This document shows positions 1 through 64,000 of a stretch of DNA of 64,000 nt, in pieces. Both the position numbers and the translations under genes were made by a program. The DNA is from Pseudanabaenaceae cyanobacterium SKYG29. GTDB lineage: Bacteria; Cyanobacteriota; Cyanobacteriia; Pseudanabaenales; Pseudanabaenaceae. Location of the stretch: positions 372,001 to 436,000 of the forward strand of contig JANWWT010000001.1 of NCBI GenBank assembly GCA_025055675.1, written 5' to 3'. Position 1 is the stretch's first letter; each line of letters starts with the position of its first letter. Under the pieces are notes generated by a model that had not been told where the DNA came from, made no database searches, and saw nothing but the letters and a program-made list of their open reading frames with translations.

Positions 1-1
1 T

Positions 2-244
2 CAAGCTGTTATGATTGCCGAGCGCATTCTCAGGGTCATCCAGGAGTTAGCCATCCCCCATGCCTACTCCCCCGTTGCTAATATCGTCACCCTCAGTCTT
101 GGTATCGCCACGATCGTGCCCCATTCCCAAGTCGTCCTACCTCACTTGATCCAAGTTGCTGATACCATGCTCTACCGAGCCAAGGAATTGGGACGCAATC
201 GGTATGCTGTGCAAGATTTGACCGATCGGTGTAAGATAAGATAA
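2..244 (+). CDS. GGDEF (diguanylate cyclase) domain protein, C-terminal part
   Basis: Only the last ~80 residues are in the window; the reading frame is open to the left edge. The segment matches the C-terminal third of a GGDEF domain: the VTLSLGIAT strand, then an acidic/hydrophobic helix ending ADTMLYRAKELGRNRYAV, the usual 'AD-ALY-AK--GRNR' ending of diguanylate cyclases. The catalytic GG(D/E)EF loop itself lies upstream and cannot be seen, so activity as a c-di-GMP synthase is inferred from family only. The stop is two bases before the GTG start of the next gene, which suggests co-transcription. Confidence 0.85.
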   Translation, partial: QAVMIAERILRVIQELAIPHAYSPVANIVTLSLGIATIVPHSQVVLPHLIQVADTMLYRAKELGRNRYAVQDLTDRCKIR

Positions 245-245
245 T

Positions 246-776
246 GTGCGCCTCGTTACAGGAAGAGTCCCCTTGACCAAGTCGATCGACTTACCGAAAG
301 TAGACGAATTTTTACAAGAACTGGCGATGATCCAACAGCAGGGGTCAAAACGGATTGCGATCCTAGGGTCTCGTCATGTGCCTATTACCCATCAGAATCT
401 AATAGAGCTATTGAGCTATGCCCTGGCTTTAGCAGGCAATCGTATTATCACTTCTGGTTCGACAGGCACCAATTTTGCGGTAATTCGGGGGGTATTGCGG
501 GCTGACCCTAACTTGCTGACAGTGATTTTACCCCAGAGTTTGTCTAAACAATCCCCAGACTCCCAGGAACAACTGGCAAATGTAATTCATCTAATTGAGC
601 ACGCCGAAAATAATCACCTCAGTTTGGGGGAAGCCAGTGCTCTCTGTAATCAAGAAATTATTATGAAGTGCCAGCAGCTGATCTGTTTTGCCTTCCATGA
701 TAGCCATACCCTCCTCCGTACTTGCCAAGAGGCAGAAGAACAGCGTAAAGTCGTCACGCTCTTTTATTTCGACTAG
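246..776 (+). CDS. DprA/Smf-like 'DNA recombination-mediator protein A' (cyanobacterial short form)
   Basis: A 176-residue protein built like the Rossmann-type DprA/Smf core: KRIAILGSRHVP (glycine-rich first strand and loop), then RIITSGSTGTN, a typical DprA/LOG-like phosphate loop, and a conserved end EAEEQRKVVTLFYFD. Full-length DprA is about twice as long and loads RecA on single-stranded DNA during transformation; this short version lacks the flanking domains, so its biochemical role is unknown. The start is a GTG two bases after the previous stop; a TTG further in (near 273) would also keep the conserved core. Conserved across cyanobacteria by family knowledge. Confidence 0.8.
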   Translation: MRLVTGRVPLTKSIDLPKVDEFLQELAMIQQQGSKRIAILGSRHVPITHQNLIELLSYALALAGNRIITSGSTGTNFAVIRGVLRADPNLLTVILPQSLSKQSPDSQEQLANVIHLIEHAENNHLSLGEASALCNQEIIMKCQQLICFAFHDSHTLLRTCQEAEEQRKVVTLFYFD

Positions 777-781
777 CCTTT

Positions 782-1564
782 ATGCAACGCCGATATTTTA
801 TCCATGCAGGGGTAGGACTGGGCATGAGCCTCCTGTTATCCCCGATCGCGGCGGCAGCACCCCTTACCGTCACCTGGTTGGGGCACATGAGTTTTTTGTT
901 CCAAGATGGCAAACGGCGGATTTTTACCCATCCCTTTAAGTCAGTGGGCTGTAATGCTGGTCGTCCCACACCCAAACCAGCGGCAGATTTGGTCTTGGTT
1001 AGTTCTGCTCTCCTAGACGAAGGTTTTGTGGCGAATGTCCCCGAGGCTACGCCTATTCTCTCTCAACCCGGCTCCTACAATTTACTGGGGATGACATTCC
1101 AGGGGATTCGCATGGCTCACGATCGTTCTGAGGGCAGGCGGTTTGGTGTTAATGTGGCGTGGCGGTGGCAACAGGGGGGTATTAATATCCTACACTTGGG
1201 GGGAGCGGCAGCCCCGTTTTTAGTAGAGGAGCGCATCTTGATGGGTCGTCCTGACGTGGCTATTGTGCCTGTGGGGGGGGGAGCTAAAGCTTACAACCCC
1301 GAAGAAGCTAAGAGTGCTATTACCAGTCTCAATCCCAGGATAGTAATTCCTGTCCACTATCGTCCTGCCAAAGCTGATGCTGCTGCCTGTGACCTGCAAC
1401 CTTTGTCCGACTTTCTCAGTTTGTTCCCCCCCGATGTGGTCAAGCGCTTGAATAGCAACACCGCCAGTTGGACGGTCGCCCAACTACCCCAGACACTGCA
1501 AATTGTTGTCTTTGCGGAAACCCCTGCTCCTCTCCAGAGAACTACCCCGCCTAAACGCCCATAA
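782..1564 (+). CDS. Exported MBL-fold (metallo-beta-lactamase-like) protein with degenerate metal site
   Basis: 260 residues. The N-terminus MQRRYFIHAGVGLG followed by a hydrophobic stretch and Ala-rich end looks like a signal peptide with a twin-arginine-like start (inferred). The core begins VTWLGHMSFLFQDGKRRIFTHPF, matching UlaG-type MBL hydrolases (usual 'VTWLGHASFLI---G-RILIDPF'). Where the family has the HxHxDH metal motif, this protein reads VLVSSALLDEGF, with none of the histidines. HLGGA and PVHYRP remain at the later histidine positions. It is therefore likely not a normal zinc hydrolase. It follows the DprA-like gene by five bases, so they probably share a transcript. Confidence 0.7.
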   Translation: MQRRYFIHAGVGLGMSLLLSPIAAAAPLTVTWLGHMSFLFQDGKRRIFTHPFKSVGCNAGRPTPKPAADLVLVSSALLDEGFVANVPEATPILSQPGSYNLLGMTFQGIRMAHDRSEGRRFGVNVAWRWQQGGINILHLGGAAAPFLVEERILMGRPDVAIVPVGGGAKAYNPEEAKSAITSLNPRIVIPVHYRPAKADAAACDLQPLSDFLSLFPPDVVKRLNSNTASWTVAQLPQTLQIVVFAETPAPLQRTTPPKRP

Positions 1565-1597
1565 TGTGGTACAACAAGGTAGCTTGAGCGCGTGCCT

Positions 1598-2029
1598 ATG
1601 AGCGGTACATTTCGCGGGAACGTTGGTTTGCTATTTGTCTTGGGTGTAGTGCTCACCCTGGGATTCAATCTTTGGCGCTTAATCCAACCCTATACCCAAC
1701 CCCCCCCCCGTCCTGAATTTCCCAGTGCTGCTAAAGCCAAGACCCCTCCCCCGCCCCAAGCTGTTAGCCCGCCACCCACCACTGCACCAAAAGTGGAAGA
1801 GGAGAAGCCAGAAGTACCAGCGATCGGTAAAGGCAAAGTGGTGCCCGACATTGGCTTAGTCCTAAGGGAATCCCCCTCTAGTGAAAGTGGGGGGAGTAGT
1901 GGTGTGCCCTTTAATGCCGAAATCTCCATCCTAGAGGAGACAGAAGACGGGGAATGGCTAAAAATCCGCGATGACAGTACAGGGGCAACCGGTTGGGTGC
2001 GATCGGCAAATATCGATCGGGTTTTCTGA
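1598..2029 (+). CDS. Membrane-anchored SH3-domain (SH3b) protein
   Basis: 143 residues from the ATG at 1598 (a GTG six bases upstream is the alternative). An N-terminal hydrophobic helix (GLLFVLGVVLTLGFNLW) anchors it, with a Pro/Ala/Lys-rich spacer of about 50 residues, then a bacterial SH3 domain: VVPDIGLVLRESPSSESGG, a polar strand ILEETEDGEWLKIRD, and GWVRSANI, the usual SH3b ending. Such domains bind peptidoglycan or peptides at the periplasmic face. No catalytic domain is attached, so a cell-wall-contact or scaffold role is an inference. Confidence 0.75.
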   Translation: MSGTFRGNVGLLFVLGVVLTLGFNLWRLIQPYTQPPPRPEFPSAAKAKTPPPPQAVSPPPTTAPKVEEEKPEVPAIGKGKVVPDIGLVLRESPSSESGGSSGVPFNAEISILEETEDGEWLKIRDDSTGATGWVRSANIDRVF

Positions 2030-2071
2030 TACCATAGCGGTATAGTTTTAACATCTAACTAAGGGAAAAAT

Positions 2072-2212
2072 ATGGACATTTTGAATAACTTGACTGATGC
2101 TCTAGCGGGAATCCCCTTTGACCTCATCTTTCAATTACTCTGCGTAGCCTTGATTATGCTGGCAGGTCCCATTGTGATCGCCGTCCTAGCCTTTCGGGGT
2201 GGCGATTTGTAG
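2072..2212 (+). CDS. psb30: Photosystem II protein Psb30 (Ycf12)
   Basis: A 46-residue single-helix membrane protein, easily missed because of its size. The translated C-terminal half reads LIMLAGPIVIAVLAFRGGDL, the hallmark of Psb30/Ycf12 (a hydrophobic helix with an AGP motif, ending in R-x-G-(D/N)-L). Psb30 is a peripheral subunit of the photosystem II core in the thylakoid membrane and helps keep the complex stable. An AAGGGA ribosome-binding site precedes the ATG. Its last 27 bases overlap the 3' end of the convergent GTPase gene. Confidence 0.85.
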   Translation: MDILNNLTDALAGIPFDLIFQLLCVALIMLAGPIVIAVLAFRGGDL

Positions 2213-3547
2213 GCTGGCTTCCTGGAGAAAGGCGCGAATCAGAGGTTGGCTGCCCATATCACGGTAGGTCTCCTGACAGAGTACTTCTAGGGGCTGGGGC
2301 GGATTGGTAACGGGGGGTAACTCCTGTTCAATGTACTTCATAAAGCTAATACCCCCCACCCTCGTCAAATAGGCAGCAGTAAAAGCTTGGAGTGAACCAC
2401 CCAGGGCAAAAGTGAGGGTGTTGAATTTGATCATATTGCCGATCGTGGATGTCACTAACTCCACAATCCCCAGTTTGAGCATCGCCTGGGCTAGGATGGC
2501 TGCCATTTCCTTGGCTTCTGTAATGGTAATGGGACGATCGTAGGCTTGACTCAACTCCAGCAACATTTGCACATTGATAGCCGCATTAGCCAGCAGATCG
2601 AGACCAGAGAGGGGATTGGCAAAGACCGTTGCCCCTGTAATCCACTGGTATTTTTGGATGATCTTTTCCCCGTCGCGACGGTAGTCCTGACAGAGCGTTT
2701 GGTGGGCTTGGTGGTGCAACTGTTCCACCTGATGTTTGAGATTTTGCACCTGCAGGCTATCCCATTCCGTTGCCAGGATTTGTTCTAGGCGTTGTTTTAC
2801 TGCTTTGACATCTGGAGGTACCGTTTCTAACCATTGTTTACCGTCAGGCTGTTTAACTTTGATGGGACTGGGAGCACTGGCACAAACGAGAATATCCTGG
2901 GGTGCTAAAAAGTTAACTGTGTGTTCGCCAATATCCGATTTAATGATGTCAATTTCGCTGGGTAAAAAAGTGTCAGACTTGTTGAGAATTAGCACCACCC
3001 GCTTTTGCTGTTTATGCAGTTCTAGCAATTCCCGATACTCCGAGGCTTTCAAAATACCATCAATGACAAATAGGATTAAGTCCGTGGCTGGCAGAGTACT
3101 TAAATCTCTGCTTTCTAGCAAAATCAACTTGCGCGGTTCACGCACATTAGGTGGTTTGACCAGACCTTTGAGGGAGTTAATGAGGGCAGTTTTACCGACT
3201 CCCTTAGCACCATAGACCCCGATCGTGAAGGTGGCATAATCGTCAATTTGGCTCTCCAACTTACTTGCCTGTAATTGCAATTGTTTTTGTAGGGATAGAG
3301 AGCGGATTTTTGTGATGACCGTTTCTACATTTCTTAATTCCTGTCTAATTTCGGCACGGGTGGGGGGAACTATAGGTGTTTGGGGCGGTCGTCGCCACAG
3401 CAGTAGCAGCACAGCTAATACCATCAAACCTGCCACTAATTGCCAGCTCTGGAAAAAATTGCCCGTCTGCCCCAGGAGAACTAACACTCCTAAACTAGCT
3501 ATACCGTAGAGTTGCCAATTTGCCTTCATTCGGTTATTGCTACGCAT
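2186..3547 (-). CDS. Membrane-associated GTP-binding protein, YcjF/DUF697-like
   Basis: 453 residues. Two hydrophobic segments lie near residues 13-50, a basic/coiled linker follows, then a GTPase domain: P-loop GAKGVGKT at 113-120, the switch region LILLESRDL, a DLILFVIDG strand and the base-recognition motif NKSD at 189-192. The C-terminal ~150 residues are Ala/Leu-rich with GLDLLANAAINVQMLLELS, typical of the DUF697/YcjF-type membrane-association domain. Function in cyanobacteria is not established. The start ATG at 3547 is followed by a second ATG six codons in. The 3' end overlaps psb30. Confidence 0.8.
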   Translation of the reverse strand: MRSNNRMKANWQLYGIASLGVLVLLGQTGNFFQSWQLVAGLMVLAVLLLLWRRPPQTPIVPPTRAEIRQELRNVETVITKIRSLSLQKQLQLQASKLESQIDDYATFTIGVYGAKGVGKTALINSLKGLVKPPNVREPRKLILLESRDLSTLPATDLILFVIDGILKASEYRELLELHKQQKRVVLILNKSDTFLPSEIDIIKSDIGEHTVNFLAPQDILVCASAPSPIKVKQPDGKQWLETVPPDVKAVKQRLEQILATEWDSLQVQNLKHQVEQLHHQAHQTLCQDYRRDGEKIIQKYQWITGATVFANPLSGLDLLANAAINVQMLLELSQAYDRPITITEAKEMAAILAQAMLKLGIVELVTSTIGNMIKFNTLTFALGGSLQAFTAAYLTRVGGISFMKYIEQELPPVTNPPQPLEVLCQETYRDMGSQPLIRAFLQEASLQIATPKG

Positions 3548-3678
3548 AATGCCCTATTTTAGGTCATCTCTGTCGCAACATCTACAATAGTAATTTCTCA
3601 AACCCCCAGTAACATTTAGCAAAATAATACGGAGAAGTGGGCATATACTTAAATTTGGCAACCAGTCTCCCCTTATTT

Positions 3679-4320
3679 ATGGCAACCATTTTGGCACTAC
3701 ACCCGCAAAATCCCCAACCAAGAACGATCGAGCAGATTTGTCAACAATTGCGTCAGGGAGCGGTTATGCTCTACCCCACGGACACAGTTTATGGCATTGG
3801 TTGTGATTTACACTCTAAAGAGGGGGTGACCAGAGTCAAACAGATCAAACAACTATCCAGCGACAAGCCCTTGACTTTTCTCTGTTCCTCTTTATCCAAC
3901 ATTGCCCATTACGCTGTCGTAACAGACAAAGCCTATCGGTTCATGAAGAGCTTGATCCCTGGACCCTACACCTTTATTCTGCCTGCTACTAAACTGGTAC
4001 CGAAAATGGTGATGAATCCCAAACGGAAGACAACGGGTATTCGCGTTCCCGACCATAAAATCTGTCAAGCTCTCTTACAAACCCTGGGCAATCCTATTAT
4101 CTCCACCTCTGCTAACTGGCGACAAGATGAGGTCTATCCCACTTATTTGAGTAAGGCAGAATTATTTGATTACTTTGACAAAATGGTAGATTTAATTGTT
4201 GACGATGGTTTAGATTTACAGTACGAAACCTCTTCCATTATTGACTTAAGTGGAGAAGAACCTATACTGATACGGGCAGGATTAGGGGATGTCAGCCATC
4301 TAGCCCTAAAAATTGACTAG
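3679..4320 (+). CDS. L-threonylcarbamoyladenylate synthase family protein (Sua5/YciO/YrdC)
   Basis: YrdC-type domain: LYPTDTVYGIGCD at the start of the fold, KQIKQLSSDKPLTFLC (the lysine/arginine nucleotide-binding region), PGPYTFIL, and NPIISTSAN, the signature that binds ATP/bicarbonate. TsaC/Sua5 enzymes make threonylcarbamoyl-AMP for the t6A modification of ANN-decoding tRNAs; the YciO branch is a related protein of less certain role and this copy resembles it in length. I chose ATG 3679 because the protein then starts right at the domain. A GTG at 3637 would add 14 residues, but its GGAG is only two bases away. Confidence 0.85.
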   Translation: MATILALHPQNPQPRTIEQICQQLRQGAVMLYPTDTVYGIGCDLHSKEGVTRVKQIKQLSSDKPLTFLCSSLSNIAHYAVVTDKAYRFMKSLIPGPYTFILPATKLVPKMVMNPKRKTTGIRVPDHKICQALLQTLGNPIISTSANWRQDEVYPTYLSKAELFDYFDKMVDLIVDDGLDLQYETSSIIDLSGEEPILIRAGLGDVSHLALKID

Positions 4321-4331
4321 GGGGAGAGTTA

Positions 4332-4988
4332 GTGATTGTGGGACAGGGAAAACGGCTTTGGTACGGTGCCATGGGTATCGTGATCTCGATCGGTTTACTG
4401 TTATTTGCACCCGCTTGGTATGTCAATTTTGTCACGCAAAAATTGCGCCACACGCAGATAGATGCCGTCGAACCAACTAGGGTAGGAATTGTATTTGGGG
4501 CAGGAGTTTACGCCGATGGCACACCAACCCCCATGCTTGCCGATCGGTTAGACCAAGCCATTGCTCTCTACCAACAGGGTAAAATTCAAAAAATCTTGAT
4601 GAGTGGGGACAACGGTAGTAGTGACTACGATGAAGTAACCAATATGCAACGCTATGCCATCGATCGGGGCATACCTGCCAGCGCAATTACTCTAGATTAT
4701 GCTGGCTTTTCCACCTATGATACCTGTTACCGTGCCCGTGTTATTTTTGGTGTAGAAGCAGCCATTTTATTGAGTCAGTCCTTCCATTTACCCCGTGCGG
4801 TTTACACCTGTCAACAACTGGGAATCAGAGCACAGGGACTAGGGACGAATGATGAATTGAGATATAACCGATCGACCTTAAATTACTACCAATTGCGTGA
4901 GACTATGGCGACTATCAAAGCCCTGTGGCAGATACACATTACCCATGCCAAGCCCAGATTTCTGGGTAAATTTGAAGGAATTAAATGA
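4332..4988 (+). CDS. DUF218 (YdcF/SanA/ElyC-like) envelope protein
   Basis: 218 residues. One N-terminal membrane helix (GAMGIVISIGLLLFAPAWYV), then a DUF218 domain: VGIVFGAGVYADGTPTPML, ILMSGDNGSSDYDE, a T-x-T-C segment STYDTCYRARVIF, and LLSQSFHLPRAVY. In E. coli, SanA and ElyC of this family affect envelope integrity and peptidoglycan precursor handling; the catalytic role is not settled. The GTG start is supported by GGGGAG six bases upstream. It begins 11 bases after the YrdC-family gene, so the two probably form an operon. Confidence 0.82.
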   Translation: MIVGQGKRLWYGAMGIVISIGLLLFAPAWYVNFVTQKLRHTQIDAVEPTRVGIVFGAGVYADGTPTPMLADRLDQAIALYQQGKIQKILMSGDNGSSDYDEVTNMQRYAIDRGIPASAITLDYAGFSTYDTCYRARVIFGVEAAILLSQSFHLPRAVYTCQQLGIRAQGLGTNDELRYNRSTLNYYQLRETMATIKALWQIHITHAKPRFLGKFEGIK

Positions 4989-5071
4989 CATTAACTTTCA
5001 AGCCATTTCAAGTTTACAAAAGATATAACTGGCATATGTTAAGATTTTATTGCTGAACAAGTATCAACATC

Positions 5072-5602
5072 ATGAATGTTCTGTCTGTCAACCTCAGCCT
5101 TCCCTGGGCAAAAATAACCAGACTGTTCCTAGGTGATGCTCAACTGTCGCTAGAACAACGAATACTAAACTTCAATACCCTAGTAGGAATTATCTTTTGT
5201 TTGCTTGCTCTTTTTTCTGATCGTCTTATAGGGTTGAACCTTCTTACTGCCGTATTTATTGTTCCTATAACCCTGATATTTGCAATTTTATACTACCTCT
5301 GTCGGCAGCAACGACCACATCAAGGGCTGTTGGTGGTGCAAATAATGTCTCTGTTTATACTGATGCCAATGATCTGGTGTGTCAATGACGGAACAAAAGG
5401 ACCTGTATTTGCAGTCAGCTTAACTACTATTCAATATTTGACTGTAATTGCCAGACCGAGGTGGATTGCTCTAATTTTCGTCCTCATGTTAGTGACAGCC
5501 ACGGGTTTCATTAGGATTGCACACCCTGAATTTATTATTCCTTATCCAACAGAATTTGCTCAAGCCAGTGATACTTTTTTTCTTTTATATTTGCAAGTAT
5601 AG
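5072..5602 (+). CDS. Membrane sensor domain, 5' part of a frameshift-split histidine kinase gene
   Basis: 176 residues with about five hydrophobic segments (for example LVGIIFCLLALFSDRLIG and FIVPITLIFAILYYLC), an integral membrane sensor module like those ahead of cyanobacterial PAS kinases. The frame ends at TAG 5600-5602 just after a run of seven T (5575-5581). Adding one base there joins it to the next frame, giving a last membrane helix (FASIVTFCNNYFVIK) and the coiled coil and PAS domains of the kinase. I regard 5072-7887 as one gene of about 938 residues with a minus-one frameshift. Whether this is a real mutation, transcript slippage or a sequencing error cannot be told here. Confidence 0.75.
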   Translation: MNVLSVNLSLPWAKITRLFLGDAQLSLEQRILNFNTLVGIIFCLLALFSDRLIGLNLLTAVFIVPITLIFAILYYLCRQQRPHQGLLVVQIMSLFILMPMIWCVNDGTKGPVFAVSLTTIQYLTVIARPRWIALIFVLMLVTATGFIRIAHPEFIIPYPTEFAQASDTFFLLYLQV

Positions 5603-5766
5603 TAACTTTCTGTAACAATTATTTTGTCATTAAACAATACGAACAGGAACAAGAGAAACTGCGAGCTACACAGTCCCATCTGCAAACCTCAGAGTCTAAA
5701 TTCGCTACAATTTTTCGTGACAGCCCCCAACCTGCTTGGATTGCGACTTTTGAGGAAGGACGTTGT

Positions 5767-7887
5767 TTGGATGCCAATCAGAGCTTTTGTAATTTAATTG
5801 AAAGAGAGTTAGAGGATATAATTGGCAAAACCTGCCGTGATATTAGTTTGTGGTGTAACACTAATGATTTTTACAAGCTACACAGCTGTTTGACTAATGA
5901 AAGACAAGTAAAAAATCTGGAGGTCAGCTGGCAGACAGGTTCAGGAACTAACAAAACAGTCTTGTTATCAGCACAGGTTACTACTATCAATGGGCAGGAA
6001 TGTGTAATTGGTGTAGCTTCCGACATCACCGATCGCAAACAACTAGAGAATAGCCTCAGGCAAAGTGAGCAGAAATATCGCCAACTGACAGAAAACTTAC
6101 CAGGGGTTGTCTATCAATATTTCCTGGGTGCAGATGGAACAGAAAGATTTGACTACATGAGTCGGCAAGCTAGGGAACTATTTGGGTTTGACCCAGAACA
6201 AGTATTGGCAAATCCGCAGTTAGCCTGGAGTTTAGTGCATCCTGATGATGTGGCGAAGGTAAAAGAAGAAATAGCCAAAGTAATACGAGAGAAATTGCCC
6301 CTGCTTAAATTTGACCACCGCCTAATTACTCCCCAAGGTCAACTAAAATGGGTTAGTAGCAAAGCTACTGTAACTTTTGATGCTGACGGCAATATGACGA
6401 CCGAGGGCTTTGTTATAGACATAACCGATCGGCAGTTACTAGCAGAAGCACTCAAAGAAAGTGAGGCAAGACTATTAGCAATTTCTGATATTTCCCCCGC
6501 CGCGCTTTATATTTTTGTGATGAAATCTGATGGTCACTACGAATTTGAGCATGTTGGCACTGCCCACGAAACTATCTTGGAAATTCCTATCTCTGCAATA
6601 TATGCTGATGCTTCTGTGGTAATTAAAATAATTCATCCTGAAGACATAGCTAATTATCAGGCAGCAGTACAGAAAAGCTTGCAAACAGAGGCTCCATTTT
6701 GCTGCCAATGGCGGATTATCACTCCCTCTGGCAATATTAAGTGGTTACAGGCTAGTTCCCGCCCCATCAAACGCCCCAATGGGGATATAGCTTGGTACGG
6801 TGTGATCATTGAAATTACGGAGTTAAAACAAACTCAAGCCCAGTTACAAAGTAAAGTAGAAGAACTCGATCGTTTCTTTGCTGTTACACCTGACCTACTG
6901 TGTATTGTCGACTACGAGGGGACAATGCTCAGACTAAATTTACAATGGGAGAAAACCTTAGGTTTCAGTTTAGGGGAATTAGAAGGTAGGAGATACATCA
7001 ATTTCCTTCATCCTGATGATATAGACGTAACAATCAGCGTGTGCAGATCGCTGACAAGGGGTGGGACTGTCAATGGTTTTGTTAATCGTTGTCGCACTAA
7101 AGATGGAGGTTATCGCTATCTGGAATGGTGTGCCATTGCCTGTGATGATTTGATCTATGCAGCTGCTAGGGATATAACAGAAAGGTATGAACTCGATCGG
7201 ATGAAAGATGAGTTTATTGGTATTGTTAGTCATGAAATTCGTACTCCTTTAACTGCGATTCAGGGTGCTTTAGAATTAGTGGCAGCGGGTGTATATCACA
7301 GGCGATTCGATCGGTTACAAGAAATGGTAAAAGTAGCCTACCAGAATTCCCAGCGCTTATTAGCTTTAGTGAATGACATCCTAGATTTAGAGAGGTTAGA
7401 ATCAGGTAGGCAAATCTTAGACTTTGCGGTCTGCAATGTGCAAGACCTAGTCCATGAAGCTGTCACTCTCCTGCAACCGCTCGCCAAACAAAACGACATC
7501 ACAATAGAGCAAAAAACAGTTGCTTTGGACATCACTGCCTCTGCTGATGGTATAGTCAGGGTCTTGACCAATTTGCTAAGTAACGCGATTAAGTTTTCGC
7601 CACCCCAGGGCAAGGTAGTTGTATCTGTCAGTCACCAGGAAGACAAAGCTCTGTTTAGTGTCGCTGACAATGGTCGCGGTATTCCCCCTGAGTACATCAA
7701 CAAAATTTTTAATAAGTTTCAACAGGTAGATAGTTCCGATCGGCGAGACAAAGGGGGGACAGGTTTGGGCTTGGCAATATGTAAAACGATTGTAGAGCAT
7801 CACAACGGTCGTATTTGGGTAGAGAGTACATTAGGTGTGGGTAGCACTTTTTATTTCACGATTCCCTTTGAGCGTAAATTCCTCTAA
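5767..7887 (+). CDS. Multi-PAS sensor histidine kinase (cytoplasmic part of split gene)
   Basis: The frame is open from 5572; the first start-like codon is only a TTG at 5767, inside a PAS domain, which argues against an independent gene. Four PAS domains lie roughly at 5697-6040, 6065-6440, 6460-6830 and 6860-7185, each followed by a PAC-like DITDRK/DITER segment. The dimerisation/phosphoacceptor region reads DEFIGIVSHEIRTPLTAIQG (H-box His), then an N-box NLLSNAIKFSP, G1 VADNGRGIP and G2 GTGLGLAICK. This is a class I hybrid-free histidine kinase; ligand and partner regulator are unknown and no response regulator is adjacent. The 3' end overlaps the convergent helicase gene by 57 bases. Confidence 0.85.
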   Translation: MDANQSFCNLIERELEDIIGKTCRDISLWCNTNDFYKLHSCLTNERQVKNLEVSWQTGSGTNKTVLLSAQVTTINGQECVIGVASDITDRKQLENSLRQSEQKYRQLTENLPGVVYQYFLGADGTERFDYMSRQARELFGFDPEQVLANPQLAWSLVHPDDVAKVKEEIAKVIREKLPLLKFDHRLITPQGQLKWVSSKATVTFDADGNMTTEGFVIDITDRQLLAEALKESEARLLAISDISPAALYIFVMKSDGHYEFEHVGTAHETILEIPISAIYADASVVIKIIHPEDIANYQAAVQKSLQTEAPFCCQWRIITPSGNIKWLQASSRPIKRPNGDIAWYGVIIEITELKQTQAQLQSKVEELDRFFAVTPDLLCIVDYEGTMLRLNLQWEKTLGFSLGELEGRRYINFLHPDDIDVTISVCRSLTRGGTVNGFVNRCRTKDGGYRYLEWCAIACDDLIYAAARDITERYELDRMKDEFIGIVSHEIRTPLTAIQGALELVAAGVYHRRFDRLQEMVKVAYQNSQRLLALVNDILDLERLESGRQILDFAVCNVQDLVHEAVTLLQPLAKQNDITIEQKTVALDITASADGIVRVLTNLLSNAIKFSPPQGKVVVSVSHQEDKALFSVADNGRGIPPEYINKIFNKFQQVDSSDRRDKGGTGLGLAICKTIVEHHNGRIWVESTLGVGSTFYFTIPFERKFL

Positions 7888-9939
7888 CTGATCAAACAAG
7901 ACCGATGACATTTGTTCTTTGCCGTAGCGGTTAGTGGCCAGGGATAAAGTGAGATGTTTTTTTGCCCTTGTGATTGCCACATACAACAATCTTGCTCTTT
8001 CTTCTACCAATTCTTGCCAGACAACTGCATCAAAGTCTTCTTTAGTCTGCTGATTTTCCACTTGCTGCCACTGGTAGAGCATCTCCTTCTCTAAATCAAA
8101 TGTGCTATTCCTATCCCCAACAAAGACGGGAAATTGATAGGCGCTGCAGTTTATTAAAAATACTTCATCCCACTCCAAGCCTTTGGCGCGGTGGACAGTA
8201 ACCACTGTAATTGTGCCCGCTTCGGGTTTGTAGTTTTGTATTTCTTTGGGCATATTGTTGAGATGACGTTCAGTAACTAAACTTATTTCGTAACTTAAAT
8301 CTCCCCAATCTATTAATAATTTGGGGGCAAAGCATTTCTCTAATTGGGCGATTAAGTAATTACCCAAGTATAAGTCATCAGGGGATGGCTTTAACTGTTG
8401 GATAATCAATCTAAGTACATCACTCCAAGGCAGACTTGCCTGTTCTAGCCACTGCCGCAGTAGTTCCAAAATAATGATGGCTTCCTCTCCTACTTCTTGG
8501 TCTAGTCCTGCAATTGTTGGGAGAAATACAGAATCTCCCCCCATAGGATAGAGCAAATCTTCAGGATGGTAATTGCCAATCCGCTTGGTGATTAAATCAA
8601 TTTGGGCTTGACTAATGTTTTTTCTAGTTAAAACGCTAACTAATACATCTAGGAGAAATGTGATGTCCGTCGGTGAGGCGAGAAATTTGGTGATGTGAAA
8701 AATGGTTGTAAACCACTGCTTAGCCGCCCGATTGTAGCGTAGTAAATCATTGGGCTGGATACCCTTGCGTCGTAAAACTTCTATTACATTGTTCCCCTCT
8801 TCATTAGAGAGAACTAAAATGGCAATGCTATGTCCAGCTCGGTCTTGGAGAGCTTGGATTGCCCGATCGGTAATCTCATCTATTTCTGTTTCTAGGTCAC
8901 CCTGCACTCTAACAAAGTGAACTTGGGATTGAGTGTTGGGCGGATTATTGCCAGCGGGTTTAATATGCTGTGGTGTGAGGGCGGCTTGCAGTTCAGGGGG
9001 ACTATAGTCACTGTTTGTCCAATCAACTAAATAGTTGGCTAGATCAATAATCTTTTGACTACTGCGGCTGGCTTCGTTGAGAGTGTGGCGTTGATATTCC
9101 TGACAAAAACTACGGAATAAACGGGGGTCAGAGTTGGTAAAAGTACTCGTAATACATTGATTGGGGTCACCGACTTTGATTAAATTCCCCGATCGGGCAC
9201 TCAAAATCTCTAACATTTCTGCTTGTAAAGGGGAACTGTCTTGGGCTTCGTCTTCCAGTAAATAATCAAACCAATTTTGTGTAACTTGACGGATGTATTT
9301 GTTCTCTGTCAACAATTCTACAGCTTTCACTACCATGTCATCATAGTCAATCAAGTGCTGGTCTTCTAAGTTGCGCTGATAACGATCGTATAATTCCACA
9401 GCTGCTGCCAAGGGCGACCCAGGAGAAGCAATGATTTGATAAGGGCTGAGACATCTTTGCTTGGCTTTGCTAATGATACTAGCTGTAGCTTTGACCAACT
9501 CCCCTTTTAGCTTCTCTTCTTTTTTTTCCTGTTCCAGCATTTGCCAACTTTGCCAGATATTTCTGTTTAGTTCTAACCATGTTTCTACTAATTCAGTGAT
9601 CATTTTGTCTTTTTGATAGTTCTCCAGGATGTTGAAGCTAAAACCCCCTGGATACAACTCTTGCAGAATCTGCAAAGACAAAGAATGAAGTGTGAATACC
9701 CTTACCCTGCCATAGTCGGCAAATTTACTAGCTAGATAACTCTGGGCAGAACGCATGTAGGTACCTACACCAATCCGATCGGGGGCTACACCGTCTGCTT
9801 GAATTAGTTTGATGACTAAACATTGAATGATGGTGGTTTTCCCAGCCCCTGGCACAGCGGCAATACCCATCTTCCCCCCTCGGTAGGTTAGTACTTCCGC
9901 TTGGCTTGGTCTGAGCTTAAAATCAGGTGATAGAATCAA
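7831..9939 (-). CDS. UvrD/PcrA/Rep-family ATP-dependent DNA helicase (SF1)
   Basis: 702 residues. Q-motif-like LRPSQAEVLTYRGG, Walker A AVPGAGKT near residues 28-35, Walker B LLEDEAQDSS, motif III-like VGDPNQCI, later TVHRAKGLEWDEVF (motif V) and LLYVAITRAKKHLTLS (motif VI). This is the order of an SF1A 3'-5' helicase acting in repair or replication restart. The family is usually a little longer; the 2B region looks reduced. The ATG start leaves only 22 bases to the divergent gene at 9962, so at least one promoter must lie inside a coding region. The C-terminal tail overlaps the kinase gene. Confidence 0.88.
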   Translation of the reverse strand: MILSPDFKLRPSQAEVLTYRGGKMGIAAVPGAGKTTIIQCLVIKLIQADGVAPDRIGVGTYMRSAQSYLASKFADYGRVRVFTLHSLSLQILQELYPGGFSFNILENYQKDKMITELVETWLELNRNIWQSWQMLEQEKKEEKLKGELVKATASIISKAKQRCLSPYQIIASPGSPLAAAVELYDRYQRNLEDQHLIDYDDMVVKAVELLTENKYIRQVTQNWFDYLLEDEAQDSSPLQAEMLEILSARSGNLIKVGDPNQCITSTFTNSDPRLFRSFCQEYQRHTLNEASRSSQKIIDLANYLVDWTNSDYSPPELQAALTPQHIKPAGNNPPNTQSQVHFVRVQGDLETEIDEITDRAIQALQDRAGHSIAILVLSNEEGNNVIEVLRRKGIQPNDLLRYNRAAKQWFTTIFHITKFLASPTDITFLLDVLVSVLTRKNISQAQIDLITKRIGNYHPEDLLYPMGGDSVFLPTIAGLDQEVGEEAIIILELLRQWLEQASLPWSDVLRLIIQQLKPSPDDLYLGNYLIAQLEKCFAPKLLIDWGDLSYEISLVTERHLNNMPKEIQNYKPEAGTITVVTVHRAKGLEWDEVFLINCSAYQFPVFVGDRNSTFDLEKEMLYQWQQVENQQTKEDFDAVVWQELVEERARLLYVAITRAKKHLTLSLATNRYGKEQMSSVLFDQLEEFTLKGNREIKSATHT

Positions 9940-9961
9940 GGTCTGGCTGTTCTCTCTGCCT

Positions 9962-10627
9962 ATGACTCTTCAGATTAAAGCAAATATCCGATCGGTTTAT
10001 CAATCTTTTTGTGCGGCTTTTGGGGCAATTTTTCAAGAGATGCCCAATTTAGATGAAAAGCAAGCCCTAGAGATGCTCACACGCTTGGTGGAAGGTAAAC
10101 AGGTGGCGGAAAATAGTCTGATGGCAATTGCCAGTGGGTTGTATTGGCACCAAGAACCTCAGATGTTGCAGGGATTGTTTACTACCCCCGAACCTCTAGT
10201 GGTTGCTCACTCGATTGCCCTGGCTTGCAGTAATAAGTTGTCTCCCCGTACTCTGATTAATCATCTCTGTCAACAGTTGCCCTCCGCCCAGGAAAGTTTT
10301 GCTCGTTCTCTGCAACTTGCCCACTCCCTGGCAGAACAGGGACAAAGTAGTGGTATTGCTTTTCGTCGCTTGCACAATTCGCCTTTAGCCTTTGGCTTTT
10401 ACTGTTTTTTGATGGCTCCCTATGTTACAGAATGGGCGATGCTGCTACTTAAAAAATATATCTCCCAAAACAGCCACCTGATGTCTATTCGCAGTCTTGC
10501 TGCTGTCTATAACCAGGATTATGCCTATCATGCCTTGGGAGATTGGTTGTATCGCCGTTGGGCTGGTAGTTATAGCGAAACACCCCCCATCGTCACTGCT
10601 CCCGACTTCCTAGGCAGACGGATTTAA
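9962..10627 (+). CDS. Conserved hypothetical protein, helical
   Basis: 221 residues, predicted mostly alpha-helical and soluble, not recognised with certainty. Segments such as SLMAIASGLYWHQEPQ and PLAFGFYCFLMAPYVTEW recall the helices of truncated ADP-ribosylglycohydrolase-like proteins of cyanobacteria, but no Asp pairs for the metal site are visible, so no function is assigned. The start at 9962 is 22 bases from the divergent helicase start; an internal Met at about residue 28 (MPNLDEKQ) is an alternative. The last 18 bases overlap the convergent YbjN-like gene. Confidence 0.6.
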   Translation: MTLQIKANIRSVYQSFCAAFGAIFQEMPNLDEKQALEMLTRLVEGKQVAENSLMAIASGLYWHQEPQMLQGLFTTPEPLVVAHSIALACSNKLSPRTLINHLCQQLPSAQESFARSLQLAHSLAEQGQSSGIAFRRLHNSPLAFGFYCFLMAPYVTEWAMLLLKKYISQNSHLMSIRSLAAVYNQDYAYHALGDWLYRRWAGSYSETPPIVTAPDFLGRRI

Positions 10628-11080
10628 GGGGGGAAATTTCTCTTTTAACTCCTCGTCGTATTCATCAGCAATGGTGGCTACGATCGTAATGATGCGGGAG
10701 ATTTCCGCTGCCGACAGGTCTTCCACCGATCGAGAACTAACCACAATGACTTGGTCGGCTTCAATGGCAAAGCGGGCTTCAAAGGTGTCCGTAGCGTTTT
10801 TCTCTAGCAGGTAGCGGAACAGTTCTGGCTCATTTTGTACCGGCAGGGACATCACTGTTGCCACAACTGTAAAAGTATCAGTGGGGTCTTCCCCAGTCAT
10901 GCTCACCGCTACATCTACTGTGCCATAGCGAAACTTCCAACCTGTTTTGGCTTGATTGACCATTGCCGTCCCCTCTTCTGCCATGCTGGCAATGACGGTC
11001 TCGATCGTGTCTCTGTGACTCACCGTCTCCTCTACTTGCTCTAGCAGTTCTTCCGTCTCTTGAGCTGTCATTGTGGTCAT
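10610..11080 (-). CDS. YbjN-like (CesT/YbjN fold) protein
   Basis: 156 residues from ATG 11080. An upstream extension of the frame would run into the aldo/keto reductase gene and looks non-coding, so I start at MTTMTAQETEELL. The body has alternating strands and helices: GWKFRYGTVDVAVSM, DTFTVVATVMSLPV, ELFRYLLEKNATDTFEARFAIEADQVIVVSSR, a pattern of the YbjN/type III chaperone-like fold found widely in cyanobacteria. Molecular role unknown. It follows the aldo/keto reductase stop by 34 bases on the same strand. Confidence 0.65.
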   Translation of the reverse strand: MTTMTAQETEELLEQVEETVSHRDTIETVIASMAEEGTAMVNQAKTGWKFRYGTVDVAVSMTGEDPTDTFTVVATVMSLPVQNEPELFRYLLEKNATDTFEARFAIEADQVIVVSSRSVEDLSAAEISRIITIVATIADEYDEELKEKFPPLNPSA

Positions 11081-11114
11081 AAATTTGCTGGAGAACTCTT
11101 CCAGGGTTAATATA

Positions 11115-12047
11115 CTACAAGTAGCTGCGGGTCGCCCGATCGAGTTGCGCCATCTCGACATCCGTAAGCTCCCAGCCCAGGGCACCAGCGTTTTGGGAAG
11201 CTTGGTCACCGTTTTTTGCCCCCGGAATGGGAATTGCCCCTTTGCGGATCACCCAATTGAGGGCGACTTGGGCAGGGGTACGACCCTGTTGTTTGGCAAT
11301 ATCTTGCAGCAGACGAAATAGAGGTTGGAGTTGATCAAGACCCTTGGGACCAAAACGACCATCCAATTGCCTTGCTCCTTTGGGAGGATTAGTGTTTTTG
11401 TATTTGCATGTCAGTAGTCCTTGGGCAAGGGGACTGTAGGCAACTATTTTGATGCCCAGTTCTTGCGCTGTATCCAACACCCCATTACTTTCTATTTTGC
11501 GCACCAACAGAGAATAATTGACTTGGTTACTGACCAGAGGAATGCCCAAATCTGCCAAAATTTTGTGAGCAGCGCGCATCTGACTAGCAGAGTAGTTGCT
11601 GACTCCTAGGTACTTGATCTTGCCCTGCTTAACTGCCTTTGCCAGAACTTGGAGGAGTGTTTTCTCCGGGATGAGGAAGTGGAAGGGCCAGTGAATTTGA
11701 TAGAGGTCTATACATTTCACCTGCAGACGGGCCAGACTGTTATCGATCGCTTTGTCAATCACATCAGTCCCAAAGCGCCAGGGAAAGGGAAAATACTTGG
11801 TGGCAATAAACAGGGAACGATTGGTCTTCTTGGCAAATTCCCCTAACAGCCGCTCCGACTCCCCATTACCGTAGATTTCCGCTGTATCAAAAAAGGTCAG
11901 TCCCGCTGCCACAGCACTATCGAAGGCTGTCTTCACCTGGGGAGCACCATAGTCCTTGCCATAGGTCCAAAACAAATTGTCCCCCCACTGCCAGGTACCT
12001 ACCCCCAAAGCGGGTATAGTGTCAGAACCGATCGTGACTGTCTGCAT
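11115..12047 (-). CDS. Aldo/keto reductase
   Basis: 310 residues with the standard AKR signatures: GVGTWQWGD, FDTAEIYGNGESERLLG (catalytic Asp and Tyr), IATKYFPFPW (catalytic Lys), IDLYQIHWP (catalytic His), KYLGVSNYS, and the NADPH-binding C-terminal part IPIPGAKNGDQASQNAGA. These are NADPH-dependent reductases of aldehydes and ketones in the cytoplasm; the substrate cannot be inferred. A fuller-length and intact member. It lies 43 bases downstream of bamA on the same strand. Confidence 0.92.
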   Translation of the reverse strand: MQTVTIGSDTIPALGVGTWQWGDNLFWTYGKDYGAPQVKTAFDSAVAAGLTFFDTAEIYGNGESERLLGEFAKKTNRSLFIATKYFPFPWRFGTDVIDKAIDNSLARLQVKCIDLYQIHWPFHFLIPEKTLLQVLAKAVKQGKIKYLGVSNYSASQMRAAHKILADLGIPLVSNQVNYSLLVRKIESNGVLDTAQELGIKIVAYSPLAQGLLTCKYKNTNPPKGARQLDGRFGPKGLDQLQPLFRLLQDIAKQQGRTPAQVALNWVIRKGAIPIPGAKNGDQASQNAGALGWELTDVEMAQLDRATRSYL

Positions 12048-12090
12048 CTCTCCCCCCTGTCTGCTCTAGGCTTTACTGTAGCATTTTCTC

Positions 12091-13992
12091 CTAGAATTTT
12101 TCCCCAATGCCGAAGCTGATTTGCGTATTGCCGTCCTCCGCAATGCCGTAGTCGATGCGAATAGCGCCCAAGGGGGAGCGGATACGAATACCGCCGCCAT
12201 AGCCAAAGCCGCTGCCTGGTTTACCCCGCACAATGGCGGGACTGCCCAAAACCTGGTTGCCTGTGCCTAAATCTGTGCCGTAGTCAGCAAATATGACCCC
12301 GTTGAGGATAGAAAAGATGGGAAAGCGGTATTCAGCGGAGAGGAGGGCAAAGCTCTTACCACTGCCAATTCTGCCTTCGTCGTAACCGCGTACGGAGTTG
12401 GTGCCGCCAATTCTAAAGGCTTCGTAGGGCGGAAATTCCCCGATGATTGTTCCCCCTTGAATGTTGAAGGCAAGGGCCTGGGGACCAGGGGTAAAATTGA
12501 CGAACTGGACGGGAACATAAAAACTGTAACTAGCGCGCAGCCGATTGAAAAGAGCACTGTTACCCCCAAATACCAGGGCCTGTTCCGTCGCTACCCGCAA
12601 AAGCGAACCGCTCGTAGGCTGTAAAGGGTCGTCCCGCCGATCGGTGGCATAGGCTAACTGGGCCACAGCTAAACTGTCTTCACCGGTGCCGCTGAAACTC
12701 AGGGGATTCCCTAACCCATCCCTTGCCACTGTCCCCCCTGGTACATCGGAAAGGCGCACCTGCTCAAACCGTAAACCGATCGAGCCACTGTTGCCATCCC
12801 CCAGGGGACGGGAGAAACTAAAACCTGCGCCTAGGCGATTCTCCCGCGGTGTTTCCTGTTTGTTTTCCCCTACACCAATACCCACAGGGGCGGTCGGGGG
12901 GTTGTCAAAAATATAGCTAAACAGACGACGGCTGAAAATGTTGGCACTAAAAGAAGTCCGAAAGGGGTCTCCCCCTATCCAGGGGTCAGTAAAACTGAGG
13001 TCAAACAACAGTTCCCGTTCCCCCACCTGGGCATCGAAACCGACTTTTTGGTTGTTGCCACCAAAGTTGGTCTGCTGAAAACTGACACCGCCAAAGAGAC
13101 CCGTTGCCGAACTCAACCCTGCTGCCAGGGAAATTGACCCTGTACTCCGCTCCCGCACATTGACATTGACGATCACCTGCTTGGGGTCAGTGCCAGGATT
13201 GAGATTGACATTGACATCTTCAAAAATCCCTAAACCAAACACTCGCTGCAGGTCAGCTTGGATCGTGTTGCGGTTGAGGACGTCCCCCGGCTTGGTAGTC
13301 AGTTCCCTGGTGATGATGAATTCTCTGGTATTACCGCGGATGGGTTTGCCTTCCTTGTCTTCTGTCTTGCCTTCTTCATTGAGAAACCCCACTCTAATTT
13401 GTTCTATTACCCCCTCTGCCAACACCAATGTAATAGTGCCATCGGGTGCTGATCGGATATCTGCCACTTGGGCTAGGACAAAACCGTTGTCTTGGTAGAG
13501 TTTTTCTAGGGCTTTAACGGATTCCTGTAAACTTAAAAGATTGATTGTTTTGTTCAACTGTTCGCCAAACAAGCTCTGAATAATCTGCTCTTTTGTCTGT
13601 AGTTTACCCTGGCTATCCTTGAGACCCCTGTCTAAAACCTGAGTGTTCTCAGTGAGGATTGCTTTCAGGGGCGGGTTCGGTTGGGCTATAAATTTCAGGC
13701 GAATGCCCAGGGGTGTGTTCTCCGGCTGCGCTTGCACGTTGACAAAAAAACCTGTACCAAAGACGGCGTTAGCAGCTTTTTCGATGTCCGATCGGGTGAT
13801 AACTGCCCCTGGTCTGATGGCGATGGCAGCATAGGCAGCCTTTTCCAGCTCTGGGGGGAGGCTCTTCCCTGCCCCATCCACCACCACTACTTCCACAACT
13901 TGGATTCTAGCTTCCCCATTGGTTTGGGCCCGCAGGGGCAGGCAGGGAGAAACACACCACAACGCAGGTAACAAAACAATCAGAGAACGCAT
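12091..13992 (-). CDS. bamA: Outer membrane assembly protein, BamA/Omp85 family
   Basis: 633 residues. A signal peptide (MRSLIVLLPALWCVSPCLPLRA) leads into three POTRA-like repeats: EKAANAVFGTGFFVNVQA, VKALEKLYQDNGFVLAQVADI and ADLQRVFGLGIFEDVNVNL are their conserved helix-strand ends. The C-terminal ~350 residues are a beta-barrel with FRIGGTNSVRGYDEG (the conserved L6 VRGY/F motif) and a final Phe (FGIGEKF). Omp85 inserts beta-barrel proteins in the outer membrane and is the ancestor of chloroplast Toc75. Three POTRAs are typical for cyanobacteria. It follows purC by 11 bases. Confidence 0.93.
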   Translation of the reverse strand: MRSLIVLLPALWCVSPCLPLRAQTNGEARIQVVEVVVVDGAGKSLPPELEKAAYAAIAIRPGAVITRSDIEKAANAVFGTGFFVNVQAQPENTPLGIRLKFIAQPNPPLKAILTENTQVLDRGLKDSQGKLQTKEQIIQSLFGEQLNKTINLLSLQESVKALEKLYQDNGFVLAQVADIRSAPDGTITLVLAEGVIEQIRVGFLNEEGKTEDKEGKPIRGNTREFIITRELTTKPGDVLNRNTIQADLQRVFGLGIFEDVNVNLNPGTDPKQVIVNVNVRERSTGSISLAAGLSSATGLFGGVSFQQTNFGGNNQKVGFDAQVGERELLFDLSFTDPWIGGDPFRTSFSANIFSRRLFSYIFDNPPTAPVGIGVGENKQETPRENRLGAGFSFSRPLGDGNSGSIGLRFEQVRLSDVPGGTVARDGLGNPLSFSGTGEDSLAVAQLAYATDRRDDPLQPTSGSLLRVATEQALVFGGNSALFNRLRASYSFYVPVQFVNFTPGPQALAFNIQGGTIIGEFPPYEAFRIGGTNSVRGYDEGRIGSGKSFALLSAEYRFPIFSILNGVIFADYGTDLGTGNQVLGSPAIVRGKPGSGFGYGGGIRIRSPLGAIRIDYGIAEDGNTQISFGIGEKF

Positions 13993-14003
13993 AGCAATAA
14001 AGG

Positions 14004-14711
14004 TCAGGTAGATTCCATAACGCGACGGAGAACTTCAGCGTAGGCAGCGCTTTCACTCCCTAAATCTTGTCTAAACCGGTCTTTGTCTAACACCCGATCG
14101 GTTTCCCAGTCCCACAGGCGACAGGTATCGGGGCTGATCTCATCTGCCAATATTAGCGCACCTTGTCCATTTATCCCAAACTCCAACTTGAAATCCACCA
14201 GTTTCAGACGGCGCTGCCGAAAGAAAGGTTGCAACCGATCGTTAATTGCCAGTGCTTGATTGCGCAGCAGTTCTACTTGGTCAGGAGTCGCCAACTGTAA
14301 CAGCGCAATATGGTCTTCGTTGAGGAGAGGGTCACCGAGGTCATCGTTTTTGTAGTAAAATTCCACCACTGGTTTAGCTAACAGCCGCCCCTGCTCTATC
14401 CCCAAGCGTTTACATAGACTACCAGCAGCAATATTGCGCACTACCACTTCCAAAGGCAAAATTTTCACCGCTTGCACCAACATCTGGGCAGGGGCAACTT
14501 GGCGAATAAAGTGATTAGGGATACCTTGCTGTTGTAAATATTGGAGGATGTGGCTAGCGATCGTGCAGTTATATTCGCCTTTGTGGGGGATGATGCCTTT
14601 TTTCTGGGCGTTAAATGCTGTTGCTTCATCCTTAAAATGCACTAATAAGACAGAGGGATTGTCTGTCCTGTAAAGAATTTTGGCTTTGCCTTCGTATAGA
14701 ACTTCTTCCAT
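14004..14711 (-). CDS. purC: Phosphoribosylaminoimidazole-succinocarboxamide (SAICAR) synthase
   Basis: 235 residues, the normal bacterial length. Hallmarks: LYEGKAKILYRT at the start, FKDEATAFNAQKKG, VVRNIAAGSLCKRLGIEQG (substrate loop), and LVDFKLEFGINGQGALILADEISPDTCRLWD (ATP/metal site). It joins aspartate to CAIR in purine synthesis. The purC-bamA adjacency (11 bases) recurs in cyanobacteria by general knowledge, probably as a shared transcript rather than a functional link. Confidence 0.96.
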   Translation of the reverse strand: MEEVLYEGKAKILYRTDNPSVLLVHFKDEATAFNAQKKGIIPHKGEYNCTIASHILQYLQQQGIPNHFIRQVAPAQMLVQAVKILPLEVVVRNIAAGSLCKRLGIEQGRLLAKPVVEFYYKNDDLGDPLLNEDHIALLQLATPDQVELLRNQALAINDRLQPFFRQRRLKLVDFKLEFGINGQGALILADEISPDTCRLWDWETDRVLDKDRFRQDLGSESAAYAEVLRRVMEST

Positions 14712-14776
14712 GGTGGCATTTTTCTGGGCGATTTCACCATAGCATAGAACAGCAGAAACAATTGCCTATGGCTAGT

Positions 14777-16579
14777 TTACTTGCCCACAGGTGGGATTGA
14801 CAGTTGGCGGCTAAGGTAGCTCCAGTGCCACCACACTACAACCATTGCCATTGTGTCCAAGCGACAGTATTGTTCTAGTAACTTGCCCCACAGAGGATTG
14901 CCTTTAGCGCTGCCGTAGTGAAATTCATGGTAGGCAAGGGCTGCTTCCATGCCCTCTTGAATCACAACTTCCCGATCGAGTAACTGGTACCGATCGAGTT
15001 GGGCATAGGGGTTAGCGATGGTGTCTTTGACGTACTCCTGCAGCCAGGAAAGACTGTGGAGGTAGGGGTTAGTCTGCCAGATAGCGGGAAACACGCGTTT
15101 GAGGGAGGTGCGTCCCCCCATGCGGGGATGAAAGTAGTACTTGAGAGTCAGGGCATGGAGGTCAACGAGGGGGGGGAGATGGATAAGCCAGTCTCTGGTG
15201 CAGCGATCGGGATGATTAGTGCGCTCCATCTGATTGGCAATCTCCTTGAGGACGGTGTACTCATGCATCCCCCAGGTCAAGACAGTGCCCCCATCCCCTA
15301 GGTACTCCTTGAGAGTACGGGCAAACTCCCAGTTAGGGAAGTCTTTCTCCAAAGAAAGCCAACTCTGATGTTGGGGTGGCGCACCTGGAGCAGGAATCGT
15401 GTGACAACTCCACTGAAACGCCACGATCGTGTAGGGACTTAGCCCACGGCAGGGAGGGAGGGCAAGGCGGGCAGTCTCAAAATCGATAAAGCGGAGGGGA
15501 TAGGTAAAACTTGCCAGAATTGGCAGGATGTCAGGGGAGAGCCACTCTTGATTGTGGGCAGTGTAATGCAGTTGGATTCGTTGCCGCTGTCCGTGAAAGT
15601 TCTCCGCCAAGGCTTCTAGGGGAACGGCAAACATACTGGCTTGTCCTTGTTCCACCAAATGGCGCACGATCGTTTTACTGCCGTTGTGCAACCGCGTACC
15701 GTGGTAAAAATCAAAGATATGATGCTTGGTCTGGGCTAGTTCCCCCCAGCATTCGCGAAAGCCATCTTTCCCCCCCACCCCCTCCACCTTGAATTCACAG
15801 TCCTTACAGTGTTTGTCCAGAGGCACGATCGGTTTGGGGAGTCCCTCGGCTAACAGATGCAGGAGGCGATTGACTTCTGGTTGTATTTCTGTTCTCACTT
15901 CTGCTACTTCCGCCGTGACATCCACCAAGGTAAAAAATTTCTGTAGGGGTATGCGGTGTCCCGCTGCTATGTCTAGCCTTACGCCACTAAAGCGGGATAA
16001 AACCTCTCCCCTGGGTTGCCGATACAGACGAAATCCCCAGTGATAGTTGTCCCCCTGGGCAACAAAATCCCGATCGGGGAGTAATAAAGAACACTTTATC
16101 TGTCCCGCTGGTACTAGTTCCGCCAAAATCAGCTGTTGAAAAGCCAGGGAGAGCAAAGGAGAAAGCCACTCACTCTGAATTTTCTGGCTTTTGGGATGGC
16201 GTAACACCTTGCCCCCCTTGGTTGCCACATAGATTAACTCATAGACCTGGTGGGATTTACGCAGGACAAAAGGACGGGCTGCCTTGCCCCCTGCCACCAA
16301 CACTGGTTCCCACAAAGTCACCTGGGGTGCCTGCAATAGGTCAAGCGTCAACTGTGTCCCCAGCTCCAGAGAACTGCCACATTCCACCGCCAACAGGGGC
16401 TGCAGATACACTTGAGCAAGGGCATAAATCATAAACACCCCGTCGGTGAGACAACGATCGTAGGCAGTAAAGCTATTATTTGTGGGGTAATTATGCTTTC
16501 TGTAATACAGCTTAGTCAGACAAGAGCGGGCTAATTTATAGTCATATTCGGAGAGCAAAGGGGTTGTGAAACCTGCCAT
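14777..16579 (-). CDS. DUF2779 domain protein, RecB/Cas4-like nuclease candidate
   Basis: 600 residues. The N-terminal half starts LLSEYDYKLARSCLTKLYYRK, like the entry helix of Cas4/RecB-type PD-(D/E)XK nucleases, and carries paired cysteines in DKHCKDCEFKVEG, which in such proteins help bind an Fe-S cluster. The C-terminal half is DUF2779: PLRFIDFETARLALPPCRG, YTIVAFQWSCHTI, LTWGMHEYTVLKEIA, and LEQYCRLDTMAMVVVW; the DFE-x-A and late D pattern resembles a DEDD-type exonuclease fold. Nuclease activity is inferred. It begins 36 bases after the degenerate Y-family polymerase gene, suggesting a two-gene operon. Confidence 0.75.
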   Translation of the reverse strand: MAGFTTPLLSEYDYKLARSCLTKLYYRKHNYPTNNSFTAYDRCLTDGVFMIYALAQVYLQPLLAVECGSSLELGTQLTLDLLQAPQVTLWEPVLVAGGKAARPFVLRKSHQVYELIYVATKGGKVLRHPKSQKIQSEWLSPLLSLAFQQLILAELVPAGQIKCSLLLPDRDFVAQGDNYHWGFRLYRQPRGEVLSRFSGVRLDIAAGHRIPLQKFFTLVDVTAEVAEVRTEIQPEVNRLLHLLAEGLPKPIVPLDKHCKDCEFKVEGVGGKDGFRECWGELAQTKHHIFDFYHGTRLHNGSKTIVRHLVEQGQASMFAVPLEALAENFHGQRQRIQLHYTAHNQEWLSPDILPILASFTYPLRFIDFETARLALPPCRGLSPYTIVAFQWSCHTIPAPGAPPQHQSWLSLEKDFPNWEFARTLKEYLGDGGTVLTWGMHEYTVLKEIANQMERTNHPDRCTRDWLIHLPPLVDLHALTLKYYFHPRMGGRTSLKRVFPAIWQTNPYLHSLSWLQEYVKDTIANPYAQLDRYQLLDREVVIQEGMEAALAYHEFHYGSAKGNPLWGKLLEQYCRLDTMAMVVVWWHWSYLSRQLSIPPVGK

Positions 16580-16615
16580 AGGACTGTAGTTGACTACACT
16601 ACCCGTATCATAGTG

Positions 16616-17836
16616 TCACCCCTCTGCCACCTTCTTTTGGGTAGAAAAAGGCAAATTGATGCGACGACTCAACCGAGATTGTTGCAACCGTTGCATACCC
16701 GCTTCTGCAATCTCCACTGCACTGGTACCCATCCGTTGATTGAGACTGTCCATGCGCCGCATGGTGGATTCCGACTGGCGGACGGCTGCCGTAGGTGGTA
16801 GGGTGGAACTCAGGCCTGAGCAGACAACTCGCAACTGGTTATAGCTATCTGCCTCGGTAAAGGCATCGCGCAACCCCTGCTGAGCTTGATTGACTAATTC
16901 CTGGGGAGTGTTGAGGGGTACAGGCAATTTGAGCAAAGTGGTGGTCAGGTTTTGCCGCTGGGTACTGGGGTAGAGGGAAATTGCCATTAACCGCGCCACT
17001 AACTTTTGGGCTTGCAACTGCTGCGCCATCAGGGAGACAGTCAGACCGATCGTTTCCTGCAACTGACTCAGACTGGTAATTGGTTGGGCAAATCTGCGCC
17101 AACTGAGGATTTCAGGCACCAGAGCAGGAAAATCCCGCTCCTCCAGACAGGAGATGTTACGTAGTTCCAAAGCTAGACGCAGACCTACTACTCCCATGAC
17201 CTGGCGCACTACCTTGTCGTCAGCCTCCCGTAGGTCGAAAGCTGTGCGAATCCCCACTGCCCTGAGGAATTCCTTGTAGGTGGGACTGATCCCCCACACA
17301 CTCCCCACTCCTAAGCGGGGCAACATCTCTTCCTGTAGCTGGCGATTGCTAAAGTCTTTGAACCCCAAACACGCTGCTAGTTGAGCTAGAGTCCTAGTAG
17401 GGGCAATTCCCACATGGGCATACATACCTGTCCCCACTTTCACCGTTGCCAGCAGCTGTTCCGCTATCCAAGTGACTTTGTCGCCCCGCCGATAATCTAC
17501 AGGGTCAAACAGTTCTATAAATAGACGACCAGGTGCCCAGACTGCAATGGGGTCACCAAAATTTTTCAGCATCTCCTGCAGCCGCTGCATCATGTCCTGG
17601 CAGAGGAGTTCGTTGACATGATACACTACCACCCCCTGGTGGCGCACCCGATCGGCATAGAGAAACAAAGGCACACCCCGCTGCAGCCCCAATTGCCTGG
17701 CTTCTGGTGACAGGGCTTGGATGCATTCATTTTCATCAAGCAAGACCACGGGTTTCCCCTCTAGGCTGGGATTGTAGTTACGCTCACAGCTAATGTAAAA
17801 ATCCCGACAAGCAACAAAAGCAAACAGGGGGGGCAT
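16616..17836 (-). CDS. Y-family DNA polymerase homologue (UmuC-like) lacking catalytic acids
   Basis: 406 residues aligned by eye to UmuC: AFVACRDFYISCERNYNPSL matches UmuC 'FALVDCNNFYASCE', GKPVVLL follows, then HVGIAPTRTLAQLAA (UmuC 'VGVGIAQTKTLAKLA') and GSVWGISPTYKEFLRAVGI (thumb helix-hairpin region). The metal-binding Asp of the first motif is Ala, and the SIDE(A/S)F motif that holds the other Asp-Glu pair reads APGRLFIEL. It therefore should not polymerise, like ImuB proteins that act as scaffolds for mutagenic repair. No umuD-like gene is adjacent. The start ATG at 17836 fits the family N-terminus. Confidence 0.85.
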   Translation of the reverse strand: MPPLFAFVACRDFYISCERNYNPSLEGKPVVLLDENECIQALSPEARQLGLQRGVPLFLYADRVRHQGVVVYHVNELLCQDMMQRLQEMLKNFGDPIAVWAPGRLFIELFDPVDYRRGDKVTWIAEQLLATVKVGTGMYAHVGIAPTRTLAQLAACLGFKDFSNRQLQEEMLPRLGVGSVWGISPTYKEFLRAVGIRTAFDLREADDKVVRQVMGVVGLRLALELRNISCLEERDFPALVPEILSWRRFAQPITSLSQLQETIGLTVSLMAQQLQAQKLVARLMAISLYPSTQRQNLTTTLLKLPVPLNTPQELVNQAQQGLRDAFTEADSYNQLRVVCSGLSSTLPPTAAVRQSESTMRRMDSLNQRMGTSAVEIAEAGMQRLQQSRLSRRINLPFSTQKKVAEG

Positions 17837-18012
17837 GGATTGTTCCTCGCGGATAGCGTGACTATGTTATAACGCAGTCAGTTCGTTTATGGTAGGTCTG
17901 TCGCCAGAAATCTGTCCTCTTATGCCAGTAAAAGATTTGTTCAGGATCATTTCTGACACCGCACCTGCCTATCTAACTAGTAAGATAGAATACACTCGGC
18001 AAAGGTAAAGCT

Positions 18013-18264
18013 ATGGAGACTCCCTATATCTACTACGTCCCGATCTACCCCGACGATGACTGCAGTGAAACCCTTATGCATCTATTCATAGGTAAGCCTG
18101 GACTGGATAAAGAAATCCTAGAGCTTTTGGACGAACTCGATCGCCGCGAGCAGGCAGGGGAGGGAGTAGACTACCTGCAGGAACTAGAAGACAAGTTGGG
18201 GCTAAAACGGGTGTCGGTACACCAGCTCAGCCGCGATCGTAAATTTGCTGCGATTAATACTTAA
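18013..18264 (+). CDS. Small conserved hypothetical protein
   Basis: 83 residues, acidic, with no membrane segment. An AAAGG lies upstream of the ATG and the reading frame is well bounded: it begins in a 176-base divergent gap and ends overlapping the convergent SpoIID-like gene by 11 bases. I do not recognise the family. The middle, EILELLDELDRREQAGEGVDYL, is a charged helix and the C-terminus is basic. The divergent spacing from the polymerase-like gene suggests its own promoter. Confidence 0.6.
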   Translation: METPYIYYVPIYPDDDCSETLMHLFIGKPGLDKEILELLDELDRREQAGEGVDYLQELEDKLGLKRVSVHQLSRDRKFAAINT

Positions 18265-19051
18265 TTGGGCGCGTGCGATACCACCAGCCGAGAATCTGTA
18301 GCCAGTTCCAGCCCCGTTTTGCCATCTGGTTACTCATTTCCTGGTCTAGGTGTTGCCCGTCGGCAATTGGCATATAGCCATTGCCCCAGCTAATCCACTC
18401 CCGTTTTAGTCTGGCACGATAGTAGCCTTTGAATTCGGGGCTGAGGATATAGCCCTCCGTGGCAGCCACAGCCTGGTCACTGCGGGGATGGATAACAGGC
18501 TTAGTCAGTCCTGTTTGGGGGTCAAAGCGATAGAAGCCTTTGTAAACTTGGTCCCTGGTGTCACTGACCAAGTCATAGGGAGCATTGCCCCACTTGCGCT
18601 GCTTTTGCGTGTTGATAGCATAGCTGCGGGCAGCTACTGCCTGAGCCATGAGTGCATCTAAGTGCCAACTAGCAGGCATTTCACTGGGGACAACACTGCG
18701 CAAGTATTCCTCCAGGGGCAAGACATTGACAGCGATCGTTTGGTTCCGCCACTGGCTAATTTGGATTTCCCCAGGGTAGAGGGTGTCTTGAATTTGAATC
18801 AGCCCATTGTTGCTGGTGGTGATGCGGGCGGGGGGAAAAGCGGGAATAGCGTACCACTGTCCGGGGCTAAGGGGAGTAACTTGCCCACCTACTTCTAGCC
18901 GCCCCGGTTGACTGACGGCTACCTTGATTTCTTCTCCTGGTTCTTCATGGACTAGTACCCGTAACATTACACTGGCAAATACAGGGGACACCCTAGATAC
19001 CACAGTTAGCAGGAGCGCTAGGAGTACCGATCGAATCGTTGTTTTTACCAT
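18254..19051 (-). CDS. SpoIID/LytB-domain protein (amidase-enhancer-like), exported
   Basis: 265 residues with a signal peptide (TTIRSVLLALLLTVVSRVSPVFA). The SpoIID core is clear: VNVLPLEEYLRSVVPSEMP, DALMAQAVAARSYAI, a DTRDQVYKG motif and QAVAATEGYIL. In Bacillus, SpoIID is a lytic transglycosylase that trims peptidoglycan; in cyanobacteria the homologues are periplasmic and less studied. The catalytic Glu of SpoIID corresponds to the E in PSEM. The C-terminal end is basic and Trp-rich. Ends overlap the small protein at 18013. Confidence 0.88.
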   Translation of the reverse strand: MVKTTIRSVLLALLLTVVSRVSPVFASVMLRVLVHEEPGEEIKVAVSQPGRLEVGGQVTPLSPGQWYAIPAFPPARITTSNNGLIQIQDTLYPGEIQISQWRNQTIAVNVLPLEEYLRSVVPSEMPASWHLDALMAQAVAARSYAINTQKQRKWGNAPYDLVSDTRDQVYKGFYRFDPQTGLTKPVIHPRSDQAVAATEGYILSPEFKGYYRARLKREWISWGNGYMPIADGQHLDQEMSNQMAKRGWNWLQILGWWYRTRPIKY

Positions 19052-19209
19052 ATTTCACTCACACCAGTACATCTTATTACTGCTTCACTTTCCCCTTTGT
19101 TTGCCCCAGAGGGGAGGGAATACTGGCTTAGTTGCCGAATCCTGTAAGAGAATAGTCCGATCGGGGGGTGTTTGTCTAGGTTTAGGGGAAAATATCCTTA
19201 AATTCCTGG

Positions 19210-19647
19210 CTATTTCTGGAAATTAACTGACTCTGTTGCCTGACCTTGGTCTAGGTGCTTTTTCTGCCAACAATTGTCACAGATGCCGTAAAAATCCAGG
19301 CTGTGGTAGTAGATGTGAAACTTATAGGTAGCTGGCAGTTGGATATTGAGTGCTTCGAGGGGACAGGTTTCAATGGGGAAGGAATGCCCACAACTAAGGC
19401 AGTAGAGGTGATGGCGATCGAGGACTAGGGCGCTGTAAACTGTCTCGCCGGTGGGGGTAATAATCGCTTTAATAGCTCCCTGCTGTTTGAGGGCTTCTAG
19501 CCCCCGATAGACGGTCGCCAAACCCATACCATAGCCTTGGTCTTTCAACCGCCGATGGAGTTCCTGGGCAGAGACTGCTTCCTGCAGTTGCTGGAGAAGG
19601 TTGAGGATGAGGGTCTGCTTCTTGGTGATTTGCTGGGGAGATGTCAT
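19210..19647 (-). CDS. zur: Fur-family regulator, zinc-responsive type (Zur)
   Basis: 145 residues. An N-terminal winged helix (QELHRRLKDQGYGMGLATVYRGLEALK) is followed by a metal-binding dimer domain: DRHHLYCLSCGHSFPIETCPL and YGICDNCWQK give two CxxC pairs for a structural zinc, and the His-rich stretch the regulatory site. The YCLSCGHSFPIETCP form is characteristic of cyanobacterial Zur (FurB) rather than iron-sensing FurA. Zur represses zinc uptake genes when zinc is sufficient. Its ATG overlaps the rsmH stop by four bases (ATGA), so the two are translationally coupled. No zinc transporter is nearby. Confidence 0.82.
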   Translation of the reverse strand: MTSPQQITKKQTLILNLLQQLQEAVSAQELHRRLKDQGYGMGLATVYRGLEALKQQGAIKAIITPTGETVYSALVLDRHHLYCLSCGHSFPIETCPLEALNIQLPATYKFHIYYHSLDFYGICDNCWQKKHLDQGQATESVNFQK

Positions 19648-20531
19648 AGACCAAAGTTGCCAACTAGCCTGCTTCTTTCCGCGATCCGCAATTTAGCAGA
19701 GCGGGCTCGGGGGTTCTGAGCAATTTCCTGGGGAGTAGGCACGATCGGTTTTTTGTGCACCATTACTAAGCGGGGGTCGTTTTTGTAGGCGGTTTTCACC
19801 AGGCGGTCTTCCAGGGAATGGAAGCTGATAATTACCAGTCTACCCCCAGGTTCTAACCAATCAGGTACGACTTGTAACCAAGCATGCAGAGATTCCAGCT
19901 CCCGATTGACCGCCAGCCGCAGAGCTTGGAACGTACGGGTAGCACAGTGGATACGCCCACGGCGGTAAAAGGGGGGTACCGATCGGCTAATTACTTCTGC
20001 TAGTTCCGTTGTGGTGTACAAGGGTCGGGCTTGGACTATCCCCTTGGCAATAGCACGGCTAAAGCGTTCTTCTCCCCAGGTAAAAATTAAATCCGCTAGG
20101 GCGGTTTCTGAGTAGGTATTGACAATATCCGCTGCCGTTAATGCCTGGCTCTGGTCCATACGCATATCCAGGGGGGCAGTGTGGCGAAAACTAAAACCCC
20201 GATCGGGGCTATCCAACTGAGCAGAACTCACCCCTAAATCAGCAACGATGCCGTGAAAGCGATGGGGGGGAACGAATTCACAGAAATTGCCCCGCCAGAA
20301 GTGCACCCGCTCCCCAAATTCCTGCAGGCGGGTTTGCGCAAATTCTATAGCCGCTGCGTCCCGATCGATGGCAGTTACAGTAGTGTCCTGGTGTGCCAAG
20401 ATCAGCGCACTGTGCCCTCCCCCACCTACCGTGCAGTCTAGGTAGCTGCCCCCTGCCTGTAGGTTAAGTCCCGCCAACACCTCTAGGGCTAGGACGGGCA
20501 CATGGTAACTATTCTGGTTTGGACAGCTCAA
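19644..20531 (-). CDS. rsmH: 16S rRNA m4C1402 methyltransferase RsmH
   Basis: 295 residues with YHVPVLALEVL at the N-terminus, the SAM-binding loop YLDCTVGGGGHS, GIVADLGVSSAQLDSPDRGFSF, PLDMRMDQS and the end VIISFHSLEDR, all diagnostic of RsmH (MraW). It N4-methylates C1402 in the ribosomal P site. No ATG fits the N-terminus; the best start is a TTG at 20531, which overlaps the upstream gene by 23 bases, or a GTG at 20501. Coupled to zur by a 4-base overlap. Confidence 0.94.
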   Translation of the reverse strand: MSCPNQNSYHVPVLALEVLAGLNLQAGGSYLDCTVGGGGHSALILAHQDTTVTAIDRDAAAIEFAQTRLQEFGERVHFWRGNFCEFVPPHRFHGIVADLGVSSAQLDSPDRGFSFRHTAPLDMRMDQSQALTAADIVNTYSETALADLIFTWGEERFSRAIAKGIVQARPLYTTTELAEVISRSVPPFYRRGRIHCATRTFQALRLAVNRELESLHAWLQVVPDWLEPGGRLVIISFHSLEDRLVKTAYKNDPRLVMVHKKPIVPTPQEIAQNPRARSAKLRIAERSRLVGNFGL

Positions 20532-20895
20532 TGCGGAAGAGCTTGCTGTAGAAGATAGTAGGGAAGTCGATCAGCTGTTTCTCCCTGTAGAGGTTGACAA
20601 CGTCGATGAGATAGCTGACGAATTCGTTGTTGACCATCTGTAGTTCATAGCTGAGTTCAGGCTGGTTGTCGAAGATGAACTTACACAATGTAAAGTCCAA
20701 GGGAGTGTTAGCCACTCGCCAAGTTGCCACAAACGGTACACTTGGCCCCCCCTCAATCATGCGTTCCCCTACTAACTCCCCAGCTCTGTACAACCCCAAG
20801 GCAAAGGGCAGTTGGGCACGGCGATTCACATCCCGCACGTAGGGGGCATACATAGCTACTTCCTGGGGAGGAGCTTCCCGCAGTTCCAGTCCCAT
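20509..20895 (-). CDS. Conserved hypothetical protein upstream of rsmH
   Basis: 128 residues, soluble, mixed helix and strand, not recognised. Segments worth noting are MYAPYVRDVNRRAQLPFALGL, an EGGPSVPFVATWRVANTPLDF strand pair, and a C-terminal FPTIFYSKLFRIELSKPE. It runs into the rsmH start (23-base overlap), so it is probably co-transcribed with rsmH and zur. The ATG at 20895 is the first in frame. No function proposed. Confidence 0.65.
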   Translation of the reverse strand: MGLELREAPPQEVAMYAPYVRDVNRRAQLPFALGLYRAGELVGERMIEGGPSVPFVATWRVANTPLDFTLCKFIFDNQPELSYELQMVNNEFVSYLIDVVNLYREKQLIDFPTIFYSKLFRIELSKPE

Positions 20896-20925
20896 AAACT
20901 TCTCTATTTCTTCATACTTAAAAGT

Positions 20926-22230
20926 TTACGCGGAAATGCGGTCAACTATCTTGATTTTGCCATCAGGCTCCACTGTCCAGACATCATAGGCACCTTGCAC
21001 ATCCCCATTGCTATCTAGGTCGACGTTACCACTTACCCCTTGGTAGTTAATATCTTGCCCTTCCCGTACCCGCTGGAGGGCTTCACAGATATTGGTTACC
21101 TCTGCCCCTGGGGGAGCAGCTACCTCGCGAATTTTAGTTTTGATTTGTGCTCCCTGGTTAGACTTGGCCGCCTCTGCCCCCAGCAAAATCAAGGTGGTGG
21201 CATCGTAGGCATGGGGCACAAAGGCACCGATCGGTTGGTTGTACTTCGCCTCGTAGTCTTTCTGGAACTGCTCTAAGCCCTTGCCATCGGCACCGGGAAC
21301 AGTCCCAAGGGCACCGGCAATGATCATCTTGCCATCGGGTTTTGTCCCCACTGCTTTGGGAAAGGCTTCTGTCTGTACCCCATCGGTTAGAAGCAGTTGC
21401 ACTCCCTCTAATAATCCCAATTCATAGGCAGATTTTAGGACCGCCGCACCAGTATCGGGGTAAAGAGCAGCTGCTACTGCCTCAGGTTTATTGCCAAAGG
21501 CTTTCCGCACTTCTGCTTCAAATGTAGTAGCTTTGGGGTCATAGCGACTGGGGTCTTGTTCGTTGAGGATTTCCCCCCCTAGGGATTTGAAGGTCTCCAC
21601 GAAGACTTTTTCAAAACTCACGCCGTAGTCGTTGTTGATGACAATAGTGCTGACTTTACGAAAGCCTTTATTGTAGGCAAGTTTAGCGAGGGCGGCGGCT
21701 TGGTAGGTGTCAGGGGGAGCGGTGCGATTCCAAAAGTCCTGGAATTCTCCCTTTTGTGCCCGCTCGGTAAATACAGTACTGGTACTAGCAGGGGAAACCA
21801 TTACCACCTGGTTGGGTACAGCCACTGCCAACGCCGCACTGGAAATGCCACTGCCAAAGGCTCCCACTACTGCCCCTACTTTGTCGATCGTGGCTAACTT
21901 ATTCATTGCCTCTGCCCCCGCTGTTTCCGAGGTACGGTCATCTTCTTTGACTAGTTGGACTGGTTGCCCCAGCACCCCGCCACAGCCATTAGCTGTTTCC
22001 ACTGCCATCTCGATTGCTTTCACCATTGGTTCGCCAAAGGCTGATAGGTCACCTGTTATAGGCAGCAATACTCCTACTTTGAGAGCTTGAGCTTGCCCAC
22101 TGGGACTACTCCCCCCCGTTGTGGGGGCTTTGGCTAGGCGGTCACAGGCTACCACACCGATCGTGGTCAACCCAGCTAGTAGCACTAACAGGAATTGAGT
22201 CAGCCAGCGTCCTAATGTCATATCTGCCAC
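20926..22230 (-). CDS. ABC transporter substrate-binding lipoprotein, branched-chain/neutral amino acid type (NatB-like)
   Basis: 434 residues. The N-terminal hydrophobic helix ends in GVVAC, a lipobox, so the mature protein is a lipoprotein. The LivJ/LivK fold follows: KVGVLLPITGDLSAFGEPMVKAIEMAV, VVGAFGSGISSAALAVAVPN, VSPASTS, TIVINNDYGVSF, and YDATTLILLG. It resembles NatB, the binding protein of the cyanobacterial N-I neutral amino-acid transporter, but no permease or ATPase gene is in the window, so the transporter is encoded elsewhere. Start is a GTG at 22230 or the ATG nine bases further in. Confidence 0.88.
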   Translation of the reverse strand: MADMTLGRWLTQFLLVLLAGLTTIGVVACDRLAKAPTTGGSSPSGQAQALKVGVLLPITGDLSAFGEPMVKAIEMAVETANGCGGVLGQPVQLVKEDDRTSETAGAEAMNKLATIDKVGAVVGAFGSGISSAALAVAVPNQVVMVSPASTSTVFTERAQKGEFQDFWNRTAPPDTYQAAALAKLAYNKGFRKVSTIVINNDYGVSFEKVFVETFKSLGGEILNEQDPSRYDPKATTFEAEVRKAFGNKPEAVAAALYPDTGAAVLKSAYELGLLEGVQLLLTDGVQTEAFPKAVGTKPDGKMIIAGALGTVPGADGKGLEQFQKDYEAKYNQPIGAFVPHAYDATTLILLGAEAAKSNQGAQIKTKIREVAAPPGAEVTNICEALQRVREGQDINYQGVSGNVDLDSNGDVQGAYDVWTVEPDGKIKIVDRISA

Positions 22231-22306
22231 GATAGATTCTCTTCGGTGTTATTGTGACACAGGTTTCTGTCAAAATGGAAGACGAGGGCACAGAGAAAAC
22301 AGAAGT

Positions 22307-22849
22307 ATGTTAGGCAAGGTTTCCCTAGGCAAGTGGGGGTTGATCGGAGGAGCAGTCTTGACTCTGGTGGGTGTAGTTGCCTATGCCACCAATAATCCGA
22401 CCTTGAATTTAGTCGGTTTTTTCTACGGCATTCCTCTGTTTTTGGGGGGCGCAGCACTCAAAGCAGCAGAACTAAAACCAGTACCCCTTGTTATTCCCAC
22501 TACACCAGCAGTACTACAATTACGACAATCCCAGGCAACTCCTACCCTCAAGCAATTGTATGCTGATGTCACCCGCTATCGCTACGGCACAGAGGCCCAC
22601 CTCCTGGAGGCATTGCAACGGCTCCAACTCTCCCCTAATGACAGAGAACGTCCCCTATTGGTGGGCATCTACGAAACCGATCGGGGGGGCAAATATGCCC
22701 TTGTTTTGCGCTTTAGTTCTCCCCATTTTGACCTAGGGGCATGGCAAGCAAGGCAGGACAAAATTAGTAGATTTTTCGGTCCAGGGGTAGTAGCAGAAAT
22801 CACTAGCCCCGCTGAACACACGATCGATGTTGCCTTGGTTGTAACTTAA
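22307..22849 (+). CDS. DUF2854 membrane protein
   Basis: 180 residues. Two N-terminal membrane helices (LIGGAVLTLVGVVAYAT and LNLVGFFYGIPLFLGGAALKA) precede a soluble domain with GTEAHLLEALQRLQLS and a C-terminal strand pair. The helices and the AELKPVP linker are those of the DUF2854 family, found in cyanobacteria and plastids, with no assigned role. It diverges from the ABC binding protein over 76 bases and precedes ppk1 by 49 bases. Confidence 0.82.
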   Translation: MLGKVSLGKWGLIGGAVLTLVGVVAYATNNPTLNLVGFFYGIPLFLGGAALKAAELKPVPLVIPTTPAVLQLRQSQATPTLKQLYADVTRYRYGTEAHLLEALQRLQLSPNDRERPLLVGIYETDRGGKYALVLRFSSPHFDLGAWQARQDKISRFFGPGVVAEITSPAEHTIDVALVVT

Positions 22850-22898
22850 CGGTACCCCTCTCTACTATCATGCATAATGGCGGGTTAGGGGAACAGGG

Positions 22899-24953
22899 AT
22901 GGAGCAACGCTATTTTAATCGTGAATTGAGCTGGCTAGCCTTTAACGATCGGGTACTATGCGAAGGGATTGACCCCCGTACCCCCCTGCTGGAACGGGTA
23001 AAGTTTGTCGCTATTTTTAGTAGCAACCTGGACGAATTTTTCATGGTGCGGGTAGCAAATGTCAAGCGAGCAATTGCGCAATGTCTGGATACGCGTACCG
23101 ATGACGGTTTAACCCCTAGGCAGCAGCTGCAAGCGATTCGAGCAGCGTTGGTACCGCTAGTGCAAAAACAACAGGATTTCTTTGAACACACACTCCGCCC
23201 TGCCCTAGAAGCAGAGGGAATCTTTATTTTCGACTACAAGGGTTTAGACAAAGAGAATCAAATAGCTTTAACAGAATACTATGAGAAACAAGTCTTTCCT
23301 GTGTTGACCCCCCTAGCCATCGACCCTAGTGACCCTGGACATCCTTTCCCCTACATTTCCAATTTGAGCTTAAACCTGGCGGTGGAAATAGCGGATGATA
23401 CTGGTAATCGCTACGCCGCCCGTGTCAAGGTTCCCACCGTCTTGCCCCGTTTTGTCCCCCTGCCCCACCCTAAACCTGACACCTACGCTTTTATTCCCCT
23501 GGAGGAGGTGATTGGTGCCCACCTACACACCCTTTTCCCTGGCATGACAGTCTTGGAATACCATCCCTTTCGCATTACCAGAGATGCTGAACTAGACATT
23601 CAGGAAGACGAAGCCGATGACCTCATCTCCGCTTTGAAAGAAGAACTGCGCAAACAAAAATTTGGACCGGTCACAAGGTTAGAAATCTCCGATCGGGCTC
23701 CCCTTGCCACACGCAAACGTCTGCAAGAACAACTGAGTCTAGGGGAAGAAGACATTTACGACATCAATGGTCTGGTTGGTCTAGGCAGTTTAATGGATTT
23801 GACCCATCTCCCCTTACCCCATTTGAAAGACAAGCCCTGGCGCACTAGCAGTCATCCCCGTCTGAAACAGAAGGACATCAGTATTTTTGATGTGATCAAA
23901 GGGGGGGATTTACTGGTTCACCATCCCTATCAGTCTTTTACTACTACAGTGCAACGCTTGATCGAAGAAGCGGCCGATGACCCCCAAGTTCTGGCAATTA
24001 AACAGACTCTATATCGGACATCGGGGGATTCACCCATTGTGCATGCTTTAATCAGAGCGGCAGAAAACGGCAAGCAAGTAGCAGTATTAGTCGAATTAAA
24101 AGCCCGCTTTGATGAAGCCAATAATATTGCCTGGGCAAAGAAACTGGAAGATACAGGAGTGCATGTAGTCTATGGCATTAAGTATCTAAAAACTCACACG
24201 AAAACAGCAATGGTGGTGCGCAAAGAGGGGAATGAAATTGTGCGTTATTGTCACATTGGCACAGGTAACTATAACCCCCGCACCGCTAGGTTTTACAGTG
24301 ACCTAGGCATTCTCACCTGCAATGAAGAGCTAGCGGCGGACCTCACTGACTTGTTCAATTATTTAACAGGTTACTCCAGACAGCGGGAATACCGCAGAAT
24401 CCTAGTAGCTCCTGTCACTATGCGGCAGAGATTTCTCCAATTAATCGATCGGGAGAAGCAGTTCGGCAAAGGAGGACGCATTATTGCCAAGATGAATGCC
24501 TTGGTTGACCCGCAAGTAATTGATCATCTCTACGATGCTGCCCAGGCGGGGGTAGAAATTGATTTGGTTGTCAGGGGTATTTGTTGCTTGCGTCCAGGGG
24601 TACCAGGTCTCAGTGAGACAATTCGGGTGGTGAGTATTATTGGGCGCTTTTTGGAGCACTCCCGCATCTTTTATTTTGGCAATGGTGGCAATCCAGAACT
24701 TTATATTGGCAGTGCCGACTGGATGCCGCGCAACCTAGATGCCAGAGTAGAAGTGGTGACCCCTGTTCTTGACCCCCAAATTCAGGCGGAGTTGAAGCAG
24801 ATCATTGATACAACCTTGGCGGACAATCGTCAGGCATGGGATTTACAACCCGATGGCAAATACATTCAACGCCATCCCGCGGCGGGTGAGCCAGAACGGG
24901 CTTCCCAAGTGCAATTTATGTTGATGGCAAGACCTAACTTTTTTGACGAATGA
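22899..24953 (+). CDS. ppk1: Polyphosphate kinase 1
   Basis: 684 residues, full length. RYFNRELSWLAFNDRVL opens the N domain; LLVHHPYQSF, KQTLYRTSGDSPIV, KHTKT-like YLKTHTKTAM and RYCHIGTGNYNPRTARFYSDLG (with the phosphorylated His) form the catalytic HKD-like core; SADWMPRNLDARVEV closes it. PPK1 reversibly makes polyphosphate from ATP in the cytoplasm and matters for phosphate storage. The stop overlaps the next start by four bases (ATGA), so ppk1 and cobA-hemD are translationally coupled. Confidence 0.96.
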   Translation: MEQRYFNRELSWLAFNDRVLCEGIDPRTPLLERVKFVAIFSSNLDEFFMVRVANVKRAIAQCLDTRTDDGLTPRQQLQAIRAALVPLVQKQQDFFEHTLRPALEAEGIFIFDYKGLDKENQIALTEYYEKQVFPVLTPLAIDPSDPGHPFPYISNLSLNLAVEIADDTGNRYAARVKVPTVLPRFVPLPHPKPDTYAFIPLEEVIGAHLHTLFPGMTVLEYHPFRITRDAELDIQEDEADDLISALKEELRKQKFGPVTRLEISDRAPLATRKRLQEQLSLGEEDIYDINGLVGLGSLMDLTHLPLPHLKDKPWRTSSHPRLKQKDISIFDVIKGGDLLVHHPYQSFTTTVQRLIEEAADDPQVLAIKQTLYRTSGDSPIVHALIRAAENGKQVAVLVELKARFDEANNIAWAKKLEDTGVHVVYGIKYLKTHTKTAMVVRKEGNEIVRYCHIGTGNYNPRTARFYSDLGILTCNEELAADLTDLFNYLTGYSRQREYRRILVAPVTMRQRFLQLIDREKQFGKGGRIIAKMNALVDPQVIDHLYDAAQAGVEIDLVVRGICCLRPGVPGLSETIRVVSIIGRFLEHSRIFYFGNGGNPELYIGSADWMPRNLDARVEVVTPVLDPQIQAELKQIIDTTLADNRQAWDLQPDGKYIQRHPAAGEPERASQVQFMLMARPNFFDE

Positions 24954-26446
24954 ACAGTGGTTTTGTTTACATAGTGGGAGCGGGGGTCGGCGGTGTCGGT
25001 AATCTGACTGTCAGAGCAAAAGAGTTGTTGGGGGAGGCAGAAGTTGTTCTGGCTGATGATTTAGTCGATGAGAGTGTGAAATCTTTAGTCCCCCCTACCT
25101 GTACATGGCAGACAGTGGGCAAACGGGGTGGCAAACCGAGTGCTACCCAGGATGAAATTAATCAACTGCTAGTCGAGCTGGCGCAAAACGGCAAAACAGT
25201 AGTGCGGTTGAAAAATGGCGACCCCTGGGTGTTCGGCAGAGCTAGCCAAGAAATCAGAGCCTTGCAGGCAGCGGGTATTGGTTGGACAGTAATACCAGGT
25301 GTTTCTAGTGCCCTTGTCTCACCTCTTTTAGCGGGGATTCCCTTGACTGAGACCGATCGTTCTCCCTGTTTTGTTGTGGCTACGGGCCATGACCCCGATC
25401 GTTTACCTTGGCAGGCATTGGCAGAGATACCCACTTTGGTTATCTTAATGGGTACCAGATTTTTAGATGTCATGCGGGCGCGGTTGCAAGCCTATCGTCC
25501 CGCAGAGACCCCCATAGCTGTTATTCACAGGGCGGGTAGTTGGCAGCAGCAGGTGTGGACGGGTACATTGAGGGATTTAACTTTGCCAGCAGATGTTGAT
25601 CTGTCGCCGGCGGTAATTGTGATTGGGGAGCTGGTCACAGACCGATCGTTTTTCACCCCCTCCTTGCCTCTAGCCCACAAAAAAATATTAGTCACCCGTG
25701 CGGCTGGGCAGTCCTCTGAATTTGTGCAGGGTCTTGAGAAACTGGGGGCTTATGTCCTGGAGATGCCGACGCTGGAGATCACCCCCCCTTCCAGTTGGGA
25801 AGCCCTCGATCGAGCGATCGGGGAAATTGAACGCTATCACTGGTTAATTCTCACGTCCGCTAATGGGATTGAGTCCTTTTTTAGTCGTCTGTTCCTCCAG
25901 AACAAAGATGTTCGCGCCTTACATCATCTCAAGATAGCTGTAGTGGGCAAAAAGACAAAGGAAATGCTGCAAACCTATGGGGTGGTTGCTGACTTGGTGC
26001 CGCCCAATTTTGTCGCTGACAGTTTAGTGGCAGTTTTTCCGGACGTAAGGGGACAAAATATTCTCTTTCCCCGCGTTGAATCAGGGGGCAGGGATGTCCT
26101 GATTACCCAGCTAACTGCCAAAGGGGCAACAGTAGACAGTGTCCCCGCCTATGAGTCTATCTGTCCCCAGACTATTCCTACTGCAGTTGTACAAGCAATT
26201 GCCAGCAGAACGATCGATGTCATTACCTTTGCTAGCTCTAAAACAGTTTTACACTTTGCCCAGCTACTGGATGGCGTGACCGATCGTGCCACTTGGCAGA
26301 GCTGGTTAGAAAATGCCAAAATTGCCTCCATTGGTAGCCAAACCTCCCGCACCTGTCAAGACATCTTTCAGAGAGTCGACATAGAAGCCCAGGAATTCAC
26401 GTTGGCAGGGCTGCAAGCAGCGATCGTTGAGTACTTTCGCTATTAG
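24950..26446 (+). CDS. cobA-hemD: Uroporphyrinogen-III C-methyltransferase / uroporphyrinogen-III synthase fusion
   Basis: 498 residues in two parts. Residues 1-~235 are a SAM-dependent methyltransferase: VYIVGAGVGGVGNLTVRA, DDLVDE, VGKRGGKPSATQDEIN, VVRLKNGDPWVFGRASQE and VIPGVSSA, all CobA/SUMT motifs. Residues ~245-498 are a uroporphyrinogen-III synthase (KKILVTRAAGQSSEF, LILTSANGIESFF, ITFASSKTVLHF). The fusion handles the last step to uroporphyrinogen III and the branch to sirohaem/cobalamin; it occurs in several bacterial groups. Tightly coupled to ppk1. Confidence 0.94.
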   Translation: MNSGFVYIVGAGVGGVGNLTVRAKELLGEAEVVLADDLVDESVKSLVPPTCTWQTVGKRGGKPSATQDEINQLLVELAQNGKTVVRLKNGDPWVFGRASQEIRALQAAGIGWTVIPGVSSALVSPLLAGIPLTETDRSPCFVVATGHDPDRLPWQALAEIPTLVILMGTRFLDVMRARLQAYRPAETPIAVIHRAGSWQQQVWTGTLRDLTLPADVDLSPAVIVIGELVTDRSFFTPSLPLAHKKILVTRAAGQSSEFVQGLEKLGAYVLEMPTLEITPPSSWEALDRAIGEIERYHWLILTSANGIESFFSRLFLQNKDVRALHHLKIAVVGKKTKEMLQTYGVVADLVPPNFVADSLVAVFPDVRGQNILFPRVESGGRDVLITQLTAKGATVDSVPAYESICPQTIPTAVVQAIASRTIDVITFASSKTVLHFAQLLDGVTDRATWQSWLENAKIASIGSQTSRTCQDIFQRVDIEAQEFTLAGLQAAIVEYFRY

Positions 26447-26447
26447 G

Positions 26448-27077
26448 TTAAAGCTGCCAGAAGTTTTGCGTCTCCGCCCAGATATAGTCCAAGACATTAG
26501 CCAAACTATGGTCATCTGCCACCAAACGTACTGTCACGCTGGGGCGACCCTGAGCAAATTCCATACTCCTTTGGGGCAAAACCACATCGTCATATTTGCC
26601 GTGAATAATTAAAATCGGCAATTCCCGCTGGAGACTATTTTCCTCCTGTTGGCAGGCATCGACAAAAAATTCATAGTGGAGGGGCAGCTCCCGTCCTAAT
26701 CCATAGTGATAAAAGTTACGCCTCCCCCTGCTACGCCAATTTGCCATCTCCTCATTCCCCAGCATCTGCTGCAGACATTCCCCAAACCGAAAAGCAGGCG
26801 CTAGGAGAATCAAACTCTTGACATTTGTTGCCCGACTTGCCCACAGTGTGGCTAGCAATCCCCCCAAACTAGAACCCATGACATAACAGGGAGTGTCACC
26901 ATAGTTAGCCTGCAAAAATGCCAGTTGTTTAGATAGAGTAATTGTGGTGAAATCCCCTAAATTTAGATCAGGGGTGAGTAAATTTAAGCCCCGTTCCTGA
27001 AACCGATCGGTGAGATAACTAGCCTTGTGGGACTGGGCGCTCGACCCAAAGCCATGTAAATAAATGTAGTGCACCAT
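26448..27077 (-). CDS. YqiA/YcfP-family alpha/beta hydrolase (esterase)
   Basis: 209 residues. YIYLHGFGSSAQSHKA at the start, the nucleophile elbow GSSLGGLLA, LLAPAFRF, an acid-containing IIHGKYDDVVLPQRS and DDHSLANVLDYI for the catalytic His. This is the YqiA/YcfP branch of small esterases; the natural substrate is unknown. It converges with cobA-hemD with one base between stops. Confidence 0.85.
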   Translation of the reverse strand: MVHYIYLHGFGSSAQSHKASYLTDRFQERGLNLLTPDLNLGDFTTITLSKQLAFLQANYGDTPCYVMGSSLGGLLATLWASRATNVKSLILLAPAFRFGECLQQMLGNEEMANWRSRGRRNFYHYGLGRELPLHYEFFVDACQQEENSLQRELPILIIHGKYDDVVLPQRSMEFAQGRPSVTVRLVADDHSLANVLDYIWAETQNFWQL

Positions 27078-27286
27078 ACTGCAACCAGCGGTTTATTATC
27101 CATAGTTATACTAAAGATAGCAATCCTCTCATCAATTACCACCGATTGATTTTAGATGAGCCTTGGGTAACACAACAAAATCAGAATCAGTGAGAAGTTG
27201 ATTACCCCATCCAGCCTAGGTTCAGCAAATATTGTTCTATGGGTAACAAATTGTGCTACAACTAAACCTTAGTTGTTGGCGATACC

Positions 27287-27730
27287 ATGACGAATCCAGT
27301 TTTAGACGTAGAAGCAATTCAAAAAATCTTGCCCCATCGTTATCCCTTTTTACTGGTAGATCGCATCATTGCCTATGAACCAGGACGATCGGCGGTGGGG
27401 TTGAAAAATGTGACAATTAACGAGCCGTTTTTCCAGGGGCATTTCCCCAACCGTCCAATTATGCCAGGGGTCTTGATTGTAGAGGCAATGGCGCAAGTGG
27501 GGGGAGTAGTGCTGACCCAAATGCCGGGGGCAGAGGGACAGTTATCCCTGTTTGCGGGGATTGATGGAGTCAGGTTTCGTCGTCCCGTCCTCCCTGGGGA
27601 TCAACTGATTATGACGGCAGAGCTGCTGGTGGTCAAACAGAAACGCTTTGGTAAAATGCAAACGAAGGCGGAAGTAGATGGACAACTTGTGTGCGAAGGT
27701 GAGTTAATGTTCTCCCTAGTGGCAATGTAA
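27287..27730 (+). CDS. fabZ: (3R)-hydroxyacyl-ACP dehydratase FabZ
   Basis: 147 residues. [14 protein letters not shown] (catalytic His), [20 protein letters not shown] (hot-dog helix with catalytic Glu) and [14 protein letters not shown] are diagnostic. FabZ dehydrates 3-hydroxyacyl-ACP in fatty acid synthesis and is usually beside lipid A genes, as here with lpxA eight bases downstream. The ATG lies in a 209-base divergent region shared with the esterase gene. No lpxC precedes it, unlike in many other genomes. Confidence 0.96.
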
Positions 27731-27738
27731 TTTTTACT

Positions 27739-28524
27739 ATGCTGATCCATCCCACGGCAGTAGTCCATCCTGGTGCAGAAATCCATCCATCGGTGCAAAT
27801 CGGTGCCTACTCCGTGATTGGGGAGTACGTCAAAATTGGGGAAAATACCCGCATCGGTACTCATGTGGTAATTGATGGATGGACAGAAATTGGTGCCCGC
27901 AACAAAATTTTTACGGGAGCTGTGATTGGCACGGAACCCCAAGACCTCAAGTATGACGGTGCCCTCACACAAGTCACGATCGGAGATGACAATCTGATTC
28001 GGGAGTATGTAACCATCAATCGTGCTACCTTTGCGGGCGAGAGGACAGTCATTGGTAATCACAATCTCCTCATGGCTTATGTACATGTGGGGCATAACTG
28101 CACTATCCAAGACCGAGTAGTGATTGCTAATTCAGTGGCGCTCTCCGGGCATGTCCTGATTGAAAGTCGGGCACGGGTCAGCGGTGTACTAGGTGTCCAC
28201 CAGTTTGTCCATATCGGTCAGTTGGCGATGGTAGGGGGTATGAGTCGCATTGAACGGGATGTCCCCCCCTTTATGACGGTAGAGGGCAATCCTTCGCGCG
28301 TGCGGGCAATTAACCGCATTGGGTTGGAACGGGCTGGTGTAGATGCTGAAACGATCGGGGAGATCAAAAATGCCTTTCGCATTCTGTATCGCCAGGGGTT
28401 AACTTTACAGGAAGCTCTCAGTAAGTTAGCTGCCTCTGCCAATCCTTACGTGCGTCATCTCTACGATTTTCTCCTAGCCTCTTCTACCGCACCCGGTCGT
28501 CGTCACCCTATCCCTGGCAAATAG
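27739..28524 (+). CDS. lpxA: UDP-N-acetylglucosamine O-acyltransferase LpxA
   Basis: 261 residues. Hexapeptide repeats of a left-handed beta helix run through residues 3-~190 ([44 protein letters not shown]), with the catalytic His in AYVHVGHNC. The helical C-terminal part ([21 protein letters not shown]) is the acyl-ACP-binding domain. It performs the first step of lipid A synthesis. Its 3' end overlaps the convergent mtnP gene by 22 bases. Confidence 0.96.
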
Positions 28525-29375
28525 GGGCGCAATATAGGTGCCAATGCCTGCAACCGCTCAGGGGGTACTTGCCTAAGGTCAGTCAGAATCGCTTGCTTGA
28601 GGGCGCTATGGGCGGGGGAGACAGGGGGATTAGCTGTGATCATGGCTACAGCCTGACGTATGACTTGGCGAGCAGTTTCCGCGTTCTGTTGGAGGTTAGC
28701 CACCACCATCTCCACTGTGACCGCCGCGTGGTCAGGATGCCAGCAGTCATAATCTGTCACTAAAGCCAGAGTAGCATAGGCAATTTCTGCTTCCCGCGCC
28801 AGTTTCGCTTCTGTGACATTGGTCATGCCGATAACGCTTGCGCCCCATTGGCGATATAAGTGGGATTCCGCTTGGCTAGAAAATGCTGGTCCCTCTATGC
28901 ACAAATATACCCCCCCCCGATGGACATTTGCCCCTACCGCTGTAGCCGCTGTAGCTAATATCTCCGCCAGATAAGGACAGACAGGTTGACTAAAGGAAAC
29001 ATGGGCAACTATCCCTTCGCCAAAAAAAGTGTCTGCTCGTTTGTAGGTGCGATCGATAAACTGATGGGGCACGACTAAGTCCAAAGGGCATATTTCTGCC
29101 TGGAGGGAACCCACCGCTGAAGCCGACAGGATATACTTTACGCCCAGTTCCTTGAGGGCATAAATGTTGGCACGATAGGGCACCTCCTGGGGCAAAAGAT
29201 GGTGAGTCCTGCCATGGCGGGGAAGAAAAACAACCTTGGCACCCCCTAGACTTCCCCCTAGTAAAGTGTCAGAAGTGGCACCAAAGGGAGTAACTACCGA
29301 AATCTCCTCTTGCAATTCCAGGTCAGGCATCTGGTACAGACCACTGCCGCCAATGATACCAATTGTGTATGTCAT
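28503..29375 (-). CDS. mtnP: S-methyl-5'-thioadenosine phosphorylase
   Basis: 290 residues. [38 protein letters not shown] (phosphate-binding region), [39 protein letters not shown] and [16 protein letters not shown] match MTA phosphorylase. It splits methylthioadenosine to adenine and methylthioribose-1-phosphate in methionine salvage. The other salvage genes are not here. It follows the upstream winged-helix-like gene with stop and start directly adjoining, so the two are probably coupled. Confidence 0.94.
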
Positions 29376-29921
29376 TTAATACTCCAAAGATGCGGTGTAA
29401 ACCCCAGCCCGATCGGGTAGGCGGTACCATTTTCCTTCCTGCTTGCCCTTGGATAGACTCTTAGTGACACGGTCTTTTGCCACTTTGAATTGTTCAGGCG
29501 TGAGGTCTCTACCGTAGAGAGCGTAAACGATCGTATCAGTGTCAACGGCTCCCCCCTTAGTCTTGAGGACTTGAGCGATCGCTTCATGCATGGTCAGGTT
29601 GTGGTAAGGCTTGATAATCTTTAATCCTTGTACTCGCTCTCGCCGTCTGCCCTTAGGTTTTTGACTGGTAGTGCTGTTGACTGCTGGTTTATCGTTCACA
29701 GTCGCAGTGCCGTTCTTTGTGGCGACAGAGAGGAGAAGTTCCACTTGGGAAAGCTGCAGTTTAGCATATTCACGACAACGATCGAACTCCTCCAGGAGAG
29801 TGTGATAGGAATGACGAAGGGTGCGCAGGGATAGTTCTATTTGTTCAGGGGAGATGTCCATAGCTGTTTTCTCACTCATAGTTAAGGGGCTTTGTGCACT
29901 TCTACCAATAATATAGGACAT
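29376..29921 (-). CDS. Hypothetical protein with coiled N-terminus and HTH-like C-terminus
   Basis: Up to 181 residues. The first Met at 29921 may be too early; ATGs at 29879 and 29861 (MDISPEQIEL) give the better-looking N-terminus. A helical, charged N-terminal region (ELSLRTLRHSYHTLLEEFDRCR), a basic linker PKGRRRERVQ, then a compact C-terminal domain: LTMHEAIAQVLKTKGGAVDTDTIVYALYGR and KSLSKGKQEGKWYRLPDRAGVYT, which looks like a winged-helix (HARE-HTH-like) DNA-binding fold. DNA binding is inferred. Stop abuts the mtnP start. Confidence 0.65.
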   Translation of the reverse strand: MSYIIGRSAQSPLTMSEKTAMDISPEQIELSLRTLRHSYHTLLEEFDRCREYAKLQLSQVELLLSVATKNGTATVNDKPAVNSTTSQKPKGRRRERVQGLKIIKPYHNLTMHEAIAQVLKTKGGAVDTDTIVYALYGRDLTPEQFKVAKDRVTKSLSKGKQEGKWYRLPDRAGVYTASLEY

Positions 29922-30020
29922 TCTTTTGTGAAAGAGAATAATTTTTTGCGGGTGAAACTGGTATACCTGGCGTGGTAGGCTGTTATTCGTTTGTTTTTAC
30001 AGGTCTTAATATCAAGCAAT

Positions 30021-30914
30021 ATGAAAACTGTGTGGGTATTTCCAGGACAAGGTTCACAAACTCCAGGTATGGGAGCTGATTTAGTAGACTCGGAAAAATT
30101 TAATCAAGCCTCGGAGGTGCTAGGGTGGTCAGTGGCAGAAGTCTGTCAAGGGGGCGGTGACATGCTCTCCCGCACAGATTTTACCCAGCCTTGTTTGTAT
30201 GTTATTTCTGCTGTCCTCTCTGATTTTCTAAAAGAGCAGGGGCATTACCCTGATTTGGTCGCCGGCCACAGTTTGGGGGAATATTCTGCTCTCTACTGTG
30301 CGGGTGCCTTTGACTTCCTGACGGGCTTGCAATTAGTGCAACAACGATCGCTATTAATGTCGCAAGTAGAGGGGGGGAAGATGGTGGCGTTAATCGGCTA
30401 TGACCGAGACAAGTTGGAATTTCTCCTCTCCCAGCGGCAGGATGTTGTCATTGCCAATGATAATAGTTTCGATCAGGTAGTGATTTCTGGCTTGGAGACA
30501 GCTGTGGCAGAGGTTGTGGCAGAACTAAAGCCGAAACGGGCAATTTACCTACCTGTCAGTGGTGCCTTTCATTCTCCTTTCATGGCGACAGCAGCAGCGG
30601 CATTTAAGCATCATCTCGATCGGGTTACTTTCTCTGATTTATCTGTACCGTTGCTCTCCAATGTGGCTCCCCAATCCCCGACAACCAATGGTGCCCTTTG
30701 TCACAAGTATTTAGCGGAACAGATGACAGCCCCTGTGCGTTGGCGAGAATTGTGTTTACACTTACCAGCCTTGGGGTGTGAACAAGTGATTGAAGTGGGA
30801 GCAGGCAGAGTTCTCACAGGCTTGATCAAGCGCACAGTACCTGGTCTCAAACTGGTCAATATCAGTGACCGACAACAAGTACTGGAATTGGCATCTGCTG
30901 ATATGAGGAAGTGA
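30021..30914 (+). CDS. fabD: Malonyl-CoA:ACP transacylase FabD
   Basis: 297 residues from ATG 30021 (a TTG 30 bases upstream is not needed). VWVFPGQGSQTPGMG, VAGHSLGEYSALYCAGAF (nucleophile Ser in GHSLG), LVQQRSLLMSQVEGGKM (Arg of the malonyl site), VSGAFHSPFM (catalytic His) and VIEVGAGRVLTGLIKRT. It loads malonate on ACP for fatty acid synthesis. No fabH or other fab gene is adjacent apart from distant fabZ. The gene is followed by a long non-coding stretch. Confidence 0.95.
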   Translation: MKTVWVFPGQGSQTPGMGADLVDSEKFNQASEVLGWSVAEVCQGGGDMLSRTDFTQPCLYVISAVLSDFLKEQGHYPDLVAGHSLGEYSALYCAGAFDFLTGLQLVQQRSLLMSQVEGGKMVALIGYDRDKLEFLLSQRQDVVIANDNSFDQVVISGLETAVAEVVAELKPKRAIYLPVSGAFHSPFMATAAAAFKHHLDRVTFSDLSVPLLSNVAPQSPTTNGALCHKYLAEQMTAPVRWRELCLHLPALGCEQVIEVGAGRVLTGLIKRTVPGLKLVNISDRQQVLELASADMRK

Positions 30915-31776
30915 AATCATCTCTGGCGGGACAATGGTTCTTGCTTAGGATTGATACCATAATGCTATCGGCATCCTTAGTTTGTCATTGGATGATAAAC
31001 CAAGAGGGCAAAGCAGCAAAATTTACTACGGCTGTAAACAAATCTAAGATACCTGCACTCTATAGCTCAAGTATCATCCTAAAGCCCTGTCTCGCCAGAT
31101 TATGCTAAGCAGTTGTCGAGGTCTGATAGAAGTATTAAAGGTTTACAGCAAGACGATTCTGGATTATTTACATCATCGGGACAGTGCTAATTAGGAATTG
31201 ATGCACGATCGGTAACAAAGGACTGAGATTGATTGATTACTTTGCCGGAGCAGCAGATTCTGGTAATTAATGAAATTAGACTAGTATTGGGGTCAAGGGT
31301 TATACTCAAACTTATCAGGATAATTCTGGATGGACAAGTTTCTGAGGTTGGGTATAGAGGATATTTACGTTGAATGACCTATGATAGACTCAGGTTTACC
31401 AAGAGGGCTGTTAGGATGATAGTCCCATGATTTCACTGCTGTCAATGAAGCAATTCAATCTGAAGAATAGTGTTACATTCCTCCAGCTATCCAAGAGCTT
31501 CTGAGATTGGGAAAATGCCATCCCAAGCTAGATTAGGATTATAAGTACTTAGTCTCCACAAAGCAAAAGTCCTTCTGTCTTGGACAGAGCTTCACGGGAT
31601 AGTGCAAAGTTTTATACAATGAATCATAGAGTTATATGGTTTGACTAGTGATTAAGGACTGCTTATGGTTTAATAGAATCAGCTACTACACGGGTTCCTT
31701 AGCCATATCTTACTGCAATATTGTGGTAGGACTGAAGATATGCTCCTAAACTTTCTCAAAAGAACAGTATCTTCTT
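30915..31776. other. 862-base region without a recognisable gene
   Basis: Both strands are broken by many stops. Short open stretches with plausible protein character exist, for example one reading ITLPEQQILVINEIRLVLGS around 31235-31300, but none has a family match I can name. Base composition is more A+T-rich than the neighbours and CGATCG is rarer. I read it as decayed coding DNA at the left edge of the accessory region, possibly containing the GluR0 promoter at its right end. No hairpin terminator for fabD is evident. Confidence 0.5.
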
Positions 31777-32895
31777 ATGCATAACGTTTCCAAGGTTGGG
31801 GTTAAGGCAGCAGTAGTTGTGCTTTCTATCATGGGCGCACTAATCATTTTGCCGTGGTCATTGGCGCTTCCTGCCAGTGCTTCCCCAGTCCCACCGCAAC
31901 CGCAGCAGGTGCTACGGGTGGCAACGCGCATTATCGAGCCCCTGGTTGTGGAGCAAGGTGACATGCTAACTGGCTTCAGCATTGACCTATGGCGCGAGGT
32001 GGCACGCCGTGCTGGGTTGAAATACCAGTTTGTCAAAATAGACACTTTACAGGCAATGCTCAGGGCAGTCGAATACGGATATGCCGACGTTGCTATTGCA
32101 GCAATCAGTATGACACCTGAACGCGAGGCTCGTCTTGATTTTGCCCATTCCTACTACCAGTCTGGGTTGCAGATTATGGCACCGATTCGGAAGACTAGTT
32201 TCCTCAGGCTGTTATCCAACATTCCGTGGCTAGAATTGCTGGGTGTGGTCGGTGGATTCTGTTTTCTGGTTTTGATTGCTGCCCATGCCATCTGGCTGGT
32301 TGAGCGAGGGCACAACCCAGATTTCCCAAAGAGTTACCTGCGCGGTGTTGGTGAGGGAATTTGGTGGGCTGTGGTCACAGTCCTCACTGTTGGCTATGGC
32401 GACCGCACACCGAAGCAACCCTTGGGGAGAGGAATCGCTATTCTCTGGATGTTCACCGGTCTGTTCCTCGTTGCCCAGCTCACTGCGACAATCAGTGCAC
32501 GACTCACTTTGCAGGGACTACAAGGTCACATTAGTGGGTTCGAGGATTTGCCTGGCAAGCGCATAGTCACCATTGCTGGCACTACAGCCGATCGGTTTCT
32601 GACCACCCGTGGCATTGAGCACGACACAGTCAGACGAGTCAAGGAAGCGTACACACGCTTGCAAACTAATCAGTCTGATGCATTTGTCTACGATGCACCA
32701 ATTCTAAATTATTACGCTTCTCACGCTGGCAAGGGTAAAGTACGTGTGGTCGGCGAACTTCTCCAACCAGACCCCTACGGTATAGCCCTCCCGCAGAAAA
32801 GCCCCTACCGCGAAGCTATTAACATTGCTGTACTGGAACTCTACATTGATGGCACGCACCAGCAACTGACACAACGTTGGTTCAGCAAAGTGTAG
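31777..32895 (+). CDS. GluR0-like ligand-gated potassium channel (prokaryotic ionotropic glutamate receptor)
   Basis: 372 residues. A signal peptide (to about residue 38), then a split periplasmic-binding-protein domain: RVATRIIEPLVV, GFSIDLWREVARRAGL (S1 part), a transmembrane channel module with M1 LLGVVGGFCFLVLIAAHAIWL, pore loop GIWWAVVTVLTVGYGDRTPK containing the K+ filter TVGYGD, M2 AILWMFTGLFLVAQLTATI, and the S2 lobe GKRIVTIAGTTADRFL, DAFVYDAPILNYY, PYGIALPQKSPYR. This is the architecture of GluR0 from Synechocystis: ligand domain interrupted by an inverted potassium pore. The ligand may be glutamate or another amino acid. The gene is isolated, flanked by non-coding or decayed DNA. 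Confidence 0.92.
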   Translation: MHNVSKVGVKAAVVVLSIMGALIILPWSLALPASASPVPPQPQQVLRVATRIIEPLVVEQGDMLTGFSIDLWREVARRAGLKYQFVKIDTLQAMLRAVEYGYADVAIAAISMTPEREARLDFAHSYYQSGLQIMAPIRKTSFLRLLSNIPWLELLGVVGGFCFLVLIAAHAIWLVERGHNPDFPKSYLRGVGEGIWWAVVTVLTVGYGDRTPKQPLGRGIAILWMFTGLFLVAQLTATISARLTLQGLQGHISGFEDLPGKRIVTIAGTTADRFLTTRGIEHDTVRRVKEAYTRLQTNQSDAFVYDAPILNYYASHAGKGKVRVVGELLQPDPYGIALPQKSPYREAINIAVLELYIDGTHQQLTQRWFSKV

Positions 32896-33210
32896 AGAGC
32901 TTCAACCTTTTTAATATTGTCATAGCCCTCAAATATGCTACGACTGTCCTAGAAAGTTATCTAATAAGTAAGATGGATGACATTTGTCAGTACACAGATC
33001 GGACATAGTCGATCGGCTGTGTCAAGGTGTGAAGAAGAGAGCTGGGTTGTTTGGATTGTAGTTTACTCCAACTCCGTATCTTAGTATAGACTGCCCGATC
33101 GGTCTAATTCCCTAAAAACTAACATGTTGTTCTGCAAGAATTCCAAACTTGCCATAACCTAGTGTTTGAGTTGTTGGTTTGTCCTCCACTTTGAACGACC
33201 GACAGAAGTA
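32896..33210. other. 315-base gap without a recognisable gene
   Basis: No frame of useful length on either strand. The bases directly after the GluR0 stop show no clear terminator hairpin. Scattered CGATCG sites occur (near 33010 and 33098). I see nothing further. Confidence 0.5.
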
Positions 33211-33473
33211 TTACCCGACTCCGCTTATAATTGAGTTGCTCTCACCACAATAGGCATTGTCAACTCTAGCAGTTGCACTCCAGGATAAAGCCAGAGCTAG
33301 ACTCAGCCACTCATTTACAGGGCGATCGAGCTGTATCCGTCTTCCCAGCAAGAAAAGATACTAACGCCCAATCCAATTGATTGATGCTCTGCGATTAATT
33401 CGCCTAGTCGCTCCGTCAGCCGAGGACTATTATCGACCCACCATACCCAGATGTGCGTATCTAAAATAATCAC
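33211..33473 (-). pseudogene. VapC-like PIN-domain toxin, frameshifted remnant
   Basis: Reading leftward from a GTG at 33473, the frame gives (M)IILDTHIWVWWVDNSPRLTE, the N-terminus of a PIN-domain RNase with the first catalytic Asp, then IGLGVSIFSCWE. The frame stops at TAA 33315-33317. In the neighbouring frame the sequence goes on as RRIQLDRPVNEWLSLALA, exactly the next part of this toxin family, ending at TAA 33211-33213. The core beyond this is degraded (SWSATARVDNAYCG). The gene is thus broken by a frameshift near 33340 and lacks its C-terminal half. A decayed antitoxin-like start precedes it. Confidence 0.75.
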
Positions 33474-33474
33474 T

Positions 33475-33540
33475 TCAGCACTGCCCAATCTTCAGCAGAT
33501 ACTGCTGGCTTCGTTGTGCCATTAGTTTGTGACTATACAT
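33475..33540 (-). pseudogene. Remnant of antitoxin gene upstream of VapC-like toxin
   Basis: A 21-codon frame (MYSHKLMAQRSQQYLLKIGQC) starts behind a good ribosome-binding site (GAGGG) and stops one base before the toxin GTG, the coupling typical of toxin-antitoxin pairs. At 21 codons it is far too short for an antitoxin; it probably keeps only the ends of the gene after an internal deletion. The family cannot be named. Confidence 0.4.
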
Positions 33541-33669
33541 GTTCAATCCCTCTTACTGTAGTTTAGCTATTTTTGATACCTGTGTGTTTCGTAGCCAGCG
33601 TTCCATAACTTTTGCCAAGAATAATTTACACTACAGGCTCGAAAATCTGGCTTTTGTTGGAAAGGTTGC

Positions 33670-34250
33670 CTAACATAGAGCACTATACAGCTCTCCCCTT
33701 GAACTTGATAGTTCCCACCACATTCCCCCACTTTGAACACATCCCCCCTCTGAGAAATCCTGATTCACTGGAACCTGCACCAATGCCAAGATAAAACTAT
33801 CGGGTTTGTTGAGTGCTGCTAGAGTTTCATTTCGTTCTATCCTGCCCTTCACCTCAATGAACCGTAGCCATCCAGTTTCTGATACCACTAATTCAATGTC
33901 ACAACCACACTTCTGATCGCTGACATCCCGTGGTTAATAGCCCAAAGACTTCTCGATCGCCATAACTGCTTCCATTGCTATTTTCTCAACTCGCTGTGTT
34001 TCTTTAGCGAAGGTGTCAGGTGTTGCTTCCCGTTTGCCTTGTAGCCGTTGCAATAGACCGATTGGGATCACTAGTGCCCCACCAATGACGACTGGAGGTA
34101 GGGGGGACAGTTGGCGTTCCTGCTCCAATTCAGCTAGACGCTTTTGTAGCCGTGCTGCTAACTCCTCTGCTCGTTTTTGAGCTTTGGCAGAGTTGAGTTT
34201 GGTATTTGGCTTCCCTGCTTGTTCCTGCAAGCGGAGTTCCGCGGCACGAT
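33670..34250 (-). pseudogene. C-terminal remnant of an SNF2-type helicase with DUF3883-like domain
   Basis: In one frame, reading leftward: NRAAELRLQEQAGKP, a coiled region KRAEELAARLQKRLAELEQE, PLPPVVIGGALVIPIGLLQRL, and ATPDTFAKETQRVEKIAMEA, followed by EKSLGY and a TAA at 33934-33936. The same frame then continues PRDVSDQKCGCDIELVVS, GWLRFIEVKGR and NETLAALNKPDSFILALVQV, which is the 'NO VEIN'/DUF3883 nuclease-like tail of large bacterial helicases found in restriction/defence loci. About 10 residues appear deleted after VKGR, and the whole helicase core is missing. So this is a truncated, stop-interrupted relic. Confidence 0.75.
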
Positions 34251-34258
34251 TTCAGTAG

Positions 34259-34830
34259 ATGCTAAAACTTTTGCTCCGTTTCACTGAGAGATGGTTGACA
34301 ATAGCAGGCTGGTGTGCGTTTATCTGGATAAGTTGCCTGATGTATCCTCACCGGAATTTGCGATGTTGCGGTGCTTCGGGGAGCTCAGCCGAGCCGTTGA
34401 TTAATTCTCCAAAGGAAGAAGCGATCGGGGTAGTCGATGAGATTCGATCGCTTTCAAGAGGAATACTGGAATTTATTAAGACGATTTTGGTGTACAAATT
34501 TCCACAGTTGAGCAGGGCGGCTCGTGAGTCTCGCCGAACGAGGAGATAGAGAGAATGTTTACGCTAGACGACTTGCGGCAGACTAAGGTTTATCAAGAGA
34601 GCCTGCGGGAGGGCATAGAGCAAGGCTTGCAGAGAGGAAGGCAAGAGGGGCGCTTGGAAGGGGAGACACAGTTGTTGCTGAGACTTATTTCCCGCAAGTT
34701 TGGGAGCATTGCCTCCGATCGCTCTGAGCAGATTAAATCTCTCCCCATCGATCCCATAGAAGAATTAACAGAAGCATTACTGGATTCTACAACAATTGAT
34801 GAACTGTATCAGTGGCTCGATCGGTTCTAA
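34259..34830 (+). pseudogene. Rpn-type (PD-(D/E)XK, transposase-like) nuclease remnant
   Basis: The stretch 34259-34549 contains ILEFIKTILVYKFPQLS, a block that precedes the C-terminal tail in cyanobacterial Rpn/DUF2887-type proteins. After a frame change, EEIERMFTLDDLRQTKVYQE and the charged tail GLQRGRQEGRLEGETQLLLR run on to TAA 34828-34830; an ATG at 34555 leaves the last 91 residues open. The nuclease core (usual start with YRLF and the EVQ catalytic motif) is absent. These proteins promote recombination in E. coli (Rpn) and are often found as broken copies. The last four bases (CTAA) are shared with the convergent gene's stop. Confidence 0.7.
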
Positions 34831-35183
34831 GACATATTGATATTAGGAATCACACCCAAAACCTTCAGAATCAGACCAACAAAGCCAGTAAAGAAAGCAA
34901 TCAATCCGCCACGAATGATAAACTCTAGGTTTTCCAGACGCTTGTCAATGCCTTTGCTCTTTTCATCTAGTGCTTTGACATCGGCAGACAACTCAGAAAC
35001 TTTTTGGTTTAGCTCTTTAATGTCTTGCTTGAGTTCGGCATATTGCCTGTCTATCTTTTGGTCAAGCTTGGCAATGTCTTGCTTCAGCTCCAGCTTAAGC
35101 TCCGCAAACTGCCGATCGATCTTTTGGTCGAAGCGCATCAAAAACTCTTCGAGGGTGTAGGTGATGGTGGGGGAAGTGGTCAT
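34827..35183 (-). CDS. Small coiled-coil protein with C-terminal membrane helix
   Basis: 118 residues. Residues ~12-90 form a long heptad-like coiled coil with near-repeats (FDQKIDRQFAELKLELKQDI then LDQKIDRQYAELKQDIKELN), and residues ~92-112 a membrane helix (GGLIAFFTGFVGLILKVLGV). Proteins of this shape are common in cyanobacterial accessory regions; role unknown. Intact, with the start MTTSPTITYTLEEFL behind no strong ribosome site. Its stop interlocks with that of the Rpn remnant. Confidence 0.65.
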   Translation of the reverse strand: MTTSPTITYTLEEFLMRFDQKIDRQFAELKLELKQDIAKLDQKIDRQYAELKQDIKELNQKVSELSADVKALDEKSKGIDKRLENLEFIIRGGLIAFFTGFVGLILKVLGVIPNINMS

Positions 35184-35267
35184 GGCTAAAAACTATGGAA
35201 ATCTGCTTGAATTTTAGTCTATCTTACCCCCGATCGCTCTCCTTCGCAGTGGGTTGAAGAAACCATC

Positions 35268-35767
35268 ATGGCAATATTTACAGTAAAAAATACCAGTGAC
35301 AGTGATCTCGAGTTGTTGCGGCAGGCGATTATAGATGCCAATGCTGCGGCTGGGGCTAATACTATCCAGTTTTCCATAGTTTCTGGTAGTGTAATTACCC
35401 TCACTTCAGAGGAACTGTTGATAACTGATGATGTAGAGATCGATGGCGACTTGGACAATAACGGCACAGCTGACATTACGGTACAGAGGAGTGGGAGTGC
35501 ATCTGGATTCCGGACTTTTAACATCAACGATGGGAATAAAAGTGTATTCAAAAATACCCCGATCGATGGTTTGGTAATCAGGGGAGGCAGTGTCTCTGAG
35601 AATGGCGGAGGCATTTATAACTGAGAGAGCCTAGCCATCAAAAACAGTGTAATTCAGGGCAATACAGCAGGAGTTTATGGCGGTGGGATTTGCAACTATT
35701 TCTCTACAGTGAGCATCAGCAGTAGCACGATTGGGTGTAAGACACAGCGGCACGGAGACGGGAGTTA
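35268..35767 (+). pseudogene. N-terminal remnant of a beta-helix repeat surface protein
   Basis: Starts MAIFTVKNTSDSDLELLRQA, the standard N-terminus of large cyanobacterial parallel beta-helix/haemolysin-like proteins, followed by ITLTSEELLITDDVEIDGDL and ADITVQRSG. TGA 35622-35624 interrupts GGGIYN; the same frame resumes with SLAIKNSVIQGNTAGVYGGG and further beta-helix rungs to about 35738, after which similarity to the family is lost and the frame ends near 35767. Full-length members run to thousands of bases, so nearly all of the gene is gone. It lies just left of tRNA-Phe. Confidence 0.75.
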
Positions 35768-35872
35768 ACTTCGGTAAGGTCGGTAATAAGTAGCGCACAA
35801 TGTAGTCCTCTAGTCCATATTTTGAGCTAGAAATGCGCTAAAAAGGATTGAAAACGGTTGTGCAGAGGGAGA

Positions 35873-35945
<73 letters not shown>

Positions 35946-35982
35946 ATAACTAGTGCTTGCTTAATATAGCACAAAGGAGCAA

Positions 35983-36642
35983 CTATTGGCAAATGGAGTA
36001 ACCACAAAAGTGTTCCCCCCCCACGAGCCAGTGAATCCGATCGACCTTAAACTCCTGAAAAATCTCACTAAACATCTCCAGTTCCTGGGAGCAGATGTGG
36101 GGGAAGGAGGTAGCCACCTCAGCAATGACGCAATTGTACTCGGTGTAGATAAAACCAGCCCGATCGTTTTGGGGAAACCACTCAGTGATATAACCTTCCT
36201 GGCGACGGAGGAGGGCTAACTGTTCGACGCGCTCTGCTAGGGGAAGATGACCAATCAGCTGTTTGTAGTACTGGGCTTTATCCTGCCATTGCTGGTGAAG
36301 GAGTTGCCGCACAGATTCCTGACCCACCGTACGGCTGAGGGATTGCAGGAGATTGACGGAAAACTCGCCGTAGCGTTTAGGAAACTGACTCTTGCCCCTG
36401 GGTGTTAAGCTGTACAGATACTGGGGACGACCCATGGACTTGGCGGGGGTGACCTGGTGAGTAACTAAACCACACTCCTCTAGGTCGTTGAGATGGCGGC
36501 GTACAGCTTGGGGACTAATACCTAAACTCTCCGCTAGGGTCTGGGCAGTCACCCGATCGTGTTTCAGTAGGTAGCGCAAAATCTCTTCCTTGGTAGAGGG
36601 AGTACCAGGCGTGCTCTGTCGCGGGGAAATCAGGGAAGTCAT
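35983..36642 (-). CDS. sufR: SufR, Fe-S-sensing repressor of the suf genes
   Basis: 219 residues. An N-terminal winged helix-turn-helix (TKEEILRYLLKHDRVTAQTLAESLGISPQAVRRHLNDLEECGLV) and a C-terminal domain with the conserved cysteines YNCVIAEV, FPHICSQELEMF and GEHFCGY that hold the [4Fe-4S] cluster. In Synechocystis SufR represses sufBCDS when its cluster is intact and is divergent from it, as here. The start is 88 bases from the sufB start, and a perfect palindromic operator lies between them. Confidence 0.95.
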   Translation of the reverse strand: MTSLISPRQSTPGTPSTKEEILRYLLKHDRVTAQTLAESLGISPQAVRRHLNDLEECGLVTHQVTPAKSMGRPQYLYSLTPRGKSQFPKRYGEFSVNLLQSLSRTVGQESVRQLLHQQWQDKAQYYKQLIGHLPLAERVEQLALLRRQEGYITEWFPQNDRAGFIYTEYNCVIAEVATSFPHICSQELEMFSEIFQEFKVDRIHWLVGGEHFCGYSICQ

Positions 36643-36652
36643 AGGACTTTGA

Positions 36653-36666
36653 CAACGCTAATGTTG
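36653..36666. promoter_or_regulatory. SufR operator (CAAC-N6-GTTG)
   Basis: CAAC at 36653-36656 and GTTG at 36663-36666 separated by GCTAAT, the published SufR recognition pattern (CAAC-N6-GTTG), centred 10-24 bases upstream of the sufR start and ~65-78 bases before sufB. A second half-like GTTG lies at 36702-36705. Placement fits control of both divergent genes. Seen in sequence; binding is inferred. Confidence 0.8.
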
Positions 36667-36730
36667 TTATACTACTCTATAATGGCTTAAGAAACCAAAA
36701 TGTTGTTTTAATTTCTCCAGAGAGGCGTTC

Positions 36731-39247
36731 ATGACTGCGACTGTCCAAGCACTGGTAAATCAACCCTACAAGTACGGTTTTGTCACCCCCATCGAGGCAG
36801 ATGTGATTCCCAAGGGGTTGAATGAAGAGATTATCCGCCTGATTTCCGCCAAGAAGCAAGAGCCGGAGTTCATGTTGGAGTTTCGGCTGCGGGCATACCG
36901 CCAATGGCTCAAGATGACTCCCCCCACTTGGGCAGAAGTGCACTATCCCCCGATCGATTACCAGGACATCATTTATTATTCTGCGCCCAAATCGAGTCAG
37001 AAGAAAAAGAGCTTAGATGAAGTTGACCCTGAGTTGTTGGAAACTTTTGAAAAATTGGGTATCCCCCTATCGGAGCAGAAGCGGCTAGCAAATGTAGCAG
37101 TAGATGCGATTTTTGACAGTGTTTCTATCGCTACTACCTTCAAGAAGGATTTAGCAAAAGTAGGGGTAATTTTCTGCTCCATCTCTGAGGCACTGCGTGA
37201 GTATCCTGAATTGGTGAAAAAGTATTTAGGCAGTGTAGTACCGATCGGTGATAACTACTATGCTGCTCTTAATTCCGCTGTATTTAGCGATGGTTCGTTT
37301 GTCTATATTCCCAAGGGTGTGCGCTGTCCCATGGAGCTGTCCACCTATTTCCGCATTAACAATGGCGAGTCAGGGCAGTTTGAACGTACCCTAATTATTG
37401 CGGAAGAGGGTAGTTATGTCAGTTACTTGGAGGGATGTCATCCCGCAGGCGAGCAAGTTTCCACTCCCGATGGTTGGGTTAACATTGAAAGCCTCAAACC
37501 AGGAGACCAAGTTTATGACCATGAGGGCAATCCCCAGAAAGTGCGGGCAGTGATGGTACGTCACTACAGAGGGGATATGCTAACTATATGTCCCGTGTCC
37601 AGCCACAACGCTTTCCGCCTTACTACTGAGCATCCTGTATTAGTGATTAAGCGCCGCGATGTCTTGGTAAAACGATCGCCCCGCCAGGGCTGGCTACCTG
37701 AAGTGGATACGGAGAAGTTACAGCAGGCAAAGCCTCAGTGGGTGAAGGCAGAGGAGCTGGAGAAAGGAGACTTCCTGCTAGTGCCTAAGCTGCGGGTGCA
37801 GGAAAATCACGTATTTAGCGATGCGGAAGTAGAGCTACTGGGTTACTACTTGGCAGAAGGCAGTACTTACTACAACAGTTTGAACAAGCAATACACTAAT
37901 CAATTTTCCTTTGGTCTGCAGGAAAGGGATTTGGCTGAGCGCACCTGTGAATTGGTTAGATTAGTGACGGGTCGTCCTGTCTATTTGACAGAGCAGAGGG
38001 AACGCAATGCTTTGGGAGTGTCCTTCTACTCTCCTGAGTATGCCGATTGGTTTAGTTATCACTGTGGCAAAGGAGCTAGCCGAAAGCGGCTCAGCCGTGA
38101 GTTGATGCAACTGGACTTGGCTCAAACTAGAGTTCTACTCGATGCCTATTTAGCAGGGGATGGCAACATATGTCAGCGGCAAGGGTCTACCATGGTACGT
38201 TACTGTACTACTTCTCCTAGCTTGGCACCACAGGTACAGATGCTGCTGAACCATCTGGGCATCTACAGTTGGATGCAAACCCGCCCAGGAGGAGTAGGTA
38301 AGTTTTCGCGCCGAAATGACCGCATGGTTCAACGGCAACCCCTATACCAGGTTGGTTATACCCCCAATAAGAAGTGGGATATGATTCGGGAGACAGATAC
38401 TCATTTCCTCGTGCCAATTCGGGAGATTAAGCGGGAGCCTTGGGATGATTTAGTTTTTAACATTGATGTGGCAAAAAGCCACAGCTATCTAGTACGGGGT
38501 TTTGCTGTCCACAACTGTACTGCTCCTATGTTTGATACCAATCAGCTACACGCAGCAGTAGTAGAATTAATCGCCCTAGATAACGCCGAAATCAAATACT
38601 CCACTGTACAGAACTGGTATGCAGGAGATGAAAAAGGTAAGGGTGGTATCTACAATTTTGTGACGAAACGGGGGCTGTGCCAGGGAGTTAACTCCAAAAT
38701 TTCCTGGACACAGGTGGAGACAGGTTCAGCTATCACCTGGAAATACCCCAGTTGTGTACTAGTGGGAGATAACTCGATCGGTGAGTTTTACTCCGTTGCT
38801 CTGACAAACAACTACCAACAAGCTGATACAGGAACAAAAATGATCCACATCGGACGCAACACCCGTAGCAAGATTATCTCCAAGGGGATTTCGGCAGGTC
38901 ACTCCCAAAATAGTTATCGCGGGCTGGTGAAAGTTGGTCCCAAAGCAGATGGGGCACGTAGTTTTGCCCAGTGTGACTCGATGCTAATTGGCGATAACTC
39001 CAAGGCAAACACCTTTCCCTACATCGAGGTAAAGAATTCCACGGCACGGGTGGAGCACGAAGCTAGTGTGTCCAAGATTGGGGAAGAGCAACTCTTCTAT
39101 TTCCAGCAGCGGGGCATTGACCCAGAACAGGCAGTTTCCATGATGATCAGTGGGTTCTGCAAGGAAGTGTTTAACGCTCTGCCCATGGAATTTGCTGTAG
39201 AAGCAGATAAACTCTTGGCGCTCAAGCTAGAGGGTTCGGTAGGCTAG
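36731..39247 (+). CDS. sufB: Fe-S cluster assembly scaffold SufB, interrupted by an intein
   Basis: 838 residues before splicing: host residues 1-235 and 596-838 make a normal SufB of ~478 residues ([16 protein letters not shown] at the start, [75 protein letters not shown] at the end). SufB works with SufC and SufD to build Fe-S clusters. The intein is inserted between EG and CTAP, at the most conserved site. Unusually, sufC, sufD and sufS do not follow: the next gene is convergent. An AGAGAGG ribosome site precedes the ATG. Confidence 0.96.
37436..38515 (+). other. SufB intein with LAGLIDADG homing endonuclease (360 residues)
   Basis: Protein residues 236-595. Block A begins with Cys1 ([17 protein letters not shown]), block B has TTEHPVLV (T-x-x-H), the endonuclease has two LAGLIDADG-like motifs ([10 protein letters not shown] and [11 protein letters not shown]), and blocks F/G are [20 protein letters not shown] ending in His-Asn, with Cys as +1 residue. 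All splicing residues are present, so standard Cys-Asn splicing is expected. Both dodecapeptides keep an acidic residue (E and D), consistent with an active homing enzyme. Confidence 0.95.
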
Positions 39248-39817
39248 GGCAGCTCTGTACCCCAGGGGAGCAACGATTTCCTGAATTATGATTCCCCCTG
39301 CTACTGCCATCCTGCCTTCCTGCAGCAGAGATATGGTCTCCAGTTGGCGTAATACTTGTAAGAGGGGCAGTTCTAGGAGTTTGCTATAGGCTTCTTTGCC
39401 GACCCAGGCGCGATAGAAGGATTCCCCTAGGCTTGATTGCTCCCGCAACCACTGCTGTTCGGTGGGACAGAAGTACCGATTGATCAATTGCTGGTAGGGG
39501 CGAACTTTCATTTCCTCCAAGTCGATGCCGAGGGCATAGCAATCGCTGACTGCTACTACCAACCAATCCCCACTGTGGGCAAGGTTAAAATAGAACGGCA
39601 AATTTGCCAGGATGGGTTTACCGCTGGGAGCGTAGCTAATGGGTACTGCTGGGGGAGGGAGGCTGAGATAGTGACCCAAAACTTGCCTGAGGAAGGTGCG
39701 ACTGCGGAGAAAGCGATCAGCTTGTGCTGAATACTGCAGACGGGCTATTTCAAGGGGACTCAAGCAACTGGGGTCAGGGCTAATAGCAGTTAGAAGTTGC
39801 CAGTGGAGGGTACGCAT
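39227..39817 (-). CDS. 4'-phosphopantetheinyl transferase (Sfp/HetI type)
   Basis: 196 residues. [20 protein letters not shown] at the N-terminal lobe, [20 protein letters not shown], and the two Mg/CoA motifs [11 protein letters not shown] and [15 protein letters not shown]. It transfers phosphopantetheine from CoA to acyl or peptidyl carrier proteins. The length is slightly below Sfp (about 220). Overlaps sufB by 21 bases at the 3' end. Confidence 0.9.
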
Positions 39818-39878
39818 CGAGAGTGATTGGCAGTGCTCTTATCTGGCTATACTATAAGATTTGGGATGTTGGTTAGGC

Positions 39879-40391
39879 ATGGTACTGACAACGGTTGAAT
39901 TTGGTCAAATTGCCCAGGGGATGGGATTATTCGTGTTGGGGTGTGCCATCCTGACGGGAGTGGCCTTTGTAAAAAATTGGGGCTGGCGCTTTCGTATGGT
40001 GGGAGTAACTCTATTTTCCGTAGTTTTAACGGGGGGATTATTTGCCCTCAGCCTTACGCCTCTTACCAAAGAAGTTGTGCCAGGTGCTGCCCCCTACAAA
40101 ACTGTTTACGATCGGTTTGGTGCGGAAGCGGTGATTGCCGTTGCCCCTACAATTACCCCTGCGGAACTTGCCCTGACCCTAGAGCAAGCTGCTGCCCGTC
40201 TATTCTCCTCTGGTAGGACCAGTGATACTCTTACTGTCTATGCCCGCACGATCGTCCATCCGCGCCCTGGTGTCTCTAAGCCTTTATACTTAGGTTATTG
40301 GCAACAGTCCTTACGCCAACGTAACGACCCCGATCGCATCCTGTACATCAATGATGCCAACTTTGCCCGACTCCAATCACTCCGTCACTGA
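39879..40391 (+). CDS. ycf51: Ycf51-family membrane protein
   Basis: 170 residues from ATG 39879 (a TTG at 39861 is a less likely start). Two membrane helices (GLFVLGCAILTGVAFV; VGVTLFSVVLTGGLFALSL) precede a soluble part with PGAAPYKTVYDRFGAEAVIAV, PTITPAELALTLEQAAARLFSSG and VYARTIVHPRPGVSKPLYLG, all typical of Ycf51 of cyanobacteria and red algal plastids. Function unknown. It precedes the AI-2E-type gene by four bases. Confidence 0.85.
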   Translation: MVLTTVEFGQIAQGMGLFVLGCAILTGVAFVKNWGWRFRMVGVTLFSVVLTGGLFALSLTPLTKEVVPGAAPYKTVYDRFGAEAVIAVAPTITPAELALTLEQAAARLFSSGRTSDTLTVYARTIVHPRPGVSKPLYLGYWQQSLRQRNDPDRILYINDANFARLQSLRH

Positions 40392-40395
40392 ACCT

Positions 40396-41475
40396 ATGCC
40401 CACCGATCGTTCTTTGCAGCGCTTGCTAGTAATTGGGCTGACATTTCCTTTAATTGTCCTCAACGGCTGGTTAGCCCTAGTGGTGATGAAATTTTTTCAA
40501 CCCTTTACAAGTATTTTCATTGCCGCGGCGATTTTAGCCTTTCTGCTCAACTATGCGGTGGAGTTCCTCACATCCCAGGGAGTAAGGCGTACCAATGCGG
40601 TGGCCGTAGTTTCGCTCCTGGCGTTATCAGTGATTGCCCTGATAGCCTTCTTTGTGGTACCCATCGCTTTGGGTCAGCTTAACGATTTAGTGAAGCGTCT
40701 GCCCAGTTTAATTGAATCAGGGATTAAACAACTGCAAACCCTGCAAGCGTGGGCGGAATCACAAAACATCCCCCTGAACATTACAGGCTTAGCGGTACAG
40801 GCAGCAGGCAGGTTATCGGGGGAAATTCAAAATCTGTCGGGGAAAGCCATCTCCTTGGTGCTGGATACAGCGGGTAATGCCTTTAAGGTGCTGTTGACTC
40901 TGGTACTCACTTTCTATCTGTTGTTGAACGGTAAAAATCTCTGGGAAGGGTTGTTTCGGCTGCTGCCACCGCGCATCGGCATGCCCATTCAACGATCGTT
41001 GCGGGAGAATTTTCAAAACTACTACATTGGGCAGGTCACTCTTGCTTCTTTGAATGGCACGTTAATTACGCTAGCTTTTCTGGCTTTGAAAGTGCCTTTT
41101 GGGGTGTTGTTTGGTGTGGGCATTGCGGTAATGGGGATTATTCCGTTTGCAGGGGCATTGACGGTGACAATTATTACCATCCTGGTAGCACTACAGAACT
41201 TTTGGTTGGGGCTAAAGGTGCTGATTACAGTGTTGGCAATCGACCAGGCGATGAACAATTTAGTAGCACCGCGCATTTTGGGGGAGTTGACGGGCTTAGA
41301 GCCAGCTTTGATCTTAATTTCTTTACTAGTTGGTTTGCAGGTGGCAGGTCCCCTGGGGTTGATCATTGCTGTACCTCTGGCTAGTTCCTGCAAGTCCCTT
41401 TTGGATGAATTGCGCAGTTCTACTGCTGCCCCTGAACCCACAGAGCAGAAACTGTTGGAGACGACAGCCCCATGA
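40396..41475 (+). CDS. AI-2E family transporter (PerM-like permease)
   Basis: 359 residues from ATG 40396; an ATG at 40351 would overlap ycf51. Seven or eight membrane segments (LLVIGLTFPLIVLNGWLALVV, IFIAAAILAFLLNYAVEFL, VVSLLALSVIALIAFFVVPI and others), the family motif region PFGVLFGVGIAVMGIIPFAGAL and NLVAPRILGELTGLEPALI. Members export quorum signals or ions in different bacteria; substrate here unknown. The last four bases overlap the next start (ATGA). Confidence 0.87.
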   Translation: MPTDRSLQRLLVIGLTFPLIVLNGWLALVVMKFFQPFTSIFIAAAILAFLLNYAVEFLTSQGVRRTNAVAVVSLLALSVIALIAFFVVPIALGQLNDLVKRLPSLIESGIKQLQTLQAWAESQNIPLNITGLAVQAAGRLSGEIQNLSGKAISLVLDTAGNAFKVLLTLVLTFYLLLNGKNLWEGLFRLLPPRIGMPIQRSLRENFQNYYIGQVTLASLNGTLITLAFLALKVPFGVLFGVGIAVMGIIPFAGALTVTIITILVALQNFWLGLKVLITVLAIDQAMNNLVAPRILGELTGLEPALILISLLVGLQVAGPLGLIIAVPLASSCKSLLDELRSSTAAPEPTEQKLLETTAP

Positions 41476-42797
41476 AATCCCCAGAGCAATGGCAAGCATG
41501 GGCAGCCCAGCAGGGTATAGAAGCAATCACTCAGCCCACGCAGGTTGCCAGACTGTCCCAGGACTACTACCACTTTAGTCAGATTCTCACCCCCCTGTTA
41601 GCAGATAAACGAGGGGATGTTGTCCTCAAACCTGCCACGGAAGAGGAAGTTATAGCGATCGCCCAAGCTTGTGTACAATCAGAGACATTTTTAACGGTAC
41701 GGGGGAGCGGGACAGGTAATTATGGGCAGTGCATCCCTTTGCAGGGGGGGGTAATTTTAGAAACCAGTAAGCTGCAGCGGGTTATACACCTAGAGGCTGG
41801 CTACACTACTGTAGAACCTGGAGTCAAACTAGCTAGCCTAGAACAACAGGCACAAAGCTTGGGTTGGGAATGGCGGATGGTACCCTCTACGGTACGGACA
41901 GCCACGATCGGGGGGTTTATTGCGGGGGGGAGCGGCGGTATTGGGTCAATCCTCTATGGGCAATTGCGCGATCGGGGTAATTTGATTGGGGCGCGGGTTG
42001 TCACCATGACTGACCCTGTGGAAGTGATTGAGTTGGAAGGAGATGCCACGCAAGTCATTAATCACGCCTATGGGGTCAATGGCATTATTACTGCTCTAAC
42101 TTTACCCTTGGCTCCTGCCTATCCCTGGTGTGCATTTGGGGTCAGCTTCCAGGACTTTGAGCCTGCAGCGGAATTCGGGTTGGCACTGGCAAACTCTGAC
42201 GGCATCATCAAACGGTTAATTAGTGTTTTCGATCGTCCTATCCCTCAATTTTTCTCTACCCTCCGTGAGCAGATTGCTGCCCCTGACCAGTGCCTAGTAT
42301 TGGCGTTGATCAACAAACCCGATCGTCTGGCTTTCACAGAGCTGGCACAAAAGTATAGTGGTGAAGTTATCCCGCTAGATAAACCAATTACAGTTATTGA
42401 GTGCACTTGGAACCACACCACCTTGCATGCCCGCGCTGCCGACTCCAGTTGGACTTATTTGCAGTGCCTTTATCCTGACCTAGCTACGGTCTATAAATTG
42501 CGAGAACAACTGGTAGGAGAACTAGTGATGCACTTGGAGTTTATCCGTATGGGGGGTAAAGTCATACCAGCGGCAATCCCACTAGTGCGTTTTACCACCG
42601 CCGATCGCATGGCAGAACTAATCCAACTGCACGAAGCCCAAGGGGTATTGGTAGCCAATCCCCACACCTATATCTTGGAAGATGGCGGCATGAAAACGAT
42701 CGATTGGGAACAATTACAGTTCAAACGGCGGGTTGACCCCAAAGGCTTGATGAATCCTGGTAAAATGCGAGCTTGGAGTATGTTGGACCAATCTTAA
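41472..42797 (+). CDS. FAD-binding oxidoreductase (PCMH/VAO type)
   Basis: 441 residues. The FAD domain is visible: DVVLKPATEEEVIAIAQAC, FLTVRGSGTGNYGQCIPLQG, YTTVEPGVKLASLEQQAQ and ATIGGFIAGGSGGIGSILYG, the pyrophosphate-binding core. The C-terminal part is the lactate/glycolate-oxidase-like substrate domain, ending in KRRVDPKGLMNPGKMRAW. The substrate is not inferable. Translationally coupled to the permease by an ATGA overlap. Confidence 0.88.
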   Translation: MKSPEQWQAWAAQQGIEAITQPTQVARLSQDYYHFSQILTPLLADKRGDVVLKPATEEEVIAIAQACVQSETFLTVRGSGTGNYGQCIPLQGGVILETSKLQRVIHLEAGYTTVEPGVKLASLEQQAQSLGWEWRMVPSTVRTATIGGFIAGGSGGIGSILYGQLRDRGNLIGARVVTMTDPVEVIELEGDATQVINHAYGVNGIITALTLPLAPAYPWCAFGVSFQDFEPAAEFGLALANSDGIIKRLISVFDRPIPQFFSTLREQIAAPDQCLVLALINKPDRLAFTELAQKYSGEVIPLDKPITVIECTWNHTTLHARAADSSWTYLQCLYPDLATVYKLREQLVGELVMHLEFIRMGGKVIPAAIPLVRFTTADRMAELIQLHEAQGVLVANPHTYILEDGGMKTIDWEQLQFKRRVDPKGLMNPGKMRAWSMLDQS

Positions 42798-42850
42798 GAT
42801 TTTCTTTAGAATTATTCATATTAGATTACTTTCCGAAAGTCTAACAGATG

Positions 42851-42868
42851 CAGTAAAAATTTTTACTG
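42851..42868. repeat. 18-base perfect palindrome upstream of the pilin gene
   Basis: CAGTAAAAATTTTTACTG, an uninterrupted inverted repeat, 54 bases after the oxidoreductase stop and 86 bases before the pilin start. It could be a transcription terminator of the upstream operon or a regulator site; the perfect symmetry without loop favours a protein-binding site, but both are inference. Confidence 0.45.
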
Positions 42869-42954
42869 TTGGGTGATCGATCGTTTCCCCCTGCTGGGTA
42901 ACTTAAGACTGTAGGGGCGAGAGCCCACAAACCTCTATAACGCAGGAGAAAGCT

Positions 42955-43524
42955 ATGAAGTCTGAATTTAAAGCTAAACTTATCCAACACTTACTCAGCC
43001 GCAAGGATTCCGAAAAAGGTTTTACCCTGATTGAACTGCTTGTGGTAGTAATCATTGTTGGTATCCTTGCTGCTATTGCTTTACCTACTTTCCTGGCTCA
43101 AGTCAACAAAGCTCGTCATGCTGAGGCTCGTAACTTTGTTTCTACAGCCCTCAAGGCTCAGCAAACTGTCTACCTGGAAACCAATCAATTTGCCTCCAAC
43201 TTTACAGCTCTACAAGCTGAAGTAGGCTTGTCTACTAACCTTACGTATTACACACCTGGTATAAATGCTACTAACCCTACCAGTGGTATTGGTTTCCTCG
43301 CTTGTATCACTGCTGCAGGTAAGAGGGACGTACTCAAGGATTACACAGGTGTCGCTTGGGCTGCTATAATTGGGGGTGCAACTATACCTGAAATCTACAC
43401 TGCGGTGTTTGAGGAAGAGAAGGCAGGTGCGGGGGGAGCTAGTGTACCCTGTGCTAACCCCGCGCCTGCGACTAACTCTGCTGTAGCCAGCGCTCCTACT
43501 AACTATGTCAATTTGGGCAAATAA
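42955..43524 (+). CDS. pilA: Type IV pilin (PilA-like)
   Basis: 189 residues. A 22-residue leader ends in KG, followed by the processed N-terminus FTLIELLVVVIIVGILAAIALPTFL, with Glu5 and the hydrophobic helix. Prepilin peptidase would cleave before the Phe and methylate it. The mature part has NKARHAEARNFVSTALKAQQ and an Ala/Pro/Thr-rich C-terminal end. An AGGAGA ribosome site precedes the ATG. A hairpin terminator follows. It sits next to two glycosyltransferases, which suggests pilin modification. Confidence 0.95.
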   Translation: MKSEFKAKLIQHLLSRKDSEKGFTLIELLVVVIIVGILAAIALPTFLAQVNKARHAEARNFVSTALKAQQTVYLETNQFASNFTALQAEVGLSTNLTYYTPGINATNPTSGIGFLACITAAGKRDVLKDYTGVAWAAIIGGATIPEIYTAVFEEEKAGAGGASVPCANPAPATNSAVASAPTNYVNLGK

Positions 43525-43550
43525 CCACTGAATTAACTAATACTTGCCAT

Positions 43551-43585
43551 GGGTGTGTTGCGGTTGAAGCAATCACCCTTTTTTA
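43551..43585 (+). terminator. Rho-independent terminator after the pilin gene
   Basis: A stem of GGGTG pairing with CACCC and TTGC with GCAA (small bulge, seven-base loop) from 43551 to 43578, followed directly by TTTTTT. It lies 27 bases after the pilin stop, so most transcripts probably end before the glycosyltransferase gene. Confidence 0.8.
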
Positions 43586-43604
43586 TTACAAAAGCAAAAC
43601 AATT

Positions 43605-46280
43605 ATGAGTTTGAGTATAGCCTTCACAAAGTTCTTTGCCAGTGATTATTGTACCGCAGCTCGACTGTTTAGCGAGTTTTCCTCCCATAACACCTACGCT
43701 GGATATCACTATGCGTTAGCTCGGTTTCTTTCAGAACGGGCTGCCTTGGACAATGGCATACCTGTAGAAGTAATTGCCCTGGAAGCTCTGCGACAAGAAA
43801 TCTACTTCAGATATACCACAGCCCTGCATTTGTGGGAAGTAGCCATCTCGTTTCAGACCAAGCAAATTTCGCAGATTAGTAGTCTGACTATTTGTGATAT
43901 CAGTGCTAGGATCAATCCGCTATCTCAGATACCACTTCATTTGCTAGAAACATGTGACCCTGATAGTATATCACTTAGTTTGTCTTCTATGGCTGTAGAG
44001 CGTTTACTAAGTTTAGTAGGACAAATAGTAAGAAACAGTAATGCTGAGGTAATACCAAGGGACCTTGTACAGTTTGGATGTAACTTACTCAGCAAACTGA
44101 TTGCTACCCAACCTTCGATTGATAACTACTGTAAAGCAGGACACTTCTATTTCCTAGTGGGAGATTACGAAAAGGCTGATTTCTTTTATAATCAAGCTGA
44201 AGCCTTGTATGGGATAACACCGCTCTTACTCTACAGGAAGTCAGAACTAGCTTTTCGAACTAATAACCTGTGCCAAGGGATAAATCTGTTGGAACAGGCT
44301 ATCAAGCTCGATCCAAACAATCCTCAGTACATCTCAGAGTATGGGATTACTCTAGATACTTACGGAATGAGGGAAAAAGCTGGTGAATTAATGCTTAGGG
44401 CATTCAGCCTCATAAACTCCAGCATTAGTTACCACGTTGGTCTAGCTAACCGCTACAGAAGGTTTGGTGCTATTAAATTAGCTACTAAGTTCTACTACCT
44501 ACCTACAAAAGTGATACCTCTTTACGGAAATATTTGCTACTACCTAGCCCACTTTGCTTATAGCAATAACCAAATAGAGGAAGCAAAAAAATATTGTAAA
44601 TTTTCAGTGACAGCTATTCCTGTAAATAGCTCTTGCATAATCCTGTTATCTGAGTTGTTAGAAAGGAGTAGTAAAACAGAAGAATCAGTTAGTTTGCTTG
44701 AAAAAGTCTATGATCAATTTTGTTACTCCTACAATTTTATACTTAATCTAATAGAAAAGTTGACTAAACTTAAAAAGATATTGAGAGCTATTGAAGTTTG
44801 CCATGATTTCCTAAGACTTGGTTCACATACCTTCAAGTTTAGATGCCTCACCTTGTTAGCTAGGCTTTACCTAGACGTAGGTCTAACCATTCCTCTGTTG
44901 AAGACTTTGGATGACATCCAAGCATTACTAATAGAGCATTCTGATAGGGGTACATCTTGGCAGGAATGGATGTTTCTGTACCACCGTTTAACTTTTATAG
45001 TGCCATCGATTAGAGATAATCCTTTTTTTAACTGCCTGTTGTTTTCTCTTGTCAGTGAGAAATATATAATCAGACTGTGGGAATGGCGCAAAGTTGTAGC
45101 CAAACTGTATAACTTTAATTTTGAGGCTGTCAGACGTTACAACCATAAGCTAAGACGCATTGCTTTCATTTCTCCTAACTTTACAGGTCACGTAGTTAGT
45201 ATTTTGAGTATAGACATTATCACTGAACTGTCGTCGTTGTACGGTGATTTAGAAGTTATGCTCATTCCCACTGACCCCAACTACAAAGAATCAAAATTCA
45301 TGGAGGTAGTTAGAAGGAGGGAGCAGGTTAGAATTGTGGATTTGGATAACTACAATCTAGCTAGTATTGCAGTAACTCTGGCTAAGTTAGACTTGGATGT
45401 ATTAATTGAGTTGGATGGTGCTACTTCGATAAGTGCGTGTCCTCTTCTATATTGTCGACCTGCGCTGATTAACATGAGTTGGCTTGGCTTTGATGCTCCT
45501 TTTATCTCTCCCTGCAACTACTTCCTCTGCGACCGCTATACTCACCCACCTGAATTTGATGAAATTTATGTAGAAAAACTGGTGAGATTACCTCACTCCC
45601 ATATGTGCGTCAGTGGCTTTGAGGTAGCAGAGAAAGACAGAGATGAAATAAGAACATCCCTGGGTATTTCCCAAGATCAAGTTGTGTTTATCTACACTGC
45701 CGCGGTACGTAAGTTTAACTTTGATACTGCAGCTGCCCATGCTCAAATTCTGAAACGCAGCCCCAAGTCGGTACTTTTGGTCAAAACTAGCTTGGGTACG
45801 CTAGACAAGCCCCTAGAGGTTTGGCAACAAGAGTTACAGTCTGTAGGAGTATCTACCGATCGACTTATTCCCATGCAGTACGCATCCACTCAGGAGGAAC
45901 ATCGATTCTATTTCAAGGTAGCTGACATTTATTTAGATGCTTACCCCTACAACGGTGGCTCCCAAACCCTGGAGGCTTTGTGGTGTGAACTGCCAGTTGT
46001 TACTCTATGCGGGCAACAGTCCTTTGCTCGGATGGGCTACTCTCTCCTTTCCACTTTGGGTATTACAGATGGAATTGCTCATTCTTGGGAAGAGTATGTG
46101 GAATGGGCGGTAAGACTGGCAACTGATAAGGAGTTGTATCAGAAGATCAAACATCGTCTGTGGGAAGCAAAACAACCTGCAACTCTCTCTCCTCTGTGGA
46201 ATCCTAAACAGTTTGCGCGTGATATGTATAACATTCTGCAGGATTTGTATACTCAGGAAGTACAAGGGAGAGGTAGTTAG
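43605..46280 (+). CDS. TPR protein with SPINDLY/OGT-type (GT41) glycosyltransferase domain
   Basis: 891 residues. Roughly residues 150-480 are TPR-like repeats (ATQPSIDNYCKAGHFYFLVGDYEKADFFYNQAE, LLEQAIKLDPNNPQYISEYGITLDTYG). The C-terminal ~370 residues are the OGT-like domain: RRIAFISPNFTGHVVSI, LDLDVLIELDGAT, RPALINMSWLGFDAPF, YTAAVRKFNFDTAAAHAQIL, YLDAYPYNGGSQTLEALWCELPVVTL. Such enzymes add sugars to Ser/Thr of proteins. Its position after pilA makes pilin a candidate acceptor (inference). It is A+T-richer than neighbours, possibly acquired. The stop shares TTAG with the GT4 stop. Confidence 0.88.
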   Translation: MSLSIAFTKFFASDYCTAARLFSEFSSHNTYAGYHYALARFLSERAALDNGIPVEVIALEALRQEIYFRYTTALHLWEVAISFQTKQISQISSLTICDISARINPLSQIPLHLLETCDPDSISLSLSSMAVERLLSLVGQIVRNSNAEVIPRDLVQFGCNLLSKLIATQPSIDNYCKAGHFYFLVGDYEKADFFYNQAEALYGITPLLLYRKSELAFRTNNLCQGINLLEQAIKLDPNNPQYISEYGITLDTYGMREKAGELMLRAFSLINSSISYHVGLANRYRRFGAIKLATKFYYLPTKVIPLYGNICYYLAHFAYSNNQIEEAKKYCKFSVTAIPVNSSCIILLSELLERSSKTEESVSLLEKVYDQFCYSYNFILNLIEKLTKLKKILRAIEVCHDFLRLGSHTFKFRCLTLLARLYLDVGLTIPLLKTLDDIQALLIEHSDRGTSWQEWMFLYHRLTFIVPSIRDNPFFNCLLFSLVSEKYIIRLWEWRKVVAKLYNFNFEAVRRYNHKLRRIAFISPNFTGHVVSILSIDIITELSSLYGDLEVMLIPTDPNYKESKFMEVVRRREQVRIVDLDNYNLASIAVTLAKLDLDVLIELDGATSISACPLLYCRPALINMSWLGFDAPFISPCNYFLCDRYTHPPEFDEIYVEKLVRLPHSHMCVSGFEVAEKDRDEIRTSLGISQDQVVFIYTAAVRKFNFDTAAAHAQILKRSPKSVLLVKTSLGTLDKPLEVWQQELQSVGVSTDRLIPMQYASTQEEHRFYFKVADIYLDAYPYNGGSQTLEALWCELPVVTLCGQQSFARMGYSLLSTLGITDGIAHSWEEYVEWAVRLATDKELYQKIKHRLWEAKQPATLSPLWNPKQFARDMYNILQDLYTQEVQGRGS

Positions 46281-47404
46281 GGGGATGCAAGGGGAACACT
46301 GTATTGCTGCAGGATTCTGCGGTAGAGGTTTTCCAGTTGATTGATGTTTTGGCTGAGGGTATAGCGTTCTAGTACTCTCTGTCTTGCTTTTCTACCTATG
46401 ATGACACTTAATTCTGGATGGTCAATGAATAGGGGTAAAAGAGTGGTTAATTGACTCACAACATTTGTGGAGTCTAAGGCTATACCTGCACCTCCACTGA
46501 CTACTTCTCCGTCTGCTCCCACGTCGGTGGCTAAACAGGCCACACCACAGGACATAGCTTCTAAAAGGGACAAGGACAAACCTTCAACAAGGGAGGGCAG
46601 AATGAAAACATCTGTGCCTCTGAGAATTTCTATACGTCTTTGTTCGTTGCCGATATATCCCATCCACACGATGTTAGAACAATTACCATAGGCAGCTTTC
46701 AAAAGCGGTGCTAAAGGGCCATCCCCCACGATCGCTAATTTATACTGGTTGGAAAAAACTAATCTCTGCCAGGCACGCAAAAGAGATTCCACATTTTTTT
46801 CTACAGCTAGACGACCTTGGAATAAAAATAATCTTTCACATTGCAGTTCTTGTTTGATGGAGGAGGGGCCAGGAGAATACCGATCGGGGTCAACGCCGTT
46901 GGGAATGACAGTTAAACGATCGATGGGGACTCCCAAACGATGGAGGAGGTCTTTTTGCAAATCAGAGAAGACAATGACTTGGTCGTATTCTGCCAGGGCT
47001 GGGGCGTAGATTTGATAGGTGAACTGCTGTGTGCTAGAAGTTAGGTTACGCCGTTTGGCATCAAAGGGGAGGTGGAACGTGGCTACCAGGGGAATACCTA
47101 GGTCATGACAGATTTCAGGTAGAGTGAAGTCAAGGGGTGATAGAGCTAGGGAGGCATGCACCAGGTCGGGGCGCAACTCCTGCAAAGCATTGATTAACAC
47201 TTTGCTCGATCGTAAAGTCGGCAAGGTATAGATAGTAGACTTGTAAAGGTACGGTAGAGCGACTTCCGTTTCACTTTCTCTTTCCAGGTCGAAATGCAGA
47301 AAGCTGACTTGATGTCCCCTATCTCTGAGGGATCGGGTAACCTCTAAACTATATGTGACGTTGCCACAAAAAGGAGTCTTTTTGCCCAGCCAAGCTATAT
47401 GCAT
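46277..47404 (-). CDS. GT4-family glycosyltransferase (GT-B)
   Basis: 375 residues. Starts HIAWLGKKTPFCGNVTYSLE, a typical glycogen-synthase-like glycine-rich N-terminus; QVIVFSDLQKDLL, VIPNGVDPDRYSP, LFLFQGRLAVEKNVESLLRA, AIVGDGPLAPLL and the nucleotide-sugar motif PSLVEGLSLSLLEAMSCG with the EX7E pattern. Glycolipid, exopolysaccharide or protein glycan synthesis is possible; donor and acceptor unknown. Converges with the OGT-type gene with a 4-base overlap. Confidence 0.9.
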   Translation of the reverse strand: MHIAWLGKKTPFCGNVTYSLEVTRSLRDRGHQVSFLHFDLERESETEVALPYLYKSTIYTLPTLRSSKVLINALQELRPDLVHASLALSPLDFTLPEICHDLGIPLVATFHLPFDAKRRNLTSSTQQFTYQIYAPALAEYDQVIVFSDLQKDLLHRLGVPIDRLTVIPNGVDPDRYSPGPSSIKQELQCERLFLFQGRLAVEKNVESLLRAWQRLVFSNQYKLAIVGDGPLAPLLKAAYGNCSNIVWMGYIGNEQRRIEILRGTDVFILPSLVEGLSLSLLEAMSCGVACLATDVGADGEVVSGGAGIALDSTNVVSQLTTLLPLFIDHPELSVIIGRKARQRVLERYTLSQNINQLENLYRRILQQYSVPLASP

Positions 47405-47545
47405 ACTCTGGATGCTTTAGATTATTTTAATAAAATACTACAGACTGCTCCTTTCAGCGTAATCCTAAAGAATTGTTCTTGTTCCAGTCTGCCCCAAGTC
47501 ACAATTTATTGCTAGCCCCACCAGAAAAGTTCTGTATTTGTCAGA

Positions 47546-47977
47546 ATGGGTATAGAGAAAAAATCACCTTTTACCCCTATGGAATGGGCATTTTTACTTA
47601 TCCTCTGCTTTCTAGGGTGCTTACCCCTGGCGGCAAAACCAATCGAGGAACTGCAAGACGGCAGATATATCTTCGCTTCCCAAGCACCCAGAACCGATCG
47701 CCATCCTGATGTTCAGTTAGCAGGGGCAGAAGTTTATGCTTTCGAAAAAAAAGGCAAGAATGTACTGGGCGAGGTCTTTATTGCTAACTCTAGCGAGGCA
47801 AGTTGTTTTACAGGTGTTGTAACGCAGAATTTTCTCAAAGGAAGAGTAATTATTCATAACCAAACTTTGCCCTTTCAAACGGATTTGACTAAATTTCATC
47901 CTGTGGCTGTAACGCTTGTACCCTATGCTCGATCGAGTGTCGATCGTTGTCGCTCTATAGTTAGTGGTCTGCGGTAA
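47546..47977 (+). CDS. Secreted conserved hypothetical protein
   Basis: 143 residues. A hydrophobic signal (WAFLLILCFLGCLPLAA) with a cleavage-like AxA, then a soluble domain: LQDGRYIFASQAPRTDRHPD, VYAFEKKGKNVLGEVFIANSS and a paired cysteine in CFTG/RCRS that could form a disulphide. Family not recognised. Its stop overlaps the photolyase start by one base, so it is part of a unit with the next two genes. Confidence 0.65.
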   Translation: MGIEKKSPFTPMEWAFLLILCFLGCLPLAAKPIEELQDGRYIFASQAPRTDRHPDVQLAGAEVYAFEKKGKNVLGEVFIANSSEASCFTGVVTQNFLKGRVIIHNQTLPFQTDLTKFHPVAVTLVPYARSSVDRCRSIVSGLR

Positions 47978-49572
47978 TGAAAGTTCATGCCCCCGTTTAT
48001 CAGAGTTACTGGCAGGGAAGAGAGGTTGACTTAAGTGCACGGCAGGAGCTGTTGTTTATTCTCCATGATCAATTGAATGTGCAGGTTTTCCCCCGGGAGG
48101 TTTGGCAACGATCGCCTGTGATTGTGTTTGTGGAATCCTTCGCCTATGCCATTTTCTTGCCTCATCATCAGATGAAGTTGGCATTCATTTTGTCCTGTCA
48201 GCGTCATTATGCCATCGAGCTATTACAACAGGGCTACGAAGTGATTACGATAACTACGGCGGGATTTCATAGTGATGGATTACAGGAACTGCTAACTGGA
48301 TTTCCCCATCTTTCCCTCAGTTACATGCAACCAAATGAGTGGCAAACAAGGATGAAAATGGATGAATTAAAGAACAAGTTTCCCCAGCGTGTCCGATCCT
48401 TCCCTAATAACTTTTTCTTAGCAAATGTAGAGGAGTTTCGCCATAGGATTAATCGCTATTATCGCCTAGAAAATTTCTATCGGGACATGCGGCGGCAAAC
48501 GGGTTACTTGATGGAGGGTGGACAACCAACAGGTGGCAAGTGGAACTATGATAAAGATAACCGCAAACCTTTACCTAAAAATATTAGCATTCCCCAGTTA
48601 CCTACTTTTGCCCCGGACCCCGTTACTCAGGAGGTGATAGACCAGGTAAAGACTTTCTTTAGCCATCACTTTGGTAAATTAGACCGATTTCTCTGGGCAG
48701 TAACTCGTACCCAAGCTCTGCAACTAGCAGCGGAATTTATGGACAGGAGACTAGTAAATTTTGGCCCCTATGAAGATGCTATTAAAACGGGTGAGCCTTT
48801 CCTGTTTCATAGTGTCCTATCTCCCTATTTGAATAACGGTCTGTTATTGCCCGCCGAATTGTGTGACATGGCAATCGATCGGTATGAGCGGGGCACAGCT
48901 CCCCTCAATTCTGTGGAAGGTTTCATTAGGCAAATTATCGGTTGGCGAGAGTACATTCGAGTTTACTATGAAGCGAGGATGCCTGAGGTAAGAAATGCTA
49001 ATCACTTTGGGTTTACTTATACTTTACCACAACTATTTTGGGATGGCAAAACAGAGTTAAAATGCCTAGCCGATGCCATGCAAAATGTGATCAACTGGGG
49101 ATATTCCCACCACATCCAACGGCTAATGGTGCTCAGTAACTTCAGTAATTTAACCCTGACTAGCCCCATCGAGTTACATCACTGGTTTTGGTTAGCCTAT
49201 GTGGATGCCTATGAGTGGGTAGAGTTACCTAATGTGTTAGGGATGTCCACCTACGCGGATGGGGGAATTTTAGCCACTAAGCCCTATGTGGCGGGGGGAA
49301 ATTATATCAACAAAATGAGTGATTGTTGTCGCCAGTGCGCCTATGATGTTAAACAGAAAGTAGGGGCAAAAGCCTGTCCCTTTAATTATTTGTATTGGCA
49401 TTTTGTCGATCGGTTTCGTAATGACTTTATGGAAAATGGGCGGGTATCTTTGATGGTATCTATGTACGACCAAAAGTCAATGGCGGAAAAACAGGAAATC
49501 CACCGATCGGCTAGTGAGTTTATCCAGAGGTTACCCCGCTATAAAACTTTGCTACAGGGAGTGAAAATATAG
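47977..49572 (+). CDS. Iron-sulfur bacterial cryptochrome/photolyase (FeS-BCP, (6-4) photolyase type)
   Basis: 531 residues. The N-terminal Rossmann-like antenna domain (QELLFILHDQLNVQVFP, MKLAFILSCQRHYA) has the deoxyribodipyrimidine photolyase-related fold. The FAD domain has AVTRTQALQLAAEFMDRRL, FHSVLSPYLNNGLLLP, EGFIRQIIGWREYIRVYY. Four cysteines in FeS-BCP positions are visible: ELKCLADA, DCCRQCAYDV and KACPF, with the CxxC-x12-C spacing. Such enzymes, for example PhrB, repair (6-4) photoproducts. The next gene overlaps by one base. Confidence 0.93.
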   Translation: MKVHAPVYQSYWQGREVDLSARQELLFILHDQLNVQVFPREVWQRSPVIVFVESFAYAIFLPHHQMKLAFILSCQRHYAIELLQQGYEVITITTAGFHSDGLQELLTGFPHLSLSYMQPNEWQTRMKMDELKNKFPQRVRSFPNNFFLANVEEFRHRINRYYRLENFYRDMRRQTGYLMEGGQPTGGKWNYDKDNRKPLPKNISIPQLPTFAPDPVTQEVIDQVKTFFSHHFGKLDRFLWAVTRTQALQLAAEFMDRRLVNFGPYEDAIKTGEPFLFHSVLSPYLNNGLLLPAELCDMAIDRYERGTAPLNSVEGFIRQIIGWREYIRVYYEARMPEVRNANHFGFTYTLPQLFWDGKTELKCLADAMQNVINWGYSHHIQRLMVLSNFSNLTLTSPIELHHWFWLAYVDAYEWVELPNVLGMSTYADGGILATKPYVAGGNYINKMSDCCRQCAYDVKQKVGAKACPFNYLYWHFVDRFRNDFMENGRVSLMVSMYDQKSMAEKQEIHRSASEFIQRLPRYKTLLQGVKI

Positions 49573-51128
49573 TGGGAAATCGGTTGATAAATGTGCCGAT
49601 CGGTGTTGCTATTAACAGGGGAATTAAACTATATCTAAGTTACAGGCGAGATTTTCTTAACTGGTGCAGGCGGGCAAGGGTGAGGAATCCAACTCTAGCT
49701 AATGTTACCCTGGCATTCTTTGCCCTACAGTTACTACAGGGGCAGATAGTTACCTGGGAGGAATGTTATGCCCAAGTTAGGCTATGCCGGGAGAGGATCA
49801 ATAGGCTGCAGGTAATTATTGTTGTTAGTCTGATTGCAGCTACTGCCGTTGCCTATATTTATTTGTTAATAGTTGTTTTTCTTAGTATTATCTGTGTTAG
49901 ATTTTTCTTTTTTCTGGGAGGGTTTATCCTAGGTGCTGCTGCAGCTTTATTGAGTTTTTTAGCCCTGTTGTCTGGTCTGTACTTCCTCAATCGGAAAATG
50001 CAATGGGTGCGGTTTGCTCCCCTCTGTCTGCTGCAATTTCCCCAATATTCACTAATGGAAGTAATAAAACACTGCGATCGGTTGCTGCAAAATTCTAATG
50101 TCCTGATTTTTAGTTCCGCTGTCGGATTTTTGGTTAATTATCTCCTGGGGCTGGTGCTGCTGGTCGTGGGGGTGATTGTCAATCTGTTCCAGATATTCCT
50201 GCCTAATTATTGGGCTTGGTGCTTGCCCCTCCTATGCCCTGTAGTCATATCTCTGCTTACAGAAGTAAGTTTGTTGAGTAACCTCCTTGATACCTGCTAC
50301 TATTACCAACTAGGTTGCTGGCAGGAAGGTTGGGACTTAAACTTAGGGGCAAAGATGATGGAGGTAGAACGCAAGGTTAAATTTTTAACTCCCGAAAGTG
50401 TAGAACTAGAGTTTACGCTGGCAGGTATTGGTAACCGTGCTCTGGCGCTAGCCATTGATTATCTCATCTTGTTTTTTGTCCTTTTCTGTTTGTTTTTTGT
50501 GTGGCTGGCGGTCGCAGCAAGTTTAGCAGACTACGAACTAGAACAGTGGTTCAATGCTTTTATGTCTCTTCTCTCCTTCAGTATATATACAGGCTATTTT
50601 ATTTTCTGGGAAACTACTTGGAGCGGACAAACGCCTGGCAAGAGGTTCACCAAAATTCGAGTAGTTAAAACTGATGGTCGTCCTGTAGGTTTATCCCAAT
50701 CTCTTTTGCGGGCGCTCCTACGCCCCTTCGATGACTGGATGGCTATTGGTACTTTTTTGATTGTCTTTTCTAAAACGGAAAAACGCTTGGGGGATATAGT
50801 GGCACAAACGATTGTTATTCAAGAACCTACTCGCCCCCAAATTGTCACCGTTCAATTGTCCAAGCTCAGTGAAAGGGCAGCACAGGAATGGACAGATTTG
50901 GGTATAACATCTGTTTTAAGTGTGCAAGACTTTGCTGTGATTAGGGATTTTTTGCAACGCCGCCGCAACTTTGCCGCCCCTATCAGGTTTAAGGTAAGTG
51001 AACGTCTCTTCCACCAATTGCGCCATAAGTTGGGATTAAAAACTGTGCCCCTGGGATTTACAGCAGAAGAGCACTTGGAGGGCATCTATCGTGCCTACAG
51101 TGAGGTACATTCCCCCCGCCTGTGGTAA
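49572..51128 (+). CDS. RDD-family membrane protein, long form
   Basis: 518 residues; GTG start one base into the photolyase stop. The N-terminal half has several membrane segments (RLQVIIVVSLIAATAVAYIYL, FFLGGFILGAAAALLSFLALL, LLGLVLLVVGVIVNLFQIFLP). The RDD domain is in the second half: LEFTLAGIGNRALALAIDYL (Arg/Asp motif), FFVLFCLFFVWLAVAAS, WETTWSGQTPGKRFTKIRV and RALLRPFDDWMAIGTF. Ion transport has been proposed for some RDD proteins. The C-terminal ~100 residues are soluble and basic. Linked to the photolyase by translation coupling. Confidence 0.83.
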   Translation: MGNRLINVPIGVAINRGIKLYLSYRRDFLNWCRRARVRNPTLANVTLAFFALQLLQGQIVTWEECYAQVRLCRERINRLQVIIVVSLIAATAVAYIYLLIVVFLSIICVRFFFFLGGFILGAAAALLSFLALLSGLYFLNRKMQWVRFAPLCLLQFPQYSLMEVIKHCDRLLQNSNVLIFSSAVGFLVNYLLGLVLLVVGVIVNLFQIFLPNYWAWCLPLLCPVVISLLTEVSLLSNLLDTCYYYQLGCWQEGWDLNLGAKMMEVERKVKFLTPESVELEFTLAGIGNRALALAIDYLILFFVLFCLFFVWLAVAASLADYELEQWFNAFMSLLSFSIYTGYFIFWETTWSGQTPGKRFTKIRVVKTDGRPVGLSQSLLRALLRPFDDWMAIGTFLIVFSKTEKRLGDIVAQTIVIQEPTRPQIVTVQLSKLSERAAQEWTDLGITSVLSVQDFAVIRDFLQRRRNFAAPIRFKVSERLFHQLRHKLGLKTVPLGFTAEEHLEGIYRAYSEVHSPRLW

Positions 51129-51155
51129 ATTAGACAAACCCGATCGGATGTCACT

Positions 51156-53255
51156 ATGGCTACTTATTTGTTGGAGGTAGGGACGGAAGAGCTACCCGCC
51201 AGTTTTGTGGCAGAGGCTTTGGCGCAATGGCAGGAGAAAATTCCCGCTAGTTTGCAGGAACACAACCTGACTTGTAGCAATATGACAGTCTATGGCACCC
51301 CCCGCCGCTTGGCTGTCTGCCTAGAGGGCTTGCCAGAACAACAACCAGACCAGGAGCTAGAAATCAAGGGACCTGCTGTTGCCAGTGCCTATAGTAACGG
51401 GGAACCAACAAAGGCGCTACTGGGGTTTCTCCGATCGAAGGGTTTAGACTTAGCTGACCTCTACACGCGGACGACGGACAAGGGGGAGTTTGTCTTTGCT
51501 AAGCAGCGGCTGAGGGGCAAAGCCACGCCGGCAATTCTCCCTGCCCTAGCGGCAACCTGGATTACGAAACTAGAGGGCAAGCGGTTGATGCGCTGGGGCA
51601 ATCGGGAGCTAAAATTCCCCCGTCCTATTCGTTGGCTGGTATCTCTCTGGGATGACCAAGTGCTCCCCCTACAGTTGGAAGATATACAAGCCGATCGAGT
51701 TACCTACGGGCATCGGGTGCTGTCCAAGGGTAAGCTCCTCTTGAGCCACGCTAGGGACTATGTGGAAGTCCTCAAGGAAAATGGTGTGTTAGTGGATGTG
51801 GAGGAGCGGCAAAAGCAAATTGTCGGGCAAATGCAGCAGTTAGCTGATCTCATGGGGGCAAAGGTGGAAAGTCCCCCTGAATTGCTGGCAGAAGTCGTGA
51901 ATTTAGTGGAATTTCCTACCGCGATCGTCGGGGAGTTTGATGCGGAATTTTTACAGTTGCCCCCCCAAGTCATTACCACAGAAATGATTGCCCACCAGCG
52001 CTATTTCCCCCTCTGGGACCGTAATTGTCCCGATCGGTTATTGCCCTTTTTCATCACAATTTCTAACGGTGACCCCAGCAAATCTAAACTGATCGCCCAG
52101 GGGAATGGCAGGGTGATTCGGGCAAGGTTGGCAGACGGTAAGTTTTTCTACGACACCGATCGGCAGGTCAAACTGGAAACCTATGTTCCCCAATTAGAAA
52201 AAGTGACATTCCAGGAGCAGTTGGGGTCAGTGGGGCAGAAGGTAGAGCGGCTGCGGCAAATTGTCAAGTTGGTGTTTAGGGCAATTCCCAATGTAGAACC
52301 GATGCTAGAAGTGACCGATCGGGCTGCCTACCTCTGTAAAGCGGACCTGGTGACCCAAATGGTTAAAGAGTTTCCCGAACTGCAGGGGATCATGGGTGCG
52401 GATTATGCTTTGCACAGCGGCGAACCTCCCCTAGTTGCCCAAGCCATCAAGGAACACTATCAACCCAGGGGCGCTAACGACCAATTACCACAGTCCGTGC
52501 CAGGGCAAATATTGGCAATCGCCGATCGGTTAGATACTCTGGTAGGCATCTTTGGGCTGGGTATGTTGCCTACAGGTTCTTCCGACCCCTTTGCTCTGCG
52601 GCGGGCAGCCCAGGGCATTGTGCAAATCTGCTGGCACTACGGTTGGCAACTGAACTTACCGCAGGTACTCAAAGACACGATCGGGGTGTACACCCATCTG
52701 CCTAGATCAGGGACAGAAATTTATAGCAACTTGATCCAGTGGTTCCAGCAGCGGTGCGAAACCTTGCTCAAAGAAGAAATTGATTACGATTTAGTGGATG
52801 CTGTTTTAGGAGTAGGTGATCCTGTCTATACCGAGTGGAGTTTGTCCAACGTAGCAGAAATCAAAGTACGGGCGGAATTTTTACAAAGATCGCGCCAGAA
52901 TCAAACCCTAACTGCTATTTATGAAGTCGTCAATCGGGCTTCCCGTCTAGCTAACCAGGAAAATATTCCCACCACTGCCACCAGTTTAGAAGAAATGGTT
53001 AAAAGTGAAAAACTCCAGGAACCAGCGGAAATTCGACTGTATCAAGCGCTGCAAGAATTACCTAGCAAGCCACAAAACTATGAAGAACTAGTGACTGCTA
53101 TCGCCCAGGTAGCTCCCCACCTAGCTAATTTCTTTGACGCAGTACTGGTGATGGTAGATGACCCAGATATACGCGCCAACCGCCTGGCTATGCTAGGTTA
53201 CATCAGAAACTATAGTCGCCAACTAGCAGATTTCAGTGCCATGCGATCATTGTAA
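51156..53255 (+). CDS. glyS: Glycine-tRNA ligase beta subunit
   Basis: 699 residues, full length. LLEVGTEELPASFVAEAL, VYGTPRRLAVCLEGLPEQQ, EIKGPAVASAYSNGEPTKAL, FPRPIRWLVSLWD, KPDRL-like LDTLVGIFGLGMLPTGSSDPFALRRAAQGI and an ending DDPDIRANRLAMLGYI, all GlyS signatures. The beta subunit supports tRNA binding of the heterotetrameric enzyme; the alpha subunit glyQ is not in the window. 27 bases after the RDD gene. Confidence 0.96.
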   Translation: MATYLLEVGTEELPASFVAEALAQWQEKIPASLQEHNLTCSNMTVYGTPRRLAVCLEGLPEQQPDQELEIKGPAVASAYSNGEPTKALLGFLRSKGLDLADLYTRTTDKGEFVFAKQRLRGKATPAILPALAATWITKLEGKRLMRWGNRELKFPRPIRWLVSLWDDQVLPLQLEDIQADRVTYGHRVLSKGKLLLSHARDYVEVLKENGVLVDVEERQKQIVGQMQQLADLMGAKVESPPELLAEVVNLVEFPTAIVGEFDAEFLQLPPQVITTEMIAHQRYFPLWDRNCPDRLLPFFITISNGDPSKSKLIAQGNGRVIRARLADGKFFYDTDRQVKLETYVPQLEKVTFQEQLGSVGQKVERLRQIVKLVFRAIPNVEPMLEVTDRAAYLCKADLVTQMVKEFPELQGIMGADYALHSGEPPLVAQAIKEHYQPRGANDQLPQSVPGQILAIADRLDTLVGIFGLGMLPTGSSDPFALRRAAQGIVQICWHYGWQLNLPQVLKDTIGVYTHLPRSGTEIYSNLIQWFQQRCETLLKEEIDYDLVDAVLGVGDPVYTEWSLSNVAEIKVRAEFLQRSRQNQTLTAIYEVVNRASRLANQENIPTTATSLEEMVKSEKLQEPAEIRLYQALQELPSKPQNYEELVTAIAQVAPHLANFFDAVLVMVDDPDIRANRLAMLGYIRNYSRQLADFSAMRSL

Positions 53256-53288
53256 AATTCATGTACTCCTGTACCTGCAAGTAGTGCT

Positions 53289-53897
53289 ATGCGTTCTGCC
53301 CCCATCTTATTTTTAATTGCTCTGGCTGTAGCTGTACTTTTGACTCCCTCTGCCCATGCCCACGTAGACGCAGGGGAAACCTCCGGCTTCCTAGCAGGCT
53401 TACTCCATCCCCTCACGGGACTTGACCATATCGTGGCAATGGTAGCGATCGGTCTCTGGGCAATCCAAATAGGGGGGCGGGCGATTTGGACTGTACCCCT
53501 GGCATTTGTTGTGACTATGGCGATCGGGGGAACTCTCGGTATGCTGGGCGTGCCCTTCCCTGGCATCGAAGTGGGAATTGTGGCATCAGATTTGTTGCTA
53601 GGGTTGGCGATCCTGTTTGCTCCCCCTCTCCCCCTACTGGTCAGTGGTGGTGTCGCAGCCTTTCTAGCTCTCTTTCACGGTTACGCCCACGGCACAGAAA
53701 TGGCACCAGGCAGTCCCGCTCTTCTCTACAGTTTGGGGTTCTTGCTGTCTACGATCGGTCTTCATCTGGCGGGCATCCTGGCAGGCTACGGCATTAAGCA
53801 AATTAAACCCGATCGGGATTACCCCATTAGAGTTGCAGGCGGAGTCGTAGTAGCAGTATCCCTGTACATCCTGGCAAACTTTCTTAACATTTTGTAG
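53289..53897 (+). CDS. HupE/UreJ-family membrane protein (metal permease candidate)
   Basis: 202 residues. A signal peptide (LIALAVAVLLTPSAHAH) exposes an N-terminal His, then six membrane helices. The family motifs are HPLTGLDHIVAMVAIGLWA and ALFHGYAHGTEM, both with His residues for metal. HupE proteins transport nickel (or cobalt) for hydrogenase and urease; in cyanobacteria the metal is uncertain and no such enzymes are nearby. Confidence 0.9.
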   Translation: MRSAPILFLIALAVAVLLTPSAHAHVDAGETSGFLAGLLHPLTGLDHIVAMVAIGLWAIQIGGRAIWTVPLAFVVTMAIGGTLGMLGVPFPGIEVGIVASDLLLGLAILFAPPLPLLVSGGVAAFLALFHGYAHGTEMAPGSPALLYSLGFLLSTIGLHLAGILAGYGIKQIKPDRDYPIRVAGGVVVAVSLYILANFLNIL

Positions 53898-54016
53898 CAT
53901 TCTGTCTATCCAGGGGCAGAGGGGCTATCATAGAAAAAGTTAAAACTTCACAACAAAATGTAATACTTGCAGCTTTGTAAGTTTACATAGACCTATAGCA
54001 AATCAAGAGAGAAACC

Positions 54017-54556
54017 ATGAGTCAAGCATCTATCTCTAGTGAAGTGCCCAGCATGGCGCGCCGTCAGTTTATGAATCTCCTAGTGGGGGGGTCGGCGGCA
54101 GTAACGGTTTTGGGGGCACTTTATCCCGTAGTGCAGTATTTTATTCCCCCAAAAAAGGGTGGCAAAGGGGGCGGTGAGACGGCTAAGGATGCCCTTGGCA
54201 AAGATGTGCTAGCTTCCGAAGTATTAGCTACCCACCAGGTTGGTGAGCGGGTGATGGTACAGGGTTTGAAGGGTGACCCCACCTATCTTGTCATCACCGA
54301 TAACAAGGAAATTGCCAACTATGCCCTCAATGCTGTGTGTACTCACCTAGGCTGCGTTGTGCCCTGGAATGTGGCGGAGGGGAAGTTTATCTGTCCTTGT
54401 CATGGTTCCCAGTATGACAGTACGGGGAAGGTAGTGCGCGGTCCTGCTCCCCTGTCCTTGGCGCTTGCCCATGTAGAAATCACCGATGATGTGGTGCAAC
54501 TTTTACCCTGGAAAGAAACGGATTTCCGTACCAATGAAGCTCCCTGGTGGTCATAA
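54017..54556 (+). CDS. petC: Cytochrome b6f complex Rieske iron-sulfur protein
   Basis: 179 residues. [33 protein letters not shown] carries the twin-arginine-like signal/anchor helix; the Rieske motifs [10 protein letters not shown] and [20 protein letters not shown] bind the 2Fe-2S cluster. It sits in the thylakoid and moves electrons from plastoquinol to cytochrome f. Co-transcribed with petA four bases downstream. The 119-base upstream gap holds the likely promoter. Confidence 0.97.
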
Positions 54557-54560
54557 AACT

Positions 54561-55505
54561 ATGAAGAAGCTATACAGTCTTGTTCTCGCTCTGTTAATTA
54601 TTTGGGGTGTAGTGCAACCCGCCCATGCCTATCCCTATTACGCCCAAGAGGCTTACAGCAATCCCCGTGAGGCTACAGGTCGGATTGTTTGTGCCAACTG
54701 TCATTTAGCTAACAAGCCCATCAAGCTAGAGCTACCCCAAGCTGTCAAGCCCGACACGGTGTTTGAAGCAGTAGTCAAATTGCCCTATGACCACAGTAAG
54801 CAGCAGGTATTGGCAGATGGTAGCAGGGGTGGCTTAAATGTCGGTGCGGTTGTCGTTTTACCAGAGGGGTTCAAAATTGCTCCCGAAGACCGTATTCCTG
54901 AGGAGTTGAAAGCAAAGGTGCAGGACATCTACTATCAGCCCTACAGCGAAACACAGGAGAATATTGTTTTGGTTGGTCCTATCTCTGGGGACGACTATCC
55001 AGAAATTGTTTTCCCTGTCTTGGCTCCTGACCCTAGCAAGGATAAAAATGTGCATTTCCTCAAGTATGCAGTCTATGCGGGGGGTAATCGCGGTCGGGGA
55101 CAAATCTACCCCACGGGGGAAAAGAGTAATAACGTACAGTTCAATGCTCCTGCTAGCGGCATGATTACCAAGATTGAAGAAATTCCTGCCAATGAAGATG
55201 AAGGGTTTTATGGCGGTCATGCTGTTACAATCAAGACAGATCAGGGGGAAACAGTGACGGAAAATATTCCTGTTGGTCCTGAACTGTTGGTGCAGGTAGG
55301 TGATATTGTTAAGGCTGGTCAGCCTCTGACGGAAAATCCCAATGTAGGTGGCTTTGGTCAAGCAGAAGGTCATGTAGTTTTACAAGACCCCCAGCGAATT
55401 CAGTGGCTATTAGCTTTCTTTGCTTCCGTGATTGTCACCCAGATTCTTTTGGTGTTAAAGAAGAAGCAGTACGAGAAGGTGCAGGCTGCCGAGATGAATT
55501 TCTAG
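54561..55505 (+). CDS. petA: Cytochrome f
   Basis: 314 residues from ATG 54561. The signal peptide ends PAHA before the axial-ligand Tyr1 in [25 protein letters not shown], which has the haem Cxx[23 protein letters not shown] is near the C-terminal anchor helix. The membrane helix [24 protein letters not shown] closes it. Accepts electrons from PetC and passes them to plastocyanin or cytochrome c6. A terminator follows closely. Confidence 0.97.
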
Positions 55506-55524
55506 TTTTTGCTTAGTCTAGTTC

Positions 55525-55549
55525 CGTCCCCCTCAGGGGGGCTTTTTTT
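55525..55549 (+). terminator. Rho-independent terminator of petC-petA
   Basis: CCCCC (55528-55532), loop TCA, GGGGG (55536-55540), then GC and a T-run. Lies 20 bases after the petA stop and reaches the stop of the convergent menB gene, so it may serve both directions. Confidence 0.8.
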
Positions 55550-56375
55550 ATGGCAAATGGGGAAAATTGCGAAAGTTGGGTTTGCGCTTCTCTAGGAAGG
55601 CATTTTTCCCTTCCTGGGCTTCCTCCGTCATATAGAACAACAGGGTGGCGTTCCCTGCTAGTTCCTGTAAACCTGCCTGCCCGTCACAATCAGCGTTAAA
55701 AGCGGCTTTCAAACAGCGAATCGCTAAGGGACTCTTGTCTAATATTTCTTCTGCCCACCTGATCCCCTCTGCTTCTAATTCCTCTACAGGCACAACCTTG
55801 TTGACTAACCCCATTGCCAGGGCTTCCTGGGCGTTGTACTGCCGACAGAGGTACCAAATTTCCCGCGCTTTCTTCTGTCCCACAATCCGAGCTAGGTAAC
55901 TTGCCCCATAGCCACCGTCAAAACTGCCCACGATCGGTCCTGTCTGCCCAAAAACGGCGTTTTCTGCCGCGATCGTTAAGTCGCACACCACATGCAATAC
56001 ATGACCTCCACCGATTGCATACCCCGCTACCAGGGCAATTACCACCTTAGGGAGGGAGCGGATTAACCGTTGCAACTCCAATACGTTCAACCTGGGCGTA
56101 CCTGCGGCATCGATGTATCCCCCCTCCCCCCGCACCTTTTGGTCACCCCCTGCACAGAAGGCATACTTACCATCGGCACTAGGACCAGCCCCTGTAAACA
56201 AGACTACCCCGATCGTTGTATCAAGCTGGGCATCCTTGAAGGCTGCGATTAGCTCCTCGATCGTTTGGGGTCGAAAAGCATTCCTTACTTCAGGGCGGTT
56301 AATCGTGATTTTAGCAATACCAGGGCGTTTGTGGTAAAGAATGTCACTAAAATTGCCGACCTGCTCCCACGTCAT
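55548..56375 (-). CDS. menB: 1,4-dihydroxy-2-naphthoyl-CoA synthase MenB
   Basis: 275 residues of the crotonase fold. [35 protein letters not shown] (MenB signature QKVRG), [43 protein letters not shown], and the end [21 protein letters not shown]. It closes the second ring of phylloquinone (vitamin K1), the photosystem I acceptor. The downstream DUF2973 gene overlaps its start by four bases. Confidence 0.96.
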
Positions 56376-56638
56376 AGGTTGTTATCGCCGCCAGGGGAAG
56401 CTTCATAGAGGGCATCTAAACGGGAGCGCATAGCATCTAAATCCAGGGTTTTAATCACCAACAGGGGTTCCTCCGTCAGGTTGCCTTCCCCATCAAGCAG
56501 TTCTGGATGAATAGCGCCCACAGTCTTTTGTACAGGTTCCGCTTGGCGCTGGGACAGAGTAATCATACTGCGTACCAAGCTGCCAATGGCAAACAGCAAT
56601 AGGAAGGAAAAAGCGATAATGTATAGAATTTGTAACAT
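56372..56638 (-). CDS. DUF2973 small membrane protein
   Basis: 88 residues from ATG 56638. One N-terminal membrane helix ([20 protein letters not shown]), then a soluble tail with [26 protein letters not shown], the recognisable DUF2973 tail. The stop overlaps the menB ATG, so the two are coupled. Role unknown. An upstream extension of the frame is not credible. Confidence 0.8.
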
Positions 56639-56703
56639 AGTAATTATTGATAAATTACAATCAAAAAATGGTCTATAGAACCTGATAGAAATTATACCCG
56701 AAT

Positions 56704-56997
56704 TCACTGCTGGCGATAGCGCATGGCTACGGCCTGGCATTCCATGAGAAGCTTGTGCCATTCCATTACCAGGGCAGTATCGATTGCCACTTTTTTGTCA
56801 GAAAGGTGGAACATTGTTGTCGCTGCCGCGATCGACTTTTGCGTTTCTTCCACGCGGCGGAGTAAATCTGCCTGTTGTTCTTTCTCTAGGAAAGGCAAGC
56901 GATGGGTAGTCAAAAATTGCTGGGAGCGATCGAACCAGTAGCGGAAGTCCTCTAGGAGAGGCTCCAAGACTTGGGGCAATAAATCTGCTGCCGACAT
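56704..56997 (-). CDS. DUF2605 protein
   Basis: 97 residues from ATG 56997 (a TTG six bases upstream is the alternative). Starts MSAADLLPQVLEPLLEDFRYWF, the DUF2605 signature, and is helical throughout (LPFLEKEQQADLLRRVEETQKS). It usually neighbours DUF2973 in cyanobacteria, as here (65 bases). Role unknown. Confidence 0.8.
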   Translation of the reverse strand: MSAADLLPQVLEPLLEDFRYWFDRSQQFLTTHRLPFLEKEQQADLLRRVEETQKSIAAATTMFHLSDKKVAIDTALVMEWHKLLMECQAVAMRYRQQ

Positions 56998-57077
56998 AGG
57001 CAAATTCCCTGAGCTATGCAGTTATTATAGGCTAGGGAAGGGCAGTTTTTGTTACTTTTCTTCACATTTCTACCGTT

Positions 57078-58193
57078 ATGGGTATCTACTTGGACTACAG
57101 TGCTACTACCCCCACTAGGCGAGAGGTGCGGGAATTGATGGTGGAGATCATGACTCACCACTGGGGCAATCCTTCTAGTATTCACAGCTGGGGGACACGA
57201 TCGGCAATGGTGGTAGAGCGGGCGCGGATGCAGGTAGCTGAGTTAATTGGTGCCCAAGGAGACGAGATTGTCTTCACAGGCAGTGGCACAGCGGCTAATC
57301 ATTTAGCTATCTTTGGTGTGACCAGACAGTACCGAACTCCCCGGCATTTGATTATTTCTGCTGTCGAACACAGTGCTGTGGCTGCCCCTGTAGCTTGGTT
57401 AGAGGCACAAGGTTGGTCAGTGACCAGATTAACCGTCGATCGTTATGGCAAAGTCGACTCCGAAGCCTTGCAAGAAGCAATTAGAGAAGAAACTGTTTTG
57501 GTGTCTGTCATTTACGCCCATAACGAAGTAGGTACGATCCAGCCCATCAAAGACCTAGGGCAAATTTGTCGTGCTTGTGGTGTCATCTTTCATACAGACG
57601 CAGTGCAAGCCATCGGTCGGATTCCTATCGATGTGAAGGAATTACCTGTCGATTTATTATCGTTATCGGCGCATAAATTTTACGGACCTCAGGGGGTAGG
57701 AGCTTTGTATATCCGATCGGGGCTTGACCTACAACCCTACTTATTTGGGGGCGGTCAGGAGTGGGGTTTATATTCTGGCACCCATGCCGTAGCAGCGATC
57801 GGGGGAATGGGATTAGCTGCCCAACTCATCCAGGAGGAAATGGCAACAGAAATTAAACGATTGTTGAGCCTGCAGCAAAAACTCAAACTTGCCCTGGACA
57901 ATGTAGGGGAGCTAATTTTTACAGGAGAGGAAAGGGAGCGCTTACCCCACCATCTAAGCTACTGTCATCCTACATTAGGAGGGAGAGAGATCGTCCGTAA
58001 GTTAGACCAGTTGGGCATTGCTATTAGTGCGGGGTCAGCATGTAGTAGTGGCAAAATCATACCCAGTCCTACCCTATTAGCTATGGGTTTTTCGCAGCAA
58101 GAAGCCCTGGGTGGATTTAGGATTAGTCTAGGCAAATACACCACTCCTGAGGAAATCGATCGATTTCTACTAGCAGTGCAAGAGATCTTTTAA
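57078..58193 (+). CDS. Cysteine desulfurase (NifS/IscS class I type)
   Basis: 371 residues. YLDYSATTPTRREVRELM, GNPSSIHSWG, FTGSGTAANHLAIFG, LSAHKFYGPQGVGALYIRSG with the PLP Lys (HK), ISAGSACSSGKIIPSPTLLAMG with the active Cys. Mobilises sulfur from cysteine for Fe-S clusters and tRNA thiolation. It has the group I length and Cys loop and would not be the SufS type. No iscU or suf gene is beside it. Confidence 0.92.
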   Translation: MGIYLDYSATTPTRREVRELMVEIMTHHWGNPSSIHSWGTRSAMVVERARMQVAELIGAQGDEIVFTGSGTAANHLAIFGVTRQYRTPRHLIISAVEHSAVAAPVAWLEAQGWSVTRLTVDRYGKVDSEALQEAIREETVLVSVIYAHNEVGTIQPIKDLGQICRACGVIFHTDAVQAIGRIPIDVKELPVDLLSLSAHKFYGPQGVGALYIRSGLDLQPYLFGGGQEWGLYSGTHAVAAIGGMGLAAQLIQEEMATEIKRLLSLQQKLKLALDNVGELIFTGEERERLPHHLSYCHPTLGGREIVRKLDQLGIAISAGSACSSGKIIPSPTLLAMGFSQQEALGGFRISLGKYTTPEEIDRFLLAVQEIF

Positions 58194-58258
58194 GTAGTAT
58201 AAAAAACAATTAGCACTATTAAATTTATTAATAAATTTTAACTAGGAGCTAGGTATTC

Positions 58259-58286
58259 TTGACAAGGGAATGGCATAAAATAAAAT
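58259..58286 (+). promoter_or_regulatory. Sigma-70-type promoter of the large sensor kinase gene
   Basis: TTGACA (58259-58264), 16-base spacer, TAAAAT (58281-58286), 19 bases before the ATG at 58306. The -35 is perfect and the -10 differs from consensus at one base. The short distance to the ATG implies a short leader of about 12-15 bases. Confidence 0.6.
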
Positions 58287-58305
58287 ACACCAGCTTTTCT
58301 CGTAT

Positions 58306-61300
58306 ATGCCAGACCCGATCGTTCATCCACAGCAACCCCTGATAGAAGTAGCCAGAATTTTACATGAACAGCGTCTCAGCTATGTTGAAGTTGTGGAGGG
58401 GGGCGCAGGTATTGGTTTTATTTCCCAGGCTCAGATTGTACAGGTTGTAGCAGACAGAGCAGAGGCAATTAGCACTTTGACAGCCAGGGATGTGATGGTA
58501 GGTATGGAGCAGATAATTGACACATGCCTGGAGAATATCACATTAAGCACGATCGCAAAACACTATAACGATATTGTGGTTGTCCTCGATCGGGAAGGTC
58601 GCTTCACTTACTGCCATCCCTGTGGTGCAAGGATCTTAGGTTTTACCAAAGAAGAAGTGATCGGGCAGAGTGCCTTTGGTTTCATTCATTCGGCAGATTT
58701 AGAAATCACAGTTCAGACATTCACTACTGCTCTAGGCAAGCCTAACGAACCTGTTACTACACCAGAATACCGCATGCTCGATGCCCATGGCAAATGGCGC
58801 TATTTTGCTGCCACTATCATAAACTTGCTAGACCATCCTATTATCAGAGGAGTAGTAGTCATTTGTCAGGATATTACCGATCGGAAGCAGAAAGAATTAG
58901 AGCTAGTCCAACAGGTTAGAAAAAATCAAATTATTGCCGAGATGGTACAATTACTTTATCAGTCTTCTAAATTAATTGATGTTTTTCAGCATGCCACTTT
59001 TAGCCTGCGACAATTGTTAGAAGTTGATTCGGTCAATATTGTTCAATATTTCCCCGATCGATATTGTTGGCAGAGTGTTACAGAAAGTCTTAGGAATGAT
59101 AGTATTCCTTCCCTGCTTAACTTTACTACAACTGATGCTGCTTCCTCCTTTGCTCCACAAATTCTCCGCCGCGAAATAGTTCAAATTACTGATACCAGAA
59201 TAGAGGGCATAGATTGTCCTAGAGCAGAAATTTTCCCTGGAGCCTGGTTAATTGTTCCCATCGTTGTCAGTGATAGTGTGTGGGGGGCAGTTTGTTTAGG
59301 CTTCTATCAGACAGGACATACATGGCAGCCAGAGGAAATAGAAGTAGTGCAGTTGGCTATTAAACAACTGGCTATAGCAATTGAGGAAGCAAATTTATTA
59401 GAAGAATTGATGATCGGGAGAGAGCGACTAAGACTAGCATTAGAATTCAGTGAAGTAGGGTGCTGGGAATTTAGTTTTAATGGTGGTGATGCGGTTTGGA
59501 GTGATTCCCTCTTTCATTTAATGGACTTAGACCCGCAAATACATGAACCATGCTACGATACTTGGCGCAATCTAGTACACCCAGATGATTTAGCCTGGGT
59601 AGAACAAGAGTTTCAAAAGACAATAACAGAGAAAGCAACCCTTGATATTATTTATCGCATTGTTATGCCAACAGGGAAAGTACGCTGGGTTCTAACAAAG
59701 GGTAGAGCAGTCTATCGTGATGACCAACCGGAAAAAATACTGGGTGTGATGATTGATATTACCGATCGCAAAGAATTGGAGTTAGCCCTTGCCCAGAGCC
59801 AAGAGAAGCTAAATCTGGTCTTGAAACTGAACAAAATTGGCATTTGGGAGTGGGACTTAGTCAACAGTCAAGTCAGCTGGAATGAACAAAAATACGAGCT
59901 ACTAGGATTAAGTTATGACACTAAACCTAGCTATGATGCTTTTATACAATTAGTGGCACCGGAACAAAGAGAAGAGATTGAAAGTCGGATTAGGTATTGC
60001 ATAGATCACCAGGAAACTTACTATCACGAGACCAAAATCATCACTCCCAGCGGTGTCACAAGATGGTTACAGGAACAGGGAGAATGTGAAGTAAAAGATG
60101 GTCGTGTCGTGAGATTGCTAGGAATTGCCCAGGACATTACGCAGCGTAAATTGATGGAGCTGGAGTTAATTGACAGTGAAACTCGCTATCGCAGTATTGT
60201 AGAGAATATTCCTGGGGTAATTATGCACTATGTCTTAGACAAGTACGGACGGGAAAGAATCACTTATGTTAGTCCTAGGAGTAGGGAATTATTTGAAATT
60301 AGTGCTGATGAAATCTTGGAAAACAATCAGCTATTTTGGCAGCTTTTCTCTCCAGAAGACCGCACCCTTTTCCATGGCTCTATTATTTATTCTGCCCAAA
60401 CTCAACGTCAGTGGAATCGAGAATATCCAATTTCTACCCCCAGTGGTCACATCAAATGGATTCAAGGAATTGGTACCCCTCAACTACAGCCTAGTGGAGA
60501 CATACTCTGGCGTATGATTATTTTGGATGTTACTGCCCGCAAATTGGCGGAACATGAATTAGAGCAGGAGAAGCAGTTTAATGCACAAATTACACAACTG
60601 ACTTCGGCAATTATTTATCTTTATGATGCTACTAGGGATAGTATCCATCTTCTCAACACAGAGTTAGTTAATATCCTGTCTCTCAACCCTGGTAACATCA
60701 ATATCTTAGACCAAAATTTACTTACAGAATTAATTCATCCCCAGGATTTACCTGCTCTCATCAACCACTGGCAAAATATTATCATAGATAGCGTTAATAG
60801 TGATAAAAAGATCGAATTTAGAATCACTGATTGCTGGGGCAATTGGTATTGGTTACTGGCTAGTCATCGTGTCTTTACTACAGATGCCAGTGGCAGACCT
60901 ACCCAGATTCTGGGAGTAGCAGTGGATATTACGAAACAAAAAGAAACTGAGGCGGAGCTACGGGAAAGTGAGCAGCGATTCCAACATCTGGCTAGCAATA
61001 TTCCTGGAGTAATCATGCGCTATATTGTCCATACTGACGGCACAGATACAATTACCTACATCAGTCCTGGTTGTGAGCAAATTTTTGGCAAAACCGATCG
61101 GGAGATAATCAATAACGATCGTATATTTTGGAATTGTATAGTAGCAGAGGACTTACCTAAGCTATATGGTTATTTGCTTGCTTGTTCTCAAAAATTCCAG
61201 CAATGGAAGTGCGAATGGCGTATAAAAACAAATGCAGAACAAGTTAAGTGGCTCAGTGGACTTGGTTCGCCCCAGCAACTACCCAATGGCGATGTATTGT

Positions 61301-62937
61301 GGGATGTGATTATTTTAGATATAACAGGAAAGAAACAAGCAGAACAGGAGGTGAAAGAACAACAAGAACTGCTTAAGCAGGTAGTAGAATCATCCTCTAG
61401 TTATATCTATGTGTATGACCTAGAAGAAAGACGCAATGTTTACGCTAGCCCAGCAGTAGAAAGTATTTTAGGTTACAGTGCTGCTGAAATGGCAACCATA
61501 ACTGAGCAGAGAATATTAGAGCTTATCCATCCTGAAGATCATTATGTAATCCTCAATGCTAGTGCTAACATTGACAGCAAATCTGATGCGGATGTAATAG
61601 AGTTAGAGTATCGGGTAAGGGACAAGCAGGGGAATTGGCACTGGTTATTCGATCGGGGTCGTATTATTAAGCGCAACAAGGATGGACTGCCTAAACATTT
61701 TCTAGGTGTAGCCACAGATGTCACAAAGCTGAAAGAGGCAGAGGCTTCCTTGCAGAGAATGAATCAAGAACTGGAAGGTAGAGTTGCCGATCGTACCCGT
61801 GCCCTAGAAGAGAGATTACAGCAAGAGTTATTACTCCGTACAATTATTGAAAATATCTATCAGTCATTTGACCTAGAACAAATATTTAACATTACGCTGC
61901 GAGAAATTCGCCACAGCTTGGAGTGCGATCGGGTAGCAATTTATAAATTTAATCCTGACGGGAGTGGTTGTTTTCTCACTGATAGTCATGCTGAGGAATT
62001 AGAAACAATTGCGGGTCAGGTGATGGAGATAGATACTTATTCACCCCAATCCTACGGTGTCAATTTAGACAATCCCCATGTCTTAGTAGTCAATGATTTC
62101 TGTGCTTCTACAGGGTCTAACTTCTACTTATTAGAGGGGCTAGAGTTAAAGGCATCCCTTGCTAGTGCCATCTATGTACAAAATCAGTTATGGGGAGCAT
62201 TGGTTGTGTATGAACACCGACAAAGTAGAACGTGGAAAGGTTGGGAAGTAAATTTAATTCAGCAAATAGCCATGCAGTTAGCCATGGCAATCCAAAGGAC
62301 GGAACTGTATGAGCAAATACAAAGTGAGCTAAAGGAGAAGGAGGTGCTGCTGAAAGAGGTACATCACCGTGTAAAAAATAATCTACAAATCATGTCTAGC
62401 TTGTTGAGAATGCAATTTCGTACTGCTCCATCTGAAATCAGGCAGCAATTAGAAGATTATCAAACTCGCATTCAGGCAATGGCACTAGTACATGACCAAC
62501 TCTACCGTGCTACTAATTTCAGTTCTATTAACTTGCAAAGCTACCTGACTAAGTTGGTTAACTGTCTCCTACAAACTTTTGTTTCAGATGCTACTAAAGT
62601 TAAGATAGAAGTTGATGCTCAGGAAATTATTTTGCCCCTGGAAAAATCTATCCCCTTGGGACTCCTTACGAATGAATTAGTGTCGAATTGTTTTAAGTAT
62701 GCCTTCCCCAATGGGGTTGGTGTTATCAAAGTCACGTTATCGGCAGAGGATGAATTTCTCATCTTACAAGTAGAAGATAATGGTGTCGGTCTACCACCAG
62801 ATTTTGACATAGAAACCAGTGACAGTTTAGGTATGCAGTTGGTACTAACTCTGGTAGAACAATTAGAGGGAACACTCCACTATCAAACTGGTGCCGGGAC
62901 TGTCTTCACAGTGCGATTTCCCCACTCTCCTGCCTAG
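58306..62937 (+). CDS. Soluble multi-PAS/GAF sensor histidine kinase (HisKA_2 type)
   Basis: 1543 residues, no membrane helix. A CBS-like N-terminus (~1-85, ARDVM motif), PAS near 88-192, GAF 205-367, six more PAS at about 369-495, 498-618, 623-747, 753-883, 888-1012 and 1018-1145, a coiled linker, a second GAF 1180-1335 of cyanobacteriochrome-like type, then HisKA_2 (KEVHHRVKNNLQIMSSLLRM) and HATPase with NELVSNCFKYAF and VEDNGVGLP. In the second GAF the chromophore Cys position appears to be Ser, so bilin binding is not expected. Output partner unknown. The 3' end shares CTAG with bolA. Confidence 0.9.
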   Translation: MPDPIVHPQQPLIEVARILHEQRLSYVEVVEGGAGIGFISQAQIVQVVADRAEAISTLTARDVMVGMEQIIDTCLENITLSTIAKHYNDIVVVLDREGRFTYCHPCGARILGFTKEEVIGQSAFGFIHSADLEITVQTFTTALGKPNEPVTTPEYRMLDAHGKWRYFAATIINLLDHPIIRGVVVICQDITDRKQKELELVQQVRKNQIIAEMVQLLYQSSKLIDVFQHATFSLRQLLEVDSVNIVQYFPDRYCWQSVTESLRNDSIPSLLNFTTTDAASSFAPQILRREIVQITDTRIEGIDCPRAEIFPGAWLIVPIVVSDSVWGAVCLGFYQTGHTWQPEEIEVVQLAIKQLAIAIEEANLLEELMIGRERLRLALEFSEVGCWEFSFNGGDAVWSDSLFHLMDLDPQIHEPCYDTWRNLVHPDDLAWVEQEFQKTITEKATLDIIYRIVMPTGKVRWVLTKGRAVYRDDQPEKILGVMIDITDRKELELALAQSQEKLNLVLKLNKIGIWEWDLVNSQVSWNEQKYELLGLSYDTKPSYDAFIQLVAPEQREEIESRIRYCIDHQETYYHETKIITPSGVTRWLQEQGECEVKDGRVVRLLGIAQDITQRKLMELELIDSETRYRSIVENIPGVIMHYVLDKYGRERITYVSPRSRELFEISADEILENNQLFWQLFSPEDRTLFHGSIIYSAQTQRQWNREYPISTPSGHIKWIQGIGTPQLQPSGDILWRMIILDVTARKLAEHELEQEKQFNAQITQLTSAIIYLYDATRDSIHLLNTELVNILSLNPGNINILDQNLLTELIHPQDLPALINHWQNIIIDSVNSDKKIEFRITDCWGNWYWLLASHRVFTTDASGRPTQILGVAVDITKQKETEAELRESEQRFQHLASNIPGVIMRYIVHTDGTDTITYISPGCEQIFGKTDREIINNDRIFWNCIVAEDLPKLYGYLLACSQKFQQWKCEWRIKTNAEQVKWLSGLGSPQQLPNGDVLWDVIILDITGKKQAEQEVKEQQELLKQVVESSSSYIYVYDLEERRNVYASPAVESILGYSAAEMATITEQRILELIHPEDHYVILNASANIDSKSDADVIELEYRVRDKQGNWHWLFDRGRIIKRNKDGLPKHFLGVATDVTKLKEAEASLQRMNQELEGRVADRTRALEERLQQELLLRTIIENIYQSFDLEQIFNITLREIRHSLECDRVAIYKFNPDGSGCFLTDSHAEELETIAGQVMEIDTYSPQSYGVNLDNPHVLVVNDFCASTGSNFYLLEGLELKASLASAIYVQNQLWGALVVYEHRQSRTWKGWEVNLIQQIAMQLAMAIQRTELYEQIQSELKEKEVLLKEVHHRVKNNLQIMSSLLRMQFRTAPSEIRQQLEDYQTRIQAMALVHDQLYRATNFSSINLQSYLTKLVNCLLQTFVSDATKVKIEVDAQEIILPLEKSIPLGLLTNELVSNCFKYAFPNGVGVIKVTLSAEDEFLILQVEDNGVGLPPDFDIETSDSLGMQLVLTLVEQLEGTLHYQTGAGTVFTVRFPHSPA

Positions 62938-63197
62938 TTGATCTGTATCTGGTTTTGTGCCCACTGTTCGGGGGTGTAGGTCTTTAGCTGTAGGGCATGA
63001 ATGGAGCCATCATCTAAATAGCTTTTGAGAGCATCGTTTACCATTCTGTGTTGTTTGATCATCGTTAAACCCCGAAATGCTTCTGCCACCACGATCGCTG
63101 TAAAATGCTGTCCGTCATTTAGGGGGTCTTGCACCTGCACCTGTGCCCCTGGAATAGCCGTGCGAATCAGATTAGCTACTTGTTCCGCTGAAATCAT
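62934..63197 (-). CDS. BolA/IbaG-family protein
   Basis: 87 residues. ISAEQVANLIRTAIPGAQVQV, DGQHFTAIVVAEAFRGLTMIKQHRMVNDAL with the conserved His and FxG(L) region of BolA. BolA-like proteins act with monothiol glutaredoxins in Fe-S handling. No glutaredoxin gene is adjacent. Stop overlaps the convergent kinase stop. Confidence 0.92.
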   Translation of the reverse strand: MISAEQVANLIRTAIPGAQVQVQDPLNDGQHFTAIVVAEAFRGLTMIKQHRMVNDALKSYLDDGSIHALQLKTYTPEQWAQNQIQIN

Positions 63198-63288
63198 AGG
63201 TCAGAGTAGTTGTTTCTATTCTAGAATTTAGCACAAAAATTTTCTGTGACTGTTAAGCAAGTTTGCGCTAGAATGGGATGCCTGGGGT

Positions 63289-63373
63289 GGAGAGATGGCC
63301 GAGTGGTCGAAGGCGCAGCACTGGAAATGCTGTGTGGGGCAACTCACCGAGGGTTCGAATCCCTCTCTCTCCG
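63289..63373 (+). tRNA. tRNA-Ser (GGA)
   Basis: Acceptor GGAGAGA pairs with TCTCTCC, discriminator G; D arm TGGCCGAGTGGTCGAAGGC, anticodon loop CTGGAAA with GGA, a long variable arm and T arm GGGTTCGAATCCC. 85 bases, class II tRNA, CCA not encoded. Confidence 0.96.
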
Positions 63374-63425
63374 TTGTCAAAGATCGCGTTTCTTGGCACA
63401 ATGGCAGTAGTCATGGGGAGATGCT

Positions 63426-63923
63426 ATGGAACCGATCGTGTTTTGGCAGCCAGGGGAACCAGACAGCGAAACCAAGTTGGCAGAGATCAAGGGTTGGTGG
63501 CAAAATCTGCTCGGCAAGCCTATTCTGTGGCAGCAGCGTCCTTTACCAGAGGACAAGGATTTAAGCAAAATCAACTGGGAAGTGCTAAAACTAGATGAAG
63601 AGTTTGTCCCTGTCAAAATGGACTTGCGGGGGATCACGCTCTATTGGCAGCGCCCCACTGATAGTAGTGAACATAACCTCACCCCCAGTGCTCTCAAACT
63701 CGATCGTCAAGCGCAAACCCTTGATGTCCTACCTGATTCCACTCGTAATTATGTAGTGCGGATTACCTCTAGGGAACCCGTATACCAAGTGATTCGTCTA
63801 TTCCAGCCACAGGTGGAGGTCAGGGGAGAGATTCTGGTATTCAAGGATGCAACTACCATGACCGCTGTGGAAGTAGAACTCACAGCCGAGCAAAAACAAC
63901 AAATCATTACTCAATTTCAGTAA
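63426..63923 (+). CDS. Conserved hypothetical protein
   Basis: 165 residues, soluble. PIVFWQPGEPDSETKLAEIKGWWQNLLGKP opens it, then GITLYWQRPTDSSEHNLTPS, DSTRNYVVRITSREPVYQVI and a C-terminal helix TAEQKQQIITQF. I do not recognise the family. The ATG at 63426 lies 52 bases after tRNA-Ser. The stop overlaps the next start by one base. Confidence 0.65.
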   Translation: MEPIVFWQPGEPDSETKLAEIKGWWQNLLGKPILWQQRPLPEDKDLSKINWEVLKLDEEFVPVKMDLRGITLYWQRPTDSSEHNLTPSALKLDRQAQTLDVLPDSTRNYVVRITSREPVYQVIRLFQPQVEVRGEILVFKDATTMTAVEVELTAEQKQQIITQFQ

Positions 63924-64000
63924 TGACGACAGAGGAGTGGTTGCACTGTTTACGCTCTGCCTCATTTTTTACGGGGCTGCCTTCGAGTGCCACTGCAAGG
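63923..64000 (+). CDS. Start of a gene cut by the window edge, possibly cyclic-nucleotide-binding
   Basis: The ATG overlaps the previous stop by one base (TAATG). The 26 visible residues, MTTEEWLHCLRSASFFTGLP and so on, recall the entry of Crp-like cyclic-nucleotide-binding domains ('L---PLF-GL'), but the fragment is too short for a firm call. Confidence 0.4.
   Translation, partial: MTTEEWLHCLRSASFFTGLPSSATAR

Follow-up and report, generated by a model that had tools for sequence, protein, structure and literature searches.

The window, a stretch of 64,000 nucleotides from a 2.56-Mb genome in 18 contigs (G000:C1:372001-436000), carries on its plus strand a kinase gene that spans positions 5072 to 7887 and is divided between two reading frames. 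Genes for Sua5/YrdC and DUF218 proteins are located upstream and a gene for a UvrD-like helicase is located downstream, as identified by Pfam on the window's copies. In the list of open reading frames (ORFs), the first frame runs from an ATG at 5072 to a TAG at 5600-5602, and its product ends in FF-LLYLQV, six codons beyond a run of seven Ts (T7). The second frame is open from 5578 up to a stop codon at 7885-7887 and contains no further stop. Direct reading places the T7 run at the break between the two frames, with exactly the coordinates given in the sequence-only reading (Table 1). That reading had also noted that the second part has no ATG ahead of its PAS core, which extends to the other start codons considered: no ATG, GTG, or TTG is present from 5578 until the TTG at 5767, which already lies within the first PAS match.

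Table 1. Features of the split kinase gene, in window coordinates
Feature	Position	Strand	Basis or remark
First part: start, hydrophobic (membrane) segments, six codons past the T run, and TAG	5072..5602	+	176-aa ORF, hydropathy peaks
T7 run at the frame break	5575..5581	+	G002 ortholog has TTTTTCTCT at the same place
Second part: linker, PAS repeats, HisKA, HATPase_c	5578..7887	+	Other frame, open for 769 aa
Longest ATG/GTG/TTG-started ORF of the second part	5767..7887	+	TTG start, 706 aa; weak restart candidate

Read across the break, the gene would encode an ordinary multi-PAS histidine kinase of the membrane, in a small cyanobacterium of the Pseudanabaenaceae. Pfam matches above the cut-off in the second part comprise PAS_4 in four stretches, PAS_3 in three, PAS_9, HisKA, and HATPase_c, and the first PAS matches start at second-frame residues 41 (PAS_8) and 52 (PAS_9). 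The domain order and the catalytic domains are, by Pfam, like those of other multi-PAS membrane histidine kinases (PAS, HisKA, and HATPase_c). Unlike those kinases, this copy is frame-broken, with HisKA and HATPase_c out of frame with the membrane part as sequenced, and its membrane part matches no Pfam family above the cut-off. A hydropathy scan of the read-through protein located the last hydrophobic segment at residues 169-187.

The sole ortholog found is in a metagenome-derived relative of the same genus, MAG CALGKB01 (uncultured Pseudanabaenaceae cyanobacterium; here G002), where it is one intact gene of 933 aa within an open frame of 942 codons. The gene order is the same: the ortholog follows Sua5/YrdC and DUF218 genes and precedes a gene for a UvrD-like helicase. 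When the G002 frame was compared to the window by tblastn, residues 10-179 aligned with 5072-5581 and residues 178-942 aligned with 5575-7884 in a different frame. The two parts are thus colinear with an intact gene and join at T7, in agreement with the earlier proposal that they make up one protein. At the break, the window reads GATACTTTTTTTCTTTTATA and G002 reads GATATGTTTTTCTCTTTTATA, a net difference of one base accompanied by substitutions; where the window carries T7, the ortholog has T5-C-T and no long T run. Amino acid identity to the ortholog is 49% over 170 aa in the first part and 72% in the second, and the small gaps in the DNA alignment near 5095-5102 and 5883-5897 cancel out. 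Measured against the intact ortholog, the frame break removes essential domains, as in a pseudogene, although an error in the consensus could give the same appearance. At the hydropathy threshold used for the read-through protein, the last hydrophobic segment was not reported in the G002 protein, and the predicted structure of the membrane part of that protein has a mean pLDDT of 54 and a pTM of 0.32. Separately, 15 bases (5 codons) at window positions 7699-7713, inside the HATPase domain, are absent from the G002 ortholog with the frame kept, and the relative may itself be altered.

Relative to G002, the first part has a dN/dS of 0.24 and the second part one of 0.105, versus 0.043-0.123 for four neighbor genes, all of these being rough ratios given that dS is saturated (>1 for the kinase parts and infinite for one sub-segment). 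Judged by these ratios, the second part shows past purifying selection like that of the four neighbors, which suggests that selection maintained the gene until recently or still does. The break probably arose recently, since the rest of the gene has neither a second stop nor a net frame change and has kept its HisKA and HATPase_c matches. An intact remainder would, however, also be expected if slippage still makes the protein.

Relatives of the first part were searched for in 97 genomes, including the source genome. Matches were obtained in three: the gene itself, the G002 ortholog (49%), and, weakly, a genome of the same family (G013) with two matches, both at contig ends. Distant paralogs with 26-27% identity are present in G000:C4 and G002:C11; both are intact, and they were set aside as evidence on the break site because they are too distant. 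A wider family of split kinases was rejected on the basis of the small number of matched genomes. Each paralog (L012:1762-6221 in G000:C4 and L013:2124-6547 in G002:C11) overlaps a further signaling gene of similar sequence, and the membrane part of the G000:C4 copy is followed by PAS, GAF, HisKA_2, and HATPase matches. A two-row alignment that includes the join (A1) matched 86/97 genomes, mostly through the PAS and linker part. Among the matches listed, at least six, two of them in G063 and one each in G005, G039, G060, and G090, appear from their model positions (125-160) to extend over the join, and these six lie in stop-free frames of 719-1093 codons. In the genome_contigs collection, a scan with the single protein found no relative, and the alignment scan returned the G002 record and one distant PAS-only match (23% identity); the viral_contigs scan found no relative.

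In the third genome of the genus (G001), the first part had no match, an absence that is not certain in an assembly that is ∼90% complete and in ∼390 contigs. The UvrD-like flank in this genome adjoins a gene with a PLD domain. The other flank, Sua5/DUF218, runs out close to the start of a contig, next to a short ORF that weakly matches a TNB domain. The missing match and these flanks point to a kinase gene that may be dispensable in the genus, an indication only in view of the incomplete genome. The short ORF adjoining the DUF218 gene (L081:32-319, on G001:C47) matches the Cas12f1-like TNB domain below the Pfam cut-off. It stands at the place that the kinase occupies in the two other genomes and is perhaps a transposon remnant.

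The background of frame breaks was estimated on a larger set of genes by comparing 404 kb of the source genome (the window plus 340 kb; L055-L071 beyond the window) with 316 kb of G002. In the forward direction, 148/300 G002 ORFs had an ortholog-like match, and 8 of the 148 were flagged as multi-frame. The kinase is the only within-gene break among the 148 compared ORFs; the seven other flags (three viewed as DNA and all seven as reading frames) were rejected as breaks, being upstream extensions, shadow frames, or tandem paralogs. In the reverse direction, 146/356 ORFs had a match, and 10 of these were flagged: three, seen as DNA, are G002 frame changes, three are start extensions, and four were called repeats or paralogs from coordinates only. 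The three G002 changes, on G002:C1 near 121217, 121999, and 197338, are frame-changing differences of 1, 4, and ∼62 bases at which the frames of the window genome are open, and they are candidate pseudogenes or MAG errors. Isolated breaks therefore amount to ∼0.7% (1/148) here and ∼2% (3/146) in reverse, a low background in both genomes.

The same 404-kb sample contains 192 homopolymers of ≥7. Besides the T7 of the kinase, 70 of them lie within single-frame conserved coding matches; 11 of the 70 are G/C runs of 8-10 and 6 are A/T runs of 8. These in-frame runs indicate that homopolymers are not a general weak point of the consensus. Compared with ten first-order Markov simulations, G/C runs of ≥7 are commoner (123 versus a mean of 80.5) and A/T runs of ≥7 are rarer (69 versus 90.6); the window also contains a C10 run at 1700-1709. 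T7 is not enriched in the window, with 13 matches versus 21.2 expected, and 88/100 shuffles had ≥13. The T7 run by itself is unremarkable, but a frame break within a conserved gene is beyond chance.

A consensus or assembly error could account for the break, the gene of the organism being intact and the reported sequence one T short. The break falls exactly at a homopolymer in a gene that is otherwise intact and appears to have been under past purifying selection, the assembly is in 18 contigs, and a survey of frameshifted genes expects singletons validated by BLASTp to reflect sequencing errors, not genuine indels (PMC3711429). The 70 other runs that read in frame speak against this explanation, although one isolated error would still be compatible with them. 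Consensus error is a possible account, though less likely than not, and it forms one sub-case of an unprogrammed contraction of the run rather than an addition to it.

The T run could instead be a site of recoding. T7, preceded by AC, reads as the heptamer U_UUU_UUU in the first part's frame, so a slippery heptamer of the kind found in genes with programmed −1 frameshifting is present in the zero frame, and −1 slippage on it is in the right direction to reach the intact second frame and yield the full kinase. Slippage of RNA polymerase on T7, or −1 slippage of the ribosome on the heptamer, would then supply some full-length kinase beside the truncated product, making the gene a “pseudo-pseudogene,” a possibility that has been raised for interrupted pili genes (PMC5009743). 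Leaky runs can matter, as an E. coli reporter with a two-base insertion in an A run showed ∼40% frame correction (PMC8254509). In the same report, however, the E. coli reporter retained ∼5% activity when one or two bases were deleted, and in chloroplasts A8 did not suffice for effective transcriptional slippage; bacterial transcription slippage is named for runs of nine A or T (PMC5009743), compared to seven Ts here. The window's lack of T7 enrichment likewise gives recoding no support. The split is not conserved in the one ortholog available for comparison (1/1), which is a single frame without a long T run, and this comparison is at dS >1. RNA around and downstream of the site is less stably folded than the average of its shuffles in 4/4 stretches (z +0.96, +1.12, +1.89, and +1.71), and no pseudoknot-free stimulatory structure was found downstream in these four stretches. 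Rfam searches of the window at gathering thresholds returned two tRNAs only, none at the kinase gene, and promoter-like and terminator-like matches in 4900-6000 were not in excess over shuffles.

Programmed −1 frameshifting was accordingly rejected, there being no RNA structure found in the four stretches and no conservation of the split in the one ortholog, and a programmed switch is unlikely. Recoding in the broader sense is improbable, even though it is possible that T7 leaks some full-length kinase at a low level. A more specific version, in which a leaky T7 (by polymerase or −1 ribosomal slippage) would leave a free 176-aa membrane sensor fragment in large excess over the full-length kinase, so that the break would act as a built-in dimmer, is more doubtful still.

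A T run that gains or loses Ts at a high rate could also switch the kinase on and off by phase variation. A homopolymer inside the coding region at the exact break would suit such a switch, and poly-A/T of ≥7 near a break was counted when possible phase-variation clusters were sorted in the survey (PMC3711429). Seven Ts are nonetheless short for this, the run is absent from the G002 ortholog, and with 192 runs of ≥7 in the 404-kb sample such a run is ordinary. Phase variation is therefore very improbable. Mutation, sequence error, transcriptional slippage, and phase variation had all been listed as options in the sequence-only reading; the first two emerge as the likeliest, whereas slippage and phase variation find no positive support: the sole ortholog is undivided and without the run, a run of seven is below the nine named for bacterial slippage, and no stimulatory structure was detected.

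Alternatively, translation might restart at TTG 5767 or at a non-standard start, so that a soluble kinase would be made separately from a membrane stub. The stretch GAGGAAGG upstream of TTG 5767 would fit a restart, but a comparable motif accompanies 230/2361 (∼10%) of the internal in-frame TTG codons of the sample, the TTG is second-frame residue 64, inside the first PAS match, and G002 has TTA at this position without such a motif. A restart is the most remote of the explanations considered.

The break is thus very probably an unprogrammed one-base contraction in the T run, mutation and consensus error taken together, rather than a programmed switch. The loss of one T is the simplest account of a locus whose colinear ortholog, in the same gene order, is unbroken and reads T5-C-T, and whose second part has no further stop. 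Within this reading, slipped-strand replication in the cell is somewhat favored over consensus error and has by itself a probability close to even; the contraction would then be a recent mutation in a kinase that may be dispensable. Base changes in the lineage would have built the long T run, which would then have dropped one T, in the cell or in the consensus, breaking the frame within the last hydrophobic segment or immediately ahead of it. If the break is real, ribosomes would halt six codons after the run, the product would be a 176-aa membrane fragment lacking the whole kinase portion, and the gene would be inactive except for full-length protein leaking by slippage on T7.

Comparable cases have been described. 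Singleton frame breaks are regarded as likely indel mutations or sequencing errors in the GeneTack survey of 1106 complete prokaryotic genomes (PMC3711429), and the present gene shares with the singletons of that survey a break, an intact homolog, an unsplit relative, and a poly-T of 7. Laboratory Synechocystis strains have 1-bp breaks in signaling genes (PMC4632739); those in spkA and sll1895 are likewise single-base breaks of a cyanobacterial signaling gene, but their presence was confirmed by resequencing, PCR, or Sanger sequencing, whereas the present break is read from the assembly consensus. As it stands, the locus matters little, being one more frame-broken signaling gene, and it offers a useful caution for the annotation of genomes in which homopolymers break frames. 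If slippage were demonstrated, this would be a case of recoding that sets the dose of a sensor kinase in a cyanobacterium.
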